A DNA stretch of 64,000 nt from an uncultured Buttiauxella sp. (GTDB lineage: Bacteria; Pseudomonadota; Gammaproteobacteria; Enterobacterales; Enterobacteriaceae): assembly GCA_946480445.1 (NCBI GenBank), contig CAMLJN010000007.1, positions 1 to 64,000 of the forward strand, written 5' to 3'. Of this stretch, positions 1-64,000 are shown piece by piece. How positions within the stretch are numbered: the stretch's first letter is position 1; every line of letters starts with the position of its first letter. Both the position numbers and the translations under genes were made by a program. Below the pieces are notes generated by a model. That model did no database searches and had not been told where the DNA came from. It saw nothing but the letters and a program-made list of their open reading frames with translations.

Positions 1-12
1 AGTTAACCGCGC

Positions 13-34
13 GGATAAGCCCTGCGGGTTATCC
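13..34. terminator. Inverted repeat, possible terminator of an off-window gene
   Basis: GGATAA (13-18) pairs with TTATCC (29-34), extended inwards by CCC/GGG. No clear T run follows, so a terminator role for a gene to the left is only an inference. Confidence 0.3.
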
Positions 35-154
35 GTCTGGATAAGAGTATTGATCTACGAAAAGAAAACATCAAGCTTTCTTTTCTCTTTAAAGAAATAA
101 ATTATCTATTAGAAGATAATTCCATATAAAACAGTTAGTTGCTGAGAAAAGAAA

Positions 155-715
155 ATGACAACAGCTAAAGAAAGCAAATTTGCTATTCGTGACAATGAAA
201 AAGAAAGCATACAGGAAAGGCTGAAGCAGCTCTTTCGGGGCAGGAATTTGCGAACGGTGGCGCGTGAATGGGGGCTGCCTTACTCAACGTTGAACAATTA
301 CTTTGCGAAGGGAGCGAAGCCTGGTCTTGATGTAGTTGAAAGGGTTTGCAATATAGAAAATGTATCCATTGACTGGCTTGTGACTGGCAAACTGGCAACT
401 GAGAGCACCACAAAGCCCGTGATGCCCCAGAACGATGATTTGAAGTCAGCATGGAACTTGGCTTTTGAGTTTATGGACAAGCGCGAGGCTGAGACTTTAT
501 TGCGTATATTGCTTAGCGGTGGGGCACGCGGGCTAATTAAGCTTGCTGAGCATGAGGCAAGTTTAGAAGAGATTTTTATGCTCCTTCCTCCTGATTTGAA
601 AGAGCGCGCTATAGAGCTTATTGACGCCCATGTCGACGCTAAAAAAGGGGCATCTGAAAGCAGTGAGGTGAACAGCACGGATAGCCTAGCTCAGGGAGCT
701 AAGCGGGCAGGTTAG
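155..715 (+). CDS. CI-repressor-like helix-turn-helix regulator
   Basis: The 186-residue protein has an N-terminal helix-turn-helix at about residues 20-75, with the pattern 'RNLRTVAREWGLPYSTLNNY' followed by 'VSIDWLVTGK'. This is the layout of phage CI-type repressor N-terminal domains. The C-terminal half is charged and helical and lacks a recognisable LexA/CI Ser-Lys peptidase. The start is ATG 155 behind a weak purine-rich leader. It lies just left of the broken end of the T3SS cluster and is not part of the SPI-2 gene order. It is more likely a relic of a mobile element than the regulator of the secretion genes, although a role in controlling them cannot be excluded. The DNA-binding role is well supported; its targets are unknown. 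Confidence 0.7.
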   Translation: MTTAKESKFAIRDNEKESIQERLKQLFRGRNLRTVAREWGLPYSTLNNYFAKGAKPGLDVVERVCNIENVSIDWLVTGKLATESTTKPVMPQNDDLKSAWNLAFEFMDKREAETLLRILLSGGARGLIKLAEHEASLEEIFMLLPPDLKERAIELIDAHVDAKKGASESSEVNSTDSLAQGAKRAG

Positions 716-978
716 GTTAAGTAAGCGTAGGTAGCCTCTTGCTGCCAGGTGTAATGCATATTTTTTATGAAGTTATTGAGTTTGACCAACTTTCCTGGCC
801 GCCTGCTTAAACGAAAATCAGAAGCGATTTAAACGCTGTTCAAACTCACACAAGTAGCAATCATTCGAGTATCAAATACCGTTCGAAAAAATCAGTTTTG
901 AGTCATTTTTTCGCGACGAGTATCAAACCCCATATTTCGACCTATGCCGCGCCAGTCAAAGGTTGGCGGCTTGCTTGA
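716..978. repeat. Non-coding junction region with three AGTATCAAA copies
   Basis: No convincing gene lies between the repressor gene and the sseC remnant. The 9-mer AGTATCAAA occurs at 868-876, 919-927 and 992-1000. The first two copies are extended to CGAGTATCAAA and lie 51 bp apart. Sequence homologous to SPI-2 starts at about 1020, so this stretch is the boundary between foreign or rearranged DNA and the secretion cluster. The repeats could be operator sites for the adjacent repressor or recombination debris. Confidence 0.5.
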
Positions 979-2163
979 GGCATTCACGATCAGTATCAAA
1001 ATGATTACCCCCCCACATCCGGCAACAACGCCAATGCCCTTTGCCAGCAGCTGGAGCGCGCAACTGAAGTCCAGGCCGAACTGCGCAATAAGCAGGTCGC
1101 GGAATATCAGGAGCAAATCAACAAAGCGATTGAACAGGCAGATCAGGCCCGTAAAGCCGGGATCTTCAACGCGGTATTTGACTGGATAATCAGCGGCGTT
1201 GAGGCCGTTGTCGGCGTGCTGAAAATGGTGGAAGGGGTCTTAACGGCCGATCCGCTGGCGCTTGCCGATGGTGCCGCTTATTTCTCAGCGGGTATGGCCG
1301 GGATGGTCAAAGCCGGGGCAGAGACTGCGCTGCTATTGGGGGCAGATAAATCGGTCTGTAACGACATCATTAACGCTGCGGGCAAGGCGCAAACCGCCTG
1401 TGAAGGTGTGGCGCTTGCGCTGGACATTGTGCAGATTGGCCGCGGTATCAGCGCCGCTCGTGCCATCACTAAAGCTACCGAAGAGGTGCTGGAGTCGGGC
1501 GTAGGTAAAGAACTCGTCGAGGCCCTGGCCAAAGGTGCGGAGGATGAACTGAAGGTGCTGGCGGAGAAAGCGGGGCAGGAAGTCAGTCGGGTAATGGGTA
1601 AAGACTTTGGCATGGCGCTTGAGCGCGAGATGGTGGAAGTCGGTGATATGGCGATAGAAGCCGCGGCACATGAGCTGGAGGCCGAAGCGCACATGGTGAG
1701 CAGGATTGGCAAAAGCTTTACCCGCGAAGGCGTTGCTGAGCTGGTGAAAACGGCCATAGAAGGTGCCGGTAAGGATCTGTTGAAAAAAGGCGAAGAGGTG
1801 GTAGTGGAGAAACTCCGCGACACCATTTTGCAAAAGCTACGCCGCAGCATTGTGAAGAAGGTTATCAGCCAATGTAGTCAAAAAGCCCTGGTTATCACGC
1901 GGGCTACCGTCAGTGGGGCAAACCGCATTTCGGCCTCCATAGTGGCAGCCTCAAGCGCAAAGCTTGAAAGAGAAATTGAGCGTTTGATTGTGCAGCAGGG
2001 CTATGACGATTTTATGCAGAACTGGACGGAAGAGCGCAAGAAGACGCAGCAAAAACGGTTGAATGAAACCTATCAGGATGGCGCGAGTGCGATGAGAATC
2101 GCGTCAGAAATCATAGATAACAGTGGCACCGTGTTGGCGAATATCGCCGGGCAACGTGCCTGA
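979..2163 (+). pseudogene. sseC: 5'-truncated sseC (SctE translocon pore protein)
   Basis: The reading frame is open from a TGA at 976-978 to 2163. From about position 1021 it matches the SseC/EspD/YopB hydrophobic translocator, beginning at 'GNNANALCQQLERATEVQ' and running to the C terminus, with a long hydrophobic segment and a C-terminal coiled coil. Salmonella SseC has roughly 105 residues before this point; here they are replaced by unrelated sequence. There is no ATG in frame before GTG 1216, and that start would remove another ~65 conserved residues. A 7-C run at 1008-1014 separates ATG 1001 from the sseC frame. In SPI-2 this protein forms the pore in the host vacuolar membrane with SseD. 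The missing N terminus includes the usual export signal and chaperone-binding region, so I treat the gene as broken. The 3' end runs 9 bp from sseD. Confidence 0.82.
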
Positions 2164-2172
2164 GGAGGAAGG

Positions 2173-2811
2173 ATGAGCAATACAGTTATCACTGAAAATT
2201 CAAATGGATATATGGATTTCAACCCTGCAGCTGACGGTGCGGGGATACCCGTGGGCCAGCCATTGCATATCAACGGTAGCATTGATATTCACGGTAGCAC
2301 AAAAGGAACGCTCGATGAGAATGCCTTTTTCGCCATGTTTGATGAAATCTGGAGCAAGCTGCTGATGCTCGCGAAACAACTGCGCGACACGATGCAGTTT
2401 TACAACCAGAAGAAGCAGGAGCTGGGTTGGGGGCTTGAAATCAACACCCTCGAGCAAAGTTTCAAAGCCATCGACGATAGCTATAGCGCTGCCAAAGCCG
2501 GGGCGATTGGCGGTATGTTTGCCGGTACGTTGACGGTAGGGGGGGCCTTTTTCGGCGAAGCCGGGCTGAGCGTGGGTAACGCGATGGGACAGACCGCCAA
2601 CGGCATAGGAAGCTGGGTTTCGGGAAGCGAAACCCGCAAAGCCGATGCGGAAAAAGCCATTGCCGAACTTCAGAACAAAGGGGCGCAGTCTTACGCCAAA
2701 ACGCTCGACGATACGCTGATGAAGGCCCGTGAAATTATGCAGCAAATGATGGAAATGGGACGCAACCTTGTCGAAGTGTTTAGTCAGGTACTGCGCGCTA
2801 TTTCGCGCTAA
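2173..2811 (+). CDS. sseD: SseD-like T3SS translocon protein
   Basis: The 212-residue protein sits in the SPI-2 position of sseD, immediately after sseC, and starts at ATG 2173 behind a strong AGGAGGA site. SseD family members are about 195 residues and form the minor translocator that inserts into the host membrane with SseC. Visible features are a hydrophobic Gly/Ala-rich central segment (about residues 110-145) followed by a helical C-terminal region, as in EspB/SseD. The gene looks intact, unlike its partner sseC. Assignment rests on gene order and protein character; sequence similarity to SseD is modest. Confidence 0.8.
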   Translation: MSNTVITENSNGYMDFNPAADGAGIPVGQPLHINGSIDIHGSTKGTLDENAFFAMFDEIWSKLLMLAKQLRDTMQFYNQKKQELGWGLEINTLEQSFKAIDDSYSAAKAGAIGGMFAGTLTVGGAFFGEAGLSVGNAMGQTANGIGSWVSGSETRKADAEKAIAELQNKGAQSYAKTLDDTLMKAREIMQQMMEMGRNLVEVFSQVLRAISR

Positions 2812-2829
2812 ATGCGGGGGGGATTCTGT

Positions 2830-3261
2830 ATGGATGAGATAGCGCGATGGCTGCGTAAGGAAGGGCTGCATCCCCAGGCTGCCTGTTTGCCCGGCTGCGG
2901 GTTGCTGCTTGGGCAACAGGTGGAGCTGTATCCCTATCGCCTTATCTACCGTATTGATCAAGATAACCTGATTCTGTGCAGTTTTCATCGTGTACCAGAC
3001 AGTCAGCCGCAGCCTTCCTCGCTGTTGGAGCTATGGAGCATGCTCCGTCGCCTGTTCCAGCAGAATCCGTGGCTTCGCGCCGTGAGAATGTTAGTGATAA
3101 CCGATGTCTGGGATCGCCGGGTAGCGATGCAACGCCAACAGCTTGTGCGTTTGCTGTTCAAGCTGGGGGCGGTCAGGGTGTTTCACAACGGCGAGAGCTG
3201 GCTGGAAATCACGGCCGATAGTCTGCGTAACCGAAGAAAGCGGTTCTCATCCTTTTTCTGA
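2830..3261 (+). CDS. sseE: SseE-like small T3SS chaperone
   Basis: A start at ATG 2830 gives 143 residues, close to the ~137 of Salmonella SseE. The shared pattern includes an early 'EIARWLR', 'LLLGQQ', 'YPYRLIYRI' and, near the middle, 'MLVITDVWDRR' (compare the SseE 'MLIITDV'). An upstream in-frame start at 2812 would touch the sseD stop but has no conserved residues. SseE is a small class I-type secretion chaperone-like protein encoded among the translocon genes; its exact client is poorly known. The gene overlaps nothing and is followed 17 bp later by sscB. Confidence 0.82.
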   Translation: MDEIARWLRKEGLHPQAACLPGCGLLLGQQVELYPYRLIYRIDQDNLILCSFHRVPDSQPQPSSLLELWSMLRRLFQQNPWLRAVRMLVITDVWDRRVAMQRQQLVRLLFKLGAVRVFHNGESWLEITADSLRNRRKRFSSFF

Positions 3262-3278
3262 ATAACGTGAGGCAGGGT

Positions 3279-3713
3279 ATGGATTTGACATCTCTTGAGC
3301 AGAAACTGTGGCAAGACCCGATTATCAAACAGGCGCTGGAACTCTCCCCGGAGGAGGTTTATGCCAGAGGCTATGCGGCCTGGCAAGAACAGGATTACGA
3401 CCGTGCGCTGGTGGATTTTAGCTGGCTTGTGATGACCCAGCCATGGAGTTGGCGTGCGCACATTGCGCTTGCCGGAGCGCTAATGATGCAAAAGGAATAT
3501 GTGCTGGCGATGAATTACTACGGCTATGCGCTGATGCTGGACGCCTGCCATCCTGAGCCGATGTATCAGATAGCCGTGTGTCTGAAAGCGCTCGGGGAAC
3601 TTTCTGAGGCCAGAGTCGCGCTGCAAAGCGCGTTGACGATGAGCTATGAAGACCCTTCTTACAGCACGGTACGCGCTAATGCCGAGCAGATGCTAAGCCA
3701 GCTTCTGGCCTAG
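3279..3713 (+). CDS. sscB: SscB-like tetratricopeptide chaperone
   Basis: ATG 3279 gives 144 residues, the length of SscB; GTG 3267 is an alternative. The protein shows the class II T3SS chaperone pattern of tandem tetratricopeptide repeats, for example 'YARGYAAWQEQDYDRALVDFSWL' (wider motif at about residues 26-50), then 'ALAGALMMQKEYVLAMNYYGYAL' and 'ICLKALGELSEARVALQSAL'-type helices. In Salmonella SscB is the dedicated chaperone of the effector SseF, whose gene follows here. The preserved chaperone-effector pairing supports both calls. Confidence 0.86.
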   Translation: MDLTSLEQKLWQDPIIKQALELSPEEVYARGYAAWQEQDYDRALVDFSWLVMTQPWSWRAHIALAGALMMQKEYVLAMNYYGYALMLDACHPEPMYQIAVCLKALGELSEARVALQSALTMSYEDPSYSTVRANAEQMLSQLLA

Positions 3714-3751
3714 CATTATTCGTTGATTAACCCGGAAGATGGGGAGCGAAT

Positions 3752-4564
3752 ATGAACAGAATAGGTAATTTGGACTGCCAGGCCCTGGAGGCAGGTTATT
3801 ACGGCTGTGATCCCGAAACCGGTGAAAAAAATATTCCTTCGCCGGTATTGATGCCGCCAGGCACGACGAAAGCGGTTCCGACCACCCCGTTGAGTGCGGA
3901 AAACCTCCTGAAACGGCAGGCTTATACCGGATATTTTATTCAGCATCTGGTGCGCTTTACCATGTCCAGTGTTTCATTTGGGCTTTCGTTAGCGGCCACG
4001 GTGCTGTCCGGTGGGGCCGGGCTCCCCCTTGCGGCCGTCACAGGCTCCGCCATGATCGTTGCCGCAGGGGATGCCTGTTGTGCGCTGTATAACCTGATTC
4101 AGGTGCGCAACGATCGCGAGCCGCTAAAAACAGGGACCGATTCTATCCTCACGGCGGTGAAAGCGCTGATGACGACCTGTGGCCTTAACGACTCTCATGC
4201 GGAAACCGTGGGCGATGTTGCTTCCTGCGCACTCAGAGTTGGCTTAGCCCTCTCCTCGATCTTTGTCCCTGCTGCACAGCTGGCCGGCAGTACGGCCGAT
4301 ATAATGTCCAAATGTTCTGCGGGCATCACGGCGACGCTGACTGCTGTTGGCGGTGTGATCAACATCTCCACCGCACGTATTGAGCGCATGCAGGGCAGTA
4401 TTGCGGCCACTGGCAAGCCTGTACCTGCGGCCGGTGAGGATCAGAAAGAGAAAGGCCTGTTCAGCGAGGAAGAGATTAACAAGATGGTGAATCAGATCGT
4501 GGACTGTTACGAACGCTACCGGCCACAGCCACAGCTCAACACCTCCAGGGTTAGCTTTGCATGA
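3752..4564 (+). CDS. sseF: SseF-like T3SS effector
   Basis: The 270-residue protein (Salmonella SseF about 260) starts at ATG 3752. After a Pro-rich N-terminal ~45 residues come hydrophobic segments rich in Gly/Ala (about residues 68-125 and 160-205). They include the conserved stretch 'GGAGLPLA...GDACCALYN' and then 'PLKTGTDS', also recognisable in SseF. In Salmonella, SseF with SseG anchors the Salmonella-containing vacuole near the Golgi and shapes host endosomal tubules. The gene overlaps sseG by 4 bp and follows the gene for its chaperone SscB. Finding an intact SseF outside Salmonella is notable; its host target here is unknown. Confidence 0.83.
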   Translation: MNRIGNLDCQALEAGYYGCDPETGEKNIPSPVLMPPGTTKAVPTTPLSAENLLKRQAYTGYFIQHLVRFTMSSVSFGLSLAATVLSGGAGLPLAAVTGSAMIVAAGDACCALYNLIQVRNDREPLKTGTDSILTAVKALMTTCGLNDSHAETVGDVASCALRVGLALSSIFVPAAQLAGSTADIMSKCSAGITATLTAVGGVINISTARIERMQGSIAATGKPVPAAGEDQKEKGLFSEEEINKMVNQIVDCYERYRPQPQLNTSRVSFA

Positions 4565-5295
4565 CAGAGATTGGTCGTACCGGCTCCGGAATGGCGGTCG
4601 ATGCAAATATGCAACAGTGGGTGAAGGAGCTGGTTGAGGGGCTGAAGGGGCCTGAGTTACCCCCGCCACCGGATAATGTGTCGAATAGAGGAGCAGAAGC
4701 CACCTGCAGGCATGGGCAGAAGAGTATGCTCGCCAGTTTGTCTGAACGGGTCATCAGCATGATCCCTCCAGGGCTATTTAGCTGGCAGACCGTTGTGCTC
4801 GGCGGGCAGGTTTTGTGCTGTGGCGCAGGGATTGTGCTGACGATATTTAGCGGTGGCTCGCTGCCGCTGTTGTTGCTGGCAGGCTTTGGTCTTGCCATTG
4901 CCATCGCGGATGTCGCCTGCCTGATTTATCACCAAAGGCACGGTTTGCCGGCGGGCCATGACAGCATTGCCAACGCGGTGTATCTCATTGCGCAGCGTTT
5001 TTATGACGAAAGCAAGAGTCAGAATATCGCGGGAATGGTGTCGTTGGGTTCACGTGCGTTACTCACAGCGACGGTCATGGGTCACTCATTTATGGTGACG
5101 TCTGTCGGCCTGAGCATGCCTCTCTTTCGTCCGCTGAGTGAGGCAACCTGGAGCACGCTGGCTTTTTTACGCTACGGGGCAGCAGGCTGTCCGGTTACGG
5201 GACAGCAGGCGAGCGTTCCTTTTTTCCGCTTGCTGGCCCGGCTGTTTCCACGTGATGACGCTAATGCGCAGACGTCCGCCGCTTTCAGGTCATAA
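4561..5295 (+). CDS. sseG: SseG-like T3SS effector
   Basis: The 244-residue protein (SseG about 229) starts at ATG 4561, overlapping the sseF stop by 4 bp in the ATGA arrangement that suggests translational coupling. It has a soluble N terminus of about 60 residues and then hydrophobic blocks, including 'LLLLAGFGLAIAIADVACLIY' (first 20 residues of it at about 100-120) and 'GLPAGHDSIANAV'. This parallels the SseF layout and fits the shared ancestry of the two effectors. In Salmonella it acts with SseF at the vacuole membrane. The C terminus after about residue 200 is less conserved. Confidence 0.8.
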   Translation: MTEIGRTGSGMAVDANMQQWVKELVEGLKGPELPPPPDNVSNRGAEATCRHGQKSMLASLSERVISMIPPGLFSWQTVVLGGQVLCCGAGIVLTIFSGGSLPLLLLAGFGLAIAIADVACLIYHQRHGLPAGHDSIANAVYLIAQRFYDESKSQNIAGMVSLGSRALLTATVMGHSFMVTSVGLSMPLFRPLSEATWSTLAFLRYGAAGCPVTGQQASVPFFRLLARLFPRDDANAQTSAAFRS

Positions 5296-5363
5296 CCTGA
5301 TAGGTAACATGACGCGGCCGGTCATAATTCAAAGGGTAATGGCTCGCTTAAACGGAGGTATGT

Positions 5364-5579
5364 ATGAACATTGAGCAGCTTGTCGGCACCTTATCGCGTC
5401 TGGCACATCAGGCCGGGGAGGCGGTGGAGGACAAAATGAATGGTCAGGACATCTCTAACCCTGAAGCCATGCTCAAAGCCCAGTTTGCCGTCCAGCAATA
5501 CTCCACCTTTATCAACTACGAGAGCGCGATGATCAAAACCATCAAAGATATGCTCAGTGGGATTATCACCAAAATATGA
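5364..5579 (+). CDS. ssaG: SsaG-like T3SS needle subunit
   Basis: The 71-residue protein is the size and helix-turn-helix-hairpin type of SctF needle proteins. It starts at ATG 5364 behind a good AACGGAGG site and ends 'MIKTIKDMLSGIITKI', with the Ile/Lys-rich C terminus typical of polymerising needle subunits. SsaG monomers form the extracellular needle. The gene opens the second SPI-2 transcription block, ssaG-ssaU, and its stop overlaps the ssaH start. It appears intact. Confidence 0.87.
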   Translation: MNIEQLVGTLSRLAHQAGEAVEDKMNGQDISNPEAMLKAQFAVQQYSTFINYESAMIKTIKDMLSGIITKI

Positions 5580-5824
5580 TGTTGCTGACGGAAAACGAGC
5601 GGCGGCTGGTGGTGGAGGCGGCTTTTGCGGGGATCAATCATGGCCTGCAACGCCAGGTACAAGCCATCCTGCCCGCGTTGCCTTTATTAGTGGCGGATAA
5701 CAGCGTGCAGGCGGTATGCCGTGCGGTGCTGTTGGCTGGTTTGAATGAGTCCGAACAGGCACGCCTGGCGCTTGCTGAGGTCGTCCTGCCGGAAGCTGAA
5801 TCACTGAAAACCTGGTTAATATGA
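5576..5824 (+). CDS. ssaH: SsaH-like T3SS protein (needle co-chaperone type)
   Basis: The 82-residue protein starts at ATG 5576, overlapping the ssaG stop by 4 bp. Its position between needle and inner-rod genes matches ssaH. It is mainly helical and resembles the small YscG/SsaH class, which in other systems keeps the needle subunit from polymerising inside the cell. There is no signal peptide or membrane segment. The name rests mainly on gene order. Confidence 0.75.
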   Translation: MMLLTENERRLVVEAAFAGINHGLQRQVQAILPALPLLVADNSVQAVCRAVLLAGLNESEQARLALAEVVLPEAESLKTWLI

Positions 5825-5842
5825 CCCTAACGGGAGTGTCGA

Positions 5843-6118
5843 ATGAGTACGATTAACAGCGTAACAGCGGTGGATGTTTCCACAATGGCAGGCGCGCATG
5901 CTGCCCCTGAATTACATGCGCCATCCGGTGACCATATTACGATGTTCAATAAGTTGTTGTTCGCCGGTGCCCCGCATACAGATGTGGGCAGTTTATCTCC
6001 TTCTGAGATGCTACTGCAGCAGGCGACAACCCTGGGCGCCACCGTGGGGGTTGATCTGGGGGCCAAGGTCGCTGGCGCGGTCTCTCAGTCGGTCAATAAA
6101 CTGGCCAATATGACATGA
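5843..6118 (+). CDS. ssaI: SsaI-like T3SS inner rod protein
   Basis: The 91-residue protein starts at ATG 5843 after a GGGAG leader. It has the SctI pattern: a variable N terminus, then 'FNKLLFAGAP' and a C-terminal amphipathic helix ending 'VSQSVNKLANMT'. SctI forms the rod linking the export gate to the needle inside the basal body. Its stop overlaps the ATG of ssaJ by 4 bp. Intact. Confidence 0.82.
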   Translation: MSTINSVTAVDVSTMAGAHAAPELHAPSGDHITMFNKLLFAGAPHTDVGSLSPSEMLLQQATTLGATVGVDLGAKVAGAVSQSVNKLANMT

Positions 6119-6835
6119 AACTTCTGCGTCTGGCTCTTGTCAGCGGGCTTGCAATGCTGCTGGTAGGCTGTCGCGTCGAGCTTTATAGCGCATTGCCCGA
6201 AGAGGATGCCAACCAGATGCTCGCGATCCTCATGCAGCACCACATTGATGCTGATAAGCAGCCCGCGGCGGGGGGGCGTCACGCTGCGGGTTGAAAAATC
6301 AGAGTTTATCAATGCGGTCGAACTGCTGCGTTTAAATGGCTTCCCACGGCGCAGTTACGTTTCTGCCGAAACCATGTTCCCCCCGAACCAGCTGGTCGTT
6401 TCGCCTGCGGAGGAACAGCAAAAAATCGTTTTCCTCAATGAGCAGCGAATTGAGAGGATGCTGAGCCAGATGGACGGGGTGGTTCACGCCGACGTGACGA
6501 TTGCTTATGGCAGTGCGAATGATGAGGGGGGCGTCGGGCCAGCTTCGGTGGCGGTATTCATAAAATACTCGCCGCAGGTCAATCTTGAAGCCTCCCGGGT
6601 GCAGATAAGCAACCTGGTTGAGAAGTCGATCCCTGGCGTTCAGAAGGAGCGCATCGGCATTCTGATGCAGCCTGCTGAATTTCGTATGCGCAGCGCGGTT
6701 AACGTGCCGACAGCTGACTCATGGAGGCCACTCGCGTGGATAAACCTACATCGTTGGGCTTTGCTACCCCCTTTGGTTCTGTCGATTCTGCTGCTGGTTT
6801 CTTTGATGCTGGTGATATGGCGAAAAAGGCAATAG
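6115..6835 (+). pseudogene. ssaJ: ssaJ (SctJ inner-membrane ring lipoprotein), +1 frameshift
   Basis: ATG 6115 opens a lipoprotein signal peptide with lipobox 'LLVGC' and the start of SctJ. After about 50 codons the frame shifts within a run of seven G at 6270-6276, and translation would stop at a TGA a few codons later. Removing one G restores '...PAAGGVTLRVEKSEF' and joins the rest of SctJ: the ring-building modules, the 'QQKIVFLNEQRIERMLSQMDG' region (written here in part) and a C-terminal membrane helix near 'LVLSILLLVSLMLVIW'. Repaired, the protein would be about 239 residues, usual for SsaJ. The cause may be a real mutation, slippage at a homopolymer, or a sequencing error. SctJ forms the inner-membrane ring and is essential for secretion. 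Confidence 0.85.
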
Positions 6836-7422
6836 CAGCCTCTGCGCCTGACGACACCCTGTTGCGATTACATCGTTATCTTTGGACACCTGCGCGCTAC
6901 GCCCATCCACGTTGGCTGACGCTGCTTGGCTTCAGCGCGCAGCCTGAATGGCGCTATGGCGATAATCCGCCCCTCGATCGCTGTCTGAACCGGGCTTTAC
7001 AGGTGAAAAGAGGGACACCGCGTCTTCCTGCCACGCTTAGCCTCCGGCAACGGCGTATTGCGCAGCTTGCTTCTCGTCTCCAGGACTTTGCGCTGGCCAC
7101 CGGTTTGCTGGTCCTGGGGTGTCATGACTATTTCCTGTTGCCCGCTTACAGGCGTGCACTTTTACGCAGGCTCGATGACCGGCTTCTTTGGCAGCTGTTC
7201 GGACTTTGCCAGGGAAAAAACAGGGCGATCTTTTCACCCACACAAACGATTGAACAGGCATTGCAGCTGGGCATCGCGATATTTAACCGCGCCGCACAGA
7301 ACGACCCTGTGTTTCATGCGGTGCTGATCGGGCTCCCGCCCTGCGAGCGCGCCTTATGGCCGCTGGTGCCTGCGCGGGCTATGAATTTACTGGAGCGAAC
7401 GCTATGTGTCGACTTCCACTGA
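6817..7422 (+). CDS. SctK-like T3SS accessory protein (STM1410 position)
   Basis: ATG 6817 gives 201 residues and overlaps the end of ssaJ by 19 bp; ATG 6721 would extend further into ssaJ and is less likely. The gene lies between ssaJ and ssaK, where SPI-2 carries the small reading frame STM1410 and other systems carry sctK. The protein is soluble, with a middle part of the OrgA/YscK kind ('HDYFLLPAYRRALLRRLDD', residues near 105-125). SctK links the cytoplasmic sorting platform to the basal body. Assignment is by position and general character. Confidence 0.68.
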   Translation: MAKKAIAASAPDDTLLRLHRYLWTPARYAHPRWLTLLGFSAQPEWRYGDNPPLDRCLNRALQVKRGTPRLPATLSLRQRRIAQLASRLQDFALATGLLVLGCHDYFLLPAYRRALLRRLDDRLLWQLFGLCQGKNRAIFSPTQTIEQALQLGIAIFNRAAQNDPVFHAVLIGLPPCERALWPLVPARAMNLLERTLCVDFH

Positions 7423-8102
7423 CTGAACTTGACGGGCCACTACCCGACGGGCGAATGATCCCGGCGGAACAGCTAACGGCCCTGTTGCAACAGACGGCTT
7501 GCAGGCGTAATGCCGAACTCGAGGCGAAGGACATCGTTAATGCGGCCAGGCGTAAAGCGGAGAGCCTCATTCGTGAGACGAAGAAGCGCTGCCATGAAAT
7601 GGATGTCGACAAGCGTCGTGAGCTAAGGGTATTGCAACGCGATACGCTCAGGCGCTGGGAAGGCCGGTGGCTGCGCAAGCACGTTACCCGTTTATTGCGT
7701 GATGAGGCCCTGGAGCAGGCGCTGGTCAGCGCGGTGTCGAACCGCATTCACCACTGTATTGCCCAGGTGCTGAACGCCTGGTTCGACCAGCAACCTCAGG
7801 ATAAAGCGCTATGCGCCCGGCTCGCCTCTCAGGCGGAGCAGATGGCAAATGAAGGTATTTTAACCCTGCAGTGCCATCCTGACCTTCAGGAGAGTATGCG
7901 AGAGGCATTCGGTTCGCGCTTTGTGCTTCTCCCTGATCCCGAACTTCCCCGGGACAGCGCGGTTTTAGCTTCGTCCCAGCTGTCTGTTGCCTTCTCACTT
8001 GAAGGCCATTTTCAGCAGCTGCTTCAATGGCTGCGTTCAACCTGTCCGCAAACTGGAGAGCAAAATGAGAGTATCCGAGACGACGGCGCTACAGAATCAT
8101 GA
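7404..8102 (+). CDS. ssaK: SsaK-like T3SS ATPase regulator (SctL)
   Basis: ATG 7404, with GGAG just upstream, gives 232 residues, near the usual SctL/SsaK size. A start at 7356 inside sctK is possible but adds no conserved sequence. Residues about 35-90 form a charged coiled coil ('AARRKAESLIRETKKRCHEM'), followed by the FliH/SctL-type C-terminal domain that contacts the ATPase. SctL is the stator that ties ATPase SctN to the sorting platform. It overlaps sctK by 19 bp and ssaL by 38 bp. Confidence 0.84.
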   Translation: MCRLPLTELDGPLPDGRMIPAEQLTALLQQTACRRNAELEAKDIVNAARRKAESLIRETKKRCHEMDVDKRRELRVLQRDTLRRWEGRWLRKHVTRLLRDEALEQALVSAVSNRIHHCIAQVLNAWFDQQPQDKALCARLASQAEQMANEGILTLQCHPDLQESMREAFGSRFVLLPDPELPRDSAVLASSQLSVAFSLEGHFQQLLQWLRSTCPQTGEQNESIRDDGATES

Positions 8103-9048
8103 GGCCAGCCTGCGACAGCAGCATGTTCATGCGCAGGAGGCTGCCTCGCCGATGCAACAGGCGCTCGCCGAACTCCAGGAGACATCCGGCAGCGCGCTGA
8201 TTGAAACGCTGGAAGATATGGGAATGGCGCTGAGCGGGCGGCTTAAAGATTTTCAGCAGACGGATTTAAAGGAGCGGCTGGAGCTGCGACAGCAGGCGTT
8301 GTTGAGGATGGTTCAGCGGATGCAGGAGCAGCAGGGCGGCATACCTGCGCAGCTGACGCAGCAGAATGCCAGCCAGCACCTGGGCCAACAGCTGCTGAGC
8401 GTTGCGGCTTTAATGCTTGCTGAAAAACCGGAAAGCAAAAAAAGGAGAACGCTCAGCGACAAGCTTGCTGAGCTGATGAGCCAGGAAGGGTGGGAAATAT
8501 CGCTGTTTGGCATGCTGGAGCTGGGGCAGGTGGACAAAAGCGCTCTCAGGCAAATCAATCGCTTGTTCCAGCAGGCAATGGATGAAGAAACCGTGTCATT
8601 GCCTGAATGGTTCCAGCGCATCATGGACTGGCCCGACAGGCGCCAGAGGGTGCGTGTATTACTGCGCATGATGGCCTTCGAGCTGTCCGCCTGCGTTGCT
8701 GGCGCACAGCAACAGCGGCTGGCCGCGGTACTGGTACGCCTGCGCCGTCTGCTGTTGTTTTTAGGCCTTGAGCAGGCGTGTCAGCGCACCGAGTCCGCCT
8801 GCGAGGTGGCATCAGGAACGCTGCTTCCGCTGCTTATCGAGATGACAAATGAAAGCTGGCTGTTTGATGAATGGCTCGCGCCGCGTCTGGCTCAGCTGGC
8901 CGCCTCTCAGCGTTTGTACAACCGACTTTTGCAGCATCTGGATGCGCTGTTCTCGCTGATGCCCGACCCCTGTTTTAACGATGAAGATCAGCGGGAACAA
9001 ATTCTCACCGTGCTGCGTGGCATGAAGGGAGATAGGGCTATCACCTGA
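8065..9048 (+). CDS. ssaL: SsaL-like T3SS gatekeeper (SctW)
   Basis: ATG 8065, preceded by GGAGAG, gives 327 residues (SsaL about 338). The all-helical protein has the HrpJ/SepL/SctW layout of tandem helical X-bundles. In Salmonella, SsaL forms a gatekeeper complex with SsaM and SpiC (SsaB) that holds back effectors until the translocon is secreted. SsaM is encoded next door, but SpiC/SsaB is missing from this window, so the complex would be incomplete. The gene overlaps the 3' end of ssaK. Confidence 0.83.
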   Translation: MRVSETTALQNHEASLRQQHVHAQEAASPMQQALAELQETSGSALIETLEDMGMALSGRLKDFQQTDLKERLELRQQALLRMVQRMQEQQGGIPAQLTQQNASQHLGQQLLSVAALMLAEKPESKKRRTLSDKLAELMSQEGWEISLFGMLELGQVDKSALRQINRLFQQAMDEETVSLPEWFQRIMDWPDRRQRVRVLLRMMAFELSACVAGAQQQRLAAVLVRLRRLLLFLGLEQACQRTESACEVASGTLLPLLIEMTNESWLFDEWLAPRLAQLAASQRLYNRLLQHLDALFSLMPDPCFNDEDQREQILTVLRGMKGDRAIT

Positions 9049-9102
9049 TTCCGCCCCTGCGCCATATCTGGAACTCTGTAACCCTATGGAAGCGGAGGTA
9101 GT

Positions 9103-9471
9103 ATGGCGTTAGACAAAGTCACCGAGCTTAACATTCTGCTGTTTATGCAGTTAGCCGATCTGCCCGTAAGACCGGTATCCGCCGAGATGCACTGGCGGGG
9201 TGAGAGATTTGAAACCTGGCTTACCTGGCGAGACGGCCGCATCCACATTAGCCAGTGCATGCCGCTGGATCCCTTTGATGACAACCTATTACTGCTGGCG
9301 CTACATCGCTGGCAGCCTGCCTACTTTGCCGGTATTCCACAACGTATTTTTCAGCTGCGTCATGGCTTAGCGATGGGATGCTGCCCGGCGGTCGATAGCG
9401 CGGCGGAACTCTGGCTGCGGGTGCATCGCCGCCAGCAAGCCTTTCTGGAGTCACTATGCAAATCTCAGTGA
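9103..9471 (+). CDS. ssaM: SsaM-like T3SS gatekeeper partner
   Basis: The 122-residue protein (SsaM about 122) starts at ATG 9103 behind GCGGAGG. It matches SsaM/SepD in length and position between sctW and sctV. It partners SsaL in switching from translocator to effector secretion. Visible features are a hydrophobic '[17 protein letters not shown]' core and no membrane segment. The stop overlaps the ATG of ssaV. Confidence 0.82.
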
Positions 9472-11516
9472 TGAAAAACAGGAGCCTGCAAGGCCTCCAG
9501 CGGGGGCTTGAGGCCTGTGCAGGGCGTCAGGACATTATTCTGGCTGTGGTGCTGCTGATTGCCATCGTGATGATGATCCTGCCGTTGCCGACATTCATGG
9601 TCGATATCCTGATCGCCGTCAACGTCGCCTTTTCGGTCATTTTACTGCTGATTGCCATCTATATTAATGACCCGCTGGATCTGTCGGTCTTCCCGTCTCT
9701 ATTGCTGATTACCACGCTGTACCGTCTGTCACTGACCATCAGTACCTCGCGGCTGGTTTTGCTGCAGCACGATGCGGGGGATATCGTCGATGCTTTCGGC
9801 CATTTTGTGGTAGGAGGCAACCTGACGGTGGGGCTGGTTATCTTTAGCATCATTACCATTATCCAGTTTATTGTCATCACCAAAGGGACTGAACGCGTGG
9901 CCGAAGTTAGCGCCCGTTTCTCTCTCGACGGCATGCCCGGTAAGCAAATGAGCATTGATGGCGATCTCCGCGCCGGGGTGATAGACGCTCTTCAGGCGCG
10001 GCAGCTGCGCCAGCAGGTTCAGCAGGAAAGCCGCTTTCTGGGGGCCATGGACGGCGCCATGAAGTTTGTCAAAGGCGACGCTATTGCCGGCATTATTGTG
10101 GTGCTGGTCAACATCATCGGCGGCATCATCATTGCCGTGGTGCAGTACGACATGCCGCTGGGTGAGGCGGTACAGACCTACAGCGTGCTGTCGATAGGTG
10201 ATGGATTGTGCGGGCAAATCCCCTCGCTGCTTATCTCCCTGAGCGCCGGAATCATTGTGACTCGCGTACCTGGGGAGAAGAAACAGAATCTTGCCAGTGA
10301 ATTAAGCGCCCAGCTTGGACGCCAGCCGCAGGCACTTATGCTTACGGCTGTAGTGCTGGTTCTGTTCGCCCTGATCCCCGGCTTTCCCTTCCTTGATTTC
10401 TTTGTTTTGGCGGTCTTCACTGCGCTGCCATTCTTTTTATTCTGGCGTCGCTCCAGACTCCCGCAAAACGATGCAGAGCAGGCGGGTGAGATGACTGAAG
10501 ACACGATGCAGCCTGGCGCTCGCCCGTTAACGCTGCATGTGATGTCCGCGCTGAATACCAGCACGCTGGCCCGGGATATTGATGCCTTACGCTGGACGCT
10601 TTTCGAAGAGTACGGCGTGCCTTTACCGGAAATCACTATCAAAGTAGATAGCCGGGACTGCGTGCCGGGCATGGCGGTACTGATTTACCAGGAGCCGGTC
10701 TTTTCATTAGCCATTCCTGAAAACGCGTACCTGCTGCTGGAGCCGGATAAATACCCGGAATGCGATGTCCAGCAGCTGCCGGATGGCATGGGAATTATCG
10801 GCTGGTTGTCTGCGGAGGCAGGAAAAAAAGCGCAAAGCATGGGGCTGGCGGTTGTAGAGGGAAACCAGCGCATCACGGCATTAATTCGCCAGGTCTTGTT
10901 GCGCCACATGGCTGAGTTTATTGGTGTACAGGAAGCGCGATATCTGATGGACGCCATGGAGAAGCGCTATTCGGAGCTGGTTAAAGAGCTGCAGCGACAG
11001 CTGCCGATAAGCAAGATTACCGAAACCCTACAGCGACTGGTGGCAGAAAGTATTTCGATCCGCGATTTGCGAACGGTCTTTGGCACCCTGATTGAATGGG
11101 CGCCGCGGGAGAAAGATGTGTTGATGCTGACAGAATATGTGCGCATGGCGCTACGCCGACACATTTTGCATCGGCTTAAGCCAGACGGTGAAGCATTACG
11201 CGTGCTGCGAGTGGGGGAGGGCATCGAAAACCTGATTCGGGAATCCATTCGCCAGACCTCGATGGGAACCTATGCCGCCCTCAGCCTTGCGCAAAGTAAT
11301 CGCATCCTCAGCTTAATTCACGATGCGCTGGCAGAGCATGGCGAATTGAATATTGTAACCTCCGTCGATGCTCGCCGTTTCCTGCGCAAAATTACTGAAA
11401 CGGGTCTGTTTAACGTTCCCGTACTCTCCTGGCAGGAGCTGGGAGAAAACTGTGCGGTGCAGGTTGTACACAGCATCGATCTTACACAGCAGGAGCTTGC
11501 CGGCGATGACGATTAA
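9456..11516 (+). CDS. ssaV: SsaV export gate protein (SctV)
   Basis: The 686-residue protein has about seven to eight transmembrane helices in its first ~320 residues. These are interrupted by the FHIPEP-family signature near '[20 protein letters not shown]', and a large cytoplasmic C-terminal domain follows. That domain forms the nonameric ring docking chaperone-cargo complexes. ATG 9456 overlaps ssaM; ATG 9471, just after the ssaM stop, is an alternative. SctV is the largest and best conserved export apparatus gene, and this copy is full length without frame damage. It overlaps the ssaN start by 11 bp. Confidence 0.95.
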
Positions 11517-12825
11517 GGCAGACATTCTGGCCGCCCTTGAAAAATCCCTTACCCCAATGCAGGACGTGCCACAAGGCTACCTGAAGACCGGGCGGATACT
11601 GCACGTCGGCGCGACGCTACTCAATGCTTACCTTCCCGGCGTTTTTATGGGCGAGGTGTGTTGTCTGTTGCCTGAAGGCGCACTTGCCGAAGTGGTCGGC
11701 ATTGATGGATCCACGGCGCTGCTTTCACCCTTTGTCAGCACGGCTGGTTTGTATTGCGGACAGCGGGTCCGTCCCCTGGGGCGACGGCACCGTGTTCCGG
11801 TGGGTGAAGATCTTTTAGGCCGGGTGCTGGACGGTATGGGTCTGCCTCTTGATGACGGCCCCAGTCCACATGGCCCCTGGCGAGATTATGATGCGCCGCC
11901 ACCCTCGCCGCTGCTGCGCCAGCTGATTGACAAACCCATGCTTACCGGAATACGCGCTATCGACAGTTTATTAACCTGTGGTGAAGGGCAGCGCGTCGGG
12001 ATTTTTGCGGCGGCAGGCGTGGGGAAAAGTACGCTGATGTCGATGCTGTGCCGCAGCCCGGACAGCGACATCAACGTGCTGGTGCTGGTAGGCGAACGCG
12101 GTCGTGAAGTGCGCGAGTTCATCGAGCAAACGCTGGATGAGGAGACCCGACGCCGCTGCATTATTGTGGTTTCAACGTCTGACCGGCCCGCGCTTGAGCG
12201 AATGAGGGCGCTGTGGGTGGCGACCACGATCGCGGAAGCCTTTCGCGATCGTGGCAAACGCGTACTTTTGTTTGCTGATTCGTTAACCCGCTATGCCCGT
12301 GCGGCCCGGGAGATAGCGCTCGCCAGCGGAGAAGTTGTGGGATCCGGCAGCTATCCACCCAGCGTTTTTGCCGCCCTGCCACGGCTACTTGAGCGGGCGG
12401 GTAAGGGGAAAATCGGCAGTATCACCGCCTTTTACACCGTGCTGGTGGAAAGTGACGACATGAACGAACCGCTGGCCGATGAAGTGAGGTCGTTACTTGA
12501 CGGCCATATTGTGCTTTCGCGCCGTCTCGCTGAAGCGGCCCACTTTCCCGCCATCGACGTATTAGCAAGCCTGAGCCGTCTGATGCCGATGGTGGCAAGC
12601 AGCGAACACCGCGCGCTTGCGAACGCGGTGCGTCATCTGCTGTCGGTTTATCGCGAAGTGGAGCTACTGGTGCGAATAGGGGAGTTTGTCCGTGGAGAAG
12701 ATCCGCAGGCCGACCGGGCGGTGGACAGCTATGCCGACATTTGCCACTTCTTGCAACAAAAGAGTGATGAACCATGCCATCTCGACGAACTGCTGGCGCA
12801 CATGCGTTATTTGACGGGCACCTGA
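11506..12825 (+). CDS. ssaN: SsaN T3SS ATPase (SctN)
   Basis: ATG 11506 gives 439 residues; upstream codons lie inside ssaV and are not conserved. The P-loop is 'AAAGVGKST' at residues 168-176, the Walker B is '[10 protein letters not shown]' and the ATPase family signature is near '[20 protein letters not shown]' (around residues 285-305). This F1-beta-like hexameric ATPase strips chaperones and unfolds substrates at the export gate. Length and motifs are complete. It overlaps both ssaV and ssaO. Confidence 0.95.
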
Positions 12826-13196
12826 CGCTGAGTTGTTTGCTCAGGATTAAAGATCGGCAAGAGGAGCGTCTGCGACGGCAGATAACGGAACTAACGCAAC
12901 AGCAGCAGAAAACGGAGCATTTATGTCGTCAGTGCCGGGAGCAACGTCATGAACTGACTCAGCGGCTCAATCAGATACTCACCTGGTCCGGCACGCTGCC
13001 TGCCTGCGAACTCATGGAGCAGAAACAAACAATGAATGATTTATTTCAGGAGGAATACGGTTTGGCGCAGCAGCAGCGCTTGCTTTCACAGACGCAAAAA
13101 CGCCTGCAGGAGCAGCTGAGCCAGCTGCAGGCTGAGCTGGTAAGCATTATGAAAAAAAAGGAAAAATTGAGGAGCCTGCTAAACCATGAATGTTAA
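12774..13196 (+). CDS. ssaO: SsaO-like T3SS stalk protein (SctO)
   Basis: The protein is a long antiparallel coiled coil rich in Gln, Glu, Arg and Leu, as in SctO/FliJ stalks. It ends with 'MKKKEKLRSLL', very close to the SsaO ending. ATG 12774 gives 140 residues but reaches 52 bp into ssaN; SsaO is about 125 residues, so a later TTG near 12837 could be the real start. SctO acts as the rotor-like stalk between ATPase and SctV. Overlaps ssaP by 11 bp. Confidence 0.83.
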   Translation: MPSRRTAGAHALFDGHLTLSCLLRIKDRQEERLRRQITELTQQQQKTEHLCRQCREQRHELTQRLNQILTWSGTLPACELMEQKQTMNDLFQEEYGLAQQQRLLSQTQKRLQEQLSQLQAELVSIMKKKEKLRSLLNHEC

Positions 13197-13554
13197 CAAA
13201 ACGGAAGGCTGTCTCTGGCATAACTGTCTGCCGGAGCGGGAAGGGCAGCCATCGCCGGACACCGCCAGATTTATCCAACTGATGGCGCAGGTGGCGGAAC
13301 TGCCCGACGGCAGGGTGGGTAAATCGGTGCTGTTGACACCGCGCAAACAACGTTACCGGCTGGTGGGGGGCTTTGCCGCAGGGCTAGTTTGTGAGATAGA
13401 CACGCGGCAAGGCAAAACCTATCTGAAGGTGCTGGTCCCGCAGCCTGATTTATGCCAGCAGCTGCAATACTTTTCCGACTGGCTTAACGCCGGACTGTTG
13501 GCGGCCGGGCACAGCGTTGTGCTGGAGGTGGTGTATGACGCGGATATCTCCTGA
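13186..13554 (+). CDS. ssaP: SsaP-like needle length regulator (SctP)
   Basis: The 122-residue protein matches the short SPI-2-type SctP (SsaP about 124 residues). The N-terminal ~25 residues are polar, followed by a compact domain with 'YRLVGGFAAGLVCEID' and 'KVLVPQPDLCQQL' that should be the substrate-switch domain contacting SctU. It starts at ATG 13186 inside the ssaO end and overlaps ssaQ by 20 bp. SctP measures needle length and triggers the switch to translocator export. Confidence 0.8.
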   Translation: MNVNKTEGCLWHNCLPEREGQPSPDTARFIQLMAQVAELPDGRVGKSVLLTPRKQRYRLVGGFAAGLVCEIDTRQGKTYLKVLVPQPDLCQQLQYFSDWLNAGLLAAGHSVVLEVVYDADIS

Positions 13555-14539
13555 GGAGAGTGGCCTCGCCGGGATGCTGCAGGCGGAAGGCGTAGAGCTG
13601 GGTGCTTTACATATAGCTCCCCGGCAGTGGACCGCGAGTCCTCAGGGGAGACTGTTTTCAGTCATCGTGGGGGAGACGTTGTGCGACATCTGGTTAGCAG
13701 AAGATGACTGGCAGACGTGGTGTGAAGGAACCCTGGGGACGTCGTTAGAAAAAGAGATCGCTCCTCAGTTGCTGGCGGGTATTGCTGAATGGGGGTTGTC
13801 GCCGCTGCTACAGGCCAGCGGTGCAAAATTGCAGGACCTGTCGGGAGAACCGATTTATTGCAGCATGCTGAACAATTACGTTGCGGTGGTTTTTGACTGG
13901 CAGATTGATGGCTACTCGTTTCATGCTTTGCTTTTTGGCTGGCCAACCAGCTGGTTTCGCGCTATTGCCCGGCAAATTACCCCCAGAGTGCGGCCGGTGC
14001 GCCTGCTGCCGCCGGTTGCTTTCGCCTGCTATGCGGGCTGGTGTCAGGTATCAGCCCAGGAGATGAGGCGCGTTTGTGCAGGCGTTGGATTACGGATGAC
14101 GCCTTTTGGTCAGCCGCGCGACGCAGAGCTTGTCGTGTTACTGACCACGACAAGCGCAGCATTTATCCGTATTGAACCGGGGGGAAATGTGAAGATTGAA
14201 CAACTTGTGCACGATATGGAAAATTTGCTGGCTGAGGAAGGGGATGACCTGGGCTCTGTTTCACCCATGCCGCTGCATTTTGACGCCCTGCCGCAAAAGC
14301 TGCTGGTAGAAGTGGGACAAATTGATATTGCCCTTGGCACGCTGCGTACCCTCAGCGAAGGCGACCTGCTTGCCACAGAGGCGAGGCTCTCTTCCGAGGT
14401 TAAGCTCAGGCTGAACGGCAGAGTGATAGGCCTGGGAGAGCTGATCGCCTGCGGTGAGAGCTTTATTGTGCGGGTCACCCAGTGGTATTTGCACTGTGAC
14501 GATACGCCCGGGAACACAGAGGATACGGTCAATACCTGA
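13535..14539 (+). CDS. ssaQ: SsaQ cytoplasmic ring protein (SctQ)
   Basis: ATG 13535, preceded by CTGGAGGTGG, gives 334 residues (SsaQ about 322); GTG 13517 is a weaker alternative. The C-terminal ~80 residues form the SPOA domain ('LLVEVGQIDIALGTLRTLSE' to 'GESFIVRVTQWYL'), and a second SPOA-like segment precedes it. SctQ forms the sorting platform pods that dock SctK and SctL. A probable internal translation start encodes a separate short C-terminal product (see the entry at 14189). Intact frame. Confidence 0.9.
   Translation: MTRISPEESGLAGMLQAEGVELGALHIAPRQWTASPQGRLFSVIVGETLCDIWLAEDDWQTWCEGTLGTSLEKEIAPQLLAGIAEWGLSPLLQASGAKLQDLSGEPIYCSMLNNYVAVVFDWQIDGYSFHALLFGWPTSWFRAIARQITPRVRPVRLLPPVAFACYAGWCQVSAQEMRRVCAGVGLRMTPFGQPRDAELVVLLTTTSAAFIRIEPGGNVKIEQLVHDMENLLAEEGDDLGSVSPMPLHFDALPQKLLVEVGQIDIALGTLRTLSEGDLLATEARLSSEVKLRLNGRVIGLGELIACGESFIVRVTQWYLHCDDTPGNTEDTVNT
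14189..14539 (+). CDS. Predicted internal translation product of ssaQ (SsaQ short form)
   Basis: GTG 14189, codon 219 of ssaQ, is preceded at about 5 bp by the purine run GGGGGGA, a strong candidate ribosome site in mid-gene. It would give a 116-residue protein holding the last SPOA domain. Salmonella ssaQ is known to make a short C-terminal form from an internal GTG at about codon 217, which binds and stabilises the full-length protein. The near-identical codon position supports conservation of this dual product. Prediction only. Confidence 0.65.
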   Translation: MKIEQLVHDMENLLAEEGDDLGSVSPMPLHFDALPQKLLVEVGQIDIALGTLRTLSEGDLLATEARLSSEVKLRLNGRVIGLGELIACGESFIVRVTQWYLHCDDTPGNTEDTVNT

Positions 14540-14598
14540 TAGAGGGGGCGGGAAGGGGGGGCTATAACTGGCTTATCGCCGTATAAACAGGATAGATC

Positions 14599-15246
14599 AT
14601 GCCTTTACCTGACTCTCCCTGGCAGCTGATTTCGCTGCTATTTTTACTCTCTCTGCTGCCGCTTGCTATCGTTATGGGCACCTCGTTTCTGAAACTGGCG
14701 GTGGTGTTTTCGATTTTGCGCAATGCGCTCGGTATTCAACAGGTTCCACCCAATATGGCGCTCTATGGCCTGGCGCTGGTGCTCTCACTCTTTATCATGG
14801 CCCCGACGTTCATGGCGGTAAAAGCCCAGTGGCATCCGCCACAAGAGGCGGGGGCTTTACCCTGGCAACAGGGGTGGGACAGCCGCGCGCTTGGCCCTTA
14901 TCGCCAGTTTCTGCAAAAAAATGCCGATGAAAAAGAGGCGCATTATTTTCGCAATCTGATAGCCAGGACCTGGCCGGAAGAGGCCCGGCGTCGCGTTAAG
15001 CCTGACTCACTGCTGGTCCTGCTGCCCGCTTTTACCGTCAGCCAGCTGTCGCAGGCGTTTCGCATCGGCCTGCTTATCTACCTTCCGTTTCTGGCGATTG
15101 ACCTGCTGGTTTCCAACGTTCTGCTGGCAATGGGGATGATGATGGTGTCACCGATGACCATCTCCTTGCCGTTCAAACTGCTGATTTTCCTGTTAGCGGG
15201 CGGCTGGGACCTGATCCTTTCTCAGCTGGTGCAGAGCTTTACATGA
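14599..15246 (+). CDS. ssaR: SsaR export gate protein (SctR)
   Basis: The 215-residue FliP/SctR family membrane protein starts at ATG 14599 behind AGGATAG. It has four predicted membrane helices, two near the N terminus and two after about residue 140, with signature sequences 'MGTSFLKLAVVFSILRNALG' and 'FLAIDLLVSNVLLAMGMMM'. SctR forms the pentameric core of the export gate with SctS and SctT. The stop overlaps the ssaS start by 4 bp. Complete. Confidence 0.95.
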   Translation: MPLPDSPWQLISLLFLLSLLPLAIVMGTSFLKLAVVFSILRNALGIQQVPPNMALYGLALVLSLFIMAPTFMAVKAQWHPPQEAGALPWQQGWDSRALGPYRQFLQKNADEKEAHYFRNLIARTWPEEARRRVKPDSLLVLLPAFTVSQLSQAFRIGLLIYLPFLAIDLLVSNVLLAMGMMMVSPMTISLPFKLLIFLLAGGWDLILSQLVQSFT

Positions 15247-15509
15247 ATGACGCCAGCCTGACTCATTTTGTCACAGAGCTGCTGTGGCTGGTGCTGATGA
15301 CCTCATTGCCGGTGGTGCTGGTGGCATCGGTGGTAGGGATCGCGGTCAGTCTACTCCAGGCACTCACCCAGATTCAGGATCAGACCCTGCAGTTCATGAT
15401 CAAACTGCTGGCCGTGGCGCTGGTCATTATGGCGACCTACCACTGGCTGGGGGGGCTACTGCTGGCCTATACGCGGCAGGTGTTATTGCAAATAGGAATG
15501 CGCGGGTGA
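15243..15509 (+). CDS. ssaS: SsaS export gate protein (SctS)
   Basis: The 88-residue FliQ/SctS family protein starts at ATG 15243 and has two membrane helices flanking 'VSLLQALTQIQDQTLQF', the family signature of the cytoplasmic turn. It joins SctR5 and SctT in the export gate. Its TGA overlaps the ATG of ssaT by one base, so translation is probably coupled. Confidence 0.94.
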   Translation: MNDASLTHFVTELLWLVLMTSLPVVLVASVVGIAVSLLQALTQIQDQTLQFMIKLLAVALVIMATYHWLGGLLLAYTRQVLLQIGMRG

Positions 15510-16279
15510 TGCTTTCTCTTAGCGACGGCCTGGCGACGGTGGCGCTGGCGATGATGAGGCCGCTTGGGCTGACGTTGCTTTTTCCTCTGTTGCAAATCGG
15601 GAGCCTTGGATCGTCCCTGATTCGTAATGGGGTGCTGCTGGCGATAGCGCTGCCGGTGCTGCCGGCGGTTTACGCCCAGCCCGCTGTCCATCACGGATGG
15701 GACTGGTTAAGCCTGATTCCTGGGGAGCTGCTAATTGGCCTGATGTTGGGTTTTTGTGCGGCCATTCCCTTTTGGGCTGTGGACATGGCGGGATTCCTGA
15801 TTGACACGCTACGTGGCGCAACAATGGCAACCGTGTTCAATCCGGCGATGTCGGTGCAGACGTCGATTTTTGGTCTGCTTTTTAGCCAGTTTTTGTGCGC
15901 GCTGTTTTTTATTAACGGCGGATTCACTGAACTGCTGACGGCGTTATATAGCTCATACCACTTTTTACCTCCCGGCAAGGTGATTGTTTTCAACCCGTCT
16001 TTTTTGCATTTTCTTCTGGCTCAGTGGCAGGTGTTGTACCGGTTGTGCCTGAGTTTCTCTCTGCCGGCCGTGCTCTGTATGGTGCTGGCGGACCTGGCTC
16101 TCGGGTTGCTCAATCGTTCCGCTCAGCAGCTCAACGTGTTCTTCTTGTCTATGCCGGTAAAAAGTGCGCTGGCGCTGTTTTTGCTGCTTATCTCCTTACC
16201 CTACGCTTTTCATCACTACCAGCTGGAGAGCGAAACCCTCTACCGACACGTAAGCAGGTGGTTAGCCAGCCATGAGTGA
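15509..16279 (+). CDS. ssaT: SsaT export gate protein (SctT)
   Basis: ATG 15509 gives 256 residues (SsaT about 259). The upstream extension to 15284 is a read-through of the ssaS region in another frame and is rejected. The protein is a FliR/SctT-type membrane protein with about six helices and the conserved 'PGELLIGLMLGFCAAIPFWA' region. It caps the SctR/SctS gate. It overlaps ssaU by 8 bp. Confidence 0.94.
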   Translation: MLSLSDGLATVALAMMRPLGLTLLFPLLQIGSLGSSLIRNGVLLAIALPVLPAVYAQPAVHHGWDWLSLIPGELLIGLMLGFCAAIPFWAVDMAGFLIDTLRGATMATVFNPAMSVQTSIFGLLFSQFLCALFFINGGFTELLTALYSSYHFLPPGKVIVFNPSFLHFLLAQWQVLYRLCLSFSLPAVLCMVLADLALGLLNRSAQQLNVFFLSMPVKSALALFLLLISLPYAFHHYQLESETLYRHVSRWLASHE

Positions 16280-17321
16280 AAAAACCGAACAGCCGACGGA
16301 GAAAAAGAAGCGCGACAGTCGCAAGGAGGGGCAGGTTATCAAAAGCCTGGAGATAACCTCCGGCATTCAGCTACTCACCATCCTGGCCTTTTTTCATTTT
16401 TTTGCCGATGAGGTTGTGCGCCAGGTTGCCGCGCTGATCCTGCTGTCTTCCCGGCTGATCAATCAACCTTTTGACTACGCTTTCAGCCTGTTAACGCGGG
16501 CATTACTTAGCGCAGGAGGAACGTTTTTTACCTTATTCGCAGGGATGCTGGCAACGGCGACCGTAACCAGCCTGGTTGCGCAGGTTGGTTTTATGATTGC
16601 CACTAAGGCGGTGGGTTTTAAAGGCGACAAGATTAACCCGGTCAACAACCTTAAACAGATTTTTTCCATGCACAGCCTGGTGGAATTACTTAAATCTTGC
16701 CTGAAAGTTATCTTATTAGGGCTGATATTCGTGTCCCTTTTCCGCTATTTTTCCTCGACATTTCAGGCGCTTCCTTACTGTGATGCGAGCTGCGCTATCC
16801 CGATTTTTTCTGTCATGATTCGCTGGATGTGGTACGCATTGCTGATCTTTTACGTGGTGCTGGGCGTCATTGATTATGCCTTCCAGACACACAACACCAT
16901 GAAACAGCAGCGTATGAGCAAGGAGGACGTAAAACAGGAGAACAAGGATATTGAGGGCGATCCGCAGGTTAAAAAACGGCGGCGAGAAGCGCAACGCGAG
17001 ATGCAAAGCGGCAGTTTAGCGCAGAACGTCAGGCAGTCCGCTGTTATTATCCGTAACCCGACACACATCGCCATTTGCCTCGGTTACGATCCCGTTGAAA
17101 TGCAGGTTCCCAGAATACTAGAGAAAGGCGTAGATGCGAGGGCCGAACATATTGTGGCACTGGCCCAGAAGGCGTCTATTCCGGTGGTGGAGAATATCTC
17201 TTTGGCTCGCCAGCTCTTTTATCACGTTAAAGATGGCGAAACGATCCCCGAATCGCTCTTCGAGCCGGTAGCCGCACTGCTGCGGATGGTGTTGGATATT
17301 GATTATGATGCCCAGGCGTAA
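16272..17321 (+). CDS. ssaU: SsaU export switch protein (SctU)
   Basis: The 349-residue FlhB/SctU protein has four membrane helices in the first ~200 residues, a charged linker, and a cytoplasmic domain with the autocleavage motif NPTH at residues 262-265 followed by 'IAICLGYD'. Self-cleavage between Asn and Pro changes substrate specificity from early to later substrates, with SctP. ATG 16272 overlaps ssaT by 8 bp. It is the last gene of the secretion cluster and appears fully functional by sequence. Confidence 0.95.
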   Translation: MSEKTEQPTEKKKRDSRKEGQVIKSLEITSGIQLLTILAFFHFFADEVVRQVAALILLSSRLINQPFDYAFSLLTRALLSAGGTFFTLFAGMLATATVTSLVAQVGFMIATKAVGFKGDKINPVNNLKQIFSMHSLVELLKSCLKVILLGLIFVSLFRYFSSTFQALPYCDASCAIPIFSVMIRWMWYALLIFYVVLGVIDYAFQTHNTMKQQRMSKEDVKQENKDIEGDPQVKKRRREAQREMQSGSLAQNVRQSAVIIRNPTHIAICLGYDPVEMQVPRILEKGVDARAEHIVALAQKASIPVVENISLARQLFYHVKDGETIPESLFEPVAALLRMVLDIDYDAQA

Positions 17322-17348
17322 AGGCACAGGGGCTGCGCAAGTGCTCTT

Positions 17349-17370
17349 ATATCAGGCCATACCCTGATAT
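17349..17370 (+). terminator. Hairpin after ssaU
   Basis: ATATCAGG (17349-17356) pairs with CCTGATAT (17363-17370); a short T run begins eight bases later. It is a probable end of the ssaG-ssaU transcript. Confidence 0.5.
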
Positions 17371-17456
17371 CCGCTGTTTTATAGCCGGTTTACTATCGTC
17401 AGGTGTTAAATAAGAGAATCGGTTAAATGATGCGTATTTTATATCAGGAGAAAGTT

Positions 17457-18251
17457 ATGTTTCGACACGGACTTTTGTTGCTCTCACTTTTTTTTACCTC
17501 CTACACCATGGCGGATAACGCCAAATATAAAGCGGTGATGGGCGAATATAGTGCGCGAAAAGTAGATAAAATTATCCAAACCCAAGTGTTGCCGAATGCT
17601 AAAGCAAACCAGGGTGATTTGATAAGCGCCGTCTCTTCAGCTTTCTTGCAGACACCCTATCAGGCCGACACGCTTATCGGCTCGCAAAGCAAACCTGAGC
17701 AACTGGTCGTTAATCTCAGAGGCGTGGATTGTTTCACCTTGATTGACTATGTTCAGGCTCTGACAAAAAGCGACTCGCGACAAACGTTTCTTCAGCAGCT
17801 GGTGAAAACCCGTTATGTCGATGGCAAAGTAAGCTACCTTGCCCGTCGTCATTTTTTCTCCGACTGGTTTGCCGCCGTGCCACAAACTGCGCGTGATGTT
17901 ACACCCGAGATTAGCCAGCATTACCTCACGGCTGACAAGAGTCTCAATCTTAAACCGGAGGGGGGAGAATATATTCCGGGACTGGGGATTATTACCAGGA
18001 AGATAAACTATATCCCGGGACAGGCTATCGACAGTTCGTTACTTGAGCGTTTGCATAACGGCGACTACGTGGGGGTTTATTCACCCATGCTGGGCCTCGA
18101 TGTCTCTCATACCGGCATTGTGATTCGGGAGGGGAATAACGTCTGGTTCCGTAATGCGTCTTCTTTGTCTGCTAACCGGAAGGTTGTTGATACCCCTTTT
18201 CTCGACTATATGAAGTCAAAACCCGGTATTGTTGTACTGCGAGCTAATTGA
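17457..18251 (+). CDS. Secreted DUF1460 (NlpC/P60-like) hydrolase
   Basis: ATG 17457, six bases after AGGAG, gives 264 residues with a signal peptide ending near residue 19 ('SYTMA'). The DUF1460 family has an amidase/NlpC-P60 fold. The likely nucleophile is Cys92 in 'GVDCFTLIDY' and the likely base His218 in 'DVSHTGIV', with Asn233 as a possible third residue. It is predicted to act in the periplasm or outside the cell on a peptide or amide bond, perhaps in peptidoglycan; substrates of enteric members are not established. It follows the secretion cluster by 135 bp but has its own leader and differs from known T3SS lytic enzymes, which are transglycosylases. Start 17427 would spoil the signal peptide. 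Confidence 0.78.
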   Translation: MFRHGLLLLSLFFTSYTMADNAKYKAVMGEYSARKVDKIIQTQVLPNAKANQGDLISAVSSAFLQTPYQADTLIGSQSKPEQLVVNLRGVDCFTLIDYVQALTKSDSRQTFLQQLVKTRYVDGKVSYLARRHFFSDWFAAVPQTARDVTPEISQHYLTADKSLNLKPEGGEYIPGLGIITRKINYIPGQAIDSSLLERLHNGDYVGVYSPMLGLDVSHTGIVIREGNNVWFRNASSLSANRKVVDTPFLDYMKSKPGIVVLRAN

Positions 18252-18540
18252 TAACGGTTGAAAGATAAATAACTCGTTTACTATTTTACCGGCTAACCCA
18301 CAGTTACAGGGTTCCTTAATGAAAAAGGGAACTGCGTGGAATAGCGCAAAAGAGCAGTGCTCATCTCATAACGGCTTATTATCTTAAAAAATGAAATCCA
18401 CGCAATAGCGTGGATTTTTTCAATATTTCTTCACGTACAGTTTAAAAAATAGCGGGGGTTTTTCCCCCGCAGAGTGACGCCGCGTTTTCAGCATTTCCCC
18501 CTAAAGTAGCCCGACGAGAAAGAACTGTAAAGGAAAGGCT
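18252..18540 (+). terminator. Intergenic region with two hairpins
   Basis: A strong intrinsic terminator lies at 18395-18420 (AATCCACGC, loop AATA, GCGTGGATT, then a T run), ending the DUF1460 transcript. A second hairpin at 18452-18470 has stems GCGGGGG and CCCCCGC around five T. The remainder is leader sequence of the next gene; no further gene is seen. Confidence 0.75.
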
Positions 18541-19854
18541 ATGTACAAAATGAAAACGGGTGTGTGTCTTATTGCTCTGTGTCTGAGCGCGGCTTTGCAG
18601 GTCAATATGGCGCAGGCCGCAAGCGGCTGTCCGGTCGCTGAGCTGAGCGTATGCCCGGCTCCGCTTGATGCCAGACTCCCTGAGGTCAAAGAGATGCTGA
18701 CCTGGAACCAACAGCAGAGGGTGGTGGGATTTCGCAACGACTATCGTTCTTACAGCGGTGACGTGTTTAAAGCGGATCGGGCGGTAGCGATCCCCCATGC
18801 GCCTGAGGACCTGTCGGCGGTAAGCTATCAGTATGAGGGAAAAACCTACGCCTTAAACGATTATCTTAAGCGCAACAGCGTAACGGGCATGATGGTGATT
18901 AAAGACGGGAAAATCGTCTGGGATTACTACGGCCAGGGCAATACCCAAACCACGTTGTGGACATCTCGGTCGGTGGGAAAATCCGTGGTATCTACGCTTG
19001 TGGGAATCGCCCTGAAAAAGGGGGAAATCGGCTCTCTGGATGATGAGATTGTTAAATATAATCCCGATGTGCGTGGCACAGCCTGGGAGCATGTCACCCT
19101 CCGACAGCTGCTTCAGCATACGTCTGGCGTTAAATGGGATGAAGATTACACCAATCCGAAATCAGACTTTGCGCAGCTTACCCAGTGTGAAGCGAATGCC
19201 CAGACCTATGATTGCGTGAACAAGCTGGTGAAAGACCCGCATCGTGCGGCCTATGCGAAACCCGGGCAGGCGTGGTCTTACTCCTCGGGCGGTGCATGGC
19301 TGCTGGGCGATACCCTGGAAAAAGCCACGGGTAAATCCCTGGCCCGTAACCTGCAAGAAAAAATCTGGCAGCCGTATGGCATGGTCCACGACGGCGTCTG
19401 GCACAGCTACCAGAAGGGCCGGCACGATGTCGGGGCGCATGGTTTTAACGCCACGCTTGAAGACTGGGGCAAGTTTGGCCTGTTTATCATGAATAACGGC
19501 GTACTGCCCGACGGGACGAAAACGCTGCCGGACAGCTGGGTTAAGGCTGCCCGAACCTGGAGCCAGGCTGAAAAATCTGTCAGCGCCGCGCACCCCGACG
19601 GCAGCTACGGTTACGAATGGTGGAATAACAGTGTGCCTGCTAACGCGGCAGGCGTCGCCCCTAAGCACGGCCTGGAAAGCCAGGATACGATGTGGGCGCT
19701 GGGGATTTTCGGACAGATGATAGTGGTAAATCCAAAAGAGAAACTGGTCATCGTTCAGTGGTCTGCCTGGCCCGAGGCGGAACCCTCTTTCAGCGCACAG
19801 CCGCTCGAGGCTTCGTTGATGTTTAACGCACTCGCAAATAAATTAGCCCGGTAA
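18541..19854 (+). CDS. Secreted serine hydrolase, beta-lactamase/NylB-like
   Basis: The 437-residue protein has a signal peptide of about 26 residues (cleavage near 'MAQA'). The catalytic SxxK motif is Ser144-Val-Gly-Lys147 and the second motif is Tyr247-Ser-Ser, as in class C beta-lactamase-fold esterases and 6-aminohexanoate-dimer hydrolases. The sequence 'LLQHTSGVKWDEDY' after the first motif is typical of that branch. It is probably a periplasmic esterase or amidase; its physiological substrate is unknown and a clinical beta-lactamase role is unlikely. A strong terminator follows at 19872-19903. It sits between the secretion island and mltB, and may be part of the inserted DNA. Confidence 0.82.
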   Translation: MYKMKTGVCLIALCLSAALQVNMAQAASGCPVAELSVCPAPLDARLPEVKEMLTWNQQQRVVGFRNDYRSYSGDVFKADRAVAIPHAPEDLSAVSYQYEGKTYALNDYLKRNSVTGMMVIKDGKIVWDYYGQGNTQTTLWTSRSVGKSVVSTLVGIALKKGEIGSLDDEIVKYNPDVRGTAWEHVTLRQLLQHTSGVKWDEDYTNPKSDFAQLTQCEANAQTYDCVNKLVKDPHRAAYAKPGQAWSYSSGGAWLLGDTLEKATGKSLARNLQEKIWQPYGMVHDGVWHSYQKGRHDVGAHGFNATLEDWGKFGLFIMNNGVLPDGTKTLPDSWVKAARTWSQAEKSVSAAHPDGSYGYEWWNNSVPANAAGVAPKHGLESQDTMWALGIFGQMIVVNPKEKLVIVQWSAWPEAEPSFSAQPLEASLMFNALANKLAR

Positions 19855-19871
19855 TTTGCGTGAAGAAACGA

Positions 19872-19903
19872 GCCGCCCGGTAGGTTTCGCGGGCGGGTTT
19901 TAA
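19872..19903 (+). terminator. Terminator of the serine hydrolase gene
   Basis: The GCCGCCCG and CGGGCGG arms form a GC-rich stem followed by TTTT at about 19898-19901. Confidence 0.75.
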
Positions 19904-19997
19904 TTTCTCCGCGTGGCGCCTGTTACCCTTGTCCTGATTTTGATTTACCATAAGAAGATACCTTTCTTCTTCGTCAGACATACGGACAGCCCAGCAC

Positions 19998-21068
19998 ATG
20001 CGTTATTCAGCCGCGTTACTTCCCATTCTTGTTTTGCTCTCTGCCTGTAGCAGCAAGCCGAAAACCGACACGCAGCAGACATCAGGTACGCCCTCCGGCG
20101 GCTTCCTTTTGCAGCCACAGCACGATGTCTTCATGCAGACCGGGGACTTTGCCTATAATCCGGAGGCTGAAAAGTTCATTGATAAAATGGTGAACAAGCA
20201 CGGGTTTGACCGCCAGCAATTGCATGAAGTGCTCTCGCAGGCTAAAAAACTCAATTACGTGCTGCGGCTGATGGATCAGCAGGCGCCCACCACCGCGCCG
20301 CCGCCGGGACCAAACGGTGCCTGGCTGCGCTATCGGGGGAAATTTATCACCCCGGATAACGTGCAAAACGGTGTGGCTTTCTGGAATCAATATGAAGATG
20401 CACTCAAACGCGCCTACCAGGTGTATGGCGTTCCGCCAGAAATCATCGTCGGGATAATTGGCGTGGAAACTCGCTGGGGCCGCGTGATGGGGAAAACCCG
20501 CATTATTGATGCGCTGTCTACGCTTGCCTTTGCGTACCCGCGTCGTGCTAAGTACTTTGCCAGCGAACTGGAAACCTTCCTGATCATGGCGCGTAACGAA
20601 GGTAACGATCCCCTGGCGCTGAAGGGCTCCTTTGCGGGCGCGATGGGCTACGGCCAGTTCATGCCGTCCTCCTTTAAAGAGTACGCCGTTGATTTCAATG
20701 GTGATGGTCATGTGAACCTGTGGGATCCGGAAGACGCTATCGGCAGCGTGGCAAATTACTTCAAAGGGCACGGCTGGGTGAAAGGGGACGTGGTTGCCGT
20801 ACCGGCAAATGGTCAGGTGCCGGGGCTGGCAAACGGCTTTAATACCAAATACACCGTCTCCGCACTGGCGCAGTCCGGGTTAAGCCCGACGGCTTCGCTG
20901 GGTAATCATCAGGAAGCCAGCCTGTTGCGCCTTGATATGGGCGATCGCTACCAGTACTGGTACGGTTTACCCAACTTCTACGCTATCACGCGCTATAACC
21001 ACAGCACGCATTATGCGATGGCTGTCTGGCAGTTAGGGCAGGCGGTTGCGCTGGCTCGCGTACAGTAA
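19998..21068 (+). CDS. mltB: Membrane-bound lytic murein transglycosylase B
   Basis: The 356-residue lipoprotein has lipobox 'LLSAC' with Cys17 as the lipidated residue. The transglycosylase domain carries the catalytic Glu157 in 'GVETRWGRVMGKTRIIDALS', followed by 'GAMGYGQFMPSSFKEYAVD', the usual MltB glycan-binding groove. It cleaves peptidoglycan between MurNAc and GlcNAc to give 1,6-anhydro ends, on the inner face of the outer membrane. Length matches E. coli MltB (361). In E. coli it also sits next to pncC-recA, so this marks the start of the conserved backbone right of the inserted island. Confidence 0.96.
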   Translation: MRYSAALLPILVLLSACSSKPKTDTQQTSGTPSGGFLLQPQHDVFMQTGDFAYNPEAEKFIDKMVNKHGFDRQQLHEVLSQAKKLNYVLRLMDQQAPTTAPPPGPNGAWLRYRGKFITPDNVQNGVAFWNQYEDALKRAYQVYGVPPEIIVGIIGVETRWGRVMGKTRIIDALSTLAFAYPRRAKYFASELETFLIMARNEGNDPLALKGSFAGAMGYGQFMPSSFKEYAVDFNGDGHVNLWDPEDAIGSVANYFKGHGWVKGDVVAVPANGQVPGLANGFNTKYTVSALAQSGLSPTASLGNHQEASLLRLDMGDRYQYWYGLPNFYAITRYNHSTHYAMAVWQLGQAVALARVQ

Positions 21069-21079
21069 CCCGTCGTTGA

Positions 21080-21104
21080 GGCCAGCCTTTGCTGGCCTTT
21101 TTCC
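21080..21104 (+). terminator. mltB terminator
   Basis: GGCCAGC (21080-21086) pairs with GCTGGCC (21091-21097), followed by TTTTT. Confidence 0.85.
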
Positions 21105-21202
21105 TCTCTGGAATCTCTCTCGCTCTTCTCGATGTAATCTCCTGCAAGAGCGGTAAAGTGCTATCGTGGTAGCCTGCGTTATGTCTACAATCGGGACAAG
21201 CT

Positions 21203-21712
21203 ATGACAGAGAAAACATTGCTTCAGTTAAGCCATCAGGTCGGTGAAGCGCTTGGCCAACTTGGGGCAAGGGTCACCACGGCGGAATCCTGCACCGGCGG
21301 CTGGATTGCAAAAGTGATAACCGATGTTTCAGGCAGCTCCGCCTGGTTTGAGCGCGGTTTTGTTACCTACAGTAATGATGCCAAGCAGCAAATGATCGGT
21401 GTCAGCAGCAGCACGCTGGAAAAGCAGGGGGCCGTGAGCGAGGCGGTCGTGCGGGAAATGGCCCAGGGGGCGCTTGACGCTGCGGGCGCAGACTATGCCC
21501 TGGCCGTCAGCGGCATCGCGGGGCCGGACGGCGGCAGCGTTGAAAAACCCGTCGGCACCGTCTGGTTCGGCTTTGCTTCAAAAAGCGACGGCACACTTGC
21601 CCGCCATCAGCTTTTCAGCGGCGACCGTGATGCGGTAAGACGTCAGTCTACGGAATACGCCCTGCAAACCCTGTGGGAAGAATTTCTAAAAAATAAGCTT
21701 GATACTGTATGA
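21203..21712 (+). CDS. pncC: Nicotinamide-nucleotide amidase PncC
   Basis: The 169-residue CinA C-terminal-domain protein (E. coli 165) contains the conserved 'TAESCTGGWIAKVITDVSGS' region with the catalytic Ser/Lys environment. It also has 'AVSGIAGPDGGSVEKPVGTV'. It deamidates nicotinamide mononucleotide to nicotinate mononucleotide in the pyridine nucleotide salvage cycle, in the cytoplasm. The gene ends inside the recA promoter: its stop codon 21710-21712 lies within the LexA box. Confidence 0.95.
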   Translation: MTEKTLLQLSHQVGEALGQLGARVTTAESCTGGWIAKVITDVSGSSAWFERGFVTYSNDAKQQMIGVSSSTLEKQGAVSEAVVREMAQGALDAAGADYALAVSGIAGPDGGSVEKPVGTVWFGFASKSDGTLARHQLFSGDRDAVRRQSTEYALQTLWEEFLKNKLDTV

Positions 21713-21726
21713 CCATACAGTATAAT
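21699..21726 (+). promoter_or_regulatory. recA promoter with LexA (SOS) box
   Basis: The -35 TTGATA (21699-21704) and -10 TATAAT (21721-21726) are 16 bp apart. Between and over them lies the LexA box TACTGTATGACCATACAGTA (21703-21722), close to the consensus CTGT-N8-ACAG. LexA binding would block polymerase, and DNA damage would relieve it. The box overlaps the pncC stop codon. Confidence 0.95.
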
Positions 21727-21759
21727 TGCCTCAACAAAACGTATTAAGAACGCAGGTAG

Positions 21760-22860
<1,101 letters not shown>

Positions 22861-22868
22861 TTGCTAAC

Positions 22869-22891
22869 GGGGGTTGCTACGGCAGCCCCTG
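22869..22891 (+). terminator. Attenuating hairpin between recA and recX
   Basis: GGGGGTTGC and GCAGCCCC form a stem just after the recA stop, with a weak T-rich tail. In E. coli a leaky terminator here limits recX transcription from the recA promoter. Confidence 0.6.
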
Positions 22892-22957
22892 TTCATTTCT
22901 GCTTTTCCGCTTTACGCTACCCCTCACCGTCCCCTCTTTTTTACAGGTTATCTGTCT

Positions 22958-23470
22958 ATGCCTGAAGCAGCTTCATCGCCCCGTCGCAGTGCCTGGGCCC
23001 GTTTGCTGGATAAAACCACCCGTATTCTGGCGATGCGCGATCACAGCGAGCACGAGCTAAGACGTAAACTTAGCGCCGCGCCCTCTTTTCCCGGCAGCAA
23101 GGCCGCTGAGCAGCCTCCGTTTACCCCGGAAGAGATCGAAAAAGCGATAGCCTGGTGCTACGAGCACCGCTGGCTTGATGACGAGCAGTTTGCTGCACGC
23201 TTTATCGTAAGCCGCAGCCGTAAAGGCTACGGTCCGCAGCGTATCCGCCAGGAGCTACAGCAAAAAGGCATCGATCGTGCAACCGCTGAAACAGCCATGC
23301 TGGCCTGTGAAGTGGACTGGCAGACCATGGCGCGTGATATGGCGGAAAGAAAATTTGGTGTGCCGCTGCCAACAGAATGGAAAGAGCGGGCTAAAGTGCA
23401 GCGCTTTCTCCTCTACCGCGGATTTTTCATGGAAGATATCCAGGAGATATACCGAAATTTTGCGGATTAG
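22958..23470 (+). CDS. recX: RecA regulator RecX
   Basis: ATG 22958 gives 170 residues (E. coli 166); the upstream ATG 22874 adds sequence without family similarity. The protein has three RecX helical repeats, opening with '[20 protein letters not shown]' and including '[20 protein letters not shown]'. RecX caps RecA filaments and inhibits RecA activity. It is cotranscribed with recA by read-through of the hairpin at 22869-22891. Confidence 0.95.
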
Positions 23471-23607
23471 CGACATACAGATTTTACTTCCCTTGTAAGA
23501 AAACTTATCTTATTCCCACTTTTTTCCAGGTATTCTGGTCATCTCTTTAGCTTCGCTGTGGGGATGTCTGGTCTACAACACCTCGTTAGCTTGATTTCAG
23601 GATAATT

Positions 23608-26235
23608 ATGAGCAAGAGCACCGCTGAGATCCGTCAGGCGTTTCTCGATTTTTTCCATAGTAAAGGCCACCAGGTTGTAGCGAGCAGCTCCCTGGTCCCG
23701 AACAACGATCCGACTTTGCTGTTTACCAACGCCGGGATGAACCAGTTTAAGGATGTTTTCCTGGGTCTCGATAAGCGCAATTATTCTCGTGCGACAACGT
23801 CTCAACGTTGTGTTCGCGCGGGCGGTAAGCACAACGATCTGGAAAACGTCGGTTACACCGCGCGTCACCACACCTTCTTCGAAATGCTGGGCAACTTCAG
23901 CTTCGGCGACTACTTCAAACACGATGCCATCAACTTTGCCTGGGAATTACTGACCGGCGAAAAATGGTTCAACCTGCCGAAAGATCGTCTGTGGGTTACC
24001 GTGTATGAAACCGATGACGAAGCGTTTGAAATCTGGGAAAAAGAAGTTGGCGTGCCGCGTGAGCGCATTATCCGCATTGGCGATAATAAAGGGGCGGCTT
24101 ACGCGTCTGACAACTTCTGGCAGATGGGCGACACCGGTCCTTGCGGTCCATGCACCGAAATTTTCTTCGATCATGGCGATCATATCTGGGGCGGCCCTCC
24201 GGGTAGCCCGGAAGAAGATGGCGATCGTTATATCGAAATCTGGAACATCGTCTTTATGCAGTTCAACCGTCAGCAGGACGGTACCATGCTGCCGCTGCCA
24301 AAACCGTCGGTTGATACCGGTATGGGGCTTGAGCGTATCGCTGCCGTTTTGCAGCACGTTAACTCCAACTATGAAATCGATCTGTTCAGCAAGCTGATTG
24401 AGTCCGTGGCTAAGGTCACTGGCGCTACGGATCTGGCCAGCAAATCCCTGCGCGTGATTGCCGACCATATTCGCTCTTGTGCGTTCCTCGTGGCCGACGG
24501 TGTTACGCCGTCTAACGAAGGCCGCGGCTACGTGCTGCGTCGTATCATTCGTCGCGCCATCCGCCATGGCAACATGCTTGGCGCGAAAGAAACCTTCTTC
24601 TACAAGCTGGTTGGCCCGCTGGTAGAGGTGATGGGGTCTGCCGGTGACGAACTGAAACGCCAGCAGGCGCTGGTTGAGCAGGTTCTGAAAACCGAAGAAG
24701 AGCAGTTTGCCCGTACACTGGAACGCGGCCTGGCGCTGCTGGACGAAGAATTAGCGAACCTGCAAGGCGATACGCTGGACGGCGAAACAGCCTTCCGTCT
24801 GTATGACACCTATGGGTTCCCGGTTGATCTGACGGCGGACGTTTGCCGTGAGCGCAATCTGAAGGTTGATGAGGCTGGTTTTGAAGCTGCAATGGAAGAG
24901 CAGCGCCGTCGTGCGCGTGAGTCCAGCGGTTTCGGTGCCGACTACAACAGCATGATCCGCGTGGATTCAGCCTCTGCCTTTAAAGGCTACGATAGCCTCG
25001 AACTGAACGCGAAAGTTACCGCGCTATTTGTTGACGGCAAAGCCGTTGAGCAGGTAGCTGCGGGCCAGGAAGCAGTCGTGGTGCTGGACGAAACGCCATT
25101 CTACGGCGAATCCGGTGGTCAGGTTGGCGACAAAGGTGCCATTAAAGGCAACGGGATCGACTTTGCCGTTAACGATACGCAGAAATATGGCCAGGCGATT
25201 GGACACCTGGGCAAGCTGGTCAGCGGCGTACTGAAAGTTGGCGATAGCGTAAAAGCTGAGGTTGATGAAGAGCGTCGCGCGCGCATTCGTCTTAACCACT
25301 CCGCCACGCACTTGCTGCACGCAGCGCTGCGTCAGGTTCTGGGCACGCATGTGGCTCAGAAAGGCTCGCTGGTTAACGATAAAGGCCTGCGTTTCGACTT
25401 CTCACATTTCGAAGCGATGAAACCGAGCGAAGTTCGTGCCGTAGAAGATATTGTTAACGCACAAATTCGTCGTAACCTGCCGGTTGAAACTAACGTGATG
25501 GATCTCGAGGCGGCGAAAGCGAAGGGGGCCATGGCCTTGTTCGGCGAGAAATATGATGACCATGTGCGCGTGTTAAGCATGGGCGATTTCTCAACCGAAC
25601 TGTGCGGCGGGACCCACGCCAGCCGTACCGGTGATATTGGCCTGTTCCGCATTGTGGCTGAATCAGGCACGGCTGCGGGCGTACGTCGTATCGAGGCCGT
25701 TACGGGCGAAGGTGCATTGGCTAATGTGCATGCGCAAAACGAGCAGCTGCATGAAATTGCACAGCTGCTCAAGGGCGACAGCCAGAATCTGAATGATAAA
25801 GTGCGTTCTGTTCTGGAGCGTACCCGTCAGCTGGAAAAAGAGTTACAGCAGCTCAAAGCGCAGCAGGCTTCGCAGGAGAGTGCAAATCTTTCCAGCAAGG
25901 CTGTGGAAGTGAAGGGCGTCAAACTGCTGGTGAGTGAGTTAAGCAACGTTGAACCTAAGATGTTGCGTACGATGGTTGACGATCTGAAAAATCAGCTTGG
26001 CTCAGCGGTAATCGTTCTGGCTACCGTGGCAGAAGGTAAGGTTTCTCTGATTGCTGGGGTCTCCAAAGATGTTACCGACCGCGTAAAAGCGGGGGAACTG
26101 GTGGGAATGGTTGCACAGCAGGTTGGTGGCAAAGGTGGCGGTCGTCCGGACATGGCTCAGGCGGGCGGTACCGACGCGCAAGCCTTGCCTGGCGCGCTTT
26201 CCGGCGTTGAAGCCTGGGTCGCGGCTAAACTTTAA
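23608..26235 (+). CDS. alaS: Alanine--tRNA ligase
   Basis: The 875-residue protein (E. coli 876) has the class II catalytic core with '[18 protein letters not shown]', the tRNA-recognition region, and the editing domain with its zinc ligands '[11 protein letters not shown]' and '[15 protein letters not shown]'. The C-terminal domain has the glycine-rich '[15 protein letters not shown]' motif. It charges tRNA-Ala and edits mischarged Ser/Gly. The start ATG 23608 follows a CAGGA site. Standard position between recX and csrA. Confidence 0.98.
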
Positions 26236-26483
26236 GTCAATATAAAGTGTAGGCGGGTGCCGGTGCGATTTAGCGTGCCAGCACCCGAACATTTACACAT
26301 TACCGATAATGATAAAGTCAGGTTGAAGTTGAGTAGATCGGCTAAACTTAGTCATAACAGAATGTAATGCCGTGACTGCTTACACTTTATGTGTTTGTCA
26401 TCGCTTACTTTTTGGCGTTATATGATGGATAATGCCGGGATACGCCAGAGGCCCGACTCTTTTAATCTTTCAAGGAGCAAAGA

Positions 26484-26669
26484 ATGCTGATTCTGACTCG
26501 TCGAGTTGGTGAGACCCTCATGATTGGGGATGAGGTGACCGTGACTGTGCTTGGGGTAAAAGGCAACCAGGTTCGTATTGGTGTGAACGCCCCGAAGGAA
26601 GTCTCTGTACACCGCGAAGAGATCTACCAACGTATCCAGGCTGAAAAATCGCAACAAACGAGTTACTAA
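26484..26669 (+). CDS. csrA: Carbon storage regulator CsrA
   Basis: The 61-residue protein matches E. coli CsrA closely from '[20 protein letters not shown]' on. It is a dimeric RNA-binding protein that recognises GGA motifs in leaders and controls glycogen, biofilm, motility and, in many pathogens, secretion systems. A good AAGGAG site lies upstream of ATG 26484. In a genome with a T3SS, CsrA is a plausible post-transcriptional regulator of it, but nothing here shows that directly. Confidence 0.98.
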
Positions 26670-26676
26670 AGTTCCT

Positions 26677-26712
26677 GCGTCTCGCCAGCCTCTGGCGAGA
26701 CGCTCCTTTTTC
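26677..26712 (+). terminator. csrA terminator
   Basis: GCGTCTCGCCAG and CTGGCGAGACGC form a 12-bp stem, followed by TCCTTTTT. Confidence 0.9.
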
Positions 26713-27015
26713 TCCCTCCCGCAGTGCTCCCTGTTGTTTTCTCCTTACGGTTTTTATCTCCTCATCATGTCGTTTGTCGCCGTGGGTACCTGCTTTATGG
26801 CAAAAAGCTTTTCACACATTTTTTCTGAAAACGCGATCCTGGCTGTTGATAAAACACTCTTTTTGCCTCCAAATTACGCGAATTGCCTGTGATTTGTGCA
26901 AACGATAGCAAGCCCCGAAAAATTGTTTGACTTATAAGTCCCAGAAAGTAATATGTGCGCCACGCAGCGACGAGAAGCTCTAACGAGTAACTTGAAGCAC
27001 TCGCAAGAGGCGTGT
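26713..27015 (+). promoter_or_regulatory. csrA-serV intergenic region with tRNA operon promoter
   Basis: No gene is seen. A sigma-70 promoter for the tRNA cluster is visible: -35 TTGACT (26927-26932), 16-bp spacer, -10 TAATAT (26949-26954), followed by the GC-rich discriminator GTGCGCC typical of stringently controlled stable RNA promoters. Confidence 0.75.
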
Positions 27016-27108
27016 GGTGAGGTGGCCGAGAGGCTGAAGGCGCTCCCCTGCTAAGGGAGTATGCGGTCAAAAGCTGCATCCGGGGTTCGAATCCCCGCCT
27101 CACCGCCA
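27016..27108 (+). tRNA. serV: tRNA-Ser(GCU)
   Basis: The 93-nt cloverleaf has a long variable arm (class II), anticodon GCT in the CTGCTAA loop, a T arm GGTTCGAATCC and an encoded CCA. In E. coli serV occupies the same place after csrA. Confidence 0.96.
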
Positions 27109-27112
27109 TTTT

Positions 27113-27189
27113 GCATCCGTAGCTCAGCTGGATAGAGTACTCGGCTACGAACCGAGCGGTCGGAGGTTCGAATCCTCCCGGATGCACCA
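27113..27189 (+). tRNA. tRNA-Arg(ACG), copy 1
   Basis: A 77-nt tRNA with anticodon loop CTACGAA (ACG, read as ICG after deamination), T arm GGTTCGAATCC and encoded CCA. It lies 4 bp after the tRNA-Ser and corresponds to the argV/Y/Z/Q cluster. Confidence 0.96.
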
Positions 27190-27387
27190 TCTTCCTCCTA
27201 CCGGTAGCAAAGGTAGTGTTCCGGAAAACGTTAAGTTTTCAGCGAGCAGCAGGGAAGATAACGTTGCTTTAGCAACGGCCCTTAAGGGCGAGCTTTCGGT
27301 GAGTCATTATCCCGGACGCATCCTCTTTAATCAGTGTTGCGGCAGGTTGGGCGACATTGAATCAGCAGTAAAAGCAGTGCCCCCTGT

Positions 27388-27464
27388 GCATCCGTAGCTC
27401 AGCTGGATAGAGTACTCGGCTACGAACCGAGCGGTCGGAGGTTCGAATCCTCCCGGATGCACCA
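27388..27464 (+). tRNA. tRNA-Arg(ACG), copy 2
   Basis: Identical in sequence to copy 1, starting 275 bp downstream of it, in the same orientation. Confidence 0.96.
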
Positions 27465-27654
27465 TCTTCCCCCTGCCGGTAGTAAAGGTAGTGTTCCAGA
27501 GAACGTTAAGTTTTCAGCGAGCAGCAGAGAAGATAACGTTGCTTTAGCAACGGTCCTTCAGGCGAGTCATCCTCCCTACGGATGCACCCTAATCCCGGTT
27601 ACTGTTAACACCCTTTAGCGTACCGAATAAGCAGTAAAAGCAGTTCCCCCTGAT

Positions 27655-27731
27655 GCATCCGTAGCTCAGCTGGATAGAGTACTCGGCTACGAACCGAGCG
27701 GTCGGAGGTTCGAATCCTCCCGGATGCACCA
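27655..27731 (+). tRNA. tRNA-Arg(ACG), copy 3
   Basis: Identical in sequence to copies 1 and 2, starting 267 bp after copy 2. It is the last complete tRNA of the cluster. Confidence 0.96.
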
Positions 27732-28107
27732 TCTTCCCCCTGCCGGCAGTAAAGGTAGTGTTCCAGAGAACGTTAAGTTCTCAGCGAGCAGCAGGGAGGA
27801 TAACGTTGCTTTAGCTACGGCCCTTCAGGGCGAGCCTGCCGCGAGTCATCCTCCCGGATGCACCCTATCTCTCCCTCGAATCAGTAACGATAGTCTTGCT
27901 AAGAAAGATATTTTCTCCGCAAGCACCTGTTAACTTTCGCTTTAATCACGTCTGTTAGAAACCCCTTTTTACTCCCTTACTGGTTTATCAGCCATAATCA
28001 TTGGCATATTGCATAATCACCTGCTGCACTAATGCGGTCACAATAAGCGACAACTTTACAGGTTTACGCTAAAGTAACGCCCTGGCTTGAGTGATGTGAG
28101 GGATGAA
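27732..28107 (+). other. Gap between tRNA cluster and yqaB
   Basis: It contains the third copy of the arg spacer repeat, the orphan tRNA 3' end at 27850-27864 and an AT-rich leader of yqaB. No further gene is seen. Confidence 0.6.
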
Positions 28108-28674
28108 ATGTACGAACGTTACGACGCGCTGATTTTCGATATGGACGGAACCATTCTCGATACAGAACCCACGCACCGTAAAGCGTGGCGTGAAACGCTC
28201 ACTCGCTATGGTATGCAGTTTGATGAGCAGGCCATGGTGGCGCTTAACGGTTCCCCCACCTGGCGCATCGCCCAGGCGATTATCGAAAGTCATCAGGCAG
28301 ATCTCGATCCTCATCTGCTGGCGAAGGAAAAAACGCAGGCTGTGAGAGCAATGCTGCTCGAAAGCGTGCGTCCGCTGCCGTTGATTGAGGTGGTGAAAGA
28401 GTGGCATGGTCGTCGTCCTATGGCGGTCGGTACCGGCAGTGAGAGTGATATTGCACACATGCTGCTCAATCATCTTGGCCTGCTTCAGTATTTCACCGCC
28501 GTGGTGGCAGCCGATCACGTCAAAAATCATAAACCATTCCCCGATACTTTCTTACTGTGTGCTGAGCTGATGGGCGTAGCGCCAGAGAAATGTGTGGTGT
28601 TTGAAGATGCAGATTTTGGACTGGAAGCCGCACGTGCGGCGGGCATGGCAGACGTGGATGTACGCTTACTGTGA
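28108..28674 (+). CDS. yqaB: Fructose-1-phosphate phosphatase YqaB (HAD family)
   Basis: ATG 28108 gives 188 residues. HAD motif I is 'FDMDGTILDTEP', motif II lies in 'MAVGTGSESD', and motifs III/IV in 'KNHKPFPDTFL' and 'VFEDADFGLEAARAAGM'. This is the YqaB subclass of beta-phosphoglucomutase-like HAD phosphatases, acting on sugar phosphates such as fructose 1-phosphate. Its stop overlaps the yqaA GTG start, so the two are coupled. Confidence 0.94.
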   Translation: MYERYDALIFDMDGTILDTEPTHRKAWRETLTRYGMQFDEQAMVALNGSPTWRIAQAIIESHQADLDPHLLAKEKTQAVRAMLLESVRPLPLIEVVKEWHGRRPMAVGTGSESDIAHMLLNHLGLLQYFTAVVAADHVKNHKPFPDTFLLCAELMGVAPEKCVVFEDADFGLEAARAAGMADVDVRLL

Positions 28675-29099
28675 GTGACTTTCTGTCACTGGCCTCGCTG
28701 TTCACCAGCAGTTTCCTTAGCGCCACTTTACTGCCCGGCAGCTCTGAAGCTGTCCTGGTTGCATTACTGGTGGCGGGGAGCGGGCCTGCCTGGGCACTTA
28801 TCTTAATAGCAACAATAGGTAATAGCCTCGGTGGGCTAACTAACGTTATTCTGGGGCGTTTTTTCCCGCTACGCGAGCAGTCTCGCTGGCAGGCAAAAGC
28901 GACCGCCTGGCTGACCCGGTTTGGCCCGGCAACATTACTACTGAGCTGGATGCCCGTAGTGGGCGATTTGCTGTGCCTGCTTGCCGGATGGCTACGTCTG
29001 GCATGGGGGCCGGTAATTTTTTTCTTATGCCTTGGTAAAGCGCTACGCTACATCGTTGTCGCGGCTGCAACGGTTCAAGGCATGGCGTGGTGGCACTAA
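28671..29099 (+). CDS. yqaA: DedA/SNARE-associated-type membrane protein YqaA
   Basis: The 142-residue membrane protein starts at GTG 28671, overlapping yqaB. It matches E. coli YqaA along its full length ('SFLSATLLPGSSEAVLVALL', 'GNSLGGLTNVILGRFFPLR', 'SWMPVVGDLLCLLAGWLRLA'). It belongs to the VTT/DedA-related family of inner-membrane proteins with 4-5 helices. The exact function is not known. Confidence 0.93.
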   Translation: MSDFLSLASLFTSSFLSATLLPGSSEAVLVALLVAGSGPAWALILIATIGNSLGGLTNVILGRFFPLREQSRWQAKATAWLTRFGPATLLLSWMPVVGDLLCLLAGWLRLAWGPVIFFLCLGKALRYIVVAAATVQGMAWWH

Positions 29100-29177
29100 T
29101 TGCAGGGCGCGAGGGTTTCCTCGCAGGCTTTAACAATTATGCTTAATAAAAATGAATTCGACAGGCGGGAGGTCAAT

Positions 29178-30737
29178 TTGATCCCGGACGTATCACAGGC
29201 GCTGGCCTGGCTGGAACAGCATCCTCAGGCAGTAAAAGGCATTCGTCGCGGTCTTGAACGCGAAACATTACGCGTCACACCGACAGGTGAGTTGGCCACG
29301 ACGGGTCATCCGGAAAGCCTTGGCTCAGCGCTGACACATAAATGGATCACAACGGACTTCGCCGAAGCCCTGCTGGAATTTATTACCCCGGTAGACGGTG
29401 ATATCGACCATATGCTGACCTTCATGCGCGATATTCATCGCCATGTTGCCCGCGAGTTGGGTGAAGAGCGTATGTGGCCGCTAAGCATGCCGTGCTATAT
29501 CGACGACGGTCAGAATATCGAGCTGGCGCAGTACGGTTCGTCCAACATGGGCCGCATGAAGACGCTGTACCGTGAAGGGCTGAAAAACCGCTACGGCGCA
29601 CTGATGCAGACGATTTCTGGTGTGCACTATAACTTTTCGCTGCCGCTGGCGTTCTGGCAGGCTCGCCTGGGGGTAAAAGATGCCCAGAGCGGAAAAGAAG
29701 AGATTTCAGCGGGCTATTTCCGCCTGATCCGTAACTACTATCGCTTTGGTTGGGTCATTCCGTATCTGTTTGGCGCATCGCCGGCCATTTGCTCCTCGTT
29801 CCTGCAGGGCAAAGAGAGCACGCTGCCGTTTGAGAAAACGGAATGCGGCATGAATTATCTGCCCTATGCGACCTCGCTGCGACTGAGCGATCTTGGCTAT
29901 ACCAATAAGTCGCAAAGTAACCTGGGCATAACCTTCAACGATCTGCCGACTTACGTTGCAGGCCTGAAACGCGCCATCAAAACGCCTTCAGAGGAGTACG
30001 CGCAGATTGGCCTGGAGAAAGACGGTAAACGGCTGCAAATCAACACCAACGTGTTGCAGATTGAAAACGAACTCTATGCGCCTATTCGTCCTAAACGCGT
30101 CACGGAGAAGGACGAGTCGCCTTCTGACGCCCTCCTGCGTGGCGGTATTGAATATATTGAAGTTCGCTCGCTGGACATTAACCCGTTCTCCGCCATCGGC
30201 ATGGACGAGCAGCAAATTCGTTTCCTGGATCTGTTTATGATCTGGTGCGTGCTGGCCGATGCGCCGGAAATGAGCAGCGATGAACTGCTGTGCACGCGTA
30301 AAAACTGGAATCGGGTGATTCTGGAAGGGCGCAAGCCTGGCCTGACGCTGGGCATGGGGTGTGAAACGGCGCAGCATCCGCTGGCGAAAGTGGGCAAAGA
30401 TCTGTTTACCGATCTGAAGCGCGTGGCGGAAACCCTGGACGGTATTGCCGGAAATACGGAATACCAACAGGTGTGCGATAAGCTCGTTGCCTGCTTTGAC
30501 GATCCGGAGCTGACTTACTCTGCGCGTATTCTGCGTTCTATGATTGATAATGGCATTGGTGGCACAGGCCTTGCCCTCGCGGAGCAGTATCGTCAGATGC
30601 TGATTCAGGAGCCGCTGGAGATTTTGACCGGCGATGTCCTGCAGAAGGAGCATGATGTTTCGTGGCAGCGTCAGCGTGAGATTGAAGCCAGCGACAGCGA
30701 ACCCTTCGAGGTCTGGCTTGAGAAACAGGCGCAGTAG
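29178..30737 (+). CDS. gshA: Glutamate--cysteine ligase
   Basis: The start is TTG 29178, preceded at five bases by GGGAGG. E. coli gshA also uses TTG here and its protein begins at the same residue ('[12 protein letters not shown]'). ATG 29139 and others upstream are rejected. The protein has 519 residues (E. coli 518), of the proteobacterial GCS family 1, with '[15 protein letters not shown]' and 'GVHYNFSLP' in the ATP/glutamate site. It catalyses the first, rate-limiting step of glutathione synthesis. The C-terminal ~20 residues are more divergent. Confidence 0.97.
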
Positions 30738-30738
30738 A

Positions 30739-30816
30739 AAAGAAAAAGGCCACAGTCAATGTGGCCAAAATATTCATCTCTGAAGCAGGGATGATGATAA
30801 TAAATGCGCGTCTTTC
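30739..30816 (-). ncRNA. micA: MicA small RNA
   Basis: Read on the minus strand the RNA begins GAAAGACGCGCATTTATTAT at 30816, nearly identical to E. coli MicA, and continues to a GGCCACA/TGTGGCC hairpin (30749-30767) with a T-rich tail ending about 30739. In enterics MicA is an Hfq-dependent sRNA that represses ompA and other outer-membrane targets. It lies between gshA and luxS and opposite to both, as in E. coli. Three changes fall in the central linker and loop. Confidence 0.92.
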
Positions 30817-30822
30817 ATATAC

Positions 30823-30850
30823 TCAGACGCGTGCCGGAAAGAATGGTTCA
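30823..30850 (-). promoter_or_regulatory. Sigma-E-like promoter of micA
   Basis: On the minus strand TGAACC (about 30845-30850) and TCTGA (30823-30827) are spaced 17 bp and end seven bases before the micA start, fitting sigma-E control under envelope stress. Confidence 0.65.
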
Positions 30851-30888
30851 TTTTATTTTTAAAAAAATCACTTATCGGAGGTGACCAG

Positions 30889-31404
30889 ATGCCGTTGTTG
30901 GATAGCTTCACAGTCGACCATACTCGTATGGGTGCGCCAGCAGTGCGTGTAGCGAAAACGATGCACACACCGCACGGCGATACTATCACCGTGTTTGACC
31001 TGCGTTTTTGTGTCCCGAACAAGGAAGTGATGCCGGAGAAAGGGATCCACACACTGGAACATTTGTTCGCAGGCTTTATGCGCGATCATCTCAACGGTAA
31101 CGGCGTTGAGATTATTGATATCTCCCCGATGGGCTGCCGTACCGGCTTTTATATGAGCCTCATCGGCGTACCGGAAGAAACCCGCGTAGCCAATGCCTGG
31201 AAAGCGGCCATGGAAGACGTGCTGAAAGTGAAAGAGCAAAACCAGATCCCTGAACTGAACGTCTATCAGTGCGGGACTTACCATATGCACTCCTTGCAGG
31301 AAGCGCAGGACATCGCCCGCCATATCCTTGAGCACGGCGTGACCGTCAACAGCAACGAAGAGCTGGCGCTGCCGAAAGAGAAGTTAAAAGAGCTGCATCT
31401 GTAA
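30889..31404 (+). CDS. luxS: S-ribosylhomocysteine lyase LuxS
   Basis: The 171-residue protein matches E. coli LuxS. Metal ligands are the two His of 'HTLEH' and the Cys in '[11 protein letters not shown]'. It splits S-ribosylhomocysteine to homocysteine and DPD, the precursor of autoinducer-2, in the activated methyl cycle. ATG 30889 follows a strong CGGAGG site. The leader overlaps the micA promoter region on the other strand. Confidence 0.98.
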
Positions 31405-31432
31405 GGCGAGTGATTGCCAGCAAGCTGTCAGT

Positions 31433-31462
31433 AAAAAGGGGCCAATTGGCCCCTTTGTTTTT
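31433..31462. terminator. Bidirectional terminator between luxS and emrB
   Basis: AAAGGGGCC and GGCCCCTTT surround AATT (31435-31456), with A- and T-rich flanks, so it can end both convergent transcripts. Confidence 0.9.
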
Positions 31463-31464
31463 AG

Positions 31465-33003
31465 CTAGTGCGCACCGCTGCCACCCCCGCCTGCGCCAAA
31501 CGGAGGTTTAGCGAACCATATCAGCCCTAACAGCAGAAGGAAGATCCCGGCTGAGATCCAGAATATCTCGTTTGCCGAGATAATCAGCCCCTGGTTTGTG
31601 ATCTGCTGGGCGATATACCCGGAGGCCTGCTGCTGGGTCATCCCTAAGCCCTGGAGCTGATTATAGGTTTCCACCGCGTTAGGATTGAACGGGGTGACCG
31701 ACTCCGTGAGCTGTGCATGATGCAGCGCCTCACGGTTGCTCCAGAGGGTCGTCGTAATTGACGTTCCGATGGAACCCGCGAGCGTACGGGTAAAGTTCGA
31801 CAGGCTTGATGCGGCGGCCATGCGTTCCGGAGGAAGCCCGGAGAGCGTAATGGTCGTCAGCGGCATAAAGAAACAGGCCACGGCAAAGCCCTGAATAAAC
31901 TGCGGCCAGGCCGAGGCACCGAAATCCATCCCCGGTTCGAAGGTGTAGGCGCGCCAGTAGAAGCACACGGCATACATGATAAAGCTGAACGTCACCAGCT
32001 TTCGCATATCCAGCCTGTGCGCAAAGCGGCCAATGATCGGCGAGAGCAGGACCGGAAGCAGGCCGACGGGGGCCGATGCCAGGCCCGCCCAGGTGGCCGT
32101 ATAGCCATAAACCTCCTGCAACAGCTGCGGCAGTAAGACAATTGCGCCGAAGTAGAGCATATAGGCAAGGCTGATACACAGACAGCCGATGGTAAAGTTT
32201 CGCGACTTAAACAACGACAGGTCGACTATCGGGTTGTCATCCGTCAGTTCCCAGACAATCAGGAAGCTTATTGTGACAACTGCGATCACGGTTAACACTA
32301 TGATTTCCGTTGAGTTAAACCAGTCCAGCTCTTTGCCACGGTCAAGCATGACCTGCAGGCTACCGATGCCTATGACCAGCAGCGCAAGGCCGACGGCGTC
32401 GATACGGCGATGTTCCGTTTTTGTCTCACGGCCGCGCAGCGTTTGCAGCGTCATCAGGACCACTGCGGCCCCGATAGGCACGTTAATAAAGAAGATCCAG
32501 CCCCAGTGGTAGTTATCGCTGATATAACCGCCGAGGATTGGGCCGCAAATCGGCGCCACGATCACCGTCATCGACCACAGCGCCAGCGCAATGCTGCGCT
32601 TCGCGGGCGGATAGTTGTTGAGTAGCAGACTTTGGGAAAGCGGAATTAACGGCCCGGCGACAACCCCCTGAATGACGCGGAAGAAGATCAGCATTTCCAG
32701 GCTACTGGAGACGCCGCACGCCCAGGACGCGATGACAAACAGGATAGTCGACCACATAAACAGTCTGACTTCGCCTACGCGCTTAGCGAGCCAGCCGGTC
32801 AGTGGGATCGAGATGGCGTTTGCCACACCAAATGAGGTGATGACCCAGGTCCCCTGGCTCAGTGAAGAGCCAAGGTTACCGGCAATCGTCGGGATCGCGA
32901 CGTTGGCGATAGTGGAGTCCAGCACCTGCATAAAGGTCGCCAACGACAGGGCGATAGTCATAATGACCAGCTGGGCACCTTCTAGCGGTTTTTGTTGTGC
33001 CAT
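31465..33003 (-). CDS. emrB: Multidrug efflux MFS transporter EmrB
   Basis: The 512-residue protein is a 14-helix DHA2-family drug:proton antiporter with motif C-like 'PICGPILGGYISDNYHWGWI'. It works with EmrA and TolC to export hydrophobic toxins such as uncouplers and nalidixic acid. It starts at 33003, 15 bp after the emrA stop. The whole frame is intact. Expression may be raised because the upstream repressor gene is broken. Confidence 0.96.
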   Translation of the reverse strand: MAQQKPLEGAQLVIMTIALSLATFMQVLDSTIANVAIPTIAGNLGSSLSQGTWVITSFGVANAISIPLTGWLAKRVGEVRLFMWSTILFVIASWACGVSSSLEMLIFFRVIQGVVAGPLIPLSQSLLLNNYPPAKRSIALALWSMTVIVAPICGPILGGYISDNYHWGWIFFINVPIGAAVVLMTLQTLRGRETKTEHRRIDAVGLALLVIGIGSLQVMLDRGKELDWFNSTEIIVLTVIAVVTISFLIVWELTDDNPIVDLSLFKSRNFTIGCLCISLAYMLYFGAIVLLPQLLQEVYGYTATWAGLASAPVGLLPVLLSPIIGRFAHRLDMRKLVTFSFIMYAVCFYWRAYTFEPGMDFGASAWPQFIQGFAVACFFMPLTTITLSGLPPERMAAASSLSNFTRTLAGSIGTSITTTLWSNREALHHAQLTESVTPFNPNAVETYNQLQGLGMTQQQASGYIAQQITNQGLIISANEIFWISAGIFLLLLGLIWFAKPPFGAGGGGSGAH

Positions 33004-33018
33004 ACAGCCTCCGCCAGA

Positions 33019-34191
33019 TTAACCCGCATTGGCCTGGATTATCTGATTAATCATCTGGTTAACCGGCGCGAGGTCCAGCTCGCGAGCGTTGCTCTCATAA
33101 GCCGGGGTTGTACGCGCCTGATTGGCCAGCACGCTGCCGTCGCGGTTTGAAGTATCCACCGTGACAAGCGTAGACAGCCCAATACGCAGCGGATGCTCTT
33201 CAATCTGTTTCGCGTCCAGCTCAATACGCACCGGTAAACGCTGTACGACTTTAATCCAGTTGCCGGTCGCGTTCTGGGCTGGCAGCAGAGAGAACGCGCT
33301 GCCGGTCCCCATATCCAGGCCCACAACTTTCCCGGTGTATTTCACCTCGTCACCATAGATATCGCTGACGATGGTTGCCGGTTGGCCAATGCGCATATGC
33401 GCAAGCTGGGTTTCTTTGAAGTTAGCATCCACCCACAGGCCGCTGGCAGGGACGATGGCCATCAGCGGGGTGGTTGGTCCGATCTGGGCACCCACCTGGA
33501 CGGCACGGCGGGAAACAAAACCCGTCATAGGACTGACAATTTTTGTACGCTGTAAGGCAAGCCAGGCGTTACGCAGATCGGCAGCAGCCTGCTTGACGTT
33601 AGGCTGGTCTTCCAGTTTGCTGCCCAGAATCATCGCCTGGTTGGCGTTGTACTGCTGAATGGCCACGTCTAACTGAGCCTGGGCCGACGCCACGGCGTCA
33701 CGCGCATGCTGTAACTCTTCACGGCCGATCAGGTTTGCGCTGCCCAGCGGAACACGACGGTTCAGGTCGCTTTGCGCCTGCGCCAGCGCCGTTTTTTTCA
33801 GCTCGATATTCGCCTGATACTGTTTGTTGTTGATCATCAGCTGGCGCGTCTGGCGCACGCTGGATGCCAGCACGGTCTGAGCTTTATCAAATGCCTGTTC
33901 GGCATCGGTCTTGTCGAGCGTGACCAGCACGTCACCCTGTTTAACAAAATCAGTATTATCGGCCCAGACTTTGGTCACGCTGCCGGAAACCTGGGACATG
34001 ATCTGTACCTGATTTCCCGCCACGTAAGCATCATCGGTATTTTCGTAGTGACGCAAGACCAAAAACCAATAAATACCATATGCCACAGCAATAACCACAA
34101 AGAGCAAGGTCAACAGCAGAAGGGCGCCTTTACGTTTGCCTTTCTTATTAACCGGTTGCTGCGGGGTTTGAGTCTCCGCATGTGCGCTCAT
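33019..34191 (-). CDS. emrA: Efflux periplasmic adaptor EmrA
   Basis: The start at 34191 ('MSAHAETQTPQQPV') matches E. coli EmrA; 390 residues. A single N-terminal membrane helix (about residues 25-45) is followed by biotinyl-lipoyl half-motifs ('MSQVSGSVTKVWADNTDFVK' and 'RTKIVSPMTGFVSRRAVQVG'), an alpha-hairpin and a beta-barrel. It links EmrB to TolC across the periplasm. It is the first structural gene after emrR. Confidence 0.96.
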   Translation of the reverse strand: MSAHAETQTPQQPVNKKGKRKGALLLLTLLFVVIAVAYGIYWFLVLRHYENTDDAYVAGNQVQIMSQVSGSVTKVWADNTDFVKQGDVLVTLDKTDAEQAFDKAQTVLASSVRQTRQLMINNKQYQANIELKKTALAQAQSDLNRRVPLGSANLIGREELQHARDAVASAQAQLDVAIQQYNANQAMILGSKLEDQPNVKQAAADLRNAWLALQRTKIVSPMTGFVSRRAVQVGAQIGPTTPLMAIVPASGLWVDANFKETQLAHMRIGQPATIVSDIYGDEVKYTGKVVGLDMGTGSAFSLLPAQNATGNWIKVVQRLPVRIELDAKQIEEHPLRIGLSTLVTVDTSNRDGSVLANQARTTPAYESNARELDLAPVNQMINQIIQANAG

Positions 34192-34321
34192 GCTTTTCTC
34201 CACACTTTTTATTATTGTGATCGGCTCAGCCGACCAGTTTAGATCTCAGAGGCCAGCAAGATAAGTTGCTGGCCTCTGAGGAATTATTTTTGGGACACGC
34301 TAAGCAGTTAGCTGGCGGTGC

Positions 34322-34852
34322 TTAGCGCACGGCCTCAGGCTGGCTCTGCTCTTCATCCATCTTATCCAGACGAGTAAGCTGCTTACGGGTGATGAGTTCC
34401 AGCTGCTCTTTTTCTGAAGCGTTCAGGGAGGACCACAGCTCATGCAGGCAATTATGCTGCGGCGGCAGAACCTGGCGTAAGAAATCGTGCCCTTTTTCGG
34501 TCAGCTGCAGATGCAGACAGCGACGGTCGTTGTCGCTTTCCCGGCGTTCAATCCAGCCGCGTTTCTCCAGCTCATCGGCAATACGGGTCGCATTGGTGCG
34601 TGAGGATCCCAGGGCGCAGCTCAGCTCTGAGGGCTGAATGCTATGGTTTTCCTAGGACTCAAGAGTAATTAACGCCATAAATAACGTTTCGTTAATCCCT
34701 TGAGCTTTCAGCATCTTATTGCGGTTTTCCAGCAGCTTACCCTGCATATGCATGCACAGACGGGTCAGCAGAATTTCCTGATACGGGAAGTCCTGTTGGC
34801 GCTTGGCGCGAAATTTTAGCATTTGTTCAATGGGCGTAAACGAACTATCCAT
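34322..34852 (-). pseudogene. emrR: emrR (mprA) repressor with amber stop at codon 67
   Basis: The MarR-family repressor gene starts at 34852 and matches E. coli EmrR/MprA over 176 codons down to TAA 34322-34324. Codon 67, CAG in the E. coli sequence (Gln in '[15 protein letters not shown]'), is TAG here (34652-34654), a single C-to-T change on the coding strand. The rest of the frame is intact, with helix-turn-helix '[20 protein letters not shown]' after the stop. The truncated 66-residue product lacks the DNA-binding domain. EmrR represses emrRAB and mcbR-type targets; losing it normally raises EmrAB. The change could be recent, given the clean remaining frame. Confidence 0.93.
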
Positions 34853-34942
34853 TTTGGCATAACCTCATTAGTTGCGGCCGATATAGTAACGATGGTGACA
34901 AATAAAGTAAATCTATTGTTTAAACGTTTTTATCCGTCTGGC

Positions 34943-35539
34943 TTATATCACCATCATGAATTTCCAGGTCAGTCCATAATCCAGGACACCGAGCAGCGTG
35001 GGAAGAATAATGCTGCGCGTTTTGTAAAGCTCAGGCCTGGCACGGCAAAGCCTGTAAGCGTCGGCAGAAAACGTCTGCCGTCGTGCATGATTTCCGGCAA
35101 GCGCAGCCGTCATGGTCGAGGCGCCGAGCCCGGTGCCGCGCACCAGTTTGGCGGTTGCCGCGGGGAAGACTTTGTTCGTCAGCCCAAAAGCCCAGAGGGC
35201 GGTTTTCGTTTTGCTGAGTGTTTTTGCTATGCGGCTACGCAGAGAAGGGCCGTACAGAATGTGGCGCACGTCCATTGCCATTACCGTGAAGGCCGCAACC
35301 CACAGTGAACTTCCGGCTGCCAGCAGTGCGGTAATGACAAACAGGCTGGCGCCAGCGCAAATTATGCAGGAGAAAAACAGACTTTCGAGCGGCGTGAATC
35401 CCAGCTTAGTGGCGTTGAGGCCGAAGGCAAAAGCCACGGGAATATAGCTGATGACAATGAGGAGGCTGTCTCGGAGACCCTCAAGCCAGATGGCTTCGCT
35501 TTGGTGATTTACAGGGGCAACTGTCGCGGGACTATCCAT
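34943..35539 (-). pseudogene. ygaZ: Deletion remnant of ygaZ-ygaH (L-valine exporter)
   Basis: The frame from 35539 encodes about 135 residues that match the start of YgaZ (AzlC family, 'VISYIPVAFAFGLNATKLGF' and 'AMDVRHILYGPSLRSRI'). It then passes into sequence from the YgaH end: '[19 protein letters not shown]' in another frame and, after a one-base loss near 35025, '[19 protein letters not shown]' in the first frame. So the last ~110 residues of YgaZ and the first half of YgaH are deleted, with further frame damage. YgaZH exports branched-chain amino acids in E. coli. The surviving 198-codon ORF is a chance fusion and is unlikely to work. Confidence 0.85.
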
Positions 35540-35655
35540 ATTAACTATTTATAAATAACCAACGTTAATGTCACTCGAATTAATAATCAGGGACAACCTT
35601 AACAGACTGTCCCTGGCCTTAACACCCCCCCAATGCCCACCGGGGTTGTAAAGGA

Positions 35656-36840
35656 TTATTGGCAGTCCACCTGACGGTGGTAGCCCCGCCACCAGACTAC
35701 CAGATTTAATAGGGCCATAATGGCACCGACAATACACACGCCGTTCCACCCTGAGTGCTGATAGGCGCTTGCCGAAATCAGCGAACCGGCGGCACCGCCA
35801 ATAAAGTAGCTGGTCATATAACCCGCCGTCAGACGGTTGCGTGCTTCCGGCATCATGCGGTAGATCACGGTCTGGTTGGTGATATGCACGCCCTGCACCG
35901 TCAGATCCAGCACCAGAATACCGATGATTAAGGCGATGACTGAGAACTGTCCCAGCGCGGTGGCGATCCAGGACAGGAGAAGCAGAACCAGGCCCACAGT
36001 GGTGGTGAGGTGAGCTTTGCCTTTGTCTGCCAATCCGCCCGCCGGGCGCGCACCTAAAGCTCCCGCGGCGCCAGCCAGGCCAAACAGGCCAATTATTCCC
36101 TCGGAGAAGTTAAACGGCGGTGAAGCCAGTAAGAACGCCATGGAAGTCCAGAGAATGCTGAAGTTTGCAAAAGTAAGGCAGCCCAGCAGGGCACGCGTGC
36201 GCAGCAGGCTGTTTTTAATAAAGAGGCCAAATACGGAGCCAAGCAGCTGCGGGTAGTTAAGGTGATTCTCCTGCTTCACCTTTGGCAAACCGCGCCACAG
36301 GGCTATTGCCATCAGCACCATCAGCACGCTGGCCACCCAATAGACGGTACGCCAGCCGCCCAGATTTGCCAGCAGGCCGGCAACGGTACGTGCCAGCAAA
36401 ATCCCCAGTAGCAGGCCGCTCATGATAGTGCCCACCACTTTACCGCGTTTGGCGGGTTCGGCGAGGTGCGCGGCCAGCGGAACCAGAATCTGCGCTACCA
36501 CGGAGAACAGGCCGGTCAACGCGGTGCCCAGAATCATCATCCACAAGGACTGGCTGGTAGCGGTAATCAACATGCCGCCCGCGGCGAGCAGGGTCATAAA
36601 CACGATAAGCCCGCGGCGTTCAAACATATCCCCCAGCGGGACCAGCAGCAGTAACCCTGCCGCATAGCCAAGCTGCGCGGCGGTAACGATAAATCCGGCC
36701 TGATTAATAGAAAGGGAGAAGGCGTTGGCGATGGTATCGAGCAGGGGCTGTGCGTAATAGTTACTGGCAACGGCAAGCCCGGTGGCGACGGACATCAGGA
36801 CAATCAGCGCGGGACTTAGTCCGTGTGCGGAGTTTTTCAT
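35656..36840 (-). CDS. ygaY: MFS transporter YgaY
   Basis: The 394-residue MFS protein has 12 predicted helices, with the MFS motif near 'PLGDMFERRGLIVFMTLLAA'. Its position between ygaZH and proX matches ygaY, which is interrupted in E. coli K-12; this copy is intact. The substrate is not known; drug or amino acid efflux is possible. It is convergent with nothing and shares the minus strand with ygaZH. Confidence 0.85.
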   Translation of the reverse strand: MKNSAHGLSPALIVLMSVATGLAVASNYYAQPLLDTIANAFSLSINQAGFIVTAAQLGYAAGLLLLVPLGDMFERRGLIVFMTLLAAGGMLITATSQSLWMMILGTALTGLFSVVAQILVPLAAHLAEPAKRGKVVGTIMSGLLLGILLARTVAGLLANLGGWRTVYWVASVLMVLMAIALWRGLPKVKQENHLNYPQLLGSVFGLFIKNSLLRTRALLGCLTFANFSILWTSMAFLLASPPFNFSEGIIGLFGLAGAAGALGARPAGGLADKGKAHLTTTVGLVLLLLSWIATALGQFSVIALIIGILVLDLTVQGVHITNQTVIYRMMPEARNRLTAGYMTSYFIGGAAGSLISASAYQHSGWNGVCIVGAIMALLNLVVWWRGYHRQVDCQ

Positions 36841-37252
36841 TCTTATCTTCTGCTTGTAATGAGGAAGCGAGAATAATAACGAAAATTAATGAATGCAGGC
36901 ATCGGATTGTGCGGTCGGGAAGCAAGCCAGCCCGTGGGGAGGTAAGAGGGAGAGGAATTTACTTAACCGTCAAAGCTTCTTTCACCCGGCCGTTAAACCG
37001 CGTCTGATGCGTTTTGATTCAGCCGTCTATGTCACCGGTAGCTATGCGGGCCTACATACTTTTTGCTGTCAGGATGATTTGCCCCCATACCCTGATTATC
37101 ACAGGATGGGGGCCGGGGTGTCACTGTCAGCAATAGCTGATTGATTAACTCGTCATCTGATGTTGAACACAGAAGAGTAAGGCCATTACGCCGAAGGGGT
37201 CATGGCCACTCGGGGACAAAATCACCGTCAACAGGACTCAGGACTCTCGGGA
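36841..37252. other. Gap right of ygaY, with proX remnant and hairpins
   Basis: It contains the proX 3' remnant (36959-37050), a hairpin with CCCCCAT/ATGGGGG arms (37082-37112) and a second imperfect hairpin (37176-37213, GGCCAT/ATGGCC) just after the ubiquitin-like gene that could end its transcript. No other gene is seen. Confidence 0.6.
36959..37050 (-). pseudogene. Decayed second copy of the proX 3' end
   Basis: On the minus strand this reads H-I-D-G-stop-I-K-T-H-Q-T-R-F-N-G-R-V-K-E-A-L-T-V-K-stop. It parallels the end of ProX, '[20 protein letters not shown]' then 'LAVK'. One Trp codon has become TGA and another Arg. It lies in the same orientation as the real proX end at 38872, 1.9 kb away, making direct repeats that bracket the ubiquitin-like and lipocalin genes. 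Confidence 0.85.
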
Positions 37253-37564
37253 TCAACCCCCTTTCAGTTTCAGTTCCAGTTTTACCACGCTGCCTTCTTT
37301 GATGCCGTAGCTCGCCAGCGTTTTACTGTCTTCCAGCTGAGCATTGTTAAAGAACAGCTTTTGCTGATCGGTAGGAATGCCTACTTTGTCGTCGATTTTG
37401 GTTTTGAGGGTTGAAACGGTGTCGGACGCCTCAACTTGGTAGGCTTGTTTATGCCCTGTAATAGTTACGGTGGATATTTGCATAGCAAAAACCAGCTGCG
37501 GCACCAGCACCAGGGTCGCTAATATTGTCGACAGGATTTTTTTACGATGATGAAGGAAGTTCAT
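37253..37564 (-). CDS. Secreted ubiquitin-like protein ending in Gly-Gly
   Basis: The 103-residue protein starts at 37564 behind CGGAG. The first 27 residues form a signal peptide: basic N terminus 'MNFLHHRKK', hydrophobic core and 'VFA' cleavage site. The mature part begins 'MQISTVTITGHK', is exactly 76 residues and aligns with eukaryotic ubiquitin without a gap; I count 38 of 76 identities. The core 'VGIPTDQQKLFF', 'QLEDSKTLASYGI' and the tail 'LKLKGG' are plain. Lys27, Lys29 and Lys33 are kept, while Lys48 is Ala and Lys63 is Glu. The hydrophobic patch is changed (Ile44 to Phe, Val70 to Glu). There is no E1, E2 or deubiquitinase gene nearby. The protein should be exported to the periplasm or beyond, away from ATP-driven conjugation. 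Function unknown; the secreted Bacteroides fragilis ubiquitin that inhibits rival strains is the closest parallel I know. Confidence 0.9.
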   Translation of the reverse strand: MNFLHHRKKILSTILATLVLVPQLVFAMQISTVTITGHKQAYQVEASDTVSTLKTKIDDKVGIPTDQQKLFFNNAQLEDSKTLASYGIKEGSVVKLELKLKGG

Positions 37565-38374
37565 ATATCTATGCTCCGTAGCTTATCATATTAATAACCC
37601 AACAATTTCAAGCCTCTTTCTGTTGAGTTATTTTATGGGTATGGTGGTTTATATGAATCATGGATTAGATTGCAGTTTTTTAAACTGCCTATGAAGGCTA
37701 GTCCACAGCGAATCGAGCGGCAAGTTTAAAATGACTATTTTTTAGCACGGCGATGTTAAAGAATTAACGACTATCCTCTTTTTTAATATCCATTAAAACG
37801 TTAATCGTTTACTGTGTTTTAATTTTGTAGATAAATTATTCAAATTTAGTGGCAAACAGCTCTGTTCACGCGCGGGATGATTCGCTAAGCAGGCTGAATA
37901 ATGGGCCAGTAAGCGGCCGGGGTTGGTCGGGGCTTTGCAGTGATCTGTTTTTAACTCGTTGATATTTATTATTATACTTGTGGGTGTGACTGTTTTTTGT
38001 TATTGGCATTAAGTTAGCTGCACTGCTTTAAGATAACGATAATTATCAGTCTGTTGTCACAGTGAACCTAAATTGAAAACGGACGTTTGCTAAAGAAATA
38101 ATCATCGTCTAGTTTTATGTTTCTGCCTTGTCTTCGTTGAGGTATCAGTGAAAGCATTTTTGAGAACAGTCCAGCCTTTGCCGGAAAATACGTTTTGCGA
38201 TGCATTGTCTTTTAAATATTTACATATCAAACAGGATGTAAAATATATTCCCCGCTTCGAATGATTATCAGGTGTGTGTATTATATTCACGGATCTGAGA
38301 AAACGTTGTGATGGTGGTGGGTGCCGGTCCCGAACGCGGTGCTTTCCTTATTGAAATCGAATAGGTGACTCTTA
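37565..38374. other. AT-rich 810-bp gap upstream of the ubiquitin-like gene
   Basis: Base composition is clearly more AT-rich than the flanks, with many A/T runs typical of transferred, H-NS-type DNA. A perfect hairpin lies at 37672-37688 (GCAGTTT TTT AAACTGC). A 62-codon minus-strand ORF (38102-38290) has no recognisable family and I do not call it a gene. A short open stretch at 38309-38364 reads 'MVVGAGPERGAFLIEIE' and could be a gene tail. Promoters for the ubiquitin-like and lipocalin genes must lie here. Confidence 0.6.
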
Positions 38375-38806
38375 ATGAAAAATCACTTTCAGGGCAGCTG
38401 GCGCCTGGTCTCATCAAGTTTCAAAACGGCAGAAAATGAAAAATCTTATCCGCTTGGGGAGCGCGTTAGCGGGATTTTGCACTATGACGAATCCGGGCAT
38501 ATGGCGGCGCAGCTTTACGGTGCGGAACGTTCGGCATTTCAGCTTGGGGATCAGACAAGGGGAAGCGATACGGAGATCCGCCAGGCGTTCACTACCTCGC
38601 TGTGCTATTACGGCAGCTATGAAGTGGACGAGACGAACGGGCAGGTTGTTCACCATGTTAAAGGCTGTACCTTCCCAAACTGGGTTGGCCAGCCGCAGGT
38701 AAGGTTCTATCGTTTCGAAGGCGATAATCTGACGCTAACCACGCCGGCGTTTGAAATCGGCGGCACGCTGCAAATCGGTGAGTTGCTCTGGCAGCGTTTA
38801 GCCTGA
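38375..38806 (+). CDS. Lipocalin-like domain protein
   Basis: The 143-residue protein opens 'FQGSWRLVSSSFKTAENEKS' and has the short beta-barrel pattern of the Lipocalin_5-type family: 'GILHYDESGHMAAQLYG', then 'YYGSYEVDETNGQVVHHVKG', 'RFYRFEGDNLTLTTPAF'. No signal peptide is visible, so it is probably cytoplasmic. The start is ATG 38375. It lies divergent from the ubiquitin-like gene across the AT-rich gap. The ligand is unknown. Confidence 0.82.
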   Translation: MKNHFQGSWRLVSSSFKTAENEKSYPLGERVSGILHYDESGHMAAQLYGAERSAFQLGDQTRGSDTEIRQAFTTSLCYYGSYEVDETNGQVVHHVKGCTFPNWVGQPQVRFYRFEGDNLTLTTPAFEIGGTLQIGELLWQRLA

Positions 38807-38815
38807 GGGAAAAGC

Positions 38816-38848
38816 AACGCCCCCCGCAGGGCCTGCGGGGGGCGTTTT
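38816..38848. terminator. Bidirectional terminator between lipocalin gene and proX
   Basis: AACGCCCCCCGCAGG and its complement form a 15-bp GC-rich stem with a one-base nominal gap, followed by TTTT. Confidence 0.88.
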
Positions 38849-38871
38849 ATCTTTCTGAAAGGTTCGTCGTG

Positions 38872-39864
38872 TTACTTAACCGCCAAAGCCTCATTCACCC
38901 AGCCGTCGAACTGTGCCTGGTGAGCTTTGATCCAGCCGTCTACGTGGCCCTGAATCGCGGCTTCGGAAGCGTGGCCGTTATGCATCATGGCGTTCTGAGC
39001 GTTGATATCCGCCAGTGGCAGCTTCATCAGGCTAAACAGTTTCGCCGCCTGCGGGTTTTTCTGCGCCCAGGCTTTGTTTGCCACGATATGCATAGTGTTC
39101 ACCGGGAAACCATAGTTGGCACCGTTCGGCAGCTTAGTATCAATATCCTTCTGCTCACCCGGCAGGGAGGAGAACGGGACTTGTAACCAGACCACATCTT
39201 TCCCCGGCTTAAGCAAATCGCTTACCCAGTACGGCGTCCAGGTGTAATACAGCACCGGTTTGCCTTCTTTAAAGCGAGCGATGGTTTCAGCCATCATTGC
39301 TGAATAGTTACCGTGGTTCACGGTGACGGTATCCGCAAGCTTATAGGCTTCGTTCTGGTGGTTGATTACCGCTTCGCAGCCCCAGCCTGGGGTGCAGCCC
39401 ATCATGTCGGCTTTTCCGTCGCCGTTGCTGTCAAAGAGTTTGGCGATCTTCGGGTCTTTTAGCTGTTCAACGTTGGTGATGTGATAGCGATCGGCAGTTT
39501 TCTTGTCAATCAGATACCCCTGGGCGGCACCGGTAACAAATACCCCCTCGCGATAAAACTTCTTGTCGCCGCCGGCTGCGGCATACATATCGTCATGCAG
39601 CGGCTGCCAGTTGACGGCGGTAAAAGTGGCATCGCCAGAGGCAATTGAGGTGTAGCCCACGTTGTAATCCACTTCGCTCGGTTTGTTGACCGTGTAACCC
39701 AGTTTTTCAAGCGCGCGGCTGACCAGCTGTGTCTGGAAGGTTTCTTCAGAAATGGTGCTTTGCACCGGCTGTACGGTAATGCCTTTACCCGGCAGGTCTG
39801 CCGCAAAGGTGCTGGTGGTAACGAGTGTGGCAAAGGCCGTAGCCAGAATAGCTGTATGTCGCAT
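38872..39864 (-). CDS. proX: Glycine betaine-binding protein ProX
   Basis: The start at 39864 ('[14 protein letters not shown]') gives 330 residues with a signal peptide cleaved after 'TFA'. The mature protein matches E. coli ProX, including betaine-binding Trp-containing stretches '[13 protein letters not shown]', '[12 protein letters not shown]' and '[11 protein letters not shown]'. It delivers glycine betaine or proline betaine from the periplasm to ProWV. Last gene of the proVWX osmoprotectant operon. A decayed copy of its 3' end lies at 36959-37050. Confidence 0.97.
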
Positions 39865-39921
39865 CGTTATTCCTTTTGTCATAGTGATGGGGCGAGGGGC
39901 GGCGCAGGGCCGCCCGCAGGC

Positions 39922-41001
39922 TTATTTTGTGAAGGGGCGGGTCAGCAGGCCCAGTGGTCCGGTGGTGTACCAGCGGCGGTTGCCACGGCTGCGCGAATCG
40001 CGGCCAATGGACTGGGTCAGGCGGTCAAGAATAATGGCGAGGATAACAATCCCGACGCCGCCGACGGTGGCCAGCCCCATATCGAGACGGCCAATGCCGC
40101 GCAGTACCATCTGGCCAAGCCCCCCAACGGCGATCATTGAGGCGATCACTACCATGGAGAGGGCGAGCATCAGCGTCTGGTTTACACCTGCCATAATGGT
40201 TGGCATGGCCAGCGGTAACTGTACTTTGAACAACATCTGGCGAGGGCTGGCACCAAACGAGCGCGCGGCCTCCACCAGATCTTCCGGCACCTGCTTAATG
40301 CCAAGGATCGTCAGGCGCACAATCGGCGGCAGGGCGAAGATAATGGTCACCACCACACCCGGCACGTTGCCGATACCAAACAGCATGACGATGGGCACCA
40401 GATAAACGAACGCGGGCGTGGTCTGCATCGCATCCAGCAGCGGACGGATGAACTTTGCAGCGCGCTCACTTCTGGCAAGCCAAATGCCGAGCGGCAGTCC
40501 GATCGCCATGCAGAACAGCAGGGCGGTCAGTACCAGCGCCAGCGTAACCATCGCCTGTGACCAGGCACCAATGGCACCAATTGCCACCAGGGAAACCAGC
40601 GTCGCAACGCCCATGCCGAGGCTGGACATCTGCCAGGCGATCAGCGCAAAGACGATAATAGCCACTGGCGCAGGCATACCCAGCAGCAGCTGCTGGAAGC
40701 CGCTCAGGATGTAATCCACCGGCACGCGAATGCCCTGAAACACCGGGCGGAAGTGGGTGACAACCCAGTCGATCCCGTGCGTGACCCAGCTGTCCAGCGG
40801 GATCAGCGTATTATGGAAAGGATCGAGAAGATTAAAATGTTCAGGCTCAGGTGCAGGGGCTGAATTCAGCCAGTCTGCGCTGCTGCCCGTAGCTGGCGTG
40901 GAAGCCGCCTGGCTACCCCACGCGTCGGCGCCGGAAGCGGCCTGGTTTGTTGCCTCGGCAGCGCTGCTGCCGGTATCCCACGGATTAGTTGAATCACTCA
41001 T
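39922..41001 (-). CDS. proW: Glycine betaine ABC transporter permease ProW
   Basis: The start at 41001 ('[10 protein letters not shown]') gives 359 residues; it overlaps proV by 8 bp. The long polar N-terminal ~100 residues are typical of ProW, followed by the permease domain with the EAA loop '[20 protein letters not shown]'. The protein forms the inner-membrane channel of ProU. The linker segment near residues 12-45 is Ala/Ser-rich and variable. Confidence 0.96.
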
Positions 41002-42196
41002 TGCTTGCCCCCTCACGGTCTAATGCCTGCAGCAGCACCCCTTTTGAGATGATGCCCACGTACTGATTTTCTTCACCCACAACCGGAACCGCGCACGGTG
41101 CCTGTCCTACATGGGTGAGCAGATCGCTCAGTGACGTGTCGGCGGAGACGGCCGCCGGGGAGTCCAGAAAAGCGTTGTCCAGGCCTTGCCCCGCCGCGAG
41201 AGCCGCTTTCAGGGAGTCAGTCGAGACGATACCGAGAAACTTCTGGCCGCGTTCAATGACATAGCCGTACTCACGGTCATCATCCTGCAACAGCTTCAGC
41301 GCGGAGCGCGGGCCAAAACCGGTGGTTTTACGCAGCAGGCCTGCCGGGCTACGGCGGGCGATGTCTTTGGCGCTAAACACCTGGCTGATATCCACGCCCC
41401 GGAAGAAGGTACGCACATAATCGTTCGCCGGATTATTAAGGATTTCATCCGGCGTGCCGACCTGCACCACTTCACCGCCCTGCATAATGGCAATACGGTC
41501 ACCAATACGCATGGCTTCGTCGAGATCGTGGGAAATAAACACGATGGTGCGCTGGTGTACGGCCTGCAATTTCACTAATTCGTCCTGCATTTCGGTACGA
41601 ATTAAGGGATCCAGCGCCGAGAAGGCTTCGTCCATCAATAATATGTCGGGGTTAATGGCCAGCGCGCGGGCTAAACCTACGCGTTGACGCATCCCGCCCG
41701 ACAGCTCATCGGGATAAGCGTGGGCATAAGTTTCCAGCCCAACCTGACGCAGGGCATCGCGGGCCTTCTCATGACGTTCTGCAAGCGGCATCCCCGCTAA
41801 TTCCATACCAAAGGCCGTGTTATCCAGGACGTTCATATGCGGCATCAAAGCGAAGGACTGGAAGACCATGGAGATCTTATTTTTGCGCACCTCACGGAGT
41901 TCGGCGTCTGAAATTTTGGCGATGTCCACGCCGTCTATCAGCACCTGTCCGCGGGTTGGTTCAATCAGGCGATTGAGAAGGCGAACCATGGTGGATTTCC
42001 CGGAACCGGATAACCCCATGATGACGAAGATCTCGCCTTCTTCAATGGCCAGACTGGCGTCTTTCACGCCAAGCGACAGCCCTGTTTTTTCCAGTATTTC
42101 TGCTTTTGATAAGCCTTTTTCTATATATTTGAATGCGCGCTGGGGATGCTCACCAAATACTTTATATAAGTTCTTTACTTCTAATTTAATTGCCAT
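40994..42196 (-). CDS. proV: Glycine betaine ABC transporter ATPase ProV
   Basis: The 400-residue ATPase starts at 42196. Walker A is 'GLSGSGKST', the signature motif '[16 protein letters not shown]' and Walker B '[12 protein letters not shown]'. Two C-terminal CBS repeats (about residues 280-400) act as the ionic-strength sensor. First gene of proVWX. In E. coli it is strongly osmo-induced and silenced by H-NS through AT-rich sites upstream and inside proV. Confidence 0.97.
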
Positions 42197-42453
42197 GCAA
42201 TAAAGTTGTTCCCATATTTAATTTAACTATACACAATTCCTGAAGGAAATATTCACCTGGATATACCCTAACATACTCAGAATCTGAGACAACCCTCAAT
42301 TTTCCTCGTCACAAATATCCGCATTGCGGGCGAGGTTGAAATTTCCCCTGATACCGGGGGCTGCGAGCAATTCTGGGGTGGGCGATGTTTTTTGTCAGCA
42401 GGGGGCAATTTCGGCATGAATGGTGATCATTCACGCAAAATGTCAGGGGAGGT
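42197..42453 (-). promoter_or_regulatory. proU upstream region
   Basis: No gene is seen. AT-rich DNA just before proV (about 42180-42300) is the expected place of the osmotically controlled promoters; I cannot place a convincing -10/-35 pair. Confidence 0.45.
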
Positions 42454-43205
42454 TTACAAAATATAAGTCAAATTGATGGCGGCGGTAGGGTTGCATTTAA
42501 TTAGCCATTTGGCTTTATCTTGCAGGTCCTTATTTTCGGGCCTGGCCCGCATTGCGGCGACGATATTCTCCAGCGCTTCCTGCGCATTAAATGGGTCAGG
42601 ATCGGCATAGAGCCGGGGCTTATCGCTGTGGATAAACTGCGCGGGAATGCGGCGATTCATGGCGCTGTCTGGCCGCCTTTTTCTCCCCTGACTACCAGAC
42701 AATACTGGCTGTCTGGACATCATCCCGGGTACCGTGATTGTTACGGGCCTTATCTTCCTTAAATCCCTGGGGGCTGGTGGTGAGCCAGAGATAATAATCG
42801 CGATACCCCTGACGAATATTTCGGTAGCTTACATTATCGAGCTTTCCGCTATTGTGTAATAACGCCACGACGTCAATTATTTTAATCAGCATGCGCCCGT
42901 CGGGAATACCGCTGTCGCGTACGGATTTTTCACCCGGAATACGTTGTGCCGAGGTTAGATTCGGGTACATACGCGTAGCGGGAACAATAAACCAGTTTGC
43001 CAGTTGTGAGCGCGCTTTTTCGGCATAGGTATTATTCCCGGAAAGCTGCCGGGCAAGGGTTAAATTCCAGACATCGCGGGGGAAATTATTCAGCTGAGAT
43101 TTGTCGCTTTGCGCGCCACTGGCCGCAGGATTCATTTCGCCGTCCCGGCGCTGCTAAGCAGCAGCGCCAACAGGTGTATCAGACTGCTGGCCATCGGCAC
43201 CTTAA
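42454..43205 (-). pseudogene. Alginate-lyase-like gene, broken by frameshifts and deletion
   Basis: A minus-strand segment (43135-42692) encodes the middle of an alginate lyase-family (PL5/PL7-like alpha barrel) protein, with 'LANWFIVPATRMYPNLTSAQ', 'LLHNSGKL' and the conserved 'NNHGT' motif. It ends at a TAG soon after. The C-terminal part continues in another frame at 42723-42454. Upstream, a signal-peptide-like frame ('MASSLIHLLALLLSSAGTAK', 43200-43141) ends in TGA and is out of frame with the middle part, which lacks the usual N-terminal ~100 residues. The gene has thus lost its 5' part and gained at least two frame breaks. Confidence 0.75.
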
Positions 43206-43241
43206 AGAGAAAGTTGAGTCCTCAAGCCTGAGCGGCCTGGC

Positions 43242-44213
<972 letters not shown>

Positions 44214-46361
44214 TTATAAAGCGCAGGACACGCAGCCCTGCACCTCCGTCCCTTCCAGCGCCATTTGCCGCAGGCGAATGTAGTAGAGGGTTTTGATGCC
44301 TTTCTTCCAGGCGTAAATCTGCGCTTTATTGATGTCGCGGGTTGTGGCGGTGTCGCGGAAGAACAGCGTCAGCGACAGCCCCTGGTCCACATGGCGCGTA
44401 GCTTGTGCGTAGGTATCAATGATTTTTTCCGGGCTGATGTCATACGCATCCTGGTAATACTCCAGGTTGTCGTTGGTCATAAAGGGGGCCGGATAGTAAA
44501 CACGCCCGGTTTTGCCTTCTTTGCGGATCTCGATGCGTGAGACGATAGGGTGAATGCTTGAGGTGGCATGATTGATATAGGAAATCGAGCCGGTCGGCGG
44601 GATCGCCTGCAAATTCTGGTTATACAGGCCGTACTCCATCACGCTATCGCGCAGCTGCTGCCACTGTTCGCGAGTTGGAATGGCGATACCTGCGCTGTCA
44701 AACAGCTCGCGTACTTTCGCCGTTTTTGGCTCCCAGTTTTCCTGCACGTACTGGTCAAAATATTCCCCGCTGGCATAACGCGAGTTTTCAAAACCCGTAA
44801 AGCGCTGCCTGCGTTCCCGCGCCAGTAAATTTGAAGCGCGCACGGCATGCCAGGTCATGGTGTAGAAATAGATATTGGTGAAATCAAGCCCTTCCGGCGA
44901 GCCATAGGCTATCCCTTCCCGTGCCAGATAGCCGTGCAGATTCATCTGCCCAAGCCCAATAGCGTGTGAGGCAGCATTCCCGGCCTCCACGGAAGGCACC
45001 GAGCGGATATGGCTCATATCAGAAACCGCCGTCAGCCCGCGAACCGCCGTTTCTACGGTACGTCCAAAGTCCGGGGAATCCATGGTGAGGGCTATATTCA
45101 GCGAGCCGAGATTACAGGAAATGTCTTTCCCAACCTGCGCGTAATCGAGATTTTCGTCATAGGTTGAAGCGCTGTTGACCTGCAAAATTTCCGAGCACAG
45201 GTTGCTCATATTAATGCGTCCGGCAATCGGATTGGCGCGATTTACCGTGTCTTCAAACATGATGTACGGGTAGCCTGATTCAAACTGGATCTCGGCCAGG
45301 CGCTGGAAGAAATCGCGGGCGTTGATAAAGGTTTTGCGGATACGCTCATCCGCCACCATCTCGTTATAAAGTTCGCTGACGGCAATGTCGCCAAACGGCT
45401 TGCCGTAGAGGCGTTCGACATCGTAGGGCGAGAACAGCGCCATCGGCTGGTTCTCTTTTGCCAACTGGAAAGTTATATCCGGGATCACCACGCCAAGCGA
45501 GAGCGTTTTAATGCGGATCTTTTCGTCGGCGTTTTCACGTTTGGTATCAAGGAAGCGGAAAATATCCGGGTGGTGAGCGTGCAGATACACGGCTCCGGCC
45601 CCCTGACGAGCGCCTAGCTGGTTAGCGTAGGAAAACGCATCTTCAAGCATTTTCATAATGGGAATAACGCCGGATGACTGGTTTTCGATACGTTTGATGG
45701 GCGCGCCTGCTTCACGCAGATTAGAAAGCAGAAAGGCTACGCCGCCGCCGCGTTTAGAGAGCTGAAGCGCGGAGTTCACCGCCCGGCCAATCGACTCCAT
45801 ATTGTCTTCGATGCGCAGCAGGAAGCAGGACACCAGCTCGCCGCGCTGCTGTTTACCGCAGTTGAGGAACGTTGGCGTGGCGGGCTGAAAACGTCCGCTG
45901 AGCATCTCTTCCATCAGGTAATACGCTAACTTTTCCTCGCCCTGGGCAAGCGTCAGCGCGACCATGGCTACGCGGTCTTCGAAATGTTCGAGATACTCTT
46001 TACCGTCGTAAGATTTCAGGGTGTAGCTGGTGTAATACTTCCACGCGCCGAGGAACGTTTTGAAGCGAAAGCCGCTGTTATGCGCCTTCTCGAACAGGGC
46101 GACAACAAAACCACGGTCATAGCGGGCCAGCACGCGCTCATCATAATACCCTTCCGCTACCAGCCAGCTGAGACGGGCGTACTGGCTGGCAAACTGCCGC
46201 GATCGGGGCAAGACATGCTGCTCATGGAATTTTTCTACGGCCAGTTTGTCTTTATCGAACTGGATACGGCCCTGCGAATCATAGAGATTCAGCATGGCGT
46301 TAAGCGCGTGATAGTCCGCGCCGTCCGTCGCGCTCACGCGGATTGCTTCTGTCGTTGCCAA
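44214..46361 (-). CDS. nrdE: Class Ib ribonucleotide reductase alpha subunit NrdE
   Basis: The 715-residue protein (E. coli 714) contains the ten-stranded barrel with substrate-site cysteines, for example in '[20 protein letters not shown]', and the C-terminal redox tail '[10 protein letters not shown]'. It reduces ribonucleoside diphosphates using NrdH as electron donor. Its start overlaps nrdI by 28 bp. Confidence 0.97.
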
Positions 46362-46744
46362 AATTCGCTCACTCCCTTACGCACGTTCTCAATATCTTGT
46401 TCGGTGCCGAGTAGCTCAAAGCGATAGAGGTACGGCACCTGGCATTTTTGGGCTATCACGTCGCCCGCCCGACAAAACCCTTCCCCGAAATTGCGGTTGC
46501 CGCTGGCGATCACGCCGCGCAGCAGCGCCCGGTTAACGGGGTTGTTTAAAAATCGAATGACCTGAGCGGGCACCGCACCTGCGATACCGCCTCCGCCGTA
46601 ACTCGGTACGATTAAAATGTAAGGCTCCGTCACTTCCAGCCGCTGTTTCACCGCCAGCGGAATGCGCAGGGCGGGGAGCCCAAGGCGTTCAACAAAACGC
46701 AGGGTGTTCTTCGACGAACTTGAGAAGTAGACGAGATGGCTCAT
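46334..46744 (-). CDS. nrdI: Flavodoxin-like NrdI
   Basis: The 136-residue flavoprotein has the FMN phosphate-binding start '[18 protein letters not shown]' and '[17 protein letters not shown]'. It generates the oxidant that assembles the dimanganese cofactor of NrdF. It overlaps nrdH by 4 bp and nrdE by 28 bp. Confidence 0.96.
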
Positions 46745-46977
46745 GCGGTGGCCCGGTGGTGCAGGCGATTGATCATGTCCGGGCGAAAGCCGCTCCAGCT
46801 TTCCTGCTCGGTGACGACGACAGGCAGCTGGCGGTAGCCCTGGGCGCGTAATTCGTCAGCCGCTTCGGGATGCAAATCGAGGTTAATGAGATCGAAACTC
46901 AAGCCGCGGTTTTCGATCGCGCGCTTTGTGGCGTGGCACTGAACACAGTCGTTACGCGTGTATATTTTAATGCGCAT
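46741..46977 (-). CDS. nrdH: Glutaredoxin-like NrdH
   Basis: The start at 46977 gives 78 residues ('[20 protein letters not shown]'), matching E. coli NrdH; the ATG nine bases upstream is unlikely. The redox motif is CVQC and the C-terminal '[12 protein letters not shown]' is typical. It reduces NrdE and is itself reduced by thioredoxin reductase. First gene of nrdHIEF. Confidence 0.96.
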
Positions 46978-47056
46978 GATTCTCATTCTCTATTTGGTTG
47001 AGAATATGAATACTAGATGTGGGTGGGAAAATTATCAACCATACAAGATATAGTAT
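46972..47056 (-). promoter_or_regulatory. nrdH upstream region with Fur-like and NrdR-like sites
   Basis: On the minus strand GAGAATGAGAATCATGCGC (46972-46990) matches the Fur consensus GATAATGATAATCATTATC at most positions and covers the start codon. ATACTATATCTTGTAT (47041-47056) resembles an NrdR box; a weaker second copy may lie at about 47007-47022. E. coli nrdHIEF is controlled by both Fur and NrdR. Confidence 0.55.
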
Positions 47057-47193
47057 TTTTAGCTAAGCATTGCGCAAATGAGAGACAAGACAGGATTGAC
47101 TGGCGTGAAGCGGCGGGTGGCGCGTTGCTTACCCGCCTGACATAAATTTTACCCAGGTCGTGCAGGGGGATTTGAGCGCGCCACACTAAAGAA

Positions 47194-47625
47194 CTACATC
47201 CGCATACTGATAGCGAGGCGATTAAACGCGTTCATCAGGCTGGCGGTGAAGGTCAGATCGCTGATTTCCTGCGCGGTGAAGCATTGCAGCAAAGGCTCGT
47301 AAACCTTGTCCTCTGCGCCTCCTTCGGTAATCAGTGTGATGGCTTCCGCCCAGGCCAGCGCGGCACGCTCTTTTTCGCTGAAGTGGTTACTTACTTTCCA
47401 GCCAGCCAGCGCGTCCAGCTTACTCTGTTCCACGCCGTCTTTACGCAGCGCGCTCGCGTGCATTTCCAGGCAGTAGGCACAGCCGTTAATCTGCGACACG
47501 CGCAGAAAGACCAGTTCGATAAGCGTGGAGCTGAGCGAGCTGGCTTCCAGCCCTTTCAGCGCCTGAAGCATTGGTTTGAACACGGCGGGGGACAGGTCGT
47601 AGTAAGGTTGACGCAGTGCGATCAT
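47194..47625 (-). CDS. AhpD/carboxymuconolactone decarboxylase-family protein
   Basis: The start at 47625, after AAAGGAG, gives 143 residues. It has the AhpD-like helical fold with the redox motif 'CAYCLEMHA' in the middle ('INGCAYCLEMHASALRKDGV', residues about 50-70). Such proteins act as alkylhydroperoxidase-type or unknown thiol enzymes. It is divergent from the MocR-type regulator gene at 47715, the typical arrangement of regulator and target. Confidence 0.88.
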   Translation of the reverse strand: MIALRQPYYDLSPAVFKPMLQALKGLEASSLSSTLIELVFLRVSQINGCAYCLEMHASALRKDGVEQSKLDALAGWKVSNHFSEKERAALAWAEAITLITEGGAEDKVYEPLLQCFTAQEISDLTFTASLMNAFNRLAISMRM

Positions 47626-47714
47626 GGTGTGGCTCCTTTGTTGGTGTGGACGCAATTTAGCATTATGATGGCCTGCTAAAGAGAGCCATAAATTAACTAA
47701 AAAAGCAGACCATA

Positions 47715-49088
47715 ATGGCAAAGAATCCTTCCCTGATAGTCAGCGCTCACCATGCATTCCCACGCTATCAGCAGATTGCCCGCCAGCTTAAACAGGCTAT
47801 CAGCGAGGGCGAACTTCTACCCGGCAGTCGCCTGCCATCCAGCCGTACGATGGCCCTGGAGCTGGGGGTGGCGCGTGCGACGGTGGAAAACGCCTACGGC
47901 GAGCTGGTGTCCCAGGGCTGGCTCGAAAGACGCGGGCAGGCGGGCACCTTCGTTAGCCCCTCGGTGACGGCCACTGCCAGCAGCCAGAACGTGGCGGCCA
48001 GCCAGCCGCAGGGAGCGCCTCTGCCGTTTCAGATGGGGCTGCCCGCGCTGGATGCTTTCCCGCGGGCGCTGTGGGCCCGTCTTATGGGACGCAGGCTGCG
48101 TCTGCAAACCCGATACGATCTGGTGATGCCTGAATTCAAAGGAGAATCAACGCTCCGACAGGCTATCGCGGACTACCTGCGCTTCTCGCGCAGCATTGAG
48201 TGCCTGCCGGAGCAGATATTTATTACTGCAGGGTTTCAGGCTTCCATGCGCCTCGCGGTTCGGGCGCTGGCGAAGCCCGGCGACGGTATCTGGCTTGAGG
48301 ACCCCGGCTATCGTTATATTCGCCCCGTATTTACCGATGCGCAGATGGTGATGCATCCGGTGCCGGTGGACGAAGAAGGAATGCAGATTGACTATGGCCT
48401 TGCGCACGCTCCGCAGGCGCGTTTTGCTTTACTGACGCCCGCGCATCAAAGCCCGCTGGGCGTGGCCCTCTCCCTTGAGCGACGGCGTCAGCTGCTGGAC
48501 TGGGCAGCCACCCAGCAAAGCTGGATCTTTGAAGACGATTACGACAGCGAGTTTCGCTACCACGGCAAGCCGCTGCCGCCGATCAAAAGCCTGGACGGGC
48601 CGGAACGCGTGATTTACGCCGGAACCTTCAGCAAGTCGATGTTTCCTGCACTGCGCGTGGCCTGGCTGGTGGTGCCCCAGCGGCAAATAGAGGCGTTTAG
48701 CCAGGCAGCCGGTTTTTTGCCCTGTACGGCTCCGCTGCTGATTCAGCAGACCCTCGCCGATTTTTTGCGCGAAGGGCATTTCTGGCGACATCTGAAAAAA
48801 ATGCGTCAGTGTTACAGCGAACGCCGGGTATGGCTGGAGACAGCATTGCAAAACGAAGGGTTCGAGGTCGTGCCGCAGGCGGGCGGGATACAGCTGGTCA
48901 TGCGCGTGAAGGGCAACGATCGTTCATTAGTGGCCCGAGCTCGTGCCGCCGGACTTGCCGTTCAGGCATTAAGCGACTGGCGAATGATCCCTCAGGGCGA
49001 GGGGGGGATTCTCATGAGCTTTACTAATGTGACCTCGGCAGAAATGGCGCTGGGTTATGCCAGCCAGCTGCGCAAGGCGATAATGTAA
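47715..49088 (+). CDS. MocR/PdxR-family transcriptional regulator
   Basis: The 457-residue protein has an N-terminal GntR winged helix ('GSRLPSSRTMALELGVARAT', residues about 36-55) and a C-terminal fold-type I aminotransferase-like domain. The PLP-binding Lys is in 'GTFSKSMFPALRVAWL'. MocR regulators use PLP as a sensor. It probably controls the divergent AhpD-like gene 89 bp away; pyridoxal or amino acid signals are possible. Confidence 0.9.
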   Translation: MAKNPSLIVSAHHAFPRYQQIARQLKQAISEGELLPGSRLPSSRTMALELGVARATVENAYGELVSQGWLERRGQAGTFVSPSVTATASSQNVAASQPQGAPLPFQMGLPALDAFPRALWARLMGRRLRLQTRYDLVMPEFKGESTLRQAIADYLRFSRSIECLPEQIFITAGFQASMRLAVRALAKPGDGIWLEDPGYRYIRPVFTDAQMVMHPVPVDEEGMQIDYGLAHAPQARFALLTPAHQSPLGVALSLERRRQLLDWAATQQSWIFEDDYDSEFRYHGKPLPPIKSLDGPERVIYAGTFSKSMFPALRVAWLVVPQRQIEAFSQAAGFLPCTAPLLIQQTLADFLREGHFWRHLKKMRQCYSERRVWLETALQNEGFEVVPQAGGIQLVMRVKGNDRSLVARARAAGLAVQALSDWRMIPQGEGGILMSFTNVTSAEMALGYASQLRKAIM

Positions 49089-49115
49089 AAACCCCGAAAG
49101 CGTTGCTTCCGGGGT
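49086..49115 (-). terminator. ygaM terminator
   Basis: ACCCCGAAAGC and GCTTCCGGGGT pair (49091-49115). On the minus strand the stem is followed by TTTTTAC, so it fits the end of ygaM, convergent with the MocR gene. Confidence 0.7.
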
Positions 49116-49166
49116 CAGAGGTGTCGCGCGTACTGACGATAACGCCTGATTTACTTCACCGGGGGT

Positions 49167-49493
49167 CTATCGGCGTGAGGCCAGCAAGGCTCCGAGGAAC
49201 AGGCCGACTGCGGCACCGATCCCAACGCTCTGCCATGGCTTATCGCGTACATAGGTATCCGCACAGCCTACCGCATCGCGGGCGGCTTGCTGAACGCGGC
49301 CGCGTCCCTCAATGCGTGCTCTTGTCTCTTTGAGAAGGGCTTCAGCCTTTTTACGTGCCGCTTCGCCTTCCTCTTTAACATCGCTACCGAAAGACTTCAG
49401 AACCTCTTCCAGCGTGTCCGCCAGCTGGTTCACGTCGCGGTTAATATCATCTACGCCTTCATCAACTTCGTTTCGATTTGGTCGGTTAAACAT
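49167..49493 (-). CDS. ygaM: YgaM (ElaB/YqjD/DUF883 family)
   Basis: The start at 49493 ('MFNRPNRNEVDEGVDDINRD'), after GGGAGAAG, gives 108 residues. There is a long helical soluble part followed by a C-terminal hydrophobic segment 'VGIGAAVGLFLGALL', as in this membrane-anchored family that includes ribosome-associated ElaB and YqjD. Exact role unknown. Confidence 0.92.
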   Translation of the reverse strand: MFNRPNRNEVDEGVDDINRDVNQLADTLEEVLKSFGSDVKEEGEAARKKAEALLKETRARIEGRGRVQQAARDAVGCADTYVRDKPWQSVGIGAAVGLFLGALLASRR

Positions 49494-49652
49494 TTGCTTC
49501 TCCCTTTTTGCGATGTGACTTTCAGTGTAGACCATAATTTTTAGTAATGAGTCAGCTCACCGTCACTCAGCCGCTTTATGGACTAATCCGAAAGCCCTGC
49601 TAATGCGGGTTATTGTAAGGTTGCGAAGCGAAAAAGATGACGAGGAAAAATT

Positions 49653-49994
49653 ATGTATTTAAGACCTGACGAGGTGGCCCGCGTACTTGAAAAAGCCGGT
49701 TTTACCATGGATGAAGTAACGCCAAAAGCCTATGGCTATCGCCGCGGCGAAAACTACGTTTACGTTAATCGTGAAGCGCGCATGGGGCGCACGGCGCTGA
49801 TTATTCATCCCACGCTGAAAGAACGTAGCCAGTCTTTGGCCGAGCCTGCGTCGGATGTGAAAACCTGCGATCACTATCAGCAGTTTCCGCTCTATCTTGC
49901 AGGGGAGACGCACCAGCATTACGGCATCCCGCACGGCTTCAGCTCGCGCATCGCGCTGGAGCGTTATTTATCAGGGTTGTTCGGCGAGCATTAA
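49653..49994 (+). CDS. ygaC: YgaC (DUF2002 family)
   Basis: The 113-residue protein matches E. coli YgaC from '[17 protein letters not shown]' to '[13 protein letters not shown]'. It is a small soluble protein reported as Fur-controlled in E. coli; function unknown. It is divergent from ygaM. Confidence 0.92.
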
Positions 49995-50025
49995 TCAAAG
50001 GACTGGCGATGCTGCCAGTCACCTC

Positions 50026-50481
50026 TCAGGCCCCGGCTTTAGCGTTCCGGTAACCGCTAAGGCGGAACAGGCGGCGGCAGTAATCGAGAAAATAGCCGTA
50101 AGCGGCACCCATCATTATTGACACCACAATGTTAGAGCTGACGGCGGCGATAATTTGCCCCCAGTCGGCACCGACGGACAGCAAAATAGCGGCGTAAACC
50201 GGGGACTGGAAAGTAATATAGGCCAGCACGTCCGCCAGGTTTTTCGCCCAGCTTGCCTGACTGTAGCGCCGGGCAAAACGCATGCAGGCATCGCGATACA
50301 GGCCGTAGGGCCAGGCGATAAGAATATTGACCGGGATAGCGACAAGGCGTGAGGACAGCGGCTGATCAAAGCTCATGCCAGAGAGAAAGATCTCTATCAT
50401 CATATTTACTACCGAGCAATAAACCACCATAGCGAAAGTATCCGCTGCTACGTGGCGCAGACGCGACTCAGGAGAAAACAT
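50026..50481 (-). CDS. alaE: L-alanine exporter AlaE
   Basis: The 151-residue inner-membrane protein has about four helices and matches E. coli AlaE (YgaW) throughout, e.g. '[20 protein letters not shown]' and '[18 protein letters not shown]'. It exports L-alanine by proton antiport. It is convergent with ygaC. Confidence 0.95.
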
Positions 50482-50804
50482 AATTCTGGCTCCGGGTAAA
50501 AGCAGATATAAACACTAATGACTGTGTTTATACCCTGCCTTATGCGTTGTGTTTTTGATTATGTATAGGATATATGTCTGCAATAGTTTGAACAACTAGC
50601 GCAAAATTTTTATTTAATGGCCTTTTATCAATTAAATCCGCTAAAAGCGGGTTATCGACGTGCGTTACCGTATTTTGTCGCTCAACTGTTTTTTTAAGTA
50701 TATAAATCAATTGGTTGTACATTCATCTTTTTCTTCGCTGTTCAGACTCAATATCATCGTTATATAATTATTTATATAGCGATAGTGGCGGTGAGGGCTG
50801 GAAG
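50482..50804. other. AT-rich gap between alaE and the interrupted yghW-like gene
   Basis: This is where E. coli carries stpA; no stpA is seen. A minus-strand ORF of 60 codons (50540-50722) has a ribosome-site-less ATG and no known family, and may be a remnant. AT-rich promoter-like DNA (about 50755-50785) precedes the yghW-like start. Confidence 0.5.
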
Positions 50805-50846
50805 GTGGAAAACCATTTTGGCAAAGGGTTGATGGCGGGGCTTAAA
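50805..50846 (+). pseudogene. 5' part of yghW-like (DUF2623) gene, interrupted
   Basis: GTG 50805 opens 'ENHFGKGLMAGLK', the start of a YghW-type protein. After codon 14 the transposon begins. The rest continues at 60513. Confidence 0.9.
50842..50846. repeat. Target site duplication TTAAA, left
   Basis: The pentamer TTAAA directly precedes the left inverted repeat and is repeated at 60508-60512, as expected for Tn3-family insertion. Confidence 0.95.
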
Positions 50847-50884
50847 GGGGTTCGCTTGGAAAACGGAAAATATCCTACGCTAAG
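50847..50884 (+). repeat. Left terminal inverted repeat (IRL)
   Basis: Begins GGGGTTCGCTTGGAAAACGG and ends CTAAG. It overlaps the tnpA stop codon. Just inside, CCTGTTTTTTGTACAGG forms a small palindrome that is also present inside the right end. Confidence 0.95.
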
Positions 50885-53864
50885 CCTGTTTTTTGTACAG
50901 GCGGCTGTCTACTGAGCGTAACGAACGGTATTTCACCTGTCCCAGCTTGAGGTTTGTTCGCCAGACGTAATCTCCGCTCAGGTTGATGTGTTCCCATCCC
51001 AGAGGGGACAGATGAGAAATCAGCTGGTCATTGAATGGGATCCCTTTTCGCTTCAGAGAATCTATGGCTCTTTCTATATATACCGTATTCCAGAGTGAGA
51101 TCGCCGCAGTCAGCAAGGTGAACCCACTTGCCCGATAACTCTGGTTTTCCAGTCCCCGATCTCTGATTTCACCCAGCCGGTGCATAAAGACTGCGCGCGC
51201 AAGGGCATTCCGCGCCTCACCTTTATTCAGCCCTGCCTGTACGCGTCGACGCAGGGAAGGATCCCGGAACCAGTCCAGCATAAACAATGACCTTTCGATG
51301 CGACCAATTTCCCTCAGCGCTTTTGCCAGACCATTTTGTTTCGGATAGCTGGCCAGCTTTTTCATCATCAGTGATGCTGTTACCGTTCCCTGTTTTATAG
51401 AGCTCGCCAGACGTAGCACCTCACTCCAGTGGGTTTCAATGTCCTTTAGATTCAGGCTGGTTGTGGAAATAATTGACTGAAGCCCCGGATACAACTCGGA
51501 TTTTCCATGAATAAACAGTCTCTTGTCATGAAGATCCCGGATCCTTGGCGCAAAAGCGAATCCGAGCAGATGCATCAGCGCGAAAACATGTTCAGTGAAA
51601 CCTGCGGTGTCGGTGTAATGCTCTGTAATCTCCAGCTCGCTTTCGTGATACAGCAAGCCGTCAAGTACGTGAGTAGAATCGCGCACGCGGCTGATGACTT
51701 TGGTGTAAAACGGACTGTACTGGTCCGAAATATGCGTGTAAATCTGAACGCCTGGCTCCTGACCGTACTTCAGATTAACCTGACCCGCATAACGCCCATG
51801 ACTGCCCACCCGAAAATTTTGCCCATCAGACGAGGAGGTTGTCCCATCGCCCCATAATGCCGCCAGAGGCCGTTTTTTCTGGGCATTGACCAACTCAGCC
51901 AATGCTGCTGAATAGGTTTCATCCCTGATGTACCAGGCCTGAATGCCCTCAAGTGATGATTTGGTCGTTCCCGGACAGGATTCAGCCATTTTTGTCAGCC
52001 CAAGATTGATGCCATCAGCCAGGATGTTGGTCAGTAACAACTTTCTGTCTTTAGGTCTGACGTGATGATTTTTGAGATGAGTGAAATGGCGGGTAAAACC
52101 GGTCCAGCCGTCCACTTCATCCAGCATTTCAGTAATTTTAGGATGAGGCAGCATGCCATAAACCAGATCGGCAAACGGGGATACTGCTGAAGGGACACTG
52201 TTGTCCAGCGGGGTAATTTTCACGCCTTTGTCCGATATATCAACATCGGGCAAATCACCGGCTAGTGCCATCGCATTCACTTCGTCCAGGCGCGATGCCA
52301 GAAGCGTCATACGGCTCTCGATGTATTCATTGCAGTCGGTTGGAATAGCAAGGGGTAGCTGGTTATTCAGGAGTGATTTTTCAAAATCACCAGATGGGAC
52401 CAGATAATCATCGAAATTCCTGTAACGGCGAGATCCCTTTACCCAGATGTCACCAGAAAGTAGGGCTCCCTTCAGCTCATTCAGCACGCAAAATTCATAA
52501 TATTTTCGATCAATGCCGGAGGGCGTGATCACCACCTTTCTCCAGCTTTCCGGGATGAACCCAGTTGGCGCTGAAGGCGGTACTTTTCGGAGTTGTTTTC
52601 GATACATCTCTCTGACGATATCCAGCGCGTCACTGAGTTGCATTGCGGCTGGTGCCGCCATGAACTGCAACGCGGCCAGCATCCGGGGGGCGTATTTACG
52701 CAGCGTACTGTATTTTTCTGTGATCAAATGCAACGGGTCGAAGTTGTCCTTACGTGACAGGAACCGCGTCTCTTCCACGCTGTTGATGAACTCCTGCCAG
52801 GGAAGGACGTCTTCTATTGCGGCCCAGGGATCTTCACCGGACTCTCTGGCGTTCAGCAATGCCTGCCCGACGGTAACGTATTGCTTCAGCTTACTCTGAA
52901 TCAGCTTTCCCGTTTGCTGAAGTCGCTCGGCCTGTGTGCGTTTTGCCCTGCTGAACAAACTGCCCAGAATACGCTCGTGCAGCTCAATAACTTCGTCTGT
53001 CAGGGTGGCCCTGGCTTCCGATATGACACAAACCAGCGTGGCATAACGGCGAACATCAGTGAATTTTGCCAGGTCACGGCTACTCATTTTCCTGCCTTCG
53101 CGTGCGAGTTTCAGGAGCCGGTTTTGGTGAACGGAAAACGCAATGCCGTCAGGCAGTGCCAGCGACTCAATCGAATTTAACCGGTCGATATGTTGCAGGA
53201 CATTTTTACCATTAATTTTTCCCGGAGGCTGGAGCAGCCAGGCCAGCCGTGAAGATTGCTCACCCTCAGAGACCAGCAGACGGTCCAGCGTCGCTTTATG
53301 TCTTGGCTCAAGCTGCGCGGTAAGCGCAGAAAAGACCGCTCTGTCTGCAAGCGTTGTTGCTTCGGCCAGGGTTCGCTCGACAACATCAACAGAAGGGAAA
53401 ATCACCTTATTGAGTTGGAGCCAGGAGAGCATTTCCTCCGCAAGCAAAAAGCCTCTGTCTGTCCGCATAGCATGGGGGTAAAGGTGGCGAATGCAGGTTT
53501 TTTGTAGCGCTCGGTTGAAGGGGGATAATTCCAGATAGCGGTAGAGTTCGGCCAGATGCTCCCAGCGGGTGACTTCTCTTGAGGCATACTCGGCCCACAA
53601 ATCAGGCTGAATTTTCAAATGAGCCGCAAGCCGGGAAATAACTCCGCCGTGAGGGGATGCATTTTTGTCGGGAGGAAACCCTGGCCCTCGCAAATAGCAG
53701 AGTAAAACAGCAAAGCCCAGGCGGTTTGCGGGTCTGCGGTGTTTATTAATAAGCGCGAGGTCATGTTCACTCAAAAAGCACATGCGTGTCAGAAGAACGT
53801 CATCATCCGGCACAACCAACAAGCGTTCTTTTTCTTCACTGCTGAGTATTTGTCTCCGTGGCAT
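50880..53864 (-). CDS. tnpA: Tn3-family transposase TnpA
   Basis: The 994-residue protein has the Tn3 transposase size and domains: an N-terminal DUF4158-like region ('FLSEHDLALINKHRRPANRL', near residue 30-50) and the C-terminal DDE domain with 'LWGDGTTSSSDGQNFRVG' and 'THISDQYSPFYTKVIS'. It binds the 38-bp ends and catalyses replicative transposition. The start is at 53864, and its stop lies inside the left repeat. No frame damage is visible. Confidence 0.97.
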   Translation of the reverse strand: MPRRQILSSEEKERLLVVPDDDVLLTRMCFLSEHDLALINKHRRPANRLGFAVLLCYLRGPGFPPDKNASPHGGVISRLAAHLKIQPDLWAEYASREVTRWEHLAELYRYLELSPFNRALQKTCIRHLYPHAMRTDRGFLLAEEMLSWLQLNKVIFPSVDVVERTLAEATTLADRAVFSALTAQLEPRHKATLDRLLVSEGEQSSRLAWLLQPPGKINGKNVLQHIDRLNSIESLALPDGIAFSVHQNRLLKLAREGRKMSSRDLAKFTDVRRYATLVCVISEARATLTDEVIELHERILGSLFSRAKRTQAERLQQTGKLIQSKLKQYVTVGQALLNARESGEDPWAAIEDVLPWQEFINSVEETRFLSRKDNFDPLHLITEKYSTLRKYAPRMLAALQFMAAPAAMQLSDALDIVREMYRKQLRKVPPSAPTGFIPESWRKVVITPSGIDRKYYEFCVLNELKGALLSGDIWVKGSRRYRNFDDYLVPSGDFEKSLLNNQLPLAIPTDCNEYIESRMTLLASRLDEVNAMALAGDLPDVDISDKGVKITPLDNSVPSAVSPFADLVYGMLPHPKITEMLDEVDGWTGFTRHFTHLKNHHVRPKDRKLLLTNILADGINLGLTKMAESCPGTTKSSLEGIQAWYIRDETYSAALAELVNAQKKRPLAALWGDGTTSSSDGQNFRVGSHGRYAGQVNLKYGQEPGVQIYTHISDQYSPFYTKVISRVRDSTHVLDGLLYHESELEITEHYTDTAGFTEHVFALMHLLGFAFAPRIRDLHDKRLFIHGKSELYPGLQSIISTTSLNLKDIETHWSEVLRLASSIKQGTVTASLMMKKLASYPKQNGLAKALREIGRIERSLFMLDWFRDPSLRRRVQAGLNKGEARNALARAVFMHRLGEIRDRGLENQSYRASGFTLLTAAISLWNTVYIERAIDSLKRKGIPFNDQLISHLSPLGWEHINLSGDYVWRTNLKLGQVKYRSLRSVDSRLYKKQA

Positions 53865-53910
53865 AGATGCTTCCTCTGCATATAGTTTATTTTTGTTATC
53901 ACTTTACACT

Positions 53911-54015
53911 GACCGAAACCGGTCGATTTCGTACACTACCTTGAGAATCTGTACGAAAATAGGGCAAAATAATTTCGTACATGCATTATAATTCGTACAT
54001 CCATTTCGTACGGGA
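53911..54015. other. res site of the transposon
   Basis: The tnpA-tnpR intergenic region holds repeated TTTCGTAC half-sites: TTTCGTACA (53927-53935) with inverted TGTACGAAA (53950-53958), then direct copies near 53973, 53992 and 54005. A palindrome GACCG/CGGTC lies at 53911-53924. This is the pattern of resolvase subsites I-III and the divergent promoter region. Confidence 0.75.
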
Positions 54016-54024
54016 ATTTGCACT

Positions 54025-54603
54025 ATGTCACGGGTTTTTGCTTATTGCCGGGTATCCACTCTGGAGCAAACAACAGATAACCAACGCAGAGAAATCGAAA
54101 CTGCCGGTTTTGCTGTCACACCTCAGCGAATAATTGAGGAACACATCAGTGGGTCAGTCGCGGCCAGCGAAAGACCAGGATTTATCAGACTGCTTGATCG
54201 CATGGAAAATGGTGATGTACTGATTGTCACCAAACTTGACCGTCTTGGTCGTAATGCGATGGATATAAGAAAAACCGTCGAACAACTTGCAGTGTCTGAC
54301 ATTCGGGTACATTGCCTGGCGCTGGGTGGCGTGGACCTGACCAGTCCGGCAGGGAAAATGACCATGCAGGTGATTTCAGCCGTGGCTGAGTTTGAGCGAG
54401 ATTTGCTGCTAGAACGTACGCACTCTGGTATTGCGCGGGCAAAAGCAGCCGGAAAGCGGTTTGGACGTCCTTCAGTGCTGAATGAAGAGCAGAAAACTAC
54501 GGTGATTGCACGGATTAACGCTGGGATCAGCATCAGCACCATTGCGCGGGAATTTAATACTACTCGGCAAACCATACTCAGAGTAAAGACTGGGCAGTCA
54601 TGA
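54025..54603 (+). CDS. tnpR: Tn3-type serine resolvase TnpR
   Basis: The 192-residue serine recombinase has catalytic Ser in '[19 protein letters not shown]', the '[11 protein letters not shown]' motif and a C-terminal helix-turn-helix ('[20 protein letters not shown]'). It resolves cointegrates at res and represses tnpA/tnpR. Divergent from tnpA. Confidence 0.96.
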
Positions 54604-54792
54604 CCCTGAGTTTTCAGCTGGACGGTCTGCTATGTGCCAGAAGCGGCCCTTTGGTAGTTGTCAGTAGGACGATATTTGAGCAGAATGAGACAGTCTTTAA
54701 GTATGACCGTTTTTTATACAACCACACACTATTGAATCCAGGTCTAAAAGGGGCTACTGACCCACAAATGAAAGGATGCACGAGATCGAGCT

Positions 54793-55272
54793 ATGCGTAT
54801 TCATCAACAGAATAAGTCCCGTAAACTATATCGCAGCGTCAACACAACGACGCGGCATCATTCTAATAATCCAGGTGCTGAGTATCGGTGGGAACGCAAT
54901 CGCAAAAAAGTCGGAGATGAGTTACTGGTAAAGCGCGAGAGAATGCATGGCAGACAGAAGCGTGGCCGAGACTACACACCATTGTTTTATTTTCTGATCA
55001 AACAGATTGGCAAACCGTGGAATGAAATATTCAGTGAAGTATGTGGACGTCTTGATACCACCGAGCCGGTATTCTGGTTGGTCGCGTTACATGAGCATCA
55101 GCGAAGGGATTTAGTCTGCATTGGCGAAAGCAGTTTTTACCCGGGTTTGTTTATTGATGAGAATGGAGTTCTGCAACAGGTAAACCCTTCGATTACGAGA
55201 AATGATGTTAAGGTGATTTGCCGTTGCTGCACACACACTTATATTGGTGAACCTGTACCCTGGATAGATTGA
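54793..55272 (+). CDS. Conserved hypothetical protein, first transposon passenger
   Basis: The 159-residue protein is basic at the N terminus. The central 'RQKRGRDYTPLFYFLIKQIG' and 'RLDTTEPVFWLVALHEHQRR' and a Cys/His tail 'VICRCCTHTYIGEPVPW' recall a widespread family of unknown function found in varied bacteria, but I cannot name it. The Cys-rich end could bind a metal. ATG 54793 is the best start, without a strong ribosome site. Confidence 0.6.
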   Translation: MRIHQQNKSRKLYRSVNTTTRHHSNNPGAEYRWERNRKKVGDELLVKRERMHGRQKRGRDYTPLFYFLIKQIGKPWNEIFSEVCGRLDTTEPVFWLVALHEHQRRDLVCIGESSFYPGLFIDENGVLQQVNPSITRNDVKVICRCCTHTYIGEPVPWID

Positions 55273-55445
55273 GTGACACCACCTATCTTATCTTGGCTGC
55301 GATCATTGTCAGCAGTAAGAGTGCTTGAAAACATCCGTTACTTACTAACTGCGGGCCGTTAGCCCTTCCGCTCTGTGCCAGAAGCAGACACTGTAAACAC
55401 AACAGAAAGTTAATAAACAGTATAATTTTAGGAGAACTAATATAA

Positions 55446-56363
55446 ATGGCGTCAAATAATTATGGGTATGAAGATTTTGAAGCATTTACGTATCTTGACT
55501 ATCACAACCTTGCTGTATCCTGGAATTTAGCGAGAGGAGCTTTTTGTTCTCCCTCAGAATTACCATCTAATGAATATAGTAATAGCTTCCTTTCCGTTGC
55601 TATTGCCGGAATGCTATCAAATACCGTTCCTACAAGGCTTTACAGCGAATTAGCCATTGATAGTGTTAGGGAATGTTTATTTCCTGATTGCGTATCAAGA
55701 TTAAGAGGTTTTTTTGTTTTCGATGAAATAGAATCAATATCTAGATTTTGGAGTTGTAATTCTTGGGGCGGGCATTTTTCTGATCAATATTTATCTGATG
55801 TAGGTGTGGCAGCAACTAGATCTACTAGAGTAGATTCCAATTGGATATCTCATATAGTTGATGTGGATGGCAGACTAAAAGAAGGTTGGCATGAGAATAC
55901 AGTTAACTATTGGCGTGGAGATGCGTTTCCAGGTTCTGAACCTATATGGGAAAGGATCGTCGAAGGTTATTTAACGGTTTGGAGTCCCGTTGTTAGGAAA
56001 GAAGCAATATTAGAAATAGAGACTGTTTGGCCGAACTCTTTAAAATTATTGAACTATTCTTGCCTGTGTGCTGCTTATGGCTCTTTAGATGGAATGATTT
56101 TCCCATTTTTGATGCAAGATGATGAAGGTAATATTAAAGTTACCTATATATCTAGAATGGTTCAAGCTAACGATAAAAATTTCATTGAAGCGATTATTGA
56201 AAACGCAAAGAAAATGCCTTCCTTTAGTGTTAACTTGAACGATACGACAACTAATGACGAAGAGATCAGCACACCTGATCTAACCTTTTTGAATGTCTCA
56301 CTATCCTCTGACGATAATTGTGCTTTTGCCGACTTTGTTAAACTCATGAGTCACTCTCAATGA
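55446..56363 (+). CDS. Uncharacterised 305-residue protein
   Basis: ATG 55446 is 13 bases after AGGAGA, a little far but acceptable. The AT-rich gene encodes a soluble protein of mixed alpha/beta type with 'VSRLRGFFVFDEIESISRFW', an RxD segment and 'YWRGDAFPGSEPIWERIVEG' near the middle. The latter resembles the 'YWxG...P.WE.LV' ending of the protein at 58473. The two may share a DUF2441-like, ADP-ribosyltransferase-type fold; that is a guess from pattern alone. Function unknown. Confidence 0.55.
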   Translation: MASNNYGYEDFEAFTYLDYHNLAVSWNLARGAFCSPSELPSNEYSNSFLSVAIAGMLSNTVPTRLYSELAIDSVRECLFPDCVSRLRGFFVFDEIESISRFWSCNSWGGHFSDQYLSDVGVAATRSTRVDSNWISHIVDVDGRLKEGWHENTVNYWRGDAFPGSEPIWERIVEGYLTVWSPVVRKEAILEIETVWPNSLKLLNYSCLCAAYGSLDGMIFPFLMQDDEGNIKVTYISRMVQANDKNFIEAIIENAKKMPSFSVNLNDTTTNDEEISTPDLTFLNVSLSSDDNCAFADFVKLMSHSQ

Positions 56364-56861
56364 TTCAGTTTCCGTGACCTGTTCCCCGTTAGTTAAAATA
56401 CACGGCTGTTATGAAGTCATGTATTGTAACCTGATAGAATTGCATATTGTGAGGTCGATATGTCCACTCCTCGCTCATTGCAGACCTTCAACCCCAGGGG
56501 GGTCTGATTGGTGCCAGGAGCGGACTGACCTGCTCCCCGATGATTAATACACCGCTATGCTAGTAATGTCCGTAGATCGCTGTGTGTTGCATCCATCGGT
56601 TGAACTCACAGTCCAAACCAGACTGTCAGCTTTGATTAGATTCTACCTACTCAACCTGTCAGATAAGGTCTGAGTTAATACACCTAGTATATGGCTTTGT
56701 GCAGGGGACGGCTATCGCGAACGTTAGGTCAGGTATCTGAATACGCACAGTTCACTTGGTTGTACTTCTTGCACTGACCTGCTATCCCGCACAGCTATTT
56801 ATAGGTAATCTTCAGTGTATAATCTGCCAGCTTATGGAAGCTTGTACAACAGGAGAAATAT
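56364..56861. other. Passenger gap with repeated modules
   Basis: About 500 bp without a gene. It contains the recurring transposon modules: TGTCCACTCCTCGCTCATTG (56460-56479), GTGCCAGGAGCGGACT, GACCTGCTCCCC (two variants near 56376 and 56527) and GACCTGCTATCCC (56777). These look like leftover junctions of former insertions or cassettes. Confidence 0.6.
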
Positions 56862-57704
56862 ATGAAAAAAGAATCGTTTGGATGTTGCCCGTTTGATTTT
56901 GACGAAGATGTGAAAAAAATAGCCGCGATAAATAAATATATCCATGCAAAATTTGAAGAGCATAAAAACAAAATAGATAACCTAAAGGGTGTGGAACAAA
57001 AATTGATGGTCTTACAGTACTTTAATGTACTGAATGAACTTAGTAATCAGGCTATCTCTTCTTTGAATATCGGAGCCTTTTCAGCATCGGAAGTATTAAC
57101 TAGGGTTATAATAGAACAGACTGCCAATCAGTCTTATATAGCAATAGATGATGGTGAAAATGCACAAGCATTACTCAAGGCTAGTAAGAAATTAGTTCAT
57201 AGTAATGGAAAGCGGTGGCTGGAGTGTTTAAAATCCAAAGAAATGGCTAATCCAGCAGCAAATGAAAGGATTCGCATTGGAAAAGAACTAACTGATAGAT
57301 TTAATAGATTGTGGCCAAATACACCTGAATATCCAGGAACCAGAAAGCTTTTTGAATTAATTGGCTGGGAAACACATTATCATGCACACTACGTTCCCCT
57401 TTGTGATTCAATTCATACATTCTCTGATGATATGGCAAATATAGTATCTCTATATAATGCAATCCAAAGCGATGAAACTACTGCTATCGAATTCATTCTT
57501 GCAGTTAAACAAGAAAATAAACGGCTGGCAATTTATAATGTTGTAATTGCTACGGCCCTTCGGTGTGAGGCCTTAGTAAATGTATTTAACTCTTTAGGTT
57601 ATCAGGATATTATAACTGAAATGACACCAACAATAGATACAGTCAACCAGACTATAATTCGATATGATGATTTTGATCATTCCAGAATTGATGATTGTAA
57701 ATAA
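56862..57704 (+). CDS. DUF5677-like protein
   Basis: The 280-residue, AT-rich gene starts at ATG 56862 after ACAGGAGA. The protein is almost wholly helical, with 'SASEVLTRVIIEQTANQSYI' at about residues 77-96 and a His-rich 'WETHYHAHYVPLCDSIHTFS' at about residues 170-190. This resembles the DUF5677 pattern of paired helices with conserved Arg/Glu and His. The function of that family is unknown. It is followed closely by the recombinase gene. Confidence 0.55.
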   Translation: MKKESFGCCPFDFDEDVKKIAAINKYIHAKFEEHKNKIDNLKGVEQKLMVLQYFNVLNELSNQAISSLNIGAFSASEVLTRVIIEQTANQSYIAIDDGENAQALLKASKKLVHSNGKRWLECLKSKEMANPAANERIRIGKELTDRFNRLWPNTPEYPGTRKLFELIGWETHYHAHYVPLCDSIHTFSDDMANIVSLYNAIQSDETTAIEFILAVKQENKRLAIYNVVIATALRCEALVNVFNSLGYQDIITEMTPTIDTVNQTIIRYDDFDHSRIDDCK

Positions 57705-57810
57705 ATAATTGACAAAATACGTACATGCGCAACAACTAGTGATAGTTGACTTATTTTCGCTCTTGAGGGACAACTATATTCAAATCTCCCACATTACAGG
57801 AGGTTTGAAT

Positions 57811-58413
57811 ATGAAAACGTCACCGTGGAATAAAGACCGTACCATCGGTCAAAAAAGGCCACTTCAGATATCTCATATCTGGGGGATCCGGATTAGACTT
57901 GAGCTGGAAGGTAAAACACGCGATCTAGCTCTGTTCAACATGGCTTTGGACAGTAAGCTACGGGGCTGTGATTTGGTCAAACTCAAAGTATCAGATGTTG
58001 CATATGGCAGTTCTGTTTCAAGCAGAGCAACGGTGTTGCAAAAGAAAACCGGCAGCCCTGTCCAATTTGAGATAACCAAAGGGACAAGGGAAGCGGTTAC
58101 TGCATTGATAAAGCTCGGCAACTTGCATAGTAAAGACTTCCTGTTCCGCTCTCGGGTCGGAACTAACCAGCATATATCAACCCGGCAATACAACCGAATT
58201 TTTCATGGGTGGGTAGAAAAGCTTGGTCTCGAAGATTCGCTTTACAGCACACATTCCATGAGAAGAACAAAACCTTACTTAATCTACAAGAAAACCAAGA
58301 ATCTCCGGGTGATCCAACTTCTGTTGGGCCATAAGAAACTGGAAAGCACAGTCCGTTATCTGGGCATTGAAGTCGATGATGCGTTAGAGATCTCTGAGTC
58401 GATTGAAGTCTAA
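57811..58413 (+). CDS. Tyrosine recombinase (short integrase)
   Basis: ATG 57811, preceded by AGGAGG, gives 200 residues; the upstream extension to 57709 is not needed. The full catalytic set is visible: Arg in 'SKLRGCDLVKLKVSD', the 'HSMRRTK' His and Arg, His in 'LLGHKKLEST' and the nucleophile Tyr in 'VRYLGIEVDDAL'. It lacks the N-terminal core-binding domain, as in the short integrases found on plasmids and transposons. It may act on repeated sites within the passenger region. Confidence 0.88.
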   Translation: MKTSPWNKDRTIGQKRPLQISHIWGIRIRLELEGKTRDLALFNMALDSKLRGCDLVKLKVSDVAYGSSVSSRATVLQKKTGSPVQFEITKGTREAVTALIKLGNLHSKDFLFRSRVGTNQHISTRQYNRIFHGWVEKLGLEDSLYSTHSMRRTKPYLIYKKTKNLRVIQLLLGHKKLESTVRYLGIEVDDALEISESIEV

Positions 58414-58472
58414 GATTGTCAGGGCTGCAACAGCAGCCCTGAGTTGTAAACAGGCAACTCTTGTTGATAATC

Positions 58473-59072
58473 TTAATAAATCTGCTTCCCTATTGTGATT
58501 GGTAAGGGAACCAGAACCTCCCATTTAGTGGGCCAGTCGGGAACAATATGAGTTGGTATTGTTTGTCCCTGCCAATACAACTCTGCACGGTAAGTATGTA
58601 CAAGTGCAGAGTCGGGATTATCTAATAAGCGCATATCCGCGATATGGCATCTACTTAAATCTACATCAAGCTCATAAATGGGATTATCGGGACTTCCATT
58701 AGAGTTTCTGAACGCTACCGCTTCACTCAAGGATTGCCAAGCGTATAAGCTTTGCCATCGCGATGGTTTGGTTGGGAACTTTGCGCGCCGATAAAATTCA
58801 AATGACCAATCTATATTAATCGTTGGATCTATATAAGGTACATTCGAAAGGAAATAGTAGTTACCTTGATCTGACACACCATCAGGGAATAAATCTATCA
58901 CTAAATCTCCCAGTTCGATTGGTGTGATACCATCAAATTTCTTCAGCGATACAATTTGTTTTTCTTGGTAGCGATTGTATCTGTCGACAACATATAATTT
59001 TGCCATTTCCGCCTTCCATATTAACATGTCAAAGATATGTTTGTTTTTTTGCATACGCTCAGATATTAGCAA
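58473..59072 (-). CDS. Uncharacterised protein, DUF2441-like pattern
   Basis: The frame from 59072 gives 199 residues; a start at 59006 ('MAKLYVVDRYNRYQEKQIVS') looks more likely and gives 177. Notable stretches are 'FYRRAKFPTKPSRWQSLYAW' and 'AELYWQGQTIPTHIVPDW' followed by 'WEVLVPLPITIGKQIY'. The charged RxK...PSRWQS core and the final WEVLVP block resemble the DUF2441 family, whose fold is related to ADP-ribosyltransferases; this is tentative. Convergent with the recombinase gene. Confidence 0.5.
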   Translation of the reverse strand: MLISERMQKNKHIFDMLIWKAEMAKLYVVDRYNRYQEKQIVSLKKFDGITPIELGDLVIDLFPDGVSDQGNYYFLSNVPYIDPTINIDWSFEFYRRAKFPTKPSRWQSLYAWQSLSEAVAFRNSNGSPDNPIYELDVDLSRCHIADMRLLDNPDSALVHTYRAELYWQGQTIPTHIVPDWPTKWEVLVPLPITIGKQIY

Positions 59073-59288
59073 GCACTATCACTTATCACCAATACAAACA
59101 AATAATACTAGAGTCCGCACCTCGCTCATACCGGACGATTCACATCAGCATGTCCGCTCCGTGCCAGAAGCGGACATTGCCGGTACCAAAAAGGATCAAT
59201 TTTGACATTTTGATGTTTTGATTTCCTGCCTGAATGAGGTTTCCTCGGCTATTAGTGGCTCCGCTGCCTGAGCAGAGCCATATCTGAG
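59073..59288. other. Passenger gap with inverted module
   Basis: ATGTCCGCTCCGTGCCAGAAGCGGACAT (28 bp, about 59150-59177; arms ATGTCCGCT and AGCGGACAT) forms an inverted repeat. The module GTCCGCACCTCGCTCAT lies at about 59115-59131. No gene. Confidence 0.6.
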
Positions 59289-60089
59289 CTAGACCGGTTT
59301 AACTGAGCATGTTGCTATAAAAGTTGGAATGTATTTATCAATAAGAAAACGTGGTGCAGGCTGAAAAGCCTCATCGAAACCCGTTAGCATCAAACCGGCT
59401 TCCAGTTGCCCGCTTATTTGTTCCGCTAACGAATGGCCAAAAACAAAAGCCTCATTTCTGGCTAACTTCTTATTAATTTCTTCTGCATCCAAATCTGTTA
59501 TATCGGCATACGGCAAAGTGAAAGCCGGTTTCATCAAACCTCTCTGGGCCAACTCAGGTGAACGGTCAAAAACAAAGACAACCGGATTATAAAAACTACT
59601 GAGTAGTTTCCCTCCTTTACGGAGGACGCGGAAGCATTCGGCCCACACTTTGCGTATATCTGGTATATACAGATTAGATATGGGATGAAAGATCAGGTCG
59701 AATGACTCATCCTCAAAGGCTGATAAATCCTGCATATCGCCTAATACTGTTTTTAATACCAGATTGTCCCTCTTCGCAACCATTTCATCCAGGGCCAGCT
59801 GTTCCATTGAAGCATCAAGAACAACCACCTCAGCGCCGGCAGCTGCCAGCACAGGGGCCTGCTGCCCGCCGGAGGCGGCCAGACACAGAACACGTATACC
59901 GTTCACATCGTCAAGCCATCCAGAAGGGAGTTCAGAAGGTATTAGTTGTACACGCCACTGGCCTTTGCGAGCGGCCTCAATGGTTTCCGTTGTCACGGGG
60001 CGCGACCAGTCACAATTTTCGCGTGCCATGCGATCCCAGACAGCCTGATTGTGATGGTAAACATTATTGAAGGAAAAATGACTCGTCAT
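59289..60089 (-). CDS. SAM-dependent methyltransferase (class I)
   Basis: The 266-residue protein starts at 60089. Motif I is 'VLCLAASGGQQAPVLAAAGA', followed by 'VVVLDAS' (acidic end of strand 2), 'VLGDMQDLSAFEDESFDLIF' and 'ECFRVLRKGGKLLSSFY'. It lies alone near the right end of the transposon. Its substrate cannot be told from sequence; a small molecule is most likely for this type of class I enzyme. Higher GC than the neighbouring passenger genes. Confidence 0.85.
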   Translation of the reverse strand: MTSHFSFNNVYHHNQAVWDRMARENCDWSRPVTTETIEAARKGQWRVQLIPSELPSGWLDDVNGIRVLCLAASGGQQAPVLAAAGAEVVVLDASMEQLALDEMVAKRDNLVLKTVLGDMQDLSAFEDESFDLIFHPISNLYIPDIRKVWAECFRVLRKGGKLLSSFYNPVVFVFDRSPELAQRGLMKPAFTLPYADITDLDAEEINKKLARNEAFVFGHSLAEQISGQLEAGLMLTGFDEAFQPAPRFLIDKYIPTFIATCSVKPV

Positions 60090-60469
60090 TGTTATATCTC
60101 CCGAGCAGGTAAAGACACAATGCCAGACAGTAAAGCCCAGAGAGTTTTGATGGAGACTGCTATCAACCTTTGCGGTAAGCAGACAAAATTACATAAACAA
60201 CAATGTGCATTTACCCCTGGCAACCAGTAAAAGGTCAGGTAAAAGGTCAGGACACATTAGTTGTTCATTTCAGAAAAACCTCACAATGCGGGTCGATTCA
60301 ACGAGCAGGGGTTTTGAATATAATTCGTTAAACCTGTTCATACAAGTCCGATTTCAGAAGTGTAGGTAAGCATCTCAGTTGACCTGCTCCCCATTGATTG
60401 ACTCAGAATGCTATTGGCAATGTCCGCACCTCGCTCATAGCTGCCCGTCATGCCTGTTCAAAAAACAGG
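60090..60469. other. Passenger gap before the right end
   Basis: Contains modules TTGACCTGCTCCCCATTGATTG (about 60378-60399, first 20 shown to TTGACCTGCTCCCCATTGAT) and TGTCCGCACCTCGCTCATAG (60421-60440), plus GTCAGGTAAAAGGTCAGG. A short ORF at 60120-60230 has no family. No gene called. Confidence 0.55.
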
Positions 60470-60507
60470 CTTAACGTAGGATGTTTTCCGTTTTCCAAGC
60501 GGACCCC
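60470..60507 (-). repeat. Right terminal inverted repeat (IRR)
   Basis: Read on the minus strand it begins GGGGTCCGCTTGGAAAACGG and ends GTTAAG; it differs from IRL at three positions. The palindrome CCTGTTCAAAAAACAGG lies just inside (about 60453-60469), mirroring the left end. Confidence 0.95.
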
Positions 60508-60758
60508 TTAAAGCCCGTGAAGCCGGGAATAACAGCAAAGTGGCGCGGTTTTGTTCCGATTATAAGCGAGGGTTTGTGCTGGGATTTACCCATCGCATTT
60601 CCGAGCAAACGGGCGACCGCCTGCGGGCCGCCTGGGAAGCAGGCGTTTTGTCGCGGCGTTACGATCTTGATAAGGAACTGGTGGCAGATTTCTTTAAAGA
60701 AGTGAACGCCGATGTGGCGGTTAAGTGTTTTTTGGCGGGTTACGAGAAGGGCGACTGA
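60508..60758 (+). pseudogene. 3' part of yghW-like (DUF2623) gene
   Basis: Begins with the second TTAAA copy (60508-60512). From 60513 the frame reads 'AREAGNNSKVARFCSDYKRG' then 'FVLGFTHRISEQTGDRLRAA' down to TGA 60756-60758. Joined to the 5' part at 50805 it gives 95 residues, the length of E. coli YghW. No other damage is visible, so precise loss of the element would restore the gene. Confidence 0.92.
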
Positions 60759-60866
60759 TGCCCGCTCCCGATCTTCCGCCGTGCCCGGTTGTTGAGAACT
60801 GGCGACGACAAGGACAGGGCATATTTTCTTACTTGCTGGCGGGCACAGGCCCGCCACGCTATGGCT

Positions 60867-61046
60867 TTAACACACGCCAAAATCACCGTCTTCCTGATAA
60901 AGGGCAAGCTCAGAGGCTTTTAGCGTCATTCTCTCTCCGGCAAGAGGATTGGCCGGCGCGCAAATCACCTCCTCCCCCTGGACATCAATCACTTCCATTT
61001 TTGGTCCGCCCTTAAGCGGTTGGACCAGGTCGCCTGCTTTAAACAT
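60867..61046 (-). CDS. DUF2158-type small protein (YodC-like)
   Basis: ATG 61046 gives 59 residues opening 'MFKAGDLVQPLKGGPKMEVI', the 'F.xGDxV..k.GGPkM.V' signature of DUF2158 proteins such as YodC. It is a small soluble SH3-like barrel protein of unknown role. Convergent with the broken yghW-like gene. Confidence 0.78.
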   Translation of the reverse strand: MFKAGDLVQPLKGGPKMEVIDVQGEEVICAPANPLAGERMTLKASELALYQEDGDFGVC

Positions 61047-61201
61047 AGTTAGCCTCGCAATTATCGTGGGCGGCCGCCAGCCAGTATAGCCAACAGCCGA
61101 TACCTTTAAACATAGAGTAGTCTGGCCCGGCGATAAAGAAGGCCAACGGCCCTTTCTTTATGAGCGACAAGCGAGAAGCTGGCGAATCAATGAAAGCGCC
61201 G

Positions 61202-61726
61202 TCAGCGACGGTTCCACGGCATCACGGCCAGCAGGCGCGCCATACCGCAGAAGCCGCTTATCCCGGCAAACAGCAAACCCGCCCCGACGAACCCGGACAG
61301 TAAAAAGAACCCCGGGTGAACGCCATAGCCCAGCAGTACCCCCGCGAGCACCAGCGTGCCGGCAGCGATTTGCACCTGGCGCATTACCGGCAGCGGTTGC
61401 GACTTATCAACGTGAATTTGCTGGCCGTCTTTCTTCCAGGCGTTTAATCCGCCTTCCAGCAGCATGACTTTTGCCGGTGCCACCGCGTCGGCAAGTTTTT
61501 GCGCATTTTGCGAAGAGCGCATACCGGACTGGCAGTAAAAAATTACCGTATCGTACGGTTCAAATGGCCCAAGACGATCGCCTTTTTCGATGGCGGAGAG
61601 TGACAAAAGATGCGCATCGGCAATGTTCTCGCGGGCATATTCCTCCTGCTCGCGGATGTCAATCAGCGCCGCCCCCTGCGCGACCAATATTCTGGCCTCG
61701 GCAGGGGAAATACTTTTAGTAGTCAT
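61202..61726 (-). CDS. ygaP: Membrane-anchored rhodanese YgaP
   Basis: The 174-residue protein has an N-terminal rhodanese domain with active-site Cys in '[20 protein letters not shown]', and a C-terminal pair of membrane helices around '[20 protein letters not shown]', matching E. coli YgaP. It is a sulfurtransferase anchored to the inner membrane. In E. coli the ArsR-type gene ygaV precedes it; no ygaV is seen here. Confidence 0.95.
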
Positions 61727-62095
61727 GACATTCCTCAGAAACTTAATTCGGTTTTATCTCTATGAGCCGTCAGGTTGAGCTCGCGCCAGGTTACGGCTCT
61801 GAATCTGGTCCGATCATCCCCTTCCGGTGGCGAAATGGCAACATTGATCGGTAAAGAAGGCCGTTTAGCGCAGGGCTACGTACCGGATAAAATGTATGAA
61901 TGCGGTCACATTTAACCGCAAAGGAATAAAATATTCCTTTATTGTGTCTCTGTTATCATTAATTATTCCTCTGCGGGACAGAGTGCGCCGGCTATTTTGC
62001 TTCTTCTCCCGTGTCTATCGCCGGGAAAAACACTTAGGATCCGGGTAACGAAACTTTTACGCAGCCAGCAGGCATTAACGAATAGCGAGATCACG
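61727..62095. promoter_or_regulatory. murQ upstream region with perfect palindrome (likely MurR operator)
   Basis: AAAGGAATA (61920-61928) and TATTCCTTT (61932-61940) form a perfect 9-bp inverted repeat around AAA, about 155 bp before the murQ start. RpiR-family repressors, such as MurR that controls murQP in E. coli, bind such sites. A 26-codon ORF at 61835-61915 ('MATLIGKEGRLAQGYVPDKM...') has no assignable family and may be a gene remnant. Confidence 0.6.
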
Positions 62096-63004
62096 ATGAA
62101 AATTGATTTATCAGCCCTGACAACTGAAGGCCGTAACACGCACAGCGAAAACATCGACATGCTGTCTACCGAAGCCATGCTGAGAGTCATTAACCAGGAA
62201 GATCAGAAGGTGGCACTGGCCGTTGAAAAAACGATCCCCGCAATCACCCTGGCTGTCGATGCTATCGTTGCTGCTTTTCAGAAGAGGGGGCGTTTGATTT
62301 ATTGCGGCGCTGGCACCTCTGGCCGCCTTGGTATTCTTGATGCCAGCGAATGCCCACCCACCTACGGCACGCCCCGCGAGCAGGTTGTGGCGCTGATTGC
62401 CGGGGGCCATCAGGCTATTCTTCAGGCCGTTGAAAACGCCGAAGACAGCCTGACGATGGGTGTGGAAGACCTCAAAAATCTGCAGTTCAGTGACAAAGAC
62501 GTGCTGGTGGGGATTGCTGCCAGCGGCCGTACGCCTTATGTCGTGGCGGCACTGAATTATGCCAACGAACTGGGGGCGACCACCGTTGCGCTGACCTGTA
62601 ATGAGGGGAGCGAGATCACGCAGATCGCGAAGATTGCCATCGCGCCCGTTGTTGGTGCGGAAGTCGTTACCGGCTCTTCACGTATGAAAGCCGGCACGGC
62701 GCAAAAGCTGGTGCTGAATATGCTGACCACCGGGGCGATGATCCGCAGCGGCAAAGTCTACGGCAACCTGATGGTGGATGTGGAAGCGACCAATCAGAAG
62801 CTGGTTCAGCGACAGATCAACATCGTGATGCAGGCGACGGACTGCGATCGGCAGACGGCTTCACAGGCGCTTGCCGCCTGTGAAGGCCACTGTAAAACGG
62901 CCATCGTCATGGTGCTGGGCAAGCTGACGGCGGCGCAGGCCCAAAAGCTGCTTAATGATAACAACGGTTTTATTCGCAATGCGTTAGCCAATACGGAGGT
63001 CTAG
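62096..63004 (+). CDS. murQ: N-acetylmuramic acid 6-phosphate etherase MurQ
   Basis: ATG 62096 ('[20 protein letters not shown]') gives 302 residues (E. coli 298); the upstream extension to 61997 is rejected. It is a SIS-domain protein with '[20 protein letters not shown]' and '[17 protein letters not shown]'. It cleaves the lactyl ether of MurNAc 6-phosphate to GlcNAc 6-phosphate, recycling cell-wall sugar. It is followed 2 bp later by murP. Confidence 0.97.
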
Positions 63005-63006
63005 CG

Positions 63007-64000
63007 ATGGCTAAGATCACGGAACAAATGATTGCCACCATCCTGACGCTTGTGGGCAACAAAAAGAACATTCAGATTTGCGGTCACTGCATGACCCGCC
63101 TGCGCCTGACGCTAAATGACGATCGGCTAATTGAGCATGAGAAATTAAAAGCGTTGCCGGGTGTGCTCGGCGTGGTGAACAGTGACGATCAGCTACAAAT
63201 TATTCTTGGCCCGGGCAAAGCGCAAAGCGCCGCAGAAATGATGAACGCGATGCTGGAAAACGGGGCTGCGTCTGAGCAGCACAGCGTGGGAGAAGCCGCC
63301 AGCAGCACCAAACAGAAGATGAAGGCAAAGCAAACCAGCGTGCTACATCAGTTCCTCGCTAAGTTTGCCACTATCTTTACGCCGCTTATCCCCGGCTTTA
63401 TCGCCGCCGGGATGCTGCTGGGTTTTGCGACCTTGATAGAACAGAGCCTGCTGGCGAACGCCGCCGAAAAAAATGCAACCCTCGTGCATATCGTTGGCTA
63501 TATGAAGATTTTCGGTAAGGGGCTATTCACCTTCCTGCCCGTGCTGATTGGCTATAATGCGCAGAAAGCTTTTGGCGGTTCGGGCGTCAACGGGGCCATT
63601 ATCGCCTCTTTATTCCTGCTGGGTTATAACCCGGACGCAACGGTGGGCTACTTCTCCGGTATTGATAACTTCTTCGGCATGGGCATAGACCCGCGCGGCA
63701 ATATCATTGGCGTGCTGATTGCGACGATTCTCGGGGCGTGGATCGAGCGACAGATCCGTAAAGTGGTGCCGGATAATCTGGATATGATCTTAACTTCTCT
63801 GCTGACGTTGCTGATCGTCGGGGCACTGACCTTTACGCTGATAATGCCATTCGGCGGCGAGCTGTTTAAGGGTATGTCCTGGCTGTTTCTGCACCTGAAC
63901 GGCAATCCGTTTGGCTGTGCCGTCCTTGCCGGCCTGTTCCTGATTGCGGTTGTATTCGGTGTTCACCAGGGGTTTATCCCGGTCTACTTTGCGCTAATGG
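63007..64000 (+). CDS. murP: MurNAc-specific PTS permease MurP (partial, runs off the window)
   Basis: ATG 63007, 2 bp after the murQ stop, opens a PTS IIBC protein. The IIB phospho-acceptor Cys is in '[18 protein letters not shown]', and the IIC membrane domain begins at about residue 115 ('[20 protein letters not shown]'). About 331 codons are in the window; E. coli MurP has 474. It imports and phosphorylates MurNAc, feeding MurQ. Confidence 0.95.

What the first reader, a model, noticed from the sequence alone, without database searches (positions are those of the whole stretch)
37253..37564. Secreted ubiquitin homologue with exact 76-residue mature form and Gly-Gly end
Bacterial ubiquitin-like proteins usually occur in operons with E1/E2/peptidase genes, are cytoplasmic, and align poorly. 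This one has a signal peptide whose predicted cleavage after VFA leaves Met1 of ubiquitin, aligns to eukaryotic ubiquitin over all 76 residues without gaps (I count 38 identities by eye) and keeps the LKLKGG end followed at once by a stop. Lys48 and Lys63 are lost and the Ile44 patch is altered (Ile44Phe, Val70Glu). No conjugation genes are near. Export argues against use as a conjugated tag inside the bacterium. It could be an antagonistic toxin, as reported for a secreted Bacteroides fragilis ubiquitin, or a factor aimed at host ubiquitin machinery.
Basis: partly seen in the sequence, partly recalled or inferred. Interest (0 to 1): 0.95.

Follow-up and report, generated by a model that had tools for sequence, protein, structure and literature searches.

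The report
Exported ubiquitin in an enterobacterium
A bacterium carries a gene for ubiquitin, the protein tag of animal and plant cells, with an export signal fused exactly in front; the protein is predicted to leave the cell interior and likely acts against rival bacteria, and similar signal-bearing ubiquitins sit in other bacteria and on phage DNA.

Summary
The ORF (37253-37564, minus strand) encodes 103 residues: a Sec-type signal peptide (rule-based prediction) ending VFA, then a gap-free 76-residue ubiquitin, 38 of 76 identical to human, ending LKLKGG-stop. Close relatives are rare: three protein clusters, one labelled Serratia fonticola; 1 of 392 genomes of the same family (its own) has it. 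It lies with a lipocalin-like gene in a 1.8-kb insertion, absent from 5 of 5 congeners and flanked by a decayed copy of the proX 3' end.

Signal peptides ending just before ubiquitin Met1 occur in Ruminococcus albus, Pseudoalteromonas, a genome of the same class and on phage contigs, where the ubiquitin is free or runs on into other parts (IPTL-CTERM, fn3, autotransporter barrel). One phage contig (L066) repeats the window's layout: signal peptide, 76-residue ubiquitin, Gly-Gly, stop.

Best explanation (0.4): a mobile, exported antagonist working like B. fragilis BfUbb. The Gly-Gly end, absent from BfUbb, keeps a host-directed use open. New variant of a known kind.

The parts
37253..37564 (-). 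Whole gene: signal peptide plus 76-residue ubiquitin, 103 aa and stop
   Evidence: Translation; PF00240 69.6 bits; relatives P0002-P0004
37484..37564 (-). Predicted Sec signal peptide, residues 1-27, ending VFA
   Evidence: n-, h- and c-regions by rule; 22 of 27 residues invariant in the alignment of four
37256..37483 (-). Predicted mature ubiquitin, residues Met1-Gly76
   Evidence: 38 of 76 identical to human ubiquitin, no gaps
37256..37261 (-). C-terminal Gly75-Gly76 codons, directly before the stop
   Evidence: kept in P0001-P0004
37574..37577 (-). GGAG, likely ribosome-binding site, 9 bases before the ATG
   Evidence: Read
37565..38374 (.). 810-bp AT-rich spacer (38% GC) between two divergent genes
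   Evidence: a promoter-like match at 37657-37630 on the minus strand is weak evidence
38375..38806 (+). Lipocalin-like gene (PF13924), divergent neighbour in the same insertion
   Evidence: 126.4 bits; found in 1 of 24 genomes searched, the own one
37033..38871 (.). 1,839-bp insertion absent from 5 of 5 congeners
36959..37032 (-). Decayed copy of the last 74 bp of proX, with an in-frame stop
   Evidence: 81% identical to the intact end
38872..38945 (-). Intact 3' end of proX, the other side of the insertion

Best explanation
The gene encodes a ubiquitin with a signal peptide fused exactly before Met1; it is predicted to be exported through the Sec pathway, trimmed to a free 76-residue ubiquitin, and likely to work as a secreted antagonist that binds an envelope protein of related bacteria, much as B. 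fragilis BfUbb inhibits its rivals. Shown: the ORF, its layout, its rarity, the two-gene insertion, and the same signal-peptide-to-Met1 junction in other bacteria and on phage contigs. Inferred: export and cleavage, the beta-grasp fold, release from the periplasm (by vesicles or lysis, since no type II secretin was found), and binding to a bacterial rather than a eukaryotic partner. The last is inferred because the face that eukaryotic ubiquitin partners use is rebuilt (Phe or Ser at 44, Lys68, Glu70). On this reading the Gly-Gly tail is a flexible end and not a conjugation handle.
For: Same layout as BfUbb, a 27-aa signal sequence then 76 aa, which inhibits B. fragilis strains as a synthetic 76-aa protein and seems to need no immunity gene (PMC5705921). 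Patchy occurrence in a small insertion, as expected of a competition factor: 1 of 6 genomes of the genus, 1 of 392 of the family, absent at the site in 5 of 5 congeners. The Ile44 patch is rebuilt and not kept among relatives (44 is F, F or S; 70 is E). No dedicated E1 seen. Related signal-bearing ubiquitins ride on phage contigs and run on into an IPTL-CTERM motif or an autotransporter barrel, which points to use outside the cell.
Against: No activity, export or target was tested. The Gly-Gly tail, absent from BfUbb, is kept in all four relatives and needs no explanation under a conjugation model. No type II secretin was found among three secretins, so crossing the outer membrane is unexplained. 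BfUbb is from another phylum and is closer to human ubiquitin (63% identical) than this protein (50%), so the same use cannot be assumed.
Confidence: 0.4

Rival explanations
1. A host-directed ubiquitin: the exported protein would reach an animal, plant or protist cell and enter or jam its ubiquitin machinery, for example by being activated by E1 and ending chains, since Lys48 and Lys63 are gone.
For: Gly75-Gly76 kept in four of four relatives with Lys or Arg at 72 and 74. The genome holds a SPI-2-like type III locus, so contact with eukaryotic cells is plausible. BfUbb bound human E1 and inhibited ubiquitination in vitro (PMC3352274). Phage contig L060 carries an exported free ubiquitin 72 of 76 identical to human with the RGG end.
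Against: Positions 44, 68, 70 and 72, which E1 and most ubiquitin receptors contact (recalled), are changed, and 44 varies among relatives. Tail conservation is good but not exceptional (5, 6 and 5 of 71 windows score as high, the tail included). A Sec signal does not give entry into a host cell.
Confidence: 0.25
2. A resident envelope or surface ligand without toxicity: the ubiquitin fold is used as a stable binding domain in the periplasm or on the surface, for adhesion, regulation or protection.
For: Other signal-bearing ubiquitins continue into surface-type parts: autotransporter barrel (L075, 63.4 bits, cut-off 26), IPTL-CTERM (P0010, L057, L050), a very long Ig-like protein (Pseudoalteromonas).
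Against: The window protein and L060 are free, with no anchor.
Confidence: 0.2
3. A phage-derived accessory gene that protects the cell, for example by blocking entry of other phages at the envelope, now stranded in the chromosome.
For: Signal-bearing ubiquitins lie beside terminase, head, tape-measure and tail-fibre genes on IMG/VR contigs.
Against: The insertion holds no phage gene or integrase among its two genes; PHROGs gives only a marginal match for the ubiquitin (E 0.01) and none for the lipocalin-like protein; phage records gave no match.
Confidence: 0.1
4. A horizontally acquired gene with no function, drifting.
For: Strong divergence from ubiquitin and a decayed proX stub next to it.
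Against: Frame, signal peptide, junction and GG end are kept among relatives only 83-85% identical.
Confidence: 0.05

Closest known systems
BfUbb, the secreted ubiquitin of Bacteroides fragilis (PMC3352274 parts 1-3 of 4; PMC5705921 parts 1-3 of 6)
   Same: Signal peptide ending just before Met1, 76-residue ubiquitin, patchy presence in a species, no conjugation partners.
   Different: BfUbb is 63% identical to human ubiquitin and lacks the terminal glycines; here identity is 50% and Gly-Gly is kept. BfUbb's secretion and toxicity are shown by experiment; here neither was tested.
Signal-bearing free ubiquitin on phage contig L060/L066 (IMGVR_UViG_3300021559_000195; found here)
   Same: Signal peptide, 76 residues from Met1, Gly-Gly, stop.
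   Different: 72 of 76 identical to human and on a phage-like contig; the window gene is 38 of 76 and in a chromosome.
Ruminococcus albus pRUMAL01 ubiquitin family protein (P0013)
   Same: Signal peptide ending ANA just before MQIF.
   Different: Ubiquitin runs on into a longer protein (246 aa); no Gly-Gly end.
Operon-type bacterial ubiquitin-like conjugation systems (recalled; PMC10097602 seen only in a listing)
   Same: Ubiquitin-like fold with a C-terminal glycine.
   Different: Here no E1, E2 or peptidase gene is adjacent and the protein carries an export signal.
Secreted ubiquitin effector of plant-parasitic nematodes (as described in PMC5705921)
   Same: Signal peptide in front of ubiquitin, acting outside the producer.
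   Different: Eukaryotic, has a C-terminal extension, aimed at plants.

Membership tests
Ubiquitin family (PF00240) | Profile match over the curated cut-off | tested here: met
   69.6 bits against 25.4
Ubiquitin family (PF00240) | 76 residues ending Gly-Gly | tested here: met
Ubiquitin family (PF00240) | Beta-grasp fold | not tested
   Predictor failed, then was switched off; inferred from gap-free identity to solved ubiquitins
Ubiquitin family (PF00240) | Activation by E1 and conjugation | not testable with these tools
   Needs a bench assay
BfUbb-type secreted ubiquitin | Signal peptidase I type signal ending directly before Met1 | tested here: met
   By the (-3,-1) rule and region make-up; cleavage not shown
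BfUbb-type secreted ubiquitin | C terminus without the two glycines | tested here: not met
   Ends LKLKGG; P0002-P0004 end KGG or RGG
BfUbb-type secreted ubiquitin | Found in culture supernatant | not testable with these tools
   Needs a bench assay
BfUbb-type secreted ubiquitin | Inhibits related strains | not testable with these tools
   Needs a bench assay
Operon-type bacterial ubiquitin-like conjugation | E1, E2 or peptidase gene beside it | tested here: not met
   Neighbours are MFS, lipocalin-like and proX genes; the three ThiF-family genes lie elsewhere; the E2 search had a silent control
Phage accessory gene in a prophage | Phage genes or an integrase in the same insertion | tested here: not met
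   The insertion holds two genes; PHROGs match for the ubiquitin only marginal (E 0.01), none for the lipocalin-like protein

The most novel reading that the evidence does not exclude
Exported ubiquitin is a recurrent mobile module of bacteria and their phages: ubiquitin moved out of the cytoplasm and released or displayed through Sec alone, IPTL-CTERM anchors or autotransporter barrels. The window gene and phage contig L066 carry its free form with the conjugation tail intact, a ubiquitin made by bacteria to be used by, or against, other cells.
Probability: 0.35. Interest if true: 0.9.

Novelty: new variant of a known kind. Interest (0 to 1): 0.75.

Why it matters
In the papers I could read, BfUbb is the one bacterial ubiquitin shown to act as a toxin. 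A second free form in a distant phylum, with the Gly-Gly end intact, plus a set of signal-bearing ubiquitins with surface-type tails and on phage contigs, makes it testable whether ubiquitin has been reused repeatedly as an extracellular ligand, and whether the tail matters once the protein has left the cell.

Tried and rejected
Considered and rejected: a cytoplasmic conjugated tag (signal peptide, no dedicated E1 seen); eukaryotic contamination (184-kb contig, shared flanks); a common enterobacterial gene (1 of 392; with PF00240, 10 of 295 genomes matched at E 0.001 but only the own one over the cut-off, the other nine being partial matches in frames of 104-110 aa).

Led nowhere: scans of genome contigs with P0001 and P0004 and of viral contigs with P0001 and A1; the insertion in E. 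coli and plasmid records; phage records; NCBIfam, where only rad23 matched, far below its cut-off; PADLOC; papers on Serratia ubiquitin. P0001 found one plasmid record, R. albus. The lipocalin-like protein has relatives on 95 plasmid records, all under 60% identity, one 80% database relative (P0016), and told nothing about function. The DNA around P0003 and P0004 could not be fetched, so synteny and dN/dS are open. No tool named the organism; 'enterobacterium' is my inference from gene order (recalled), NCBIfam hits and the Serratia fonticola label of P0004.

A cyclophilin-type PPIase gene lies about 1.8 kb from the ubiquitin gene on L066. I recall, from no call, that a PPIase was reported as BfUbb's target (Jiang et al., Nat Microbiol; only the reference entry was seen). 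One case; a lead only.

Full report
Observation. The ORF at 37253-37564 on the minus strand encodes 103 residues. Residues 1-27 have the n-, h- and c-regions of a Sec signal peptide and end VFA; residues 28-103 align to ubiquitin from Met1 to Gly76 without gaps, 38 of 76 identical. PF00240 scores 69.6 bits, cut-off 25.4. A GGAG lies 9 bases before the ATG (read). The export call is rule-based; no signal-peptide predictor was at hand, and structure prediction failed and was then switched off.

Relatives. A search of 5.8 billion proteins gave three clusters, P0002 (99%, possibly holding the window's own protein), P0003 (85%) and P0004 (83%, 'ubiquitin-like protein [Serratia fonticola]') among 10 candidates; the search needs shared 5-residue words, so more distant ones can be missed. 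All keep the signal peptide, the A|M junction and Gly-Gly. A search with their alignment added eight proteins at 44-51% identity. In whole genomes the gene is in 1 of 6 of the genus and 1 of 392 of the family. With PF00240, 1 of 295 genomes of the family, 2 of 369 of the class and 2 of 398 of the phylum are over the cut-off, the own genome being one each time. The other phylum hit (G814) starts at Met without a signal peptide.

Setting. In 5 of 5 congeners the MFS gene is followed by proX after about 135 to 350 bp; in the window the distance is 2,031 bp. The extra 1,839 bp (37033-38871) hold the ubiquitin gene, an 810-bp spacer of 38% GC and a divergent lipocalin-like gene (PF13924) found in 1 of 24 genomes searched, the own one. 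On one side lies a 74-bp stub of the proX 3' end, 81% identical to the intact end on the other side. The stub keeps the reading frame but holds a stop, and the intact end is closer to the congeners (63-66 of 74) than the stub (53-61). No integrase was seen among the ORFs of the insertion.

Partners and routes. The genome's three ThiF-family genes lie beside thi, moeA-like and csd-like genes (names from recalled gene order). E2 (PF00179) gave none, but the control genomes gave none either. Three secretins were found: a SPI-2-like SctC with SctD, an SseB-like protein and a two-component pair (SsrA/SsrB by recall); one in what I read as a Tad-type pilus locus; and one over the PilQ cut-off and just under the HofQ cut-offs. 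None reaches the GspD cut-off. So there is no sign of type II secretion, and passage through the outer membrane is unexplained.

Surface. Sixteen of 76 positions vary among P0001, P0003 and P0004; 26 are fixed but unlike human ubiquitin; 34 are as in human ubiquitin. Position 44 is F, F or S and position 70 is E, so the Ile44 patch that eukaryotic partners use (recalled) is not kept. Lys6, 11, 48 and 63 are lost; Lys27 and 29 remain. The tail keeps Leu71, Leu73, Gly75 and Gly76 with Lys or Arg at 72 and 74; by BLOSUM62 it ranks among the better-kept stretches but is not exceptional (5, 6 and 5 of 71 windows score as high or higher, the tail itself included).

A wider set of signal-bearing ubiquitins. 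Ruminococcus albus pRUMAL01 encodes ...ANA|MQIF...; clusters P0010 and P0011 have ...AFA|MQIF... (P0011's end departs from ubiquitin near residue 64); Pseudoalteromonas shioyasakiensis SDCH90 has ...ILA|MPIT... at the start of a very long Ig-like protein, and strain A316 has a similar match in a long gene that I did not translate; a genome of the same class (G545, L050) has ...AHA|MQIF..., then fn3 and IPTL-CTERM. In viral contigs a scan with P0010 gave 10 loci, 5 with a signal-peptide-like stretch right before Met1 and 5 without; a later scan with alignment A3 gave 19 loci, 7 with (L076=L060, L078-L080=L056-L058, L082=L059, L083=L075, L084) and 12 without. L057/L071 lies beside terminase and virion genes. 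L075 lies between head-protease and tape-measure genes and continues into an autotransporter barrel (63.4 bits, cut-off 26); L074 has the same layout with a sub-cut-off barrel (24.6 bits) beside a ParB-like methyltransferase. L060/L066 is free: 108 aa, mature part 72 of 76 identical to human, ending RGG-stop, on a contig with tail-fibre and DarA_N genes. That is the window's layout in a near-canonical ubiquitin. Export of all of these is predicted from sequence by eye, not shown.

Function. BfUbb, read in PMC5705921 (parts 1-3 of 6) and PMC3352274 (parts 1-3 of 4), has the same layout, is secreted, inhibits B. fragilis strains as a synthetic 76-aa protein, and bound human E1 in vitro; it lacks Gly-Gly. 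By anatomy and patchy occurrence the window protein most likely works like BfUbb (0.4). It is not filed as a member: its C terminus differs, and secretion and toxicity are untested. A host-directed role (0.25) is kept alive by the Gly-Gly tail and the SPI-2-like locus, and weakened by the rebuilt patch.

Extracellular ubiquitin elsewhere. A review (PMC10892293, passages only) lists antimicrobial activity of ubiquitin and its fragments and disputed binding to CXCR4; both are compatible with, but no evidence for, a role of this protein outside the cell.

Literature. Searches for Serratia or exported bacterial ubiquitins listed no description of this gene or of phage-borne exported ubiquitins in the held open-access library;'s 48 papers only 20 were listed,'s 13 only 10, and most subscription papers are not held.

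Noticed in passing
L066:4811-5137, L071:1985-2431, L074:7950-8891, L075:7986-9431: Ubiquitins with a predicted signal peptide on phage-like IMG/VR contigs: free with Gly-Gly end, with IPTL-CTERM, or with an autotransporter barrel.
   Followed up: partly
L066:2471-3007: A cyclophilin-type PPIase gene (PF00160) about 1.8 kb from the free ubiquitin gene on the same phage contig; a PPIase is, by recall only, the reported target of BfUbb.
   Followed up: no
L050:229-1191: Signal peptide, ubiquitin, fn3 and IPTL-CTERM in one protein of a genome of the same class, beside a glycosyl hydrolase family 3 gene.
   Followed up: partly
L045 (own genome, contig C19): SPI-2-like type III secretion locus (SctC, SctD, SseB-like, two-component pair) with a Fic-domain-like gene nearby.
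   Followed up: partly
window 35098-35142: About 475 bp that 5 of 5 congeners have here is missing from the window, in a gene I take for ygaZ/azlC (recalled).
   Followed up: no
window 42454-43135: Truncated alginate-lyase-like gene (PF05426, profile positions 47-181 of 275) between proV and nrdF.
   Followed up: no
window 34652-34852: A 66-aa ORF beside emrA that looks like the start of an MprA/EmrR-type regulator (recalled), shorter than I recall for that protein; no Pfam match.
   Followed up: no
L054:1495-2274: Another bacterial ubiquitin-domain protein (G814), without a signal peptide and with an unidentified C-terminal part.
   Followed up: no
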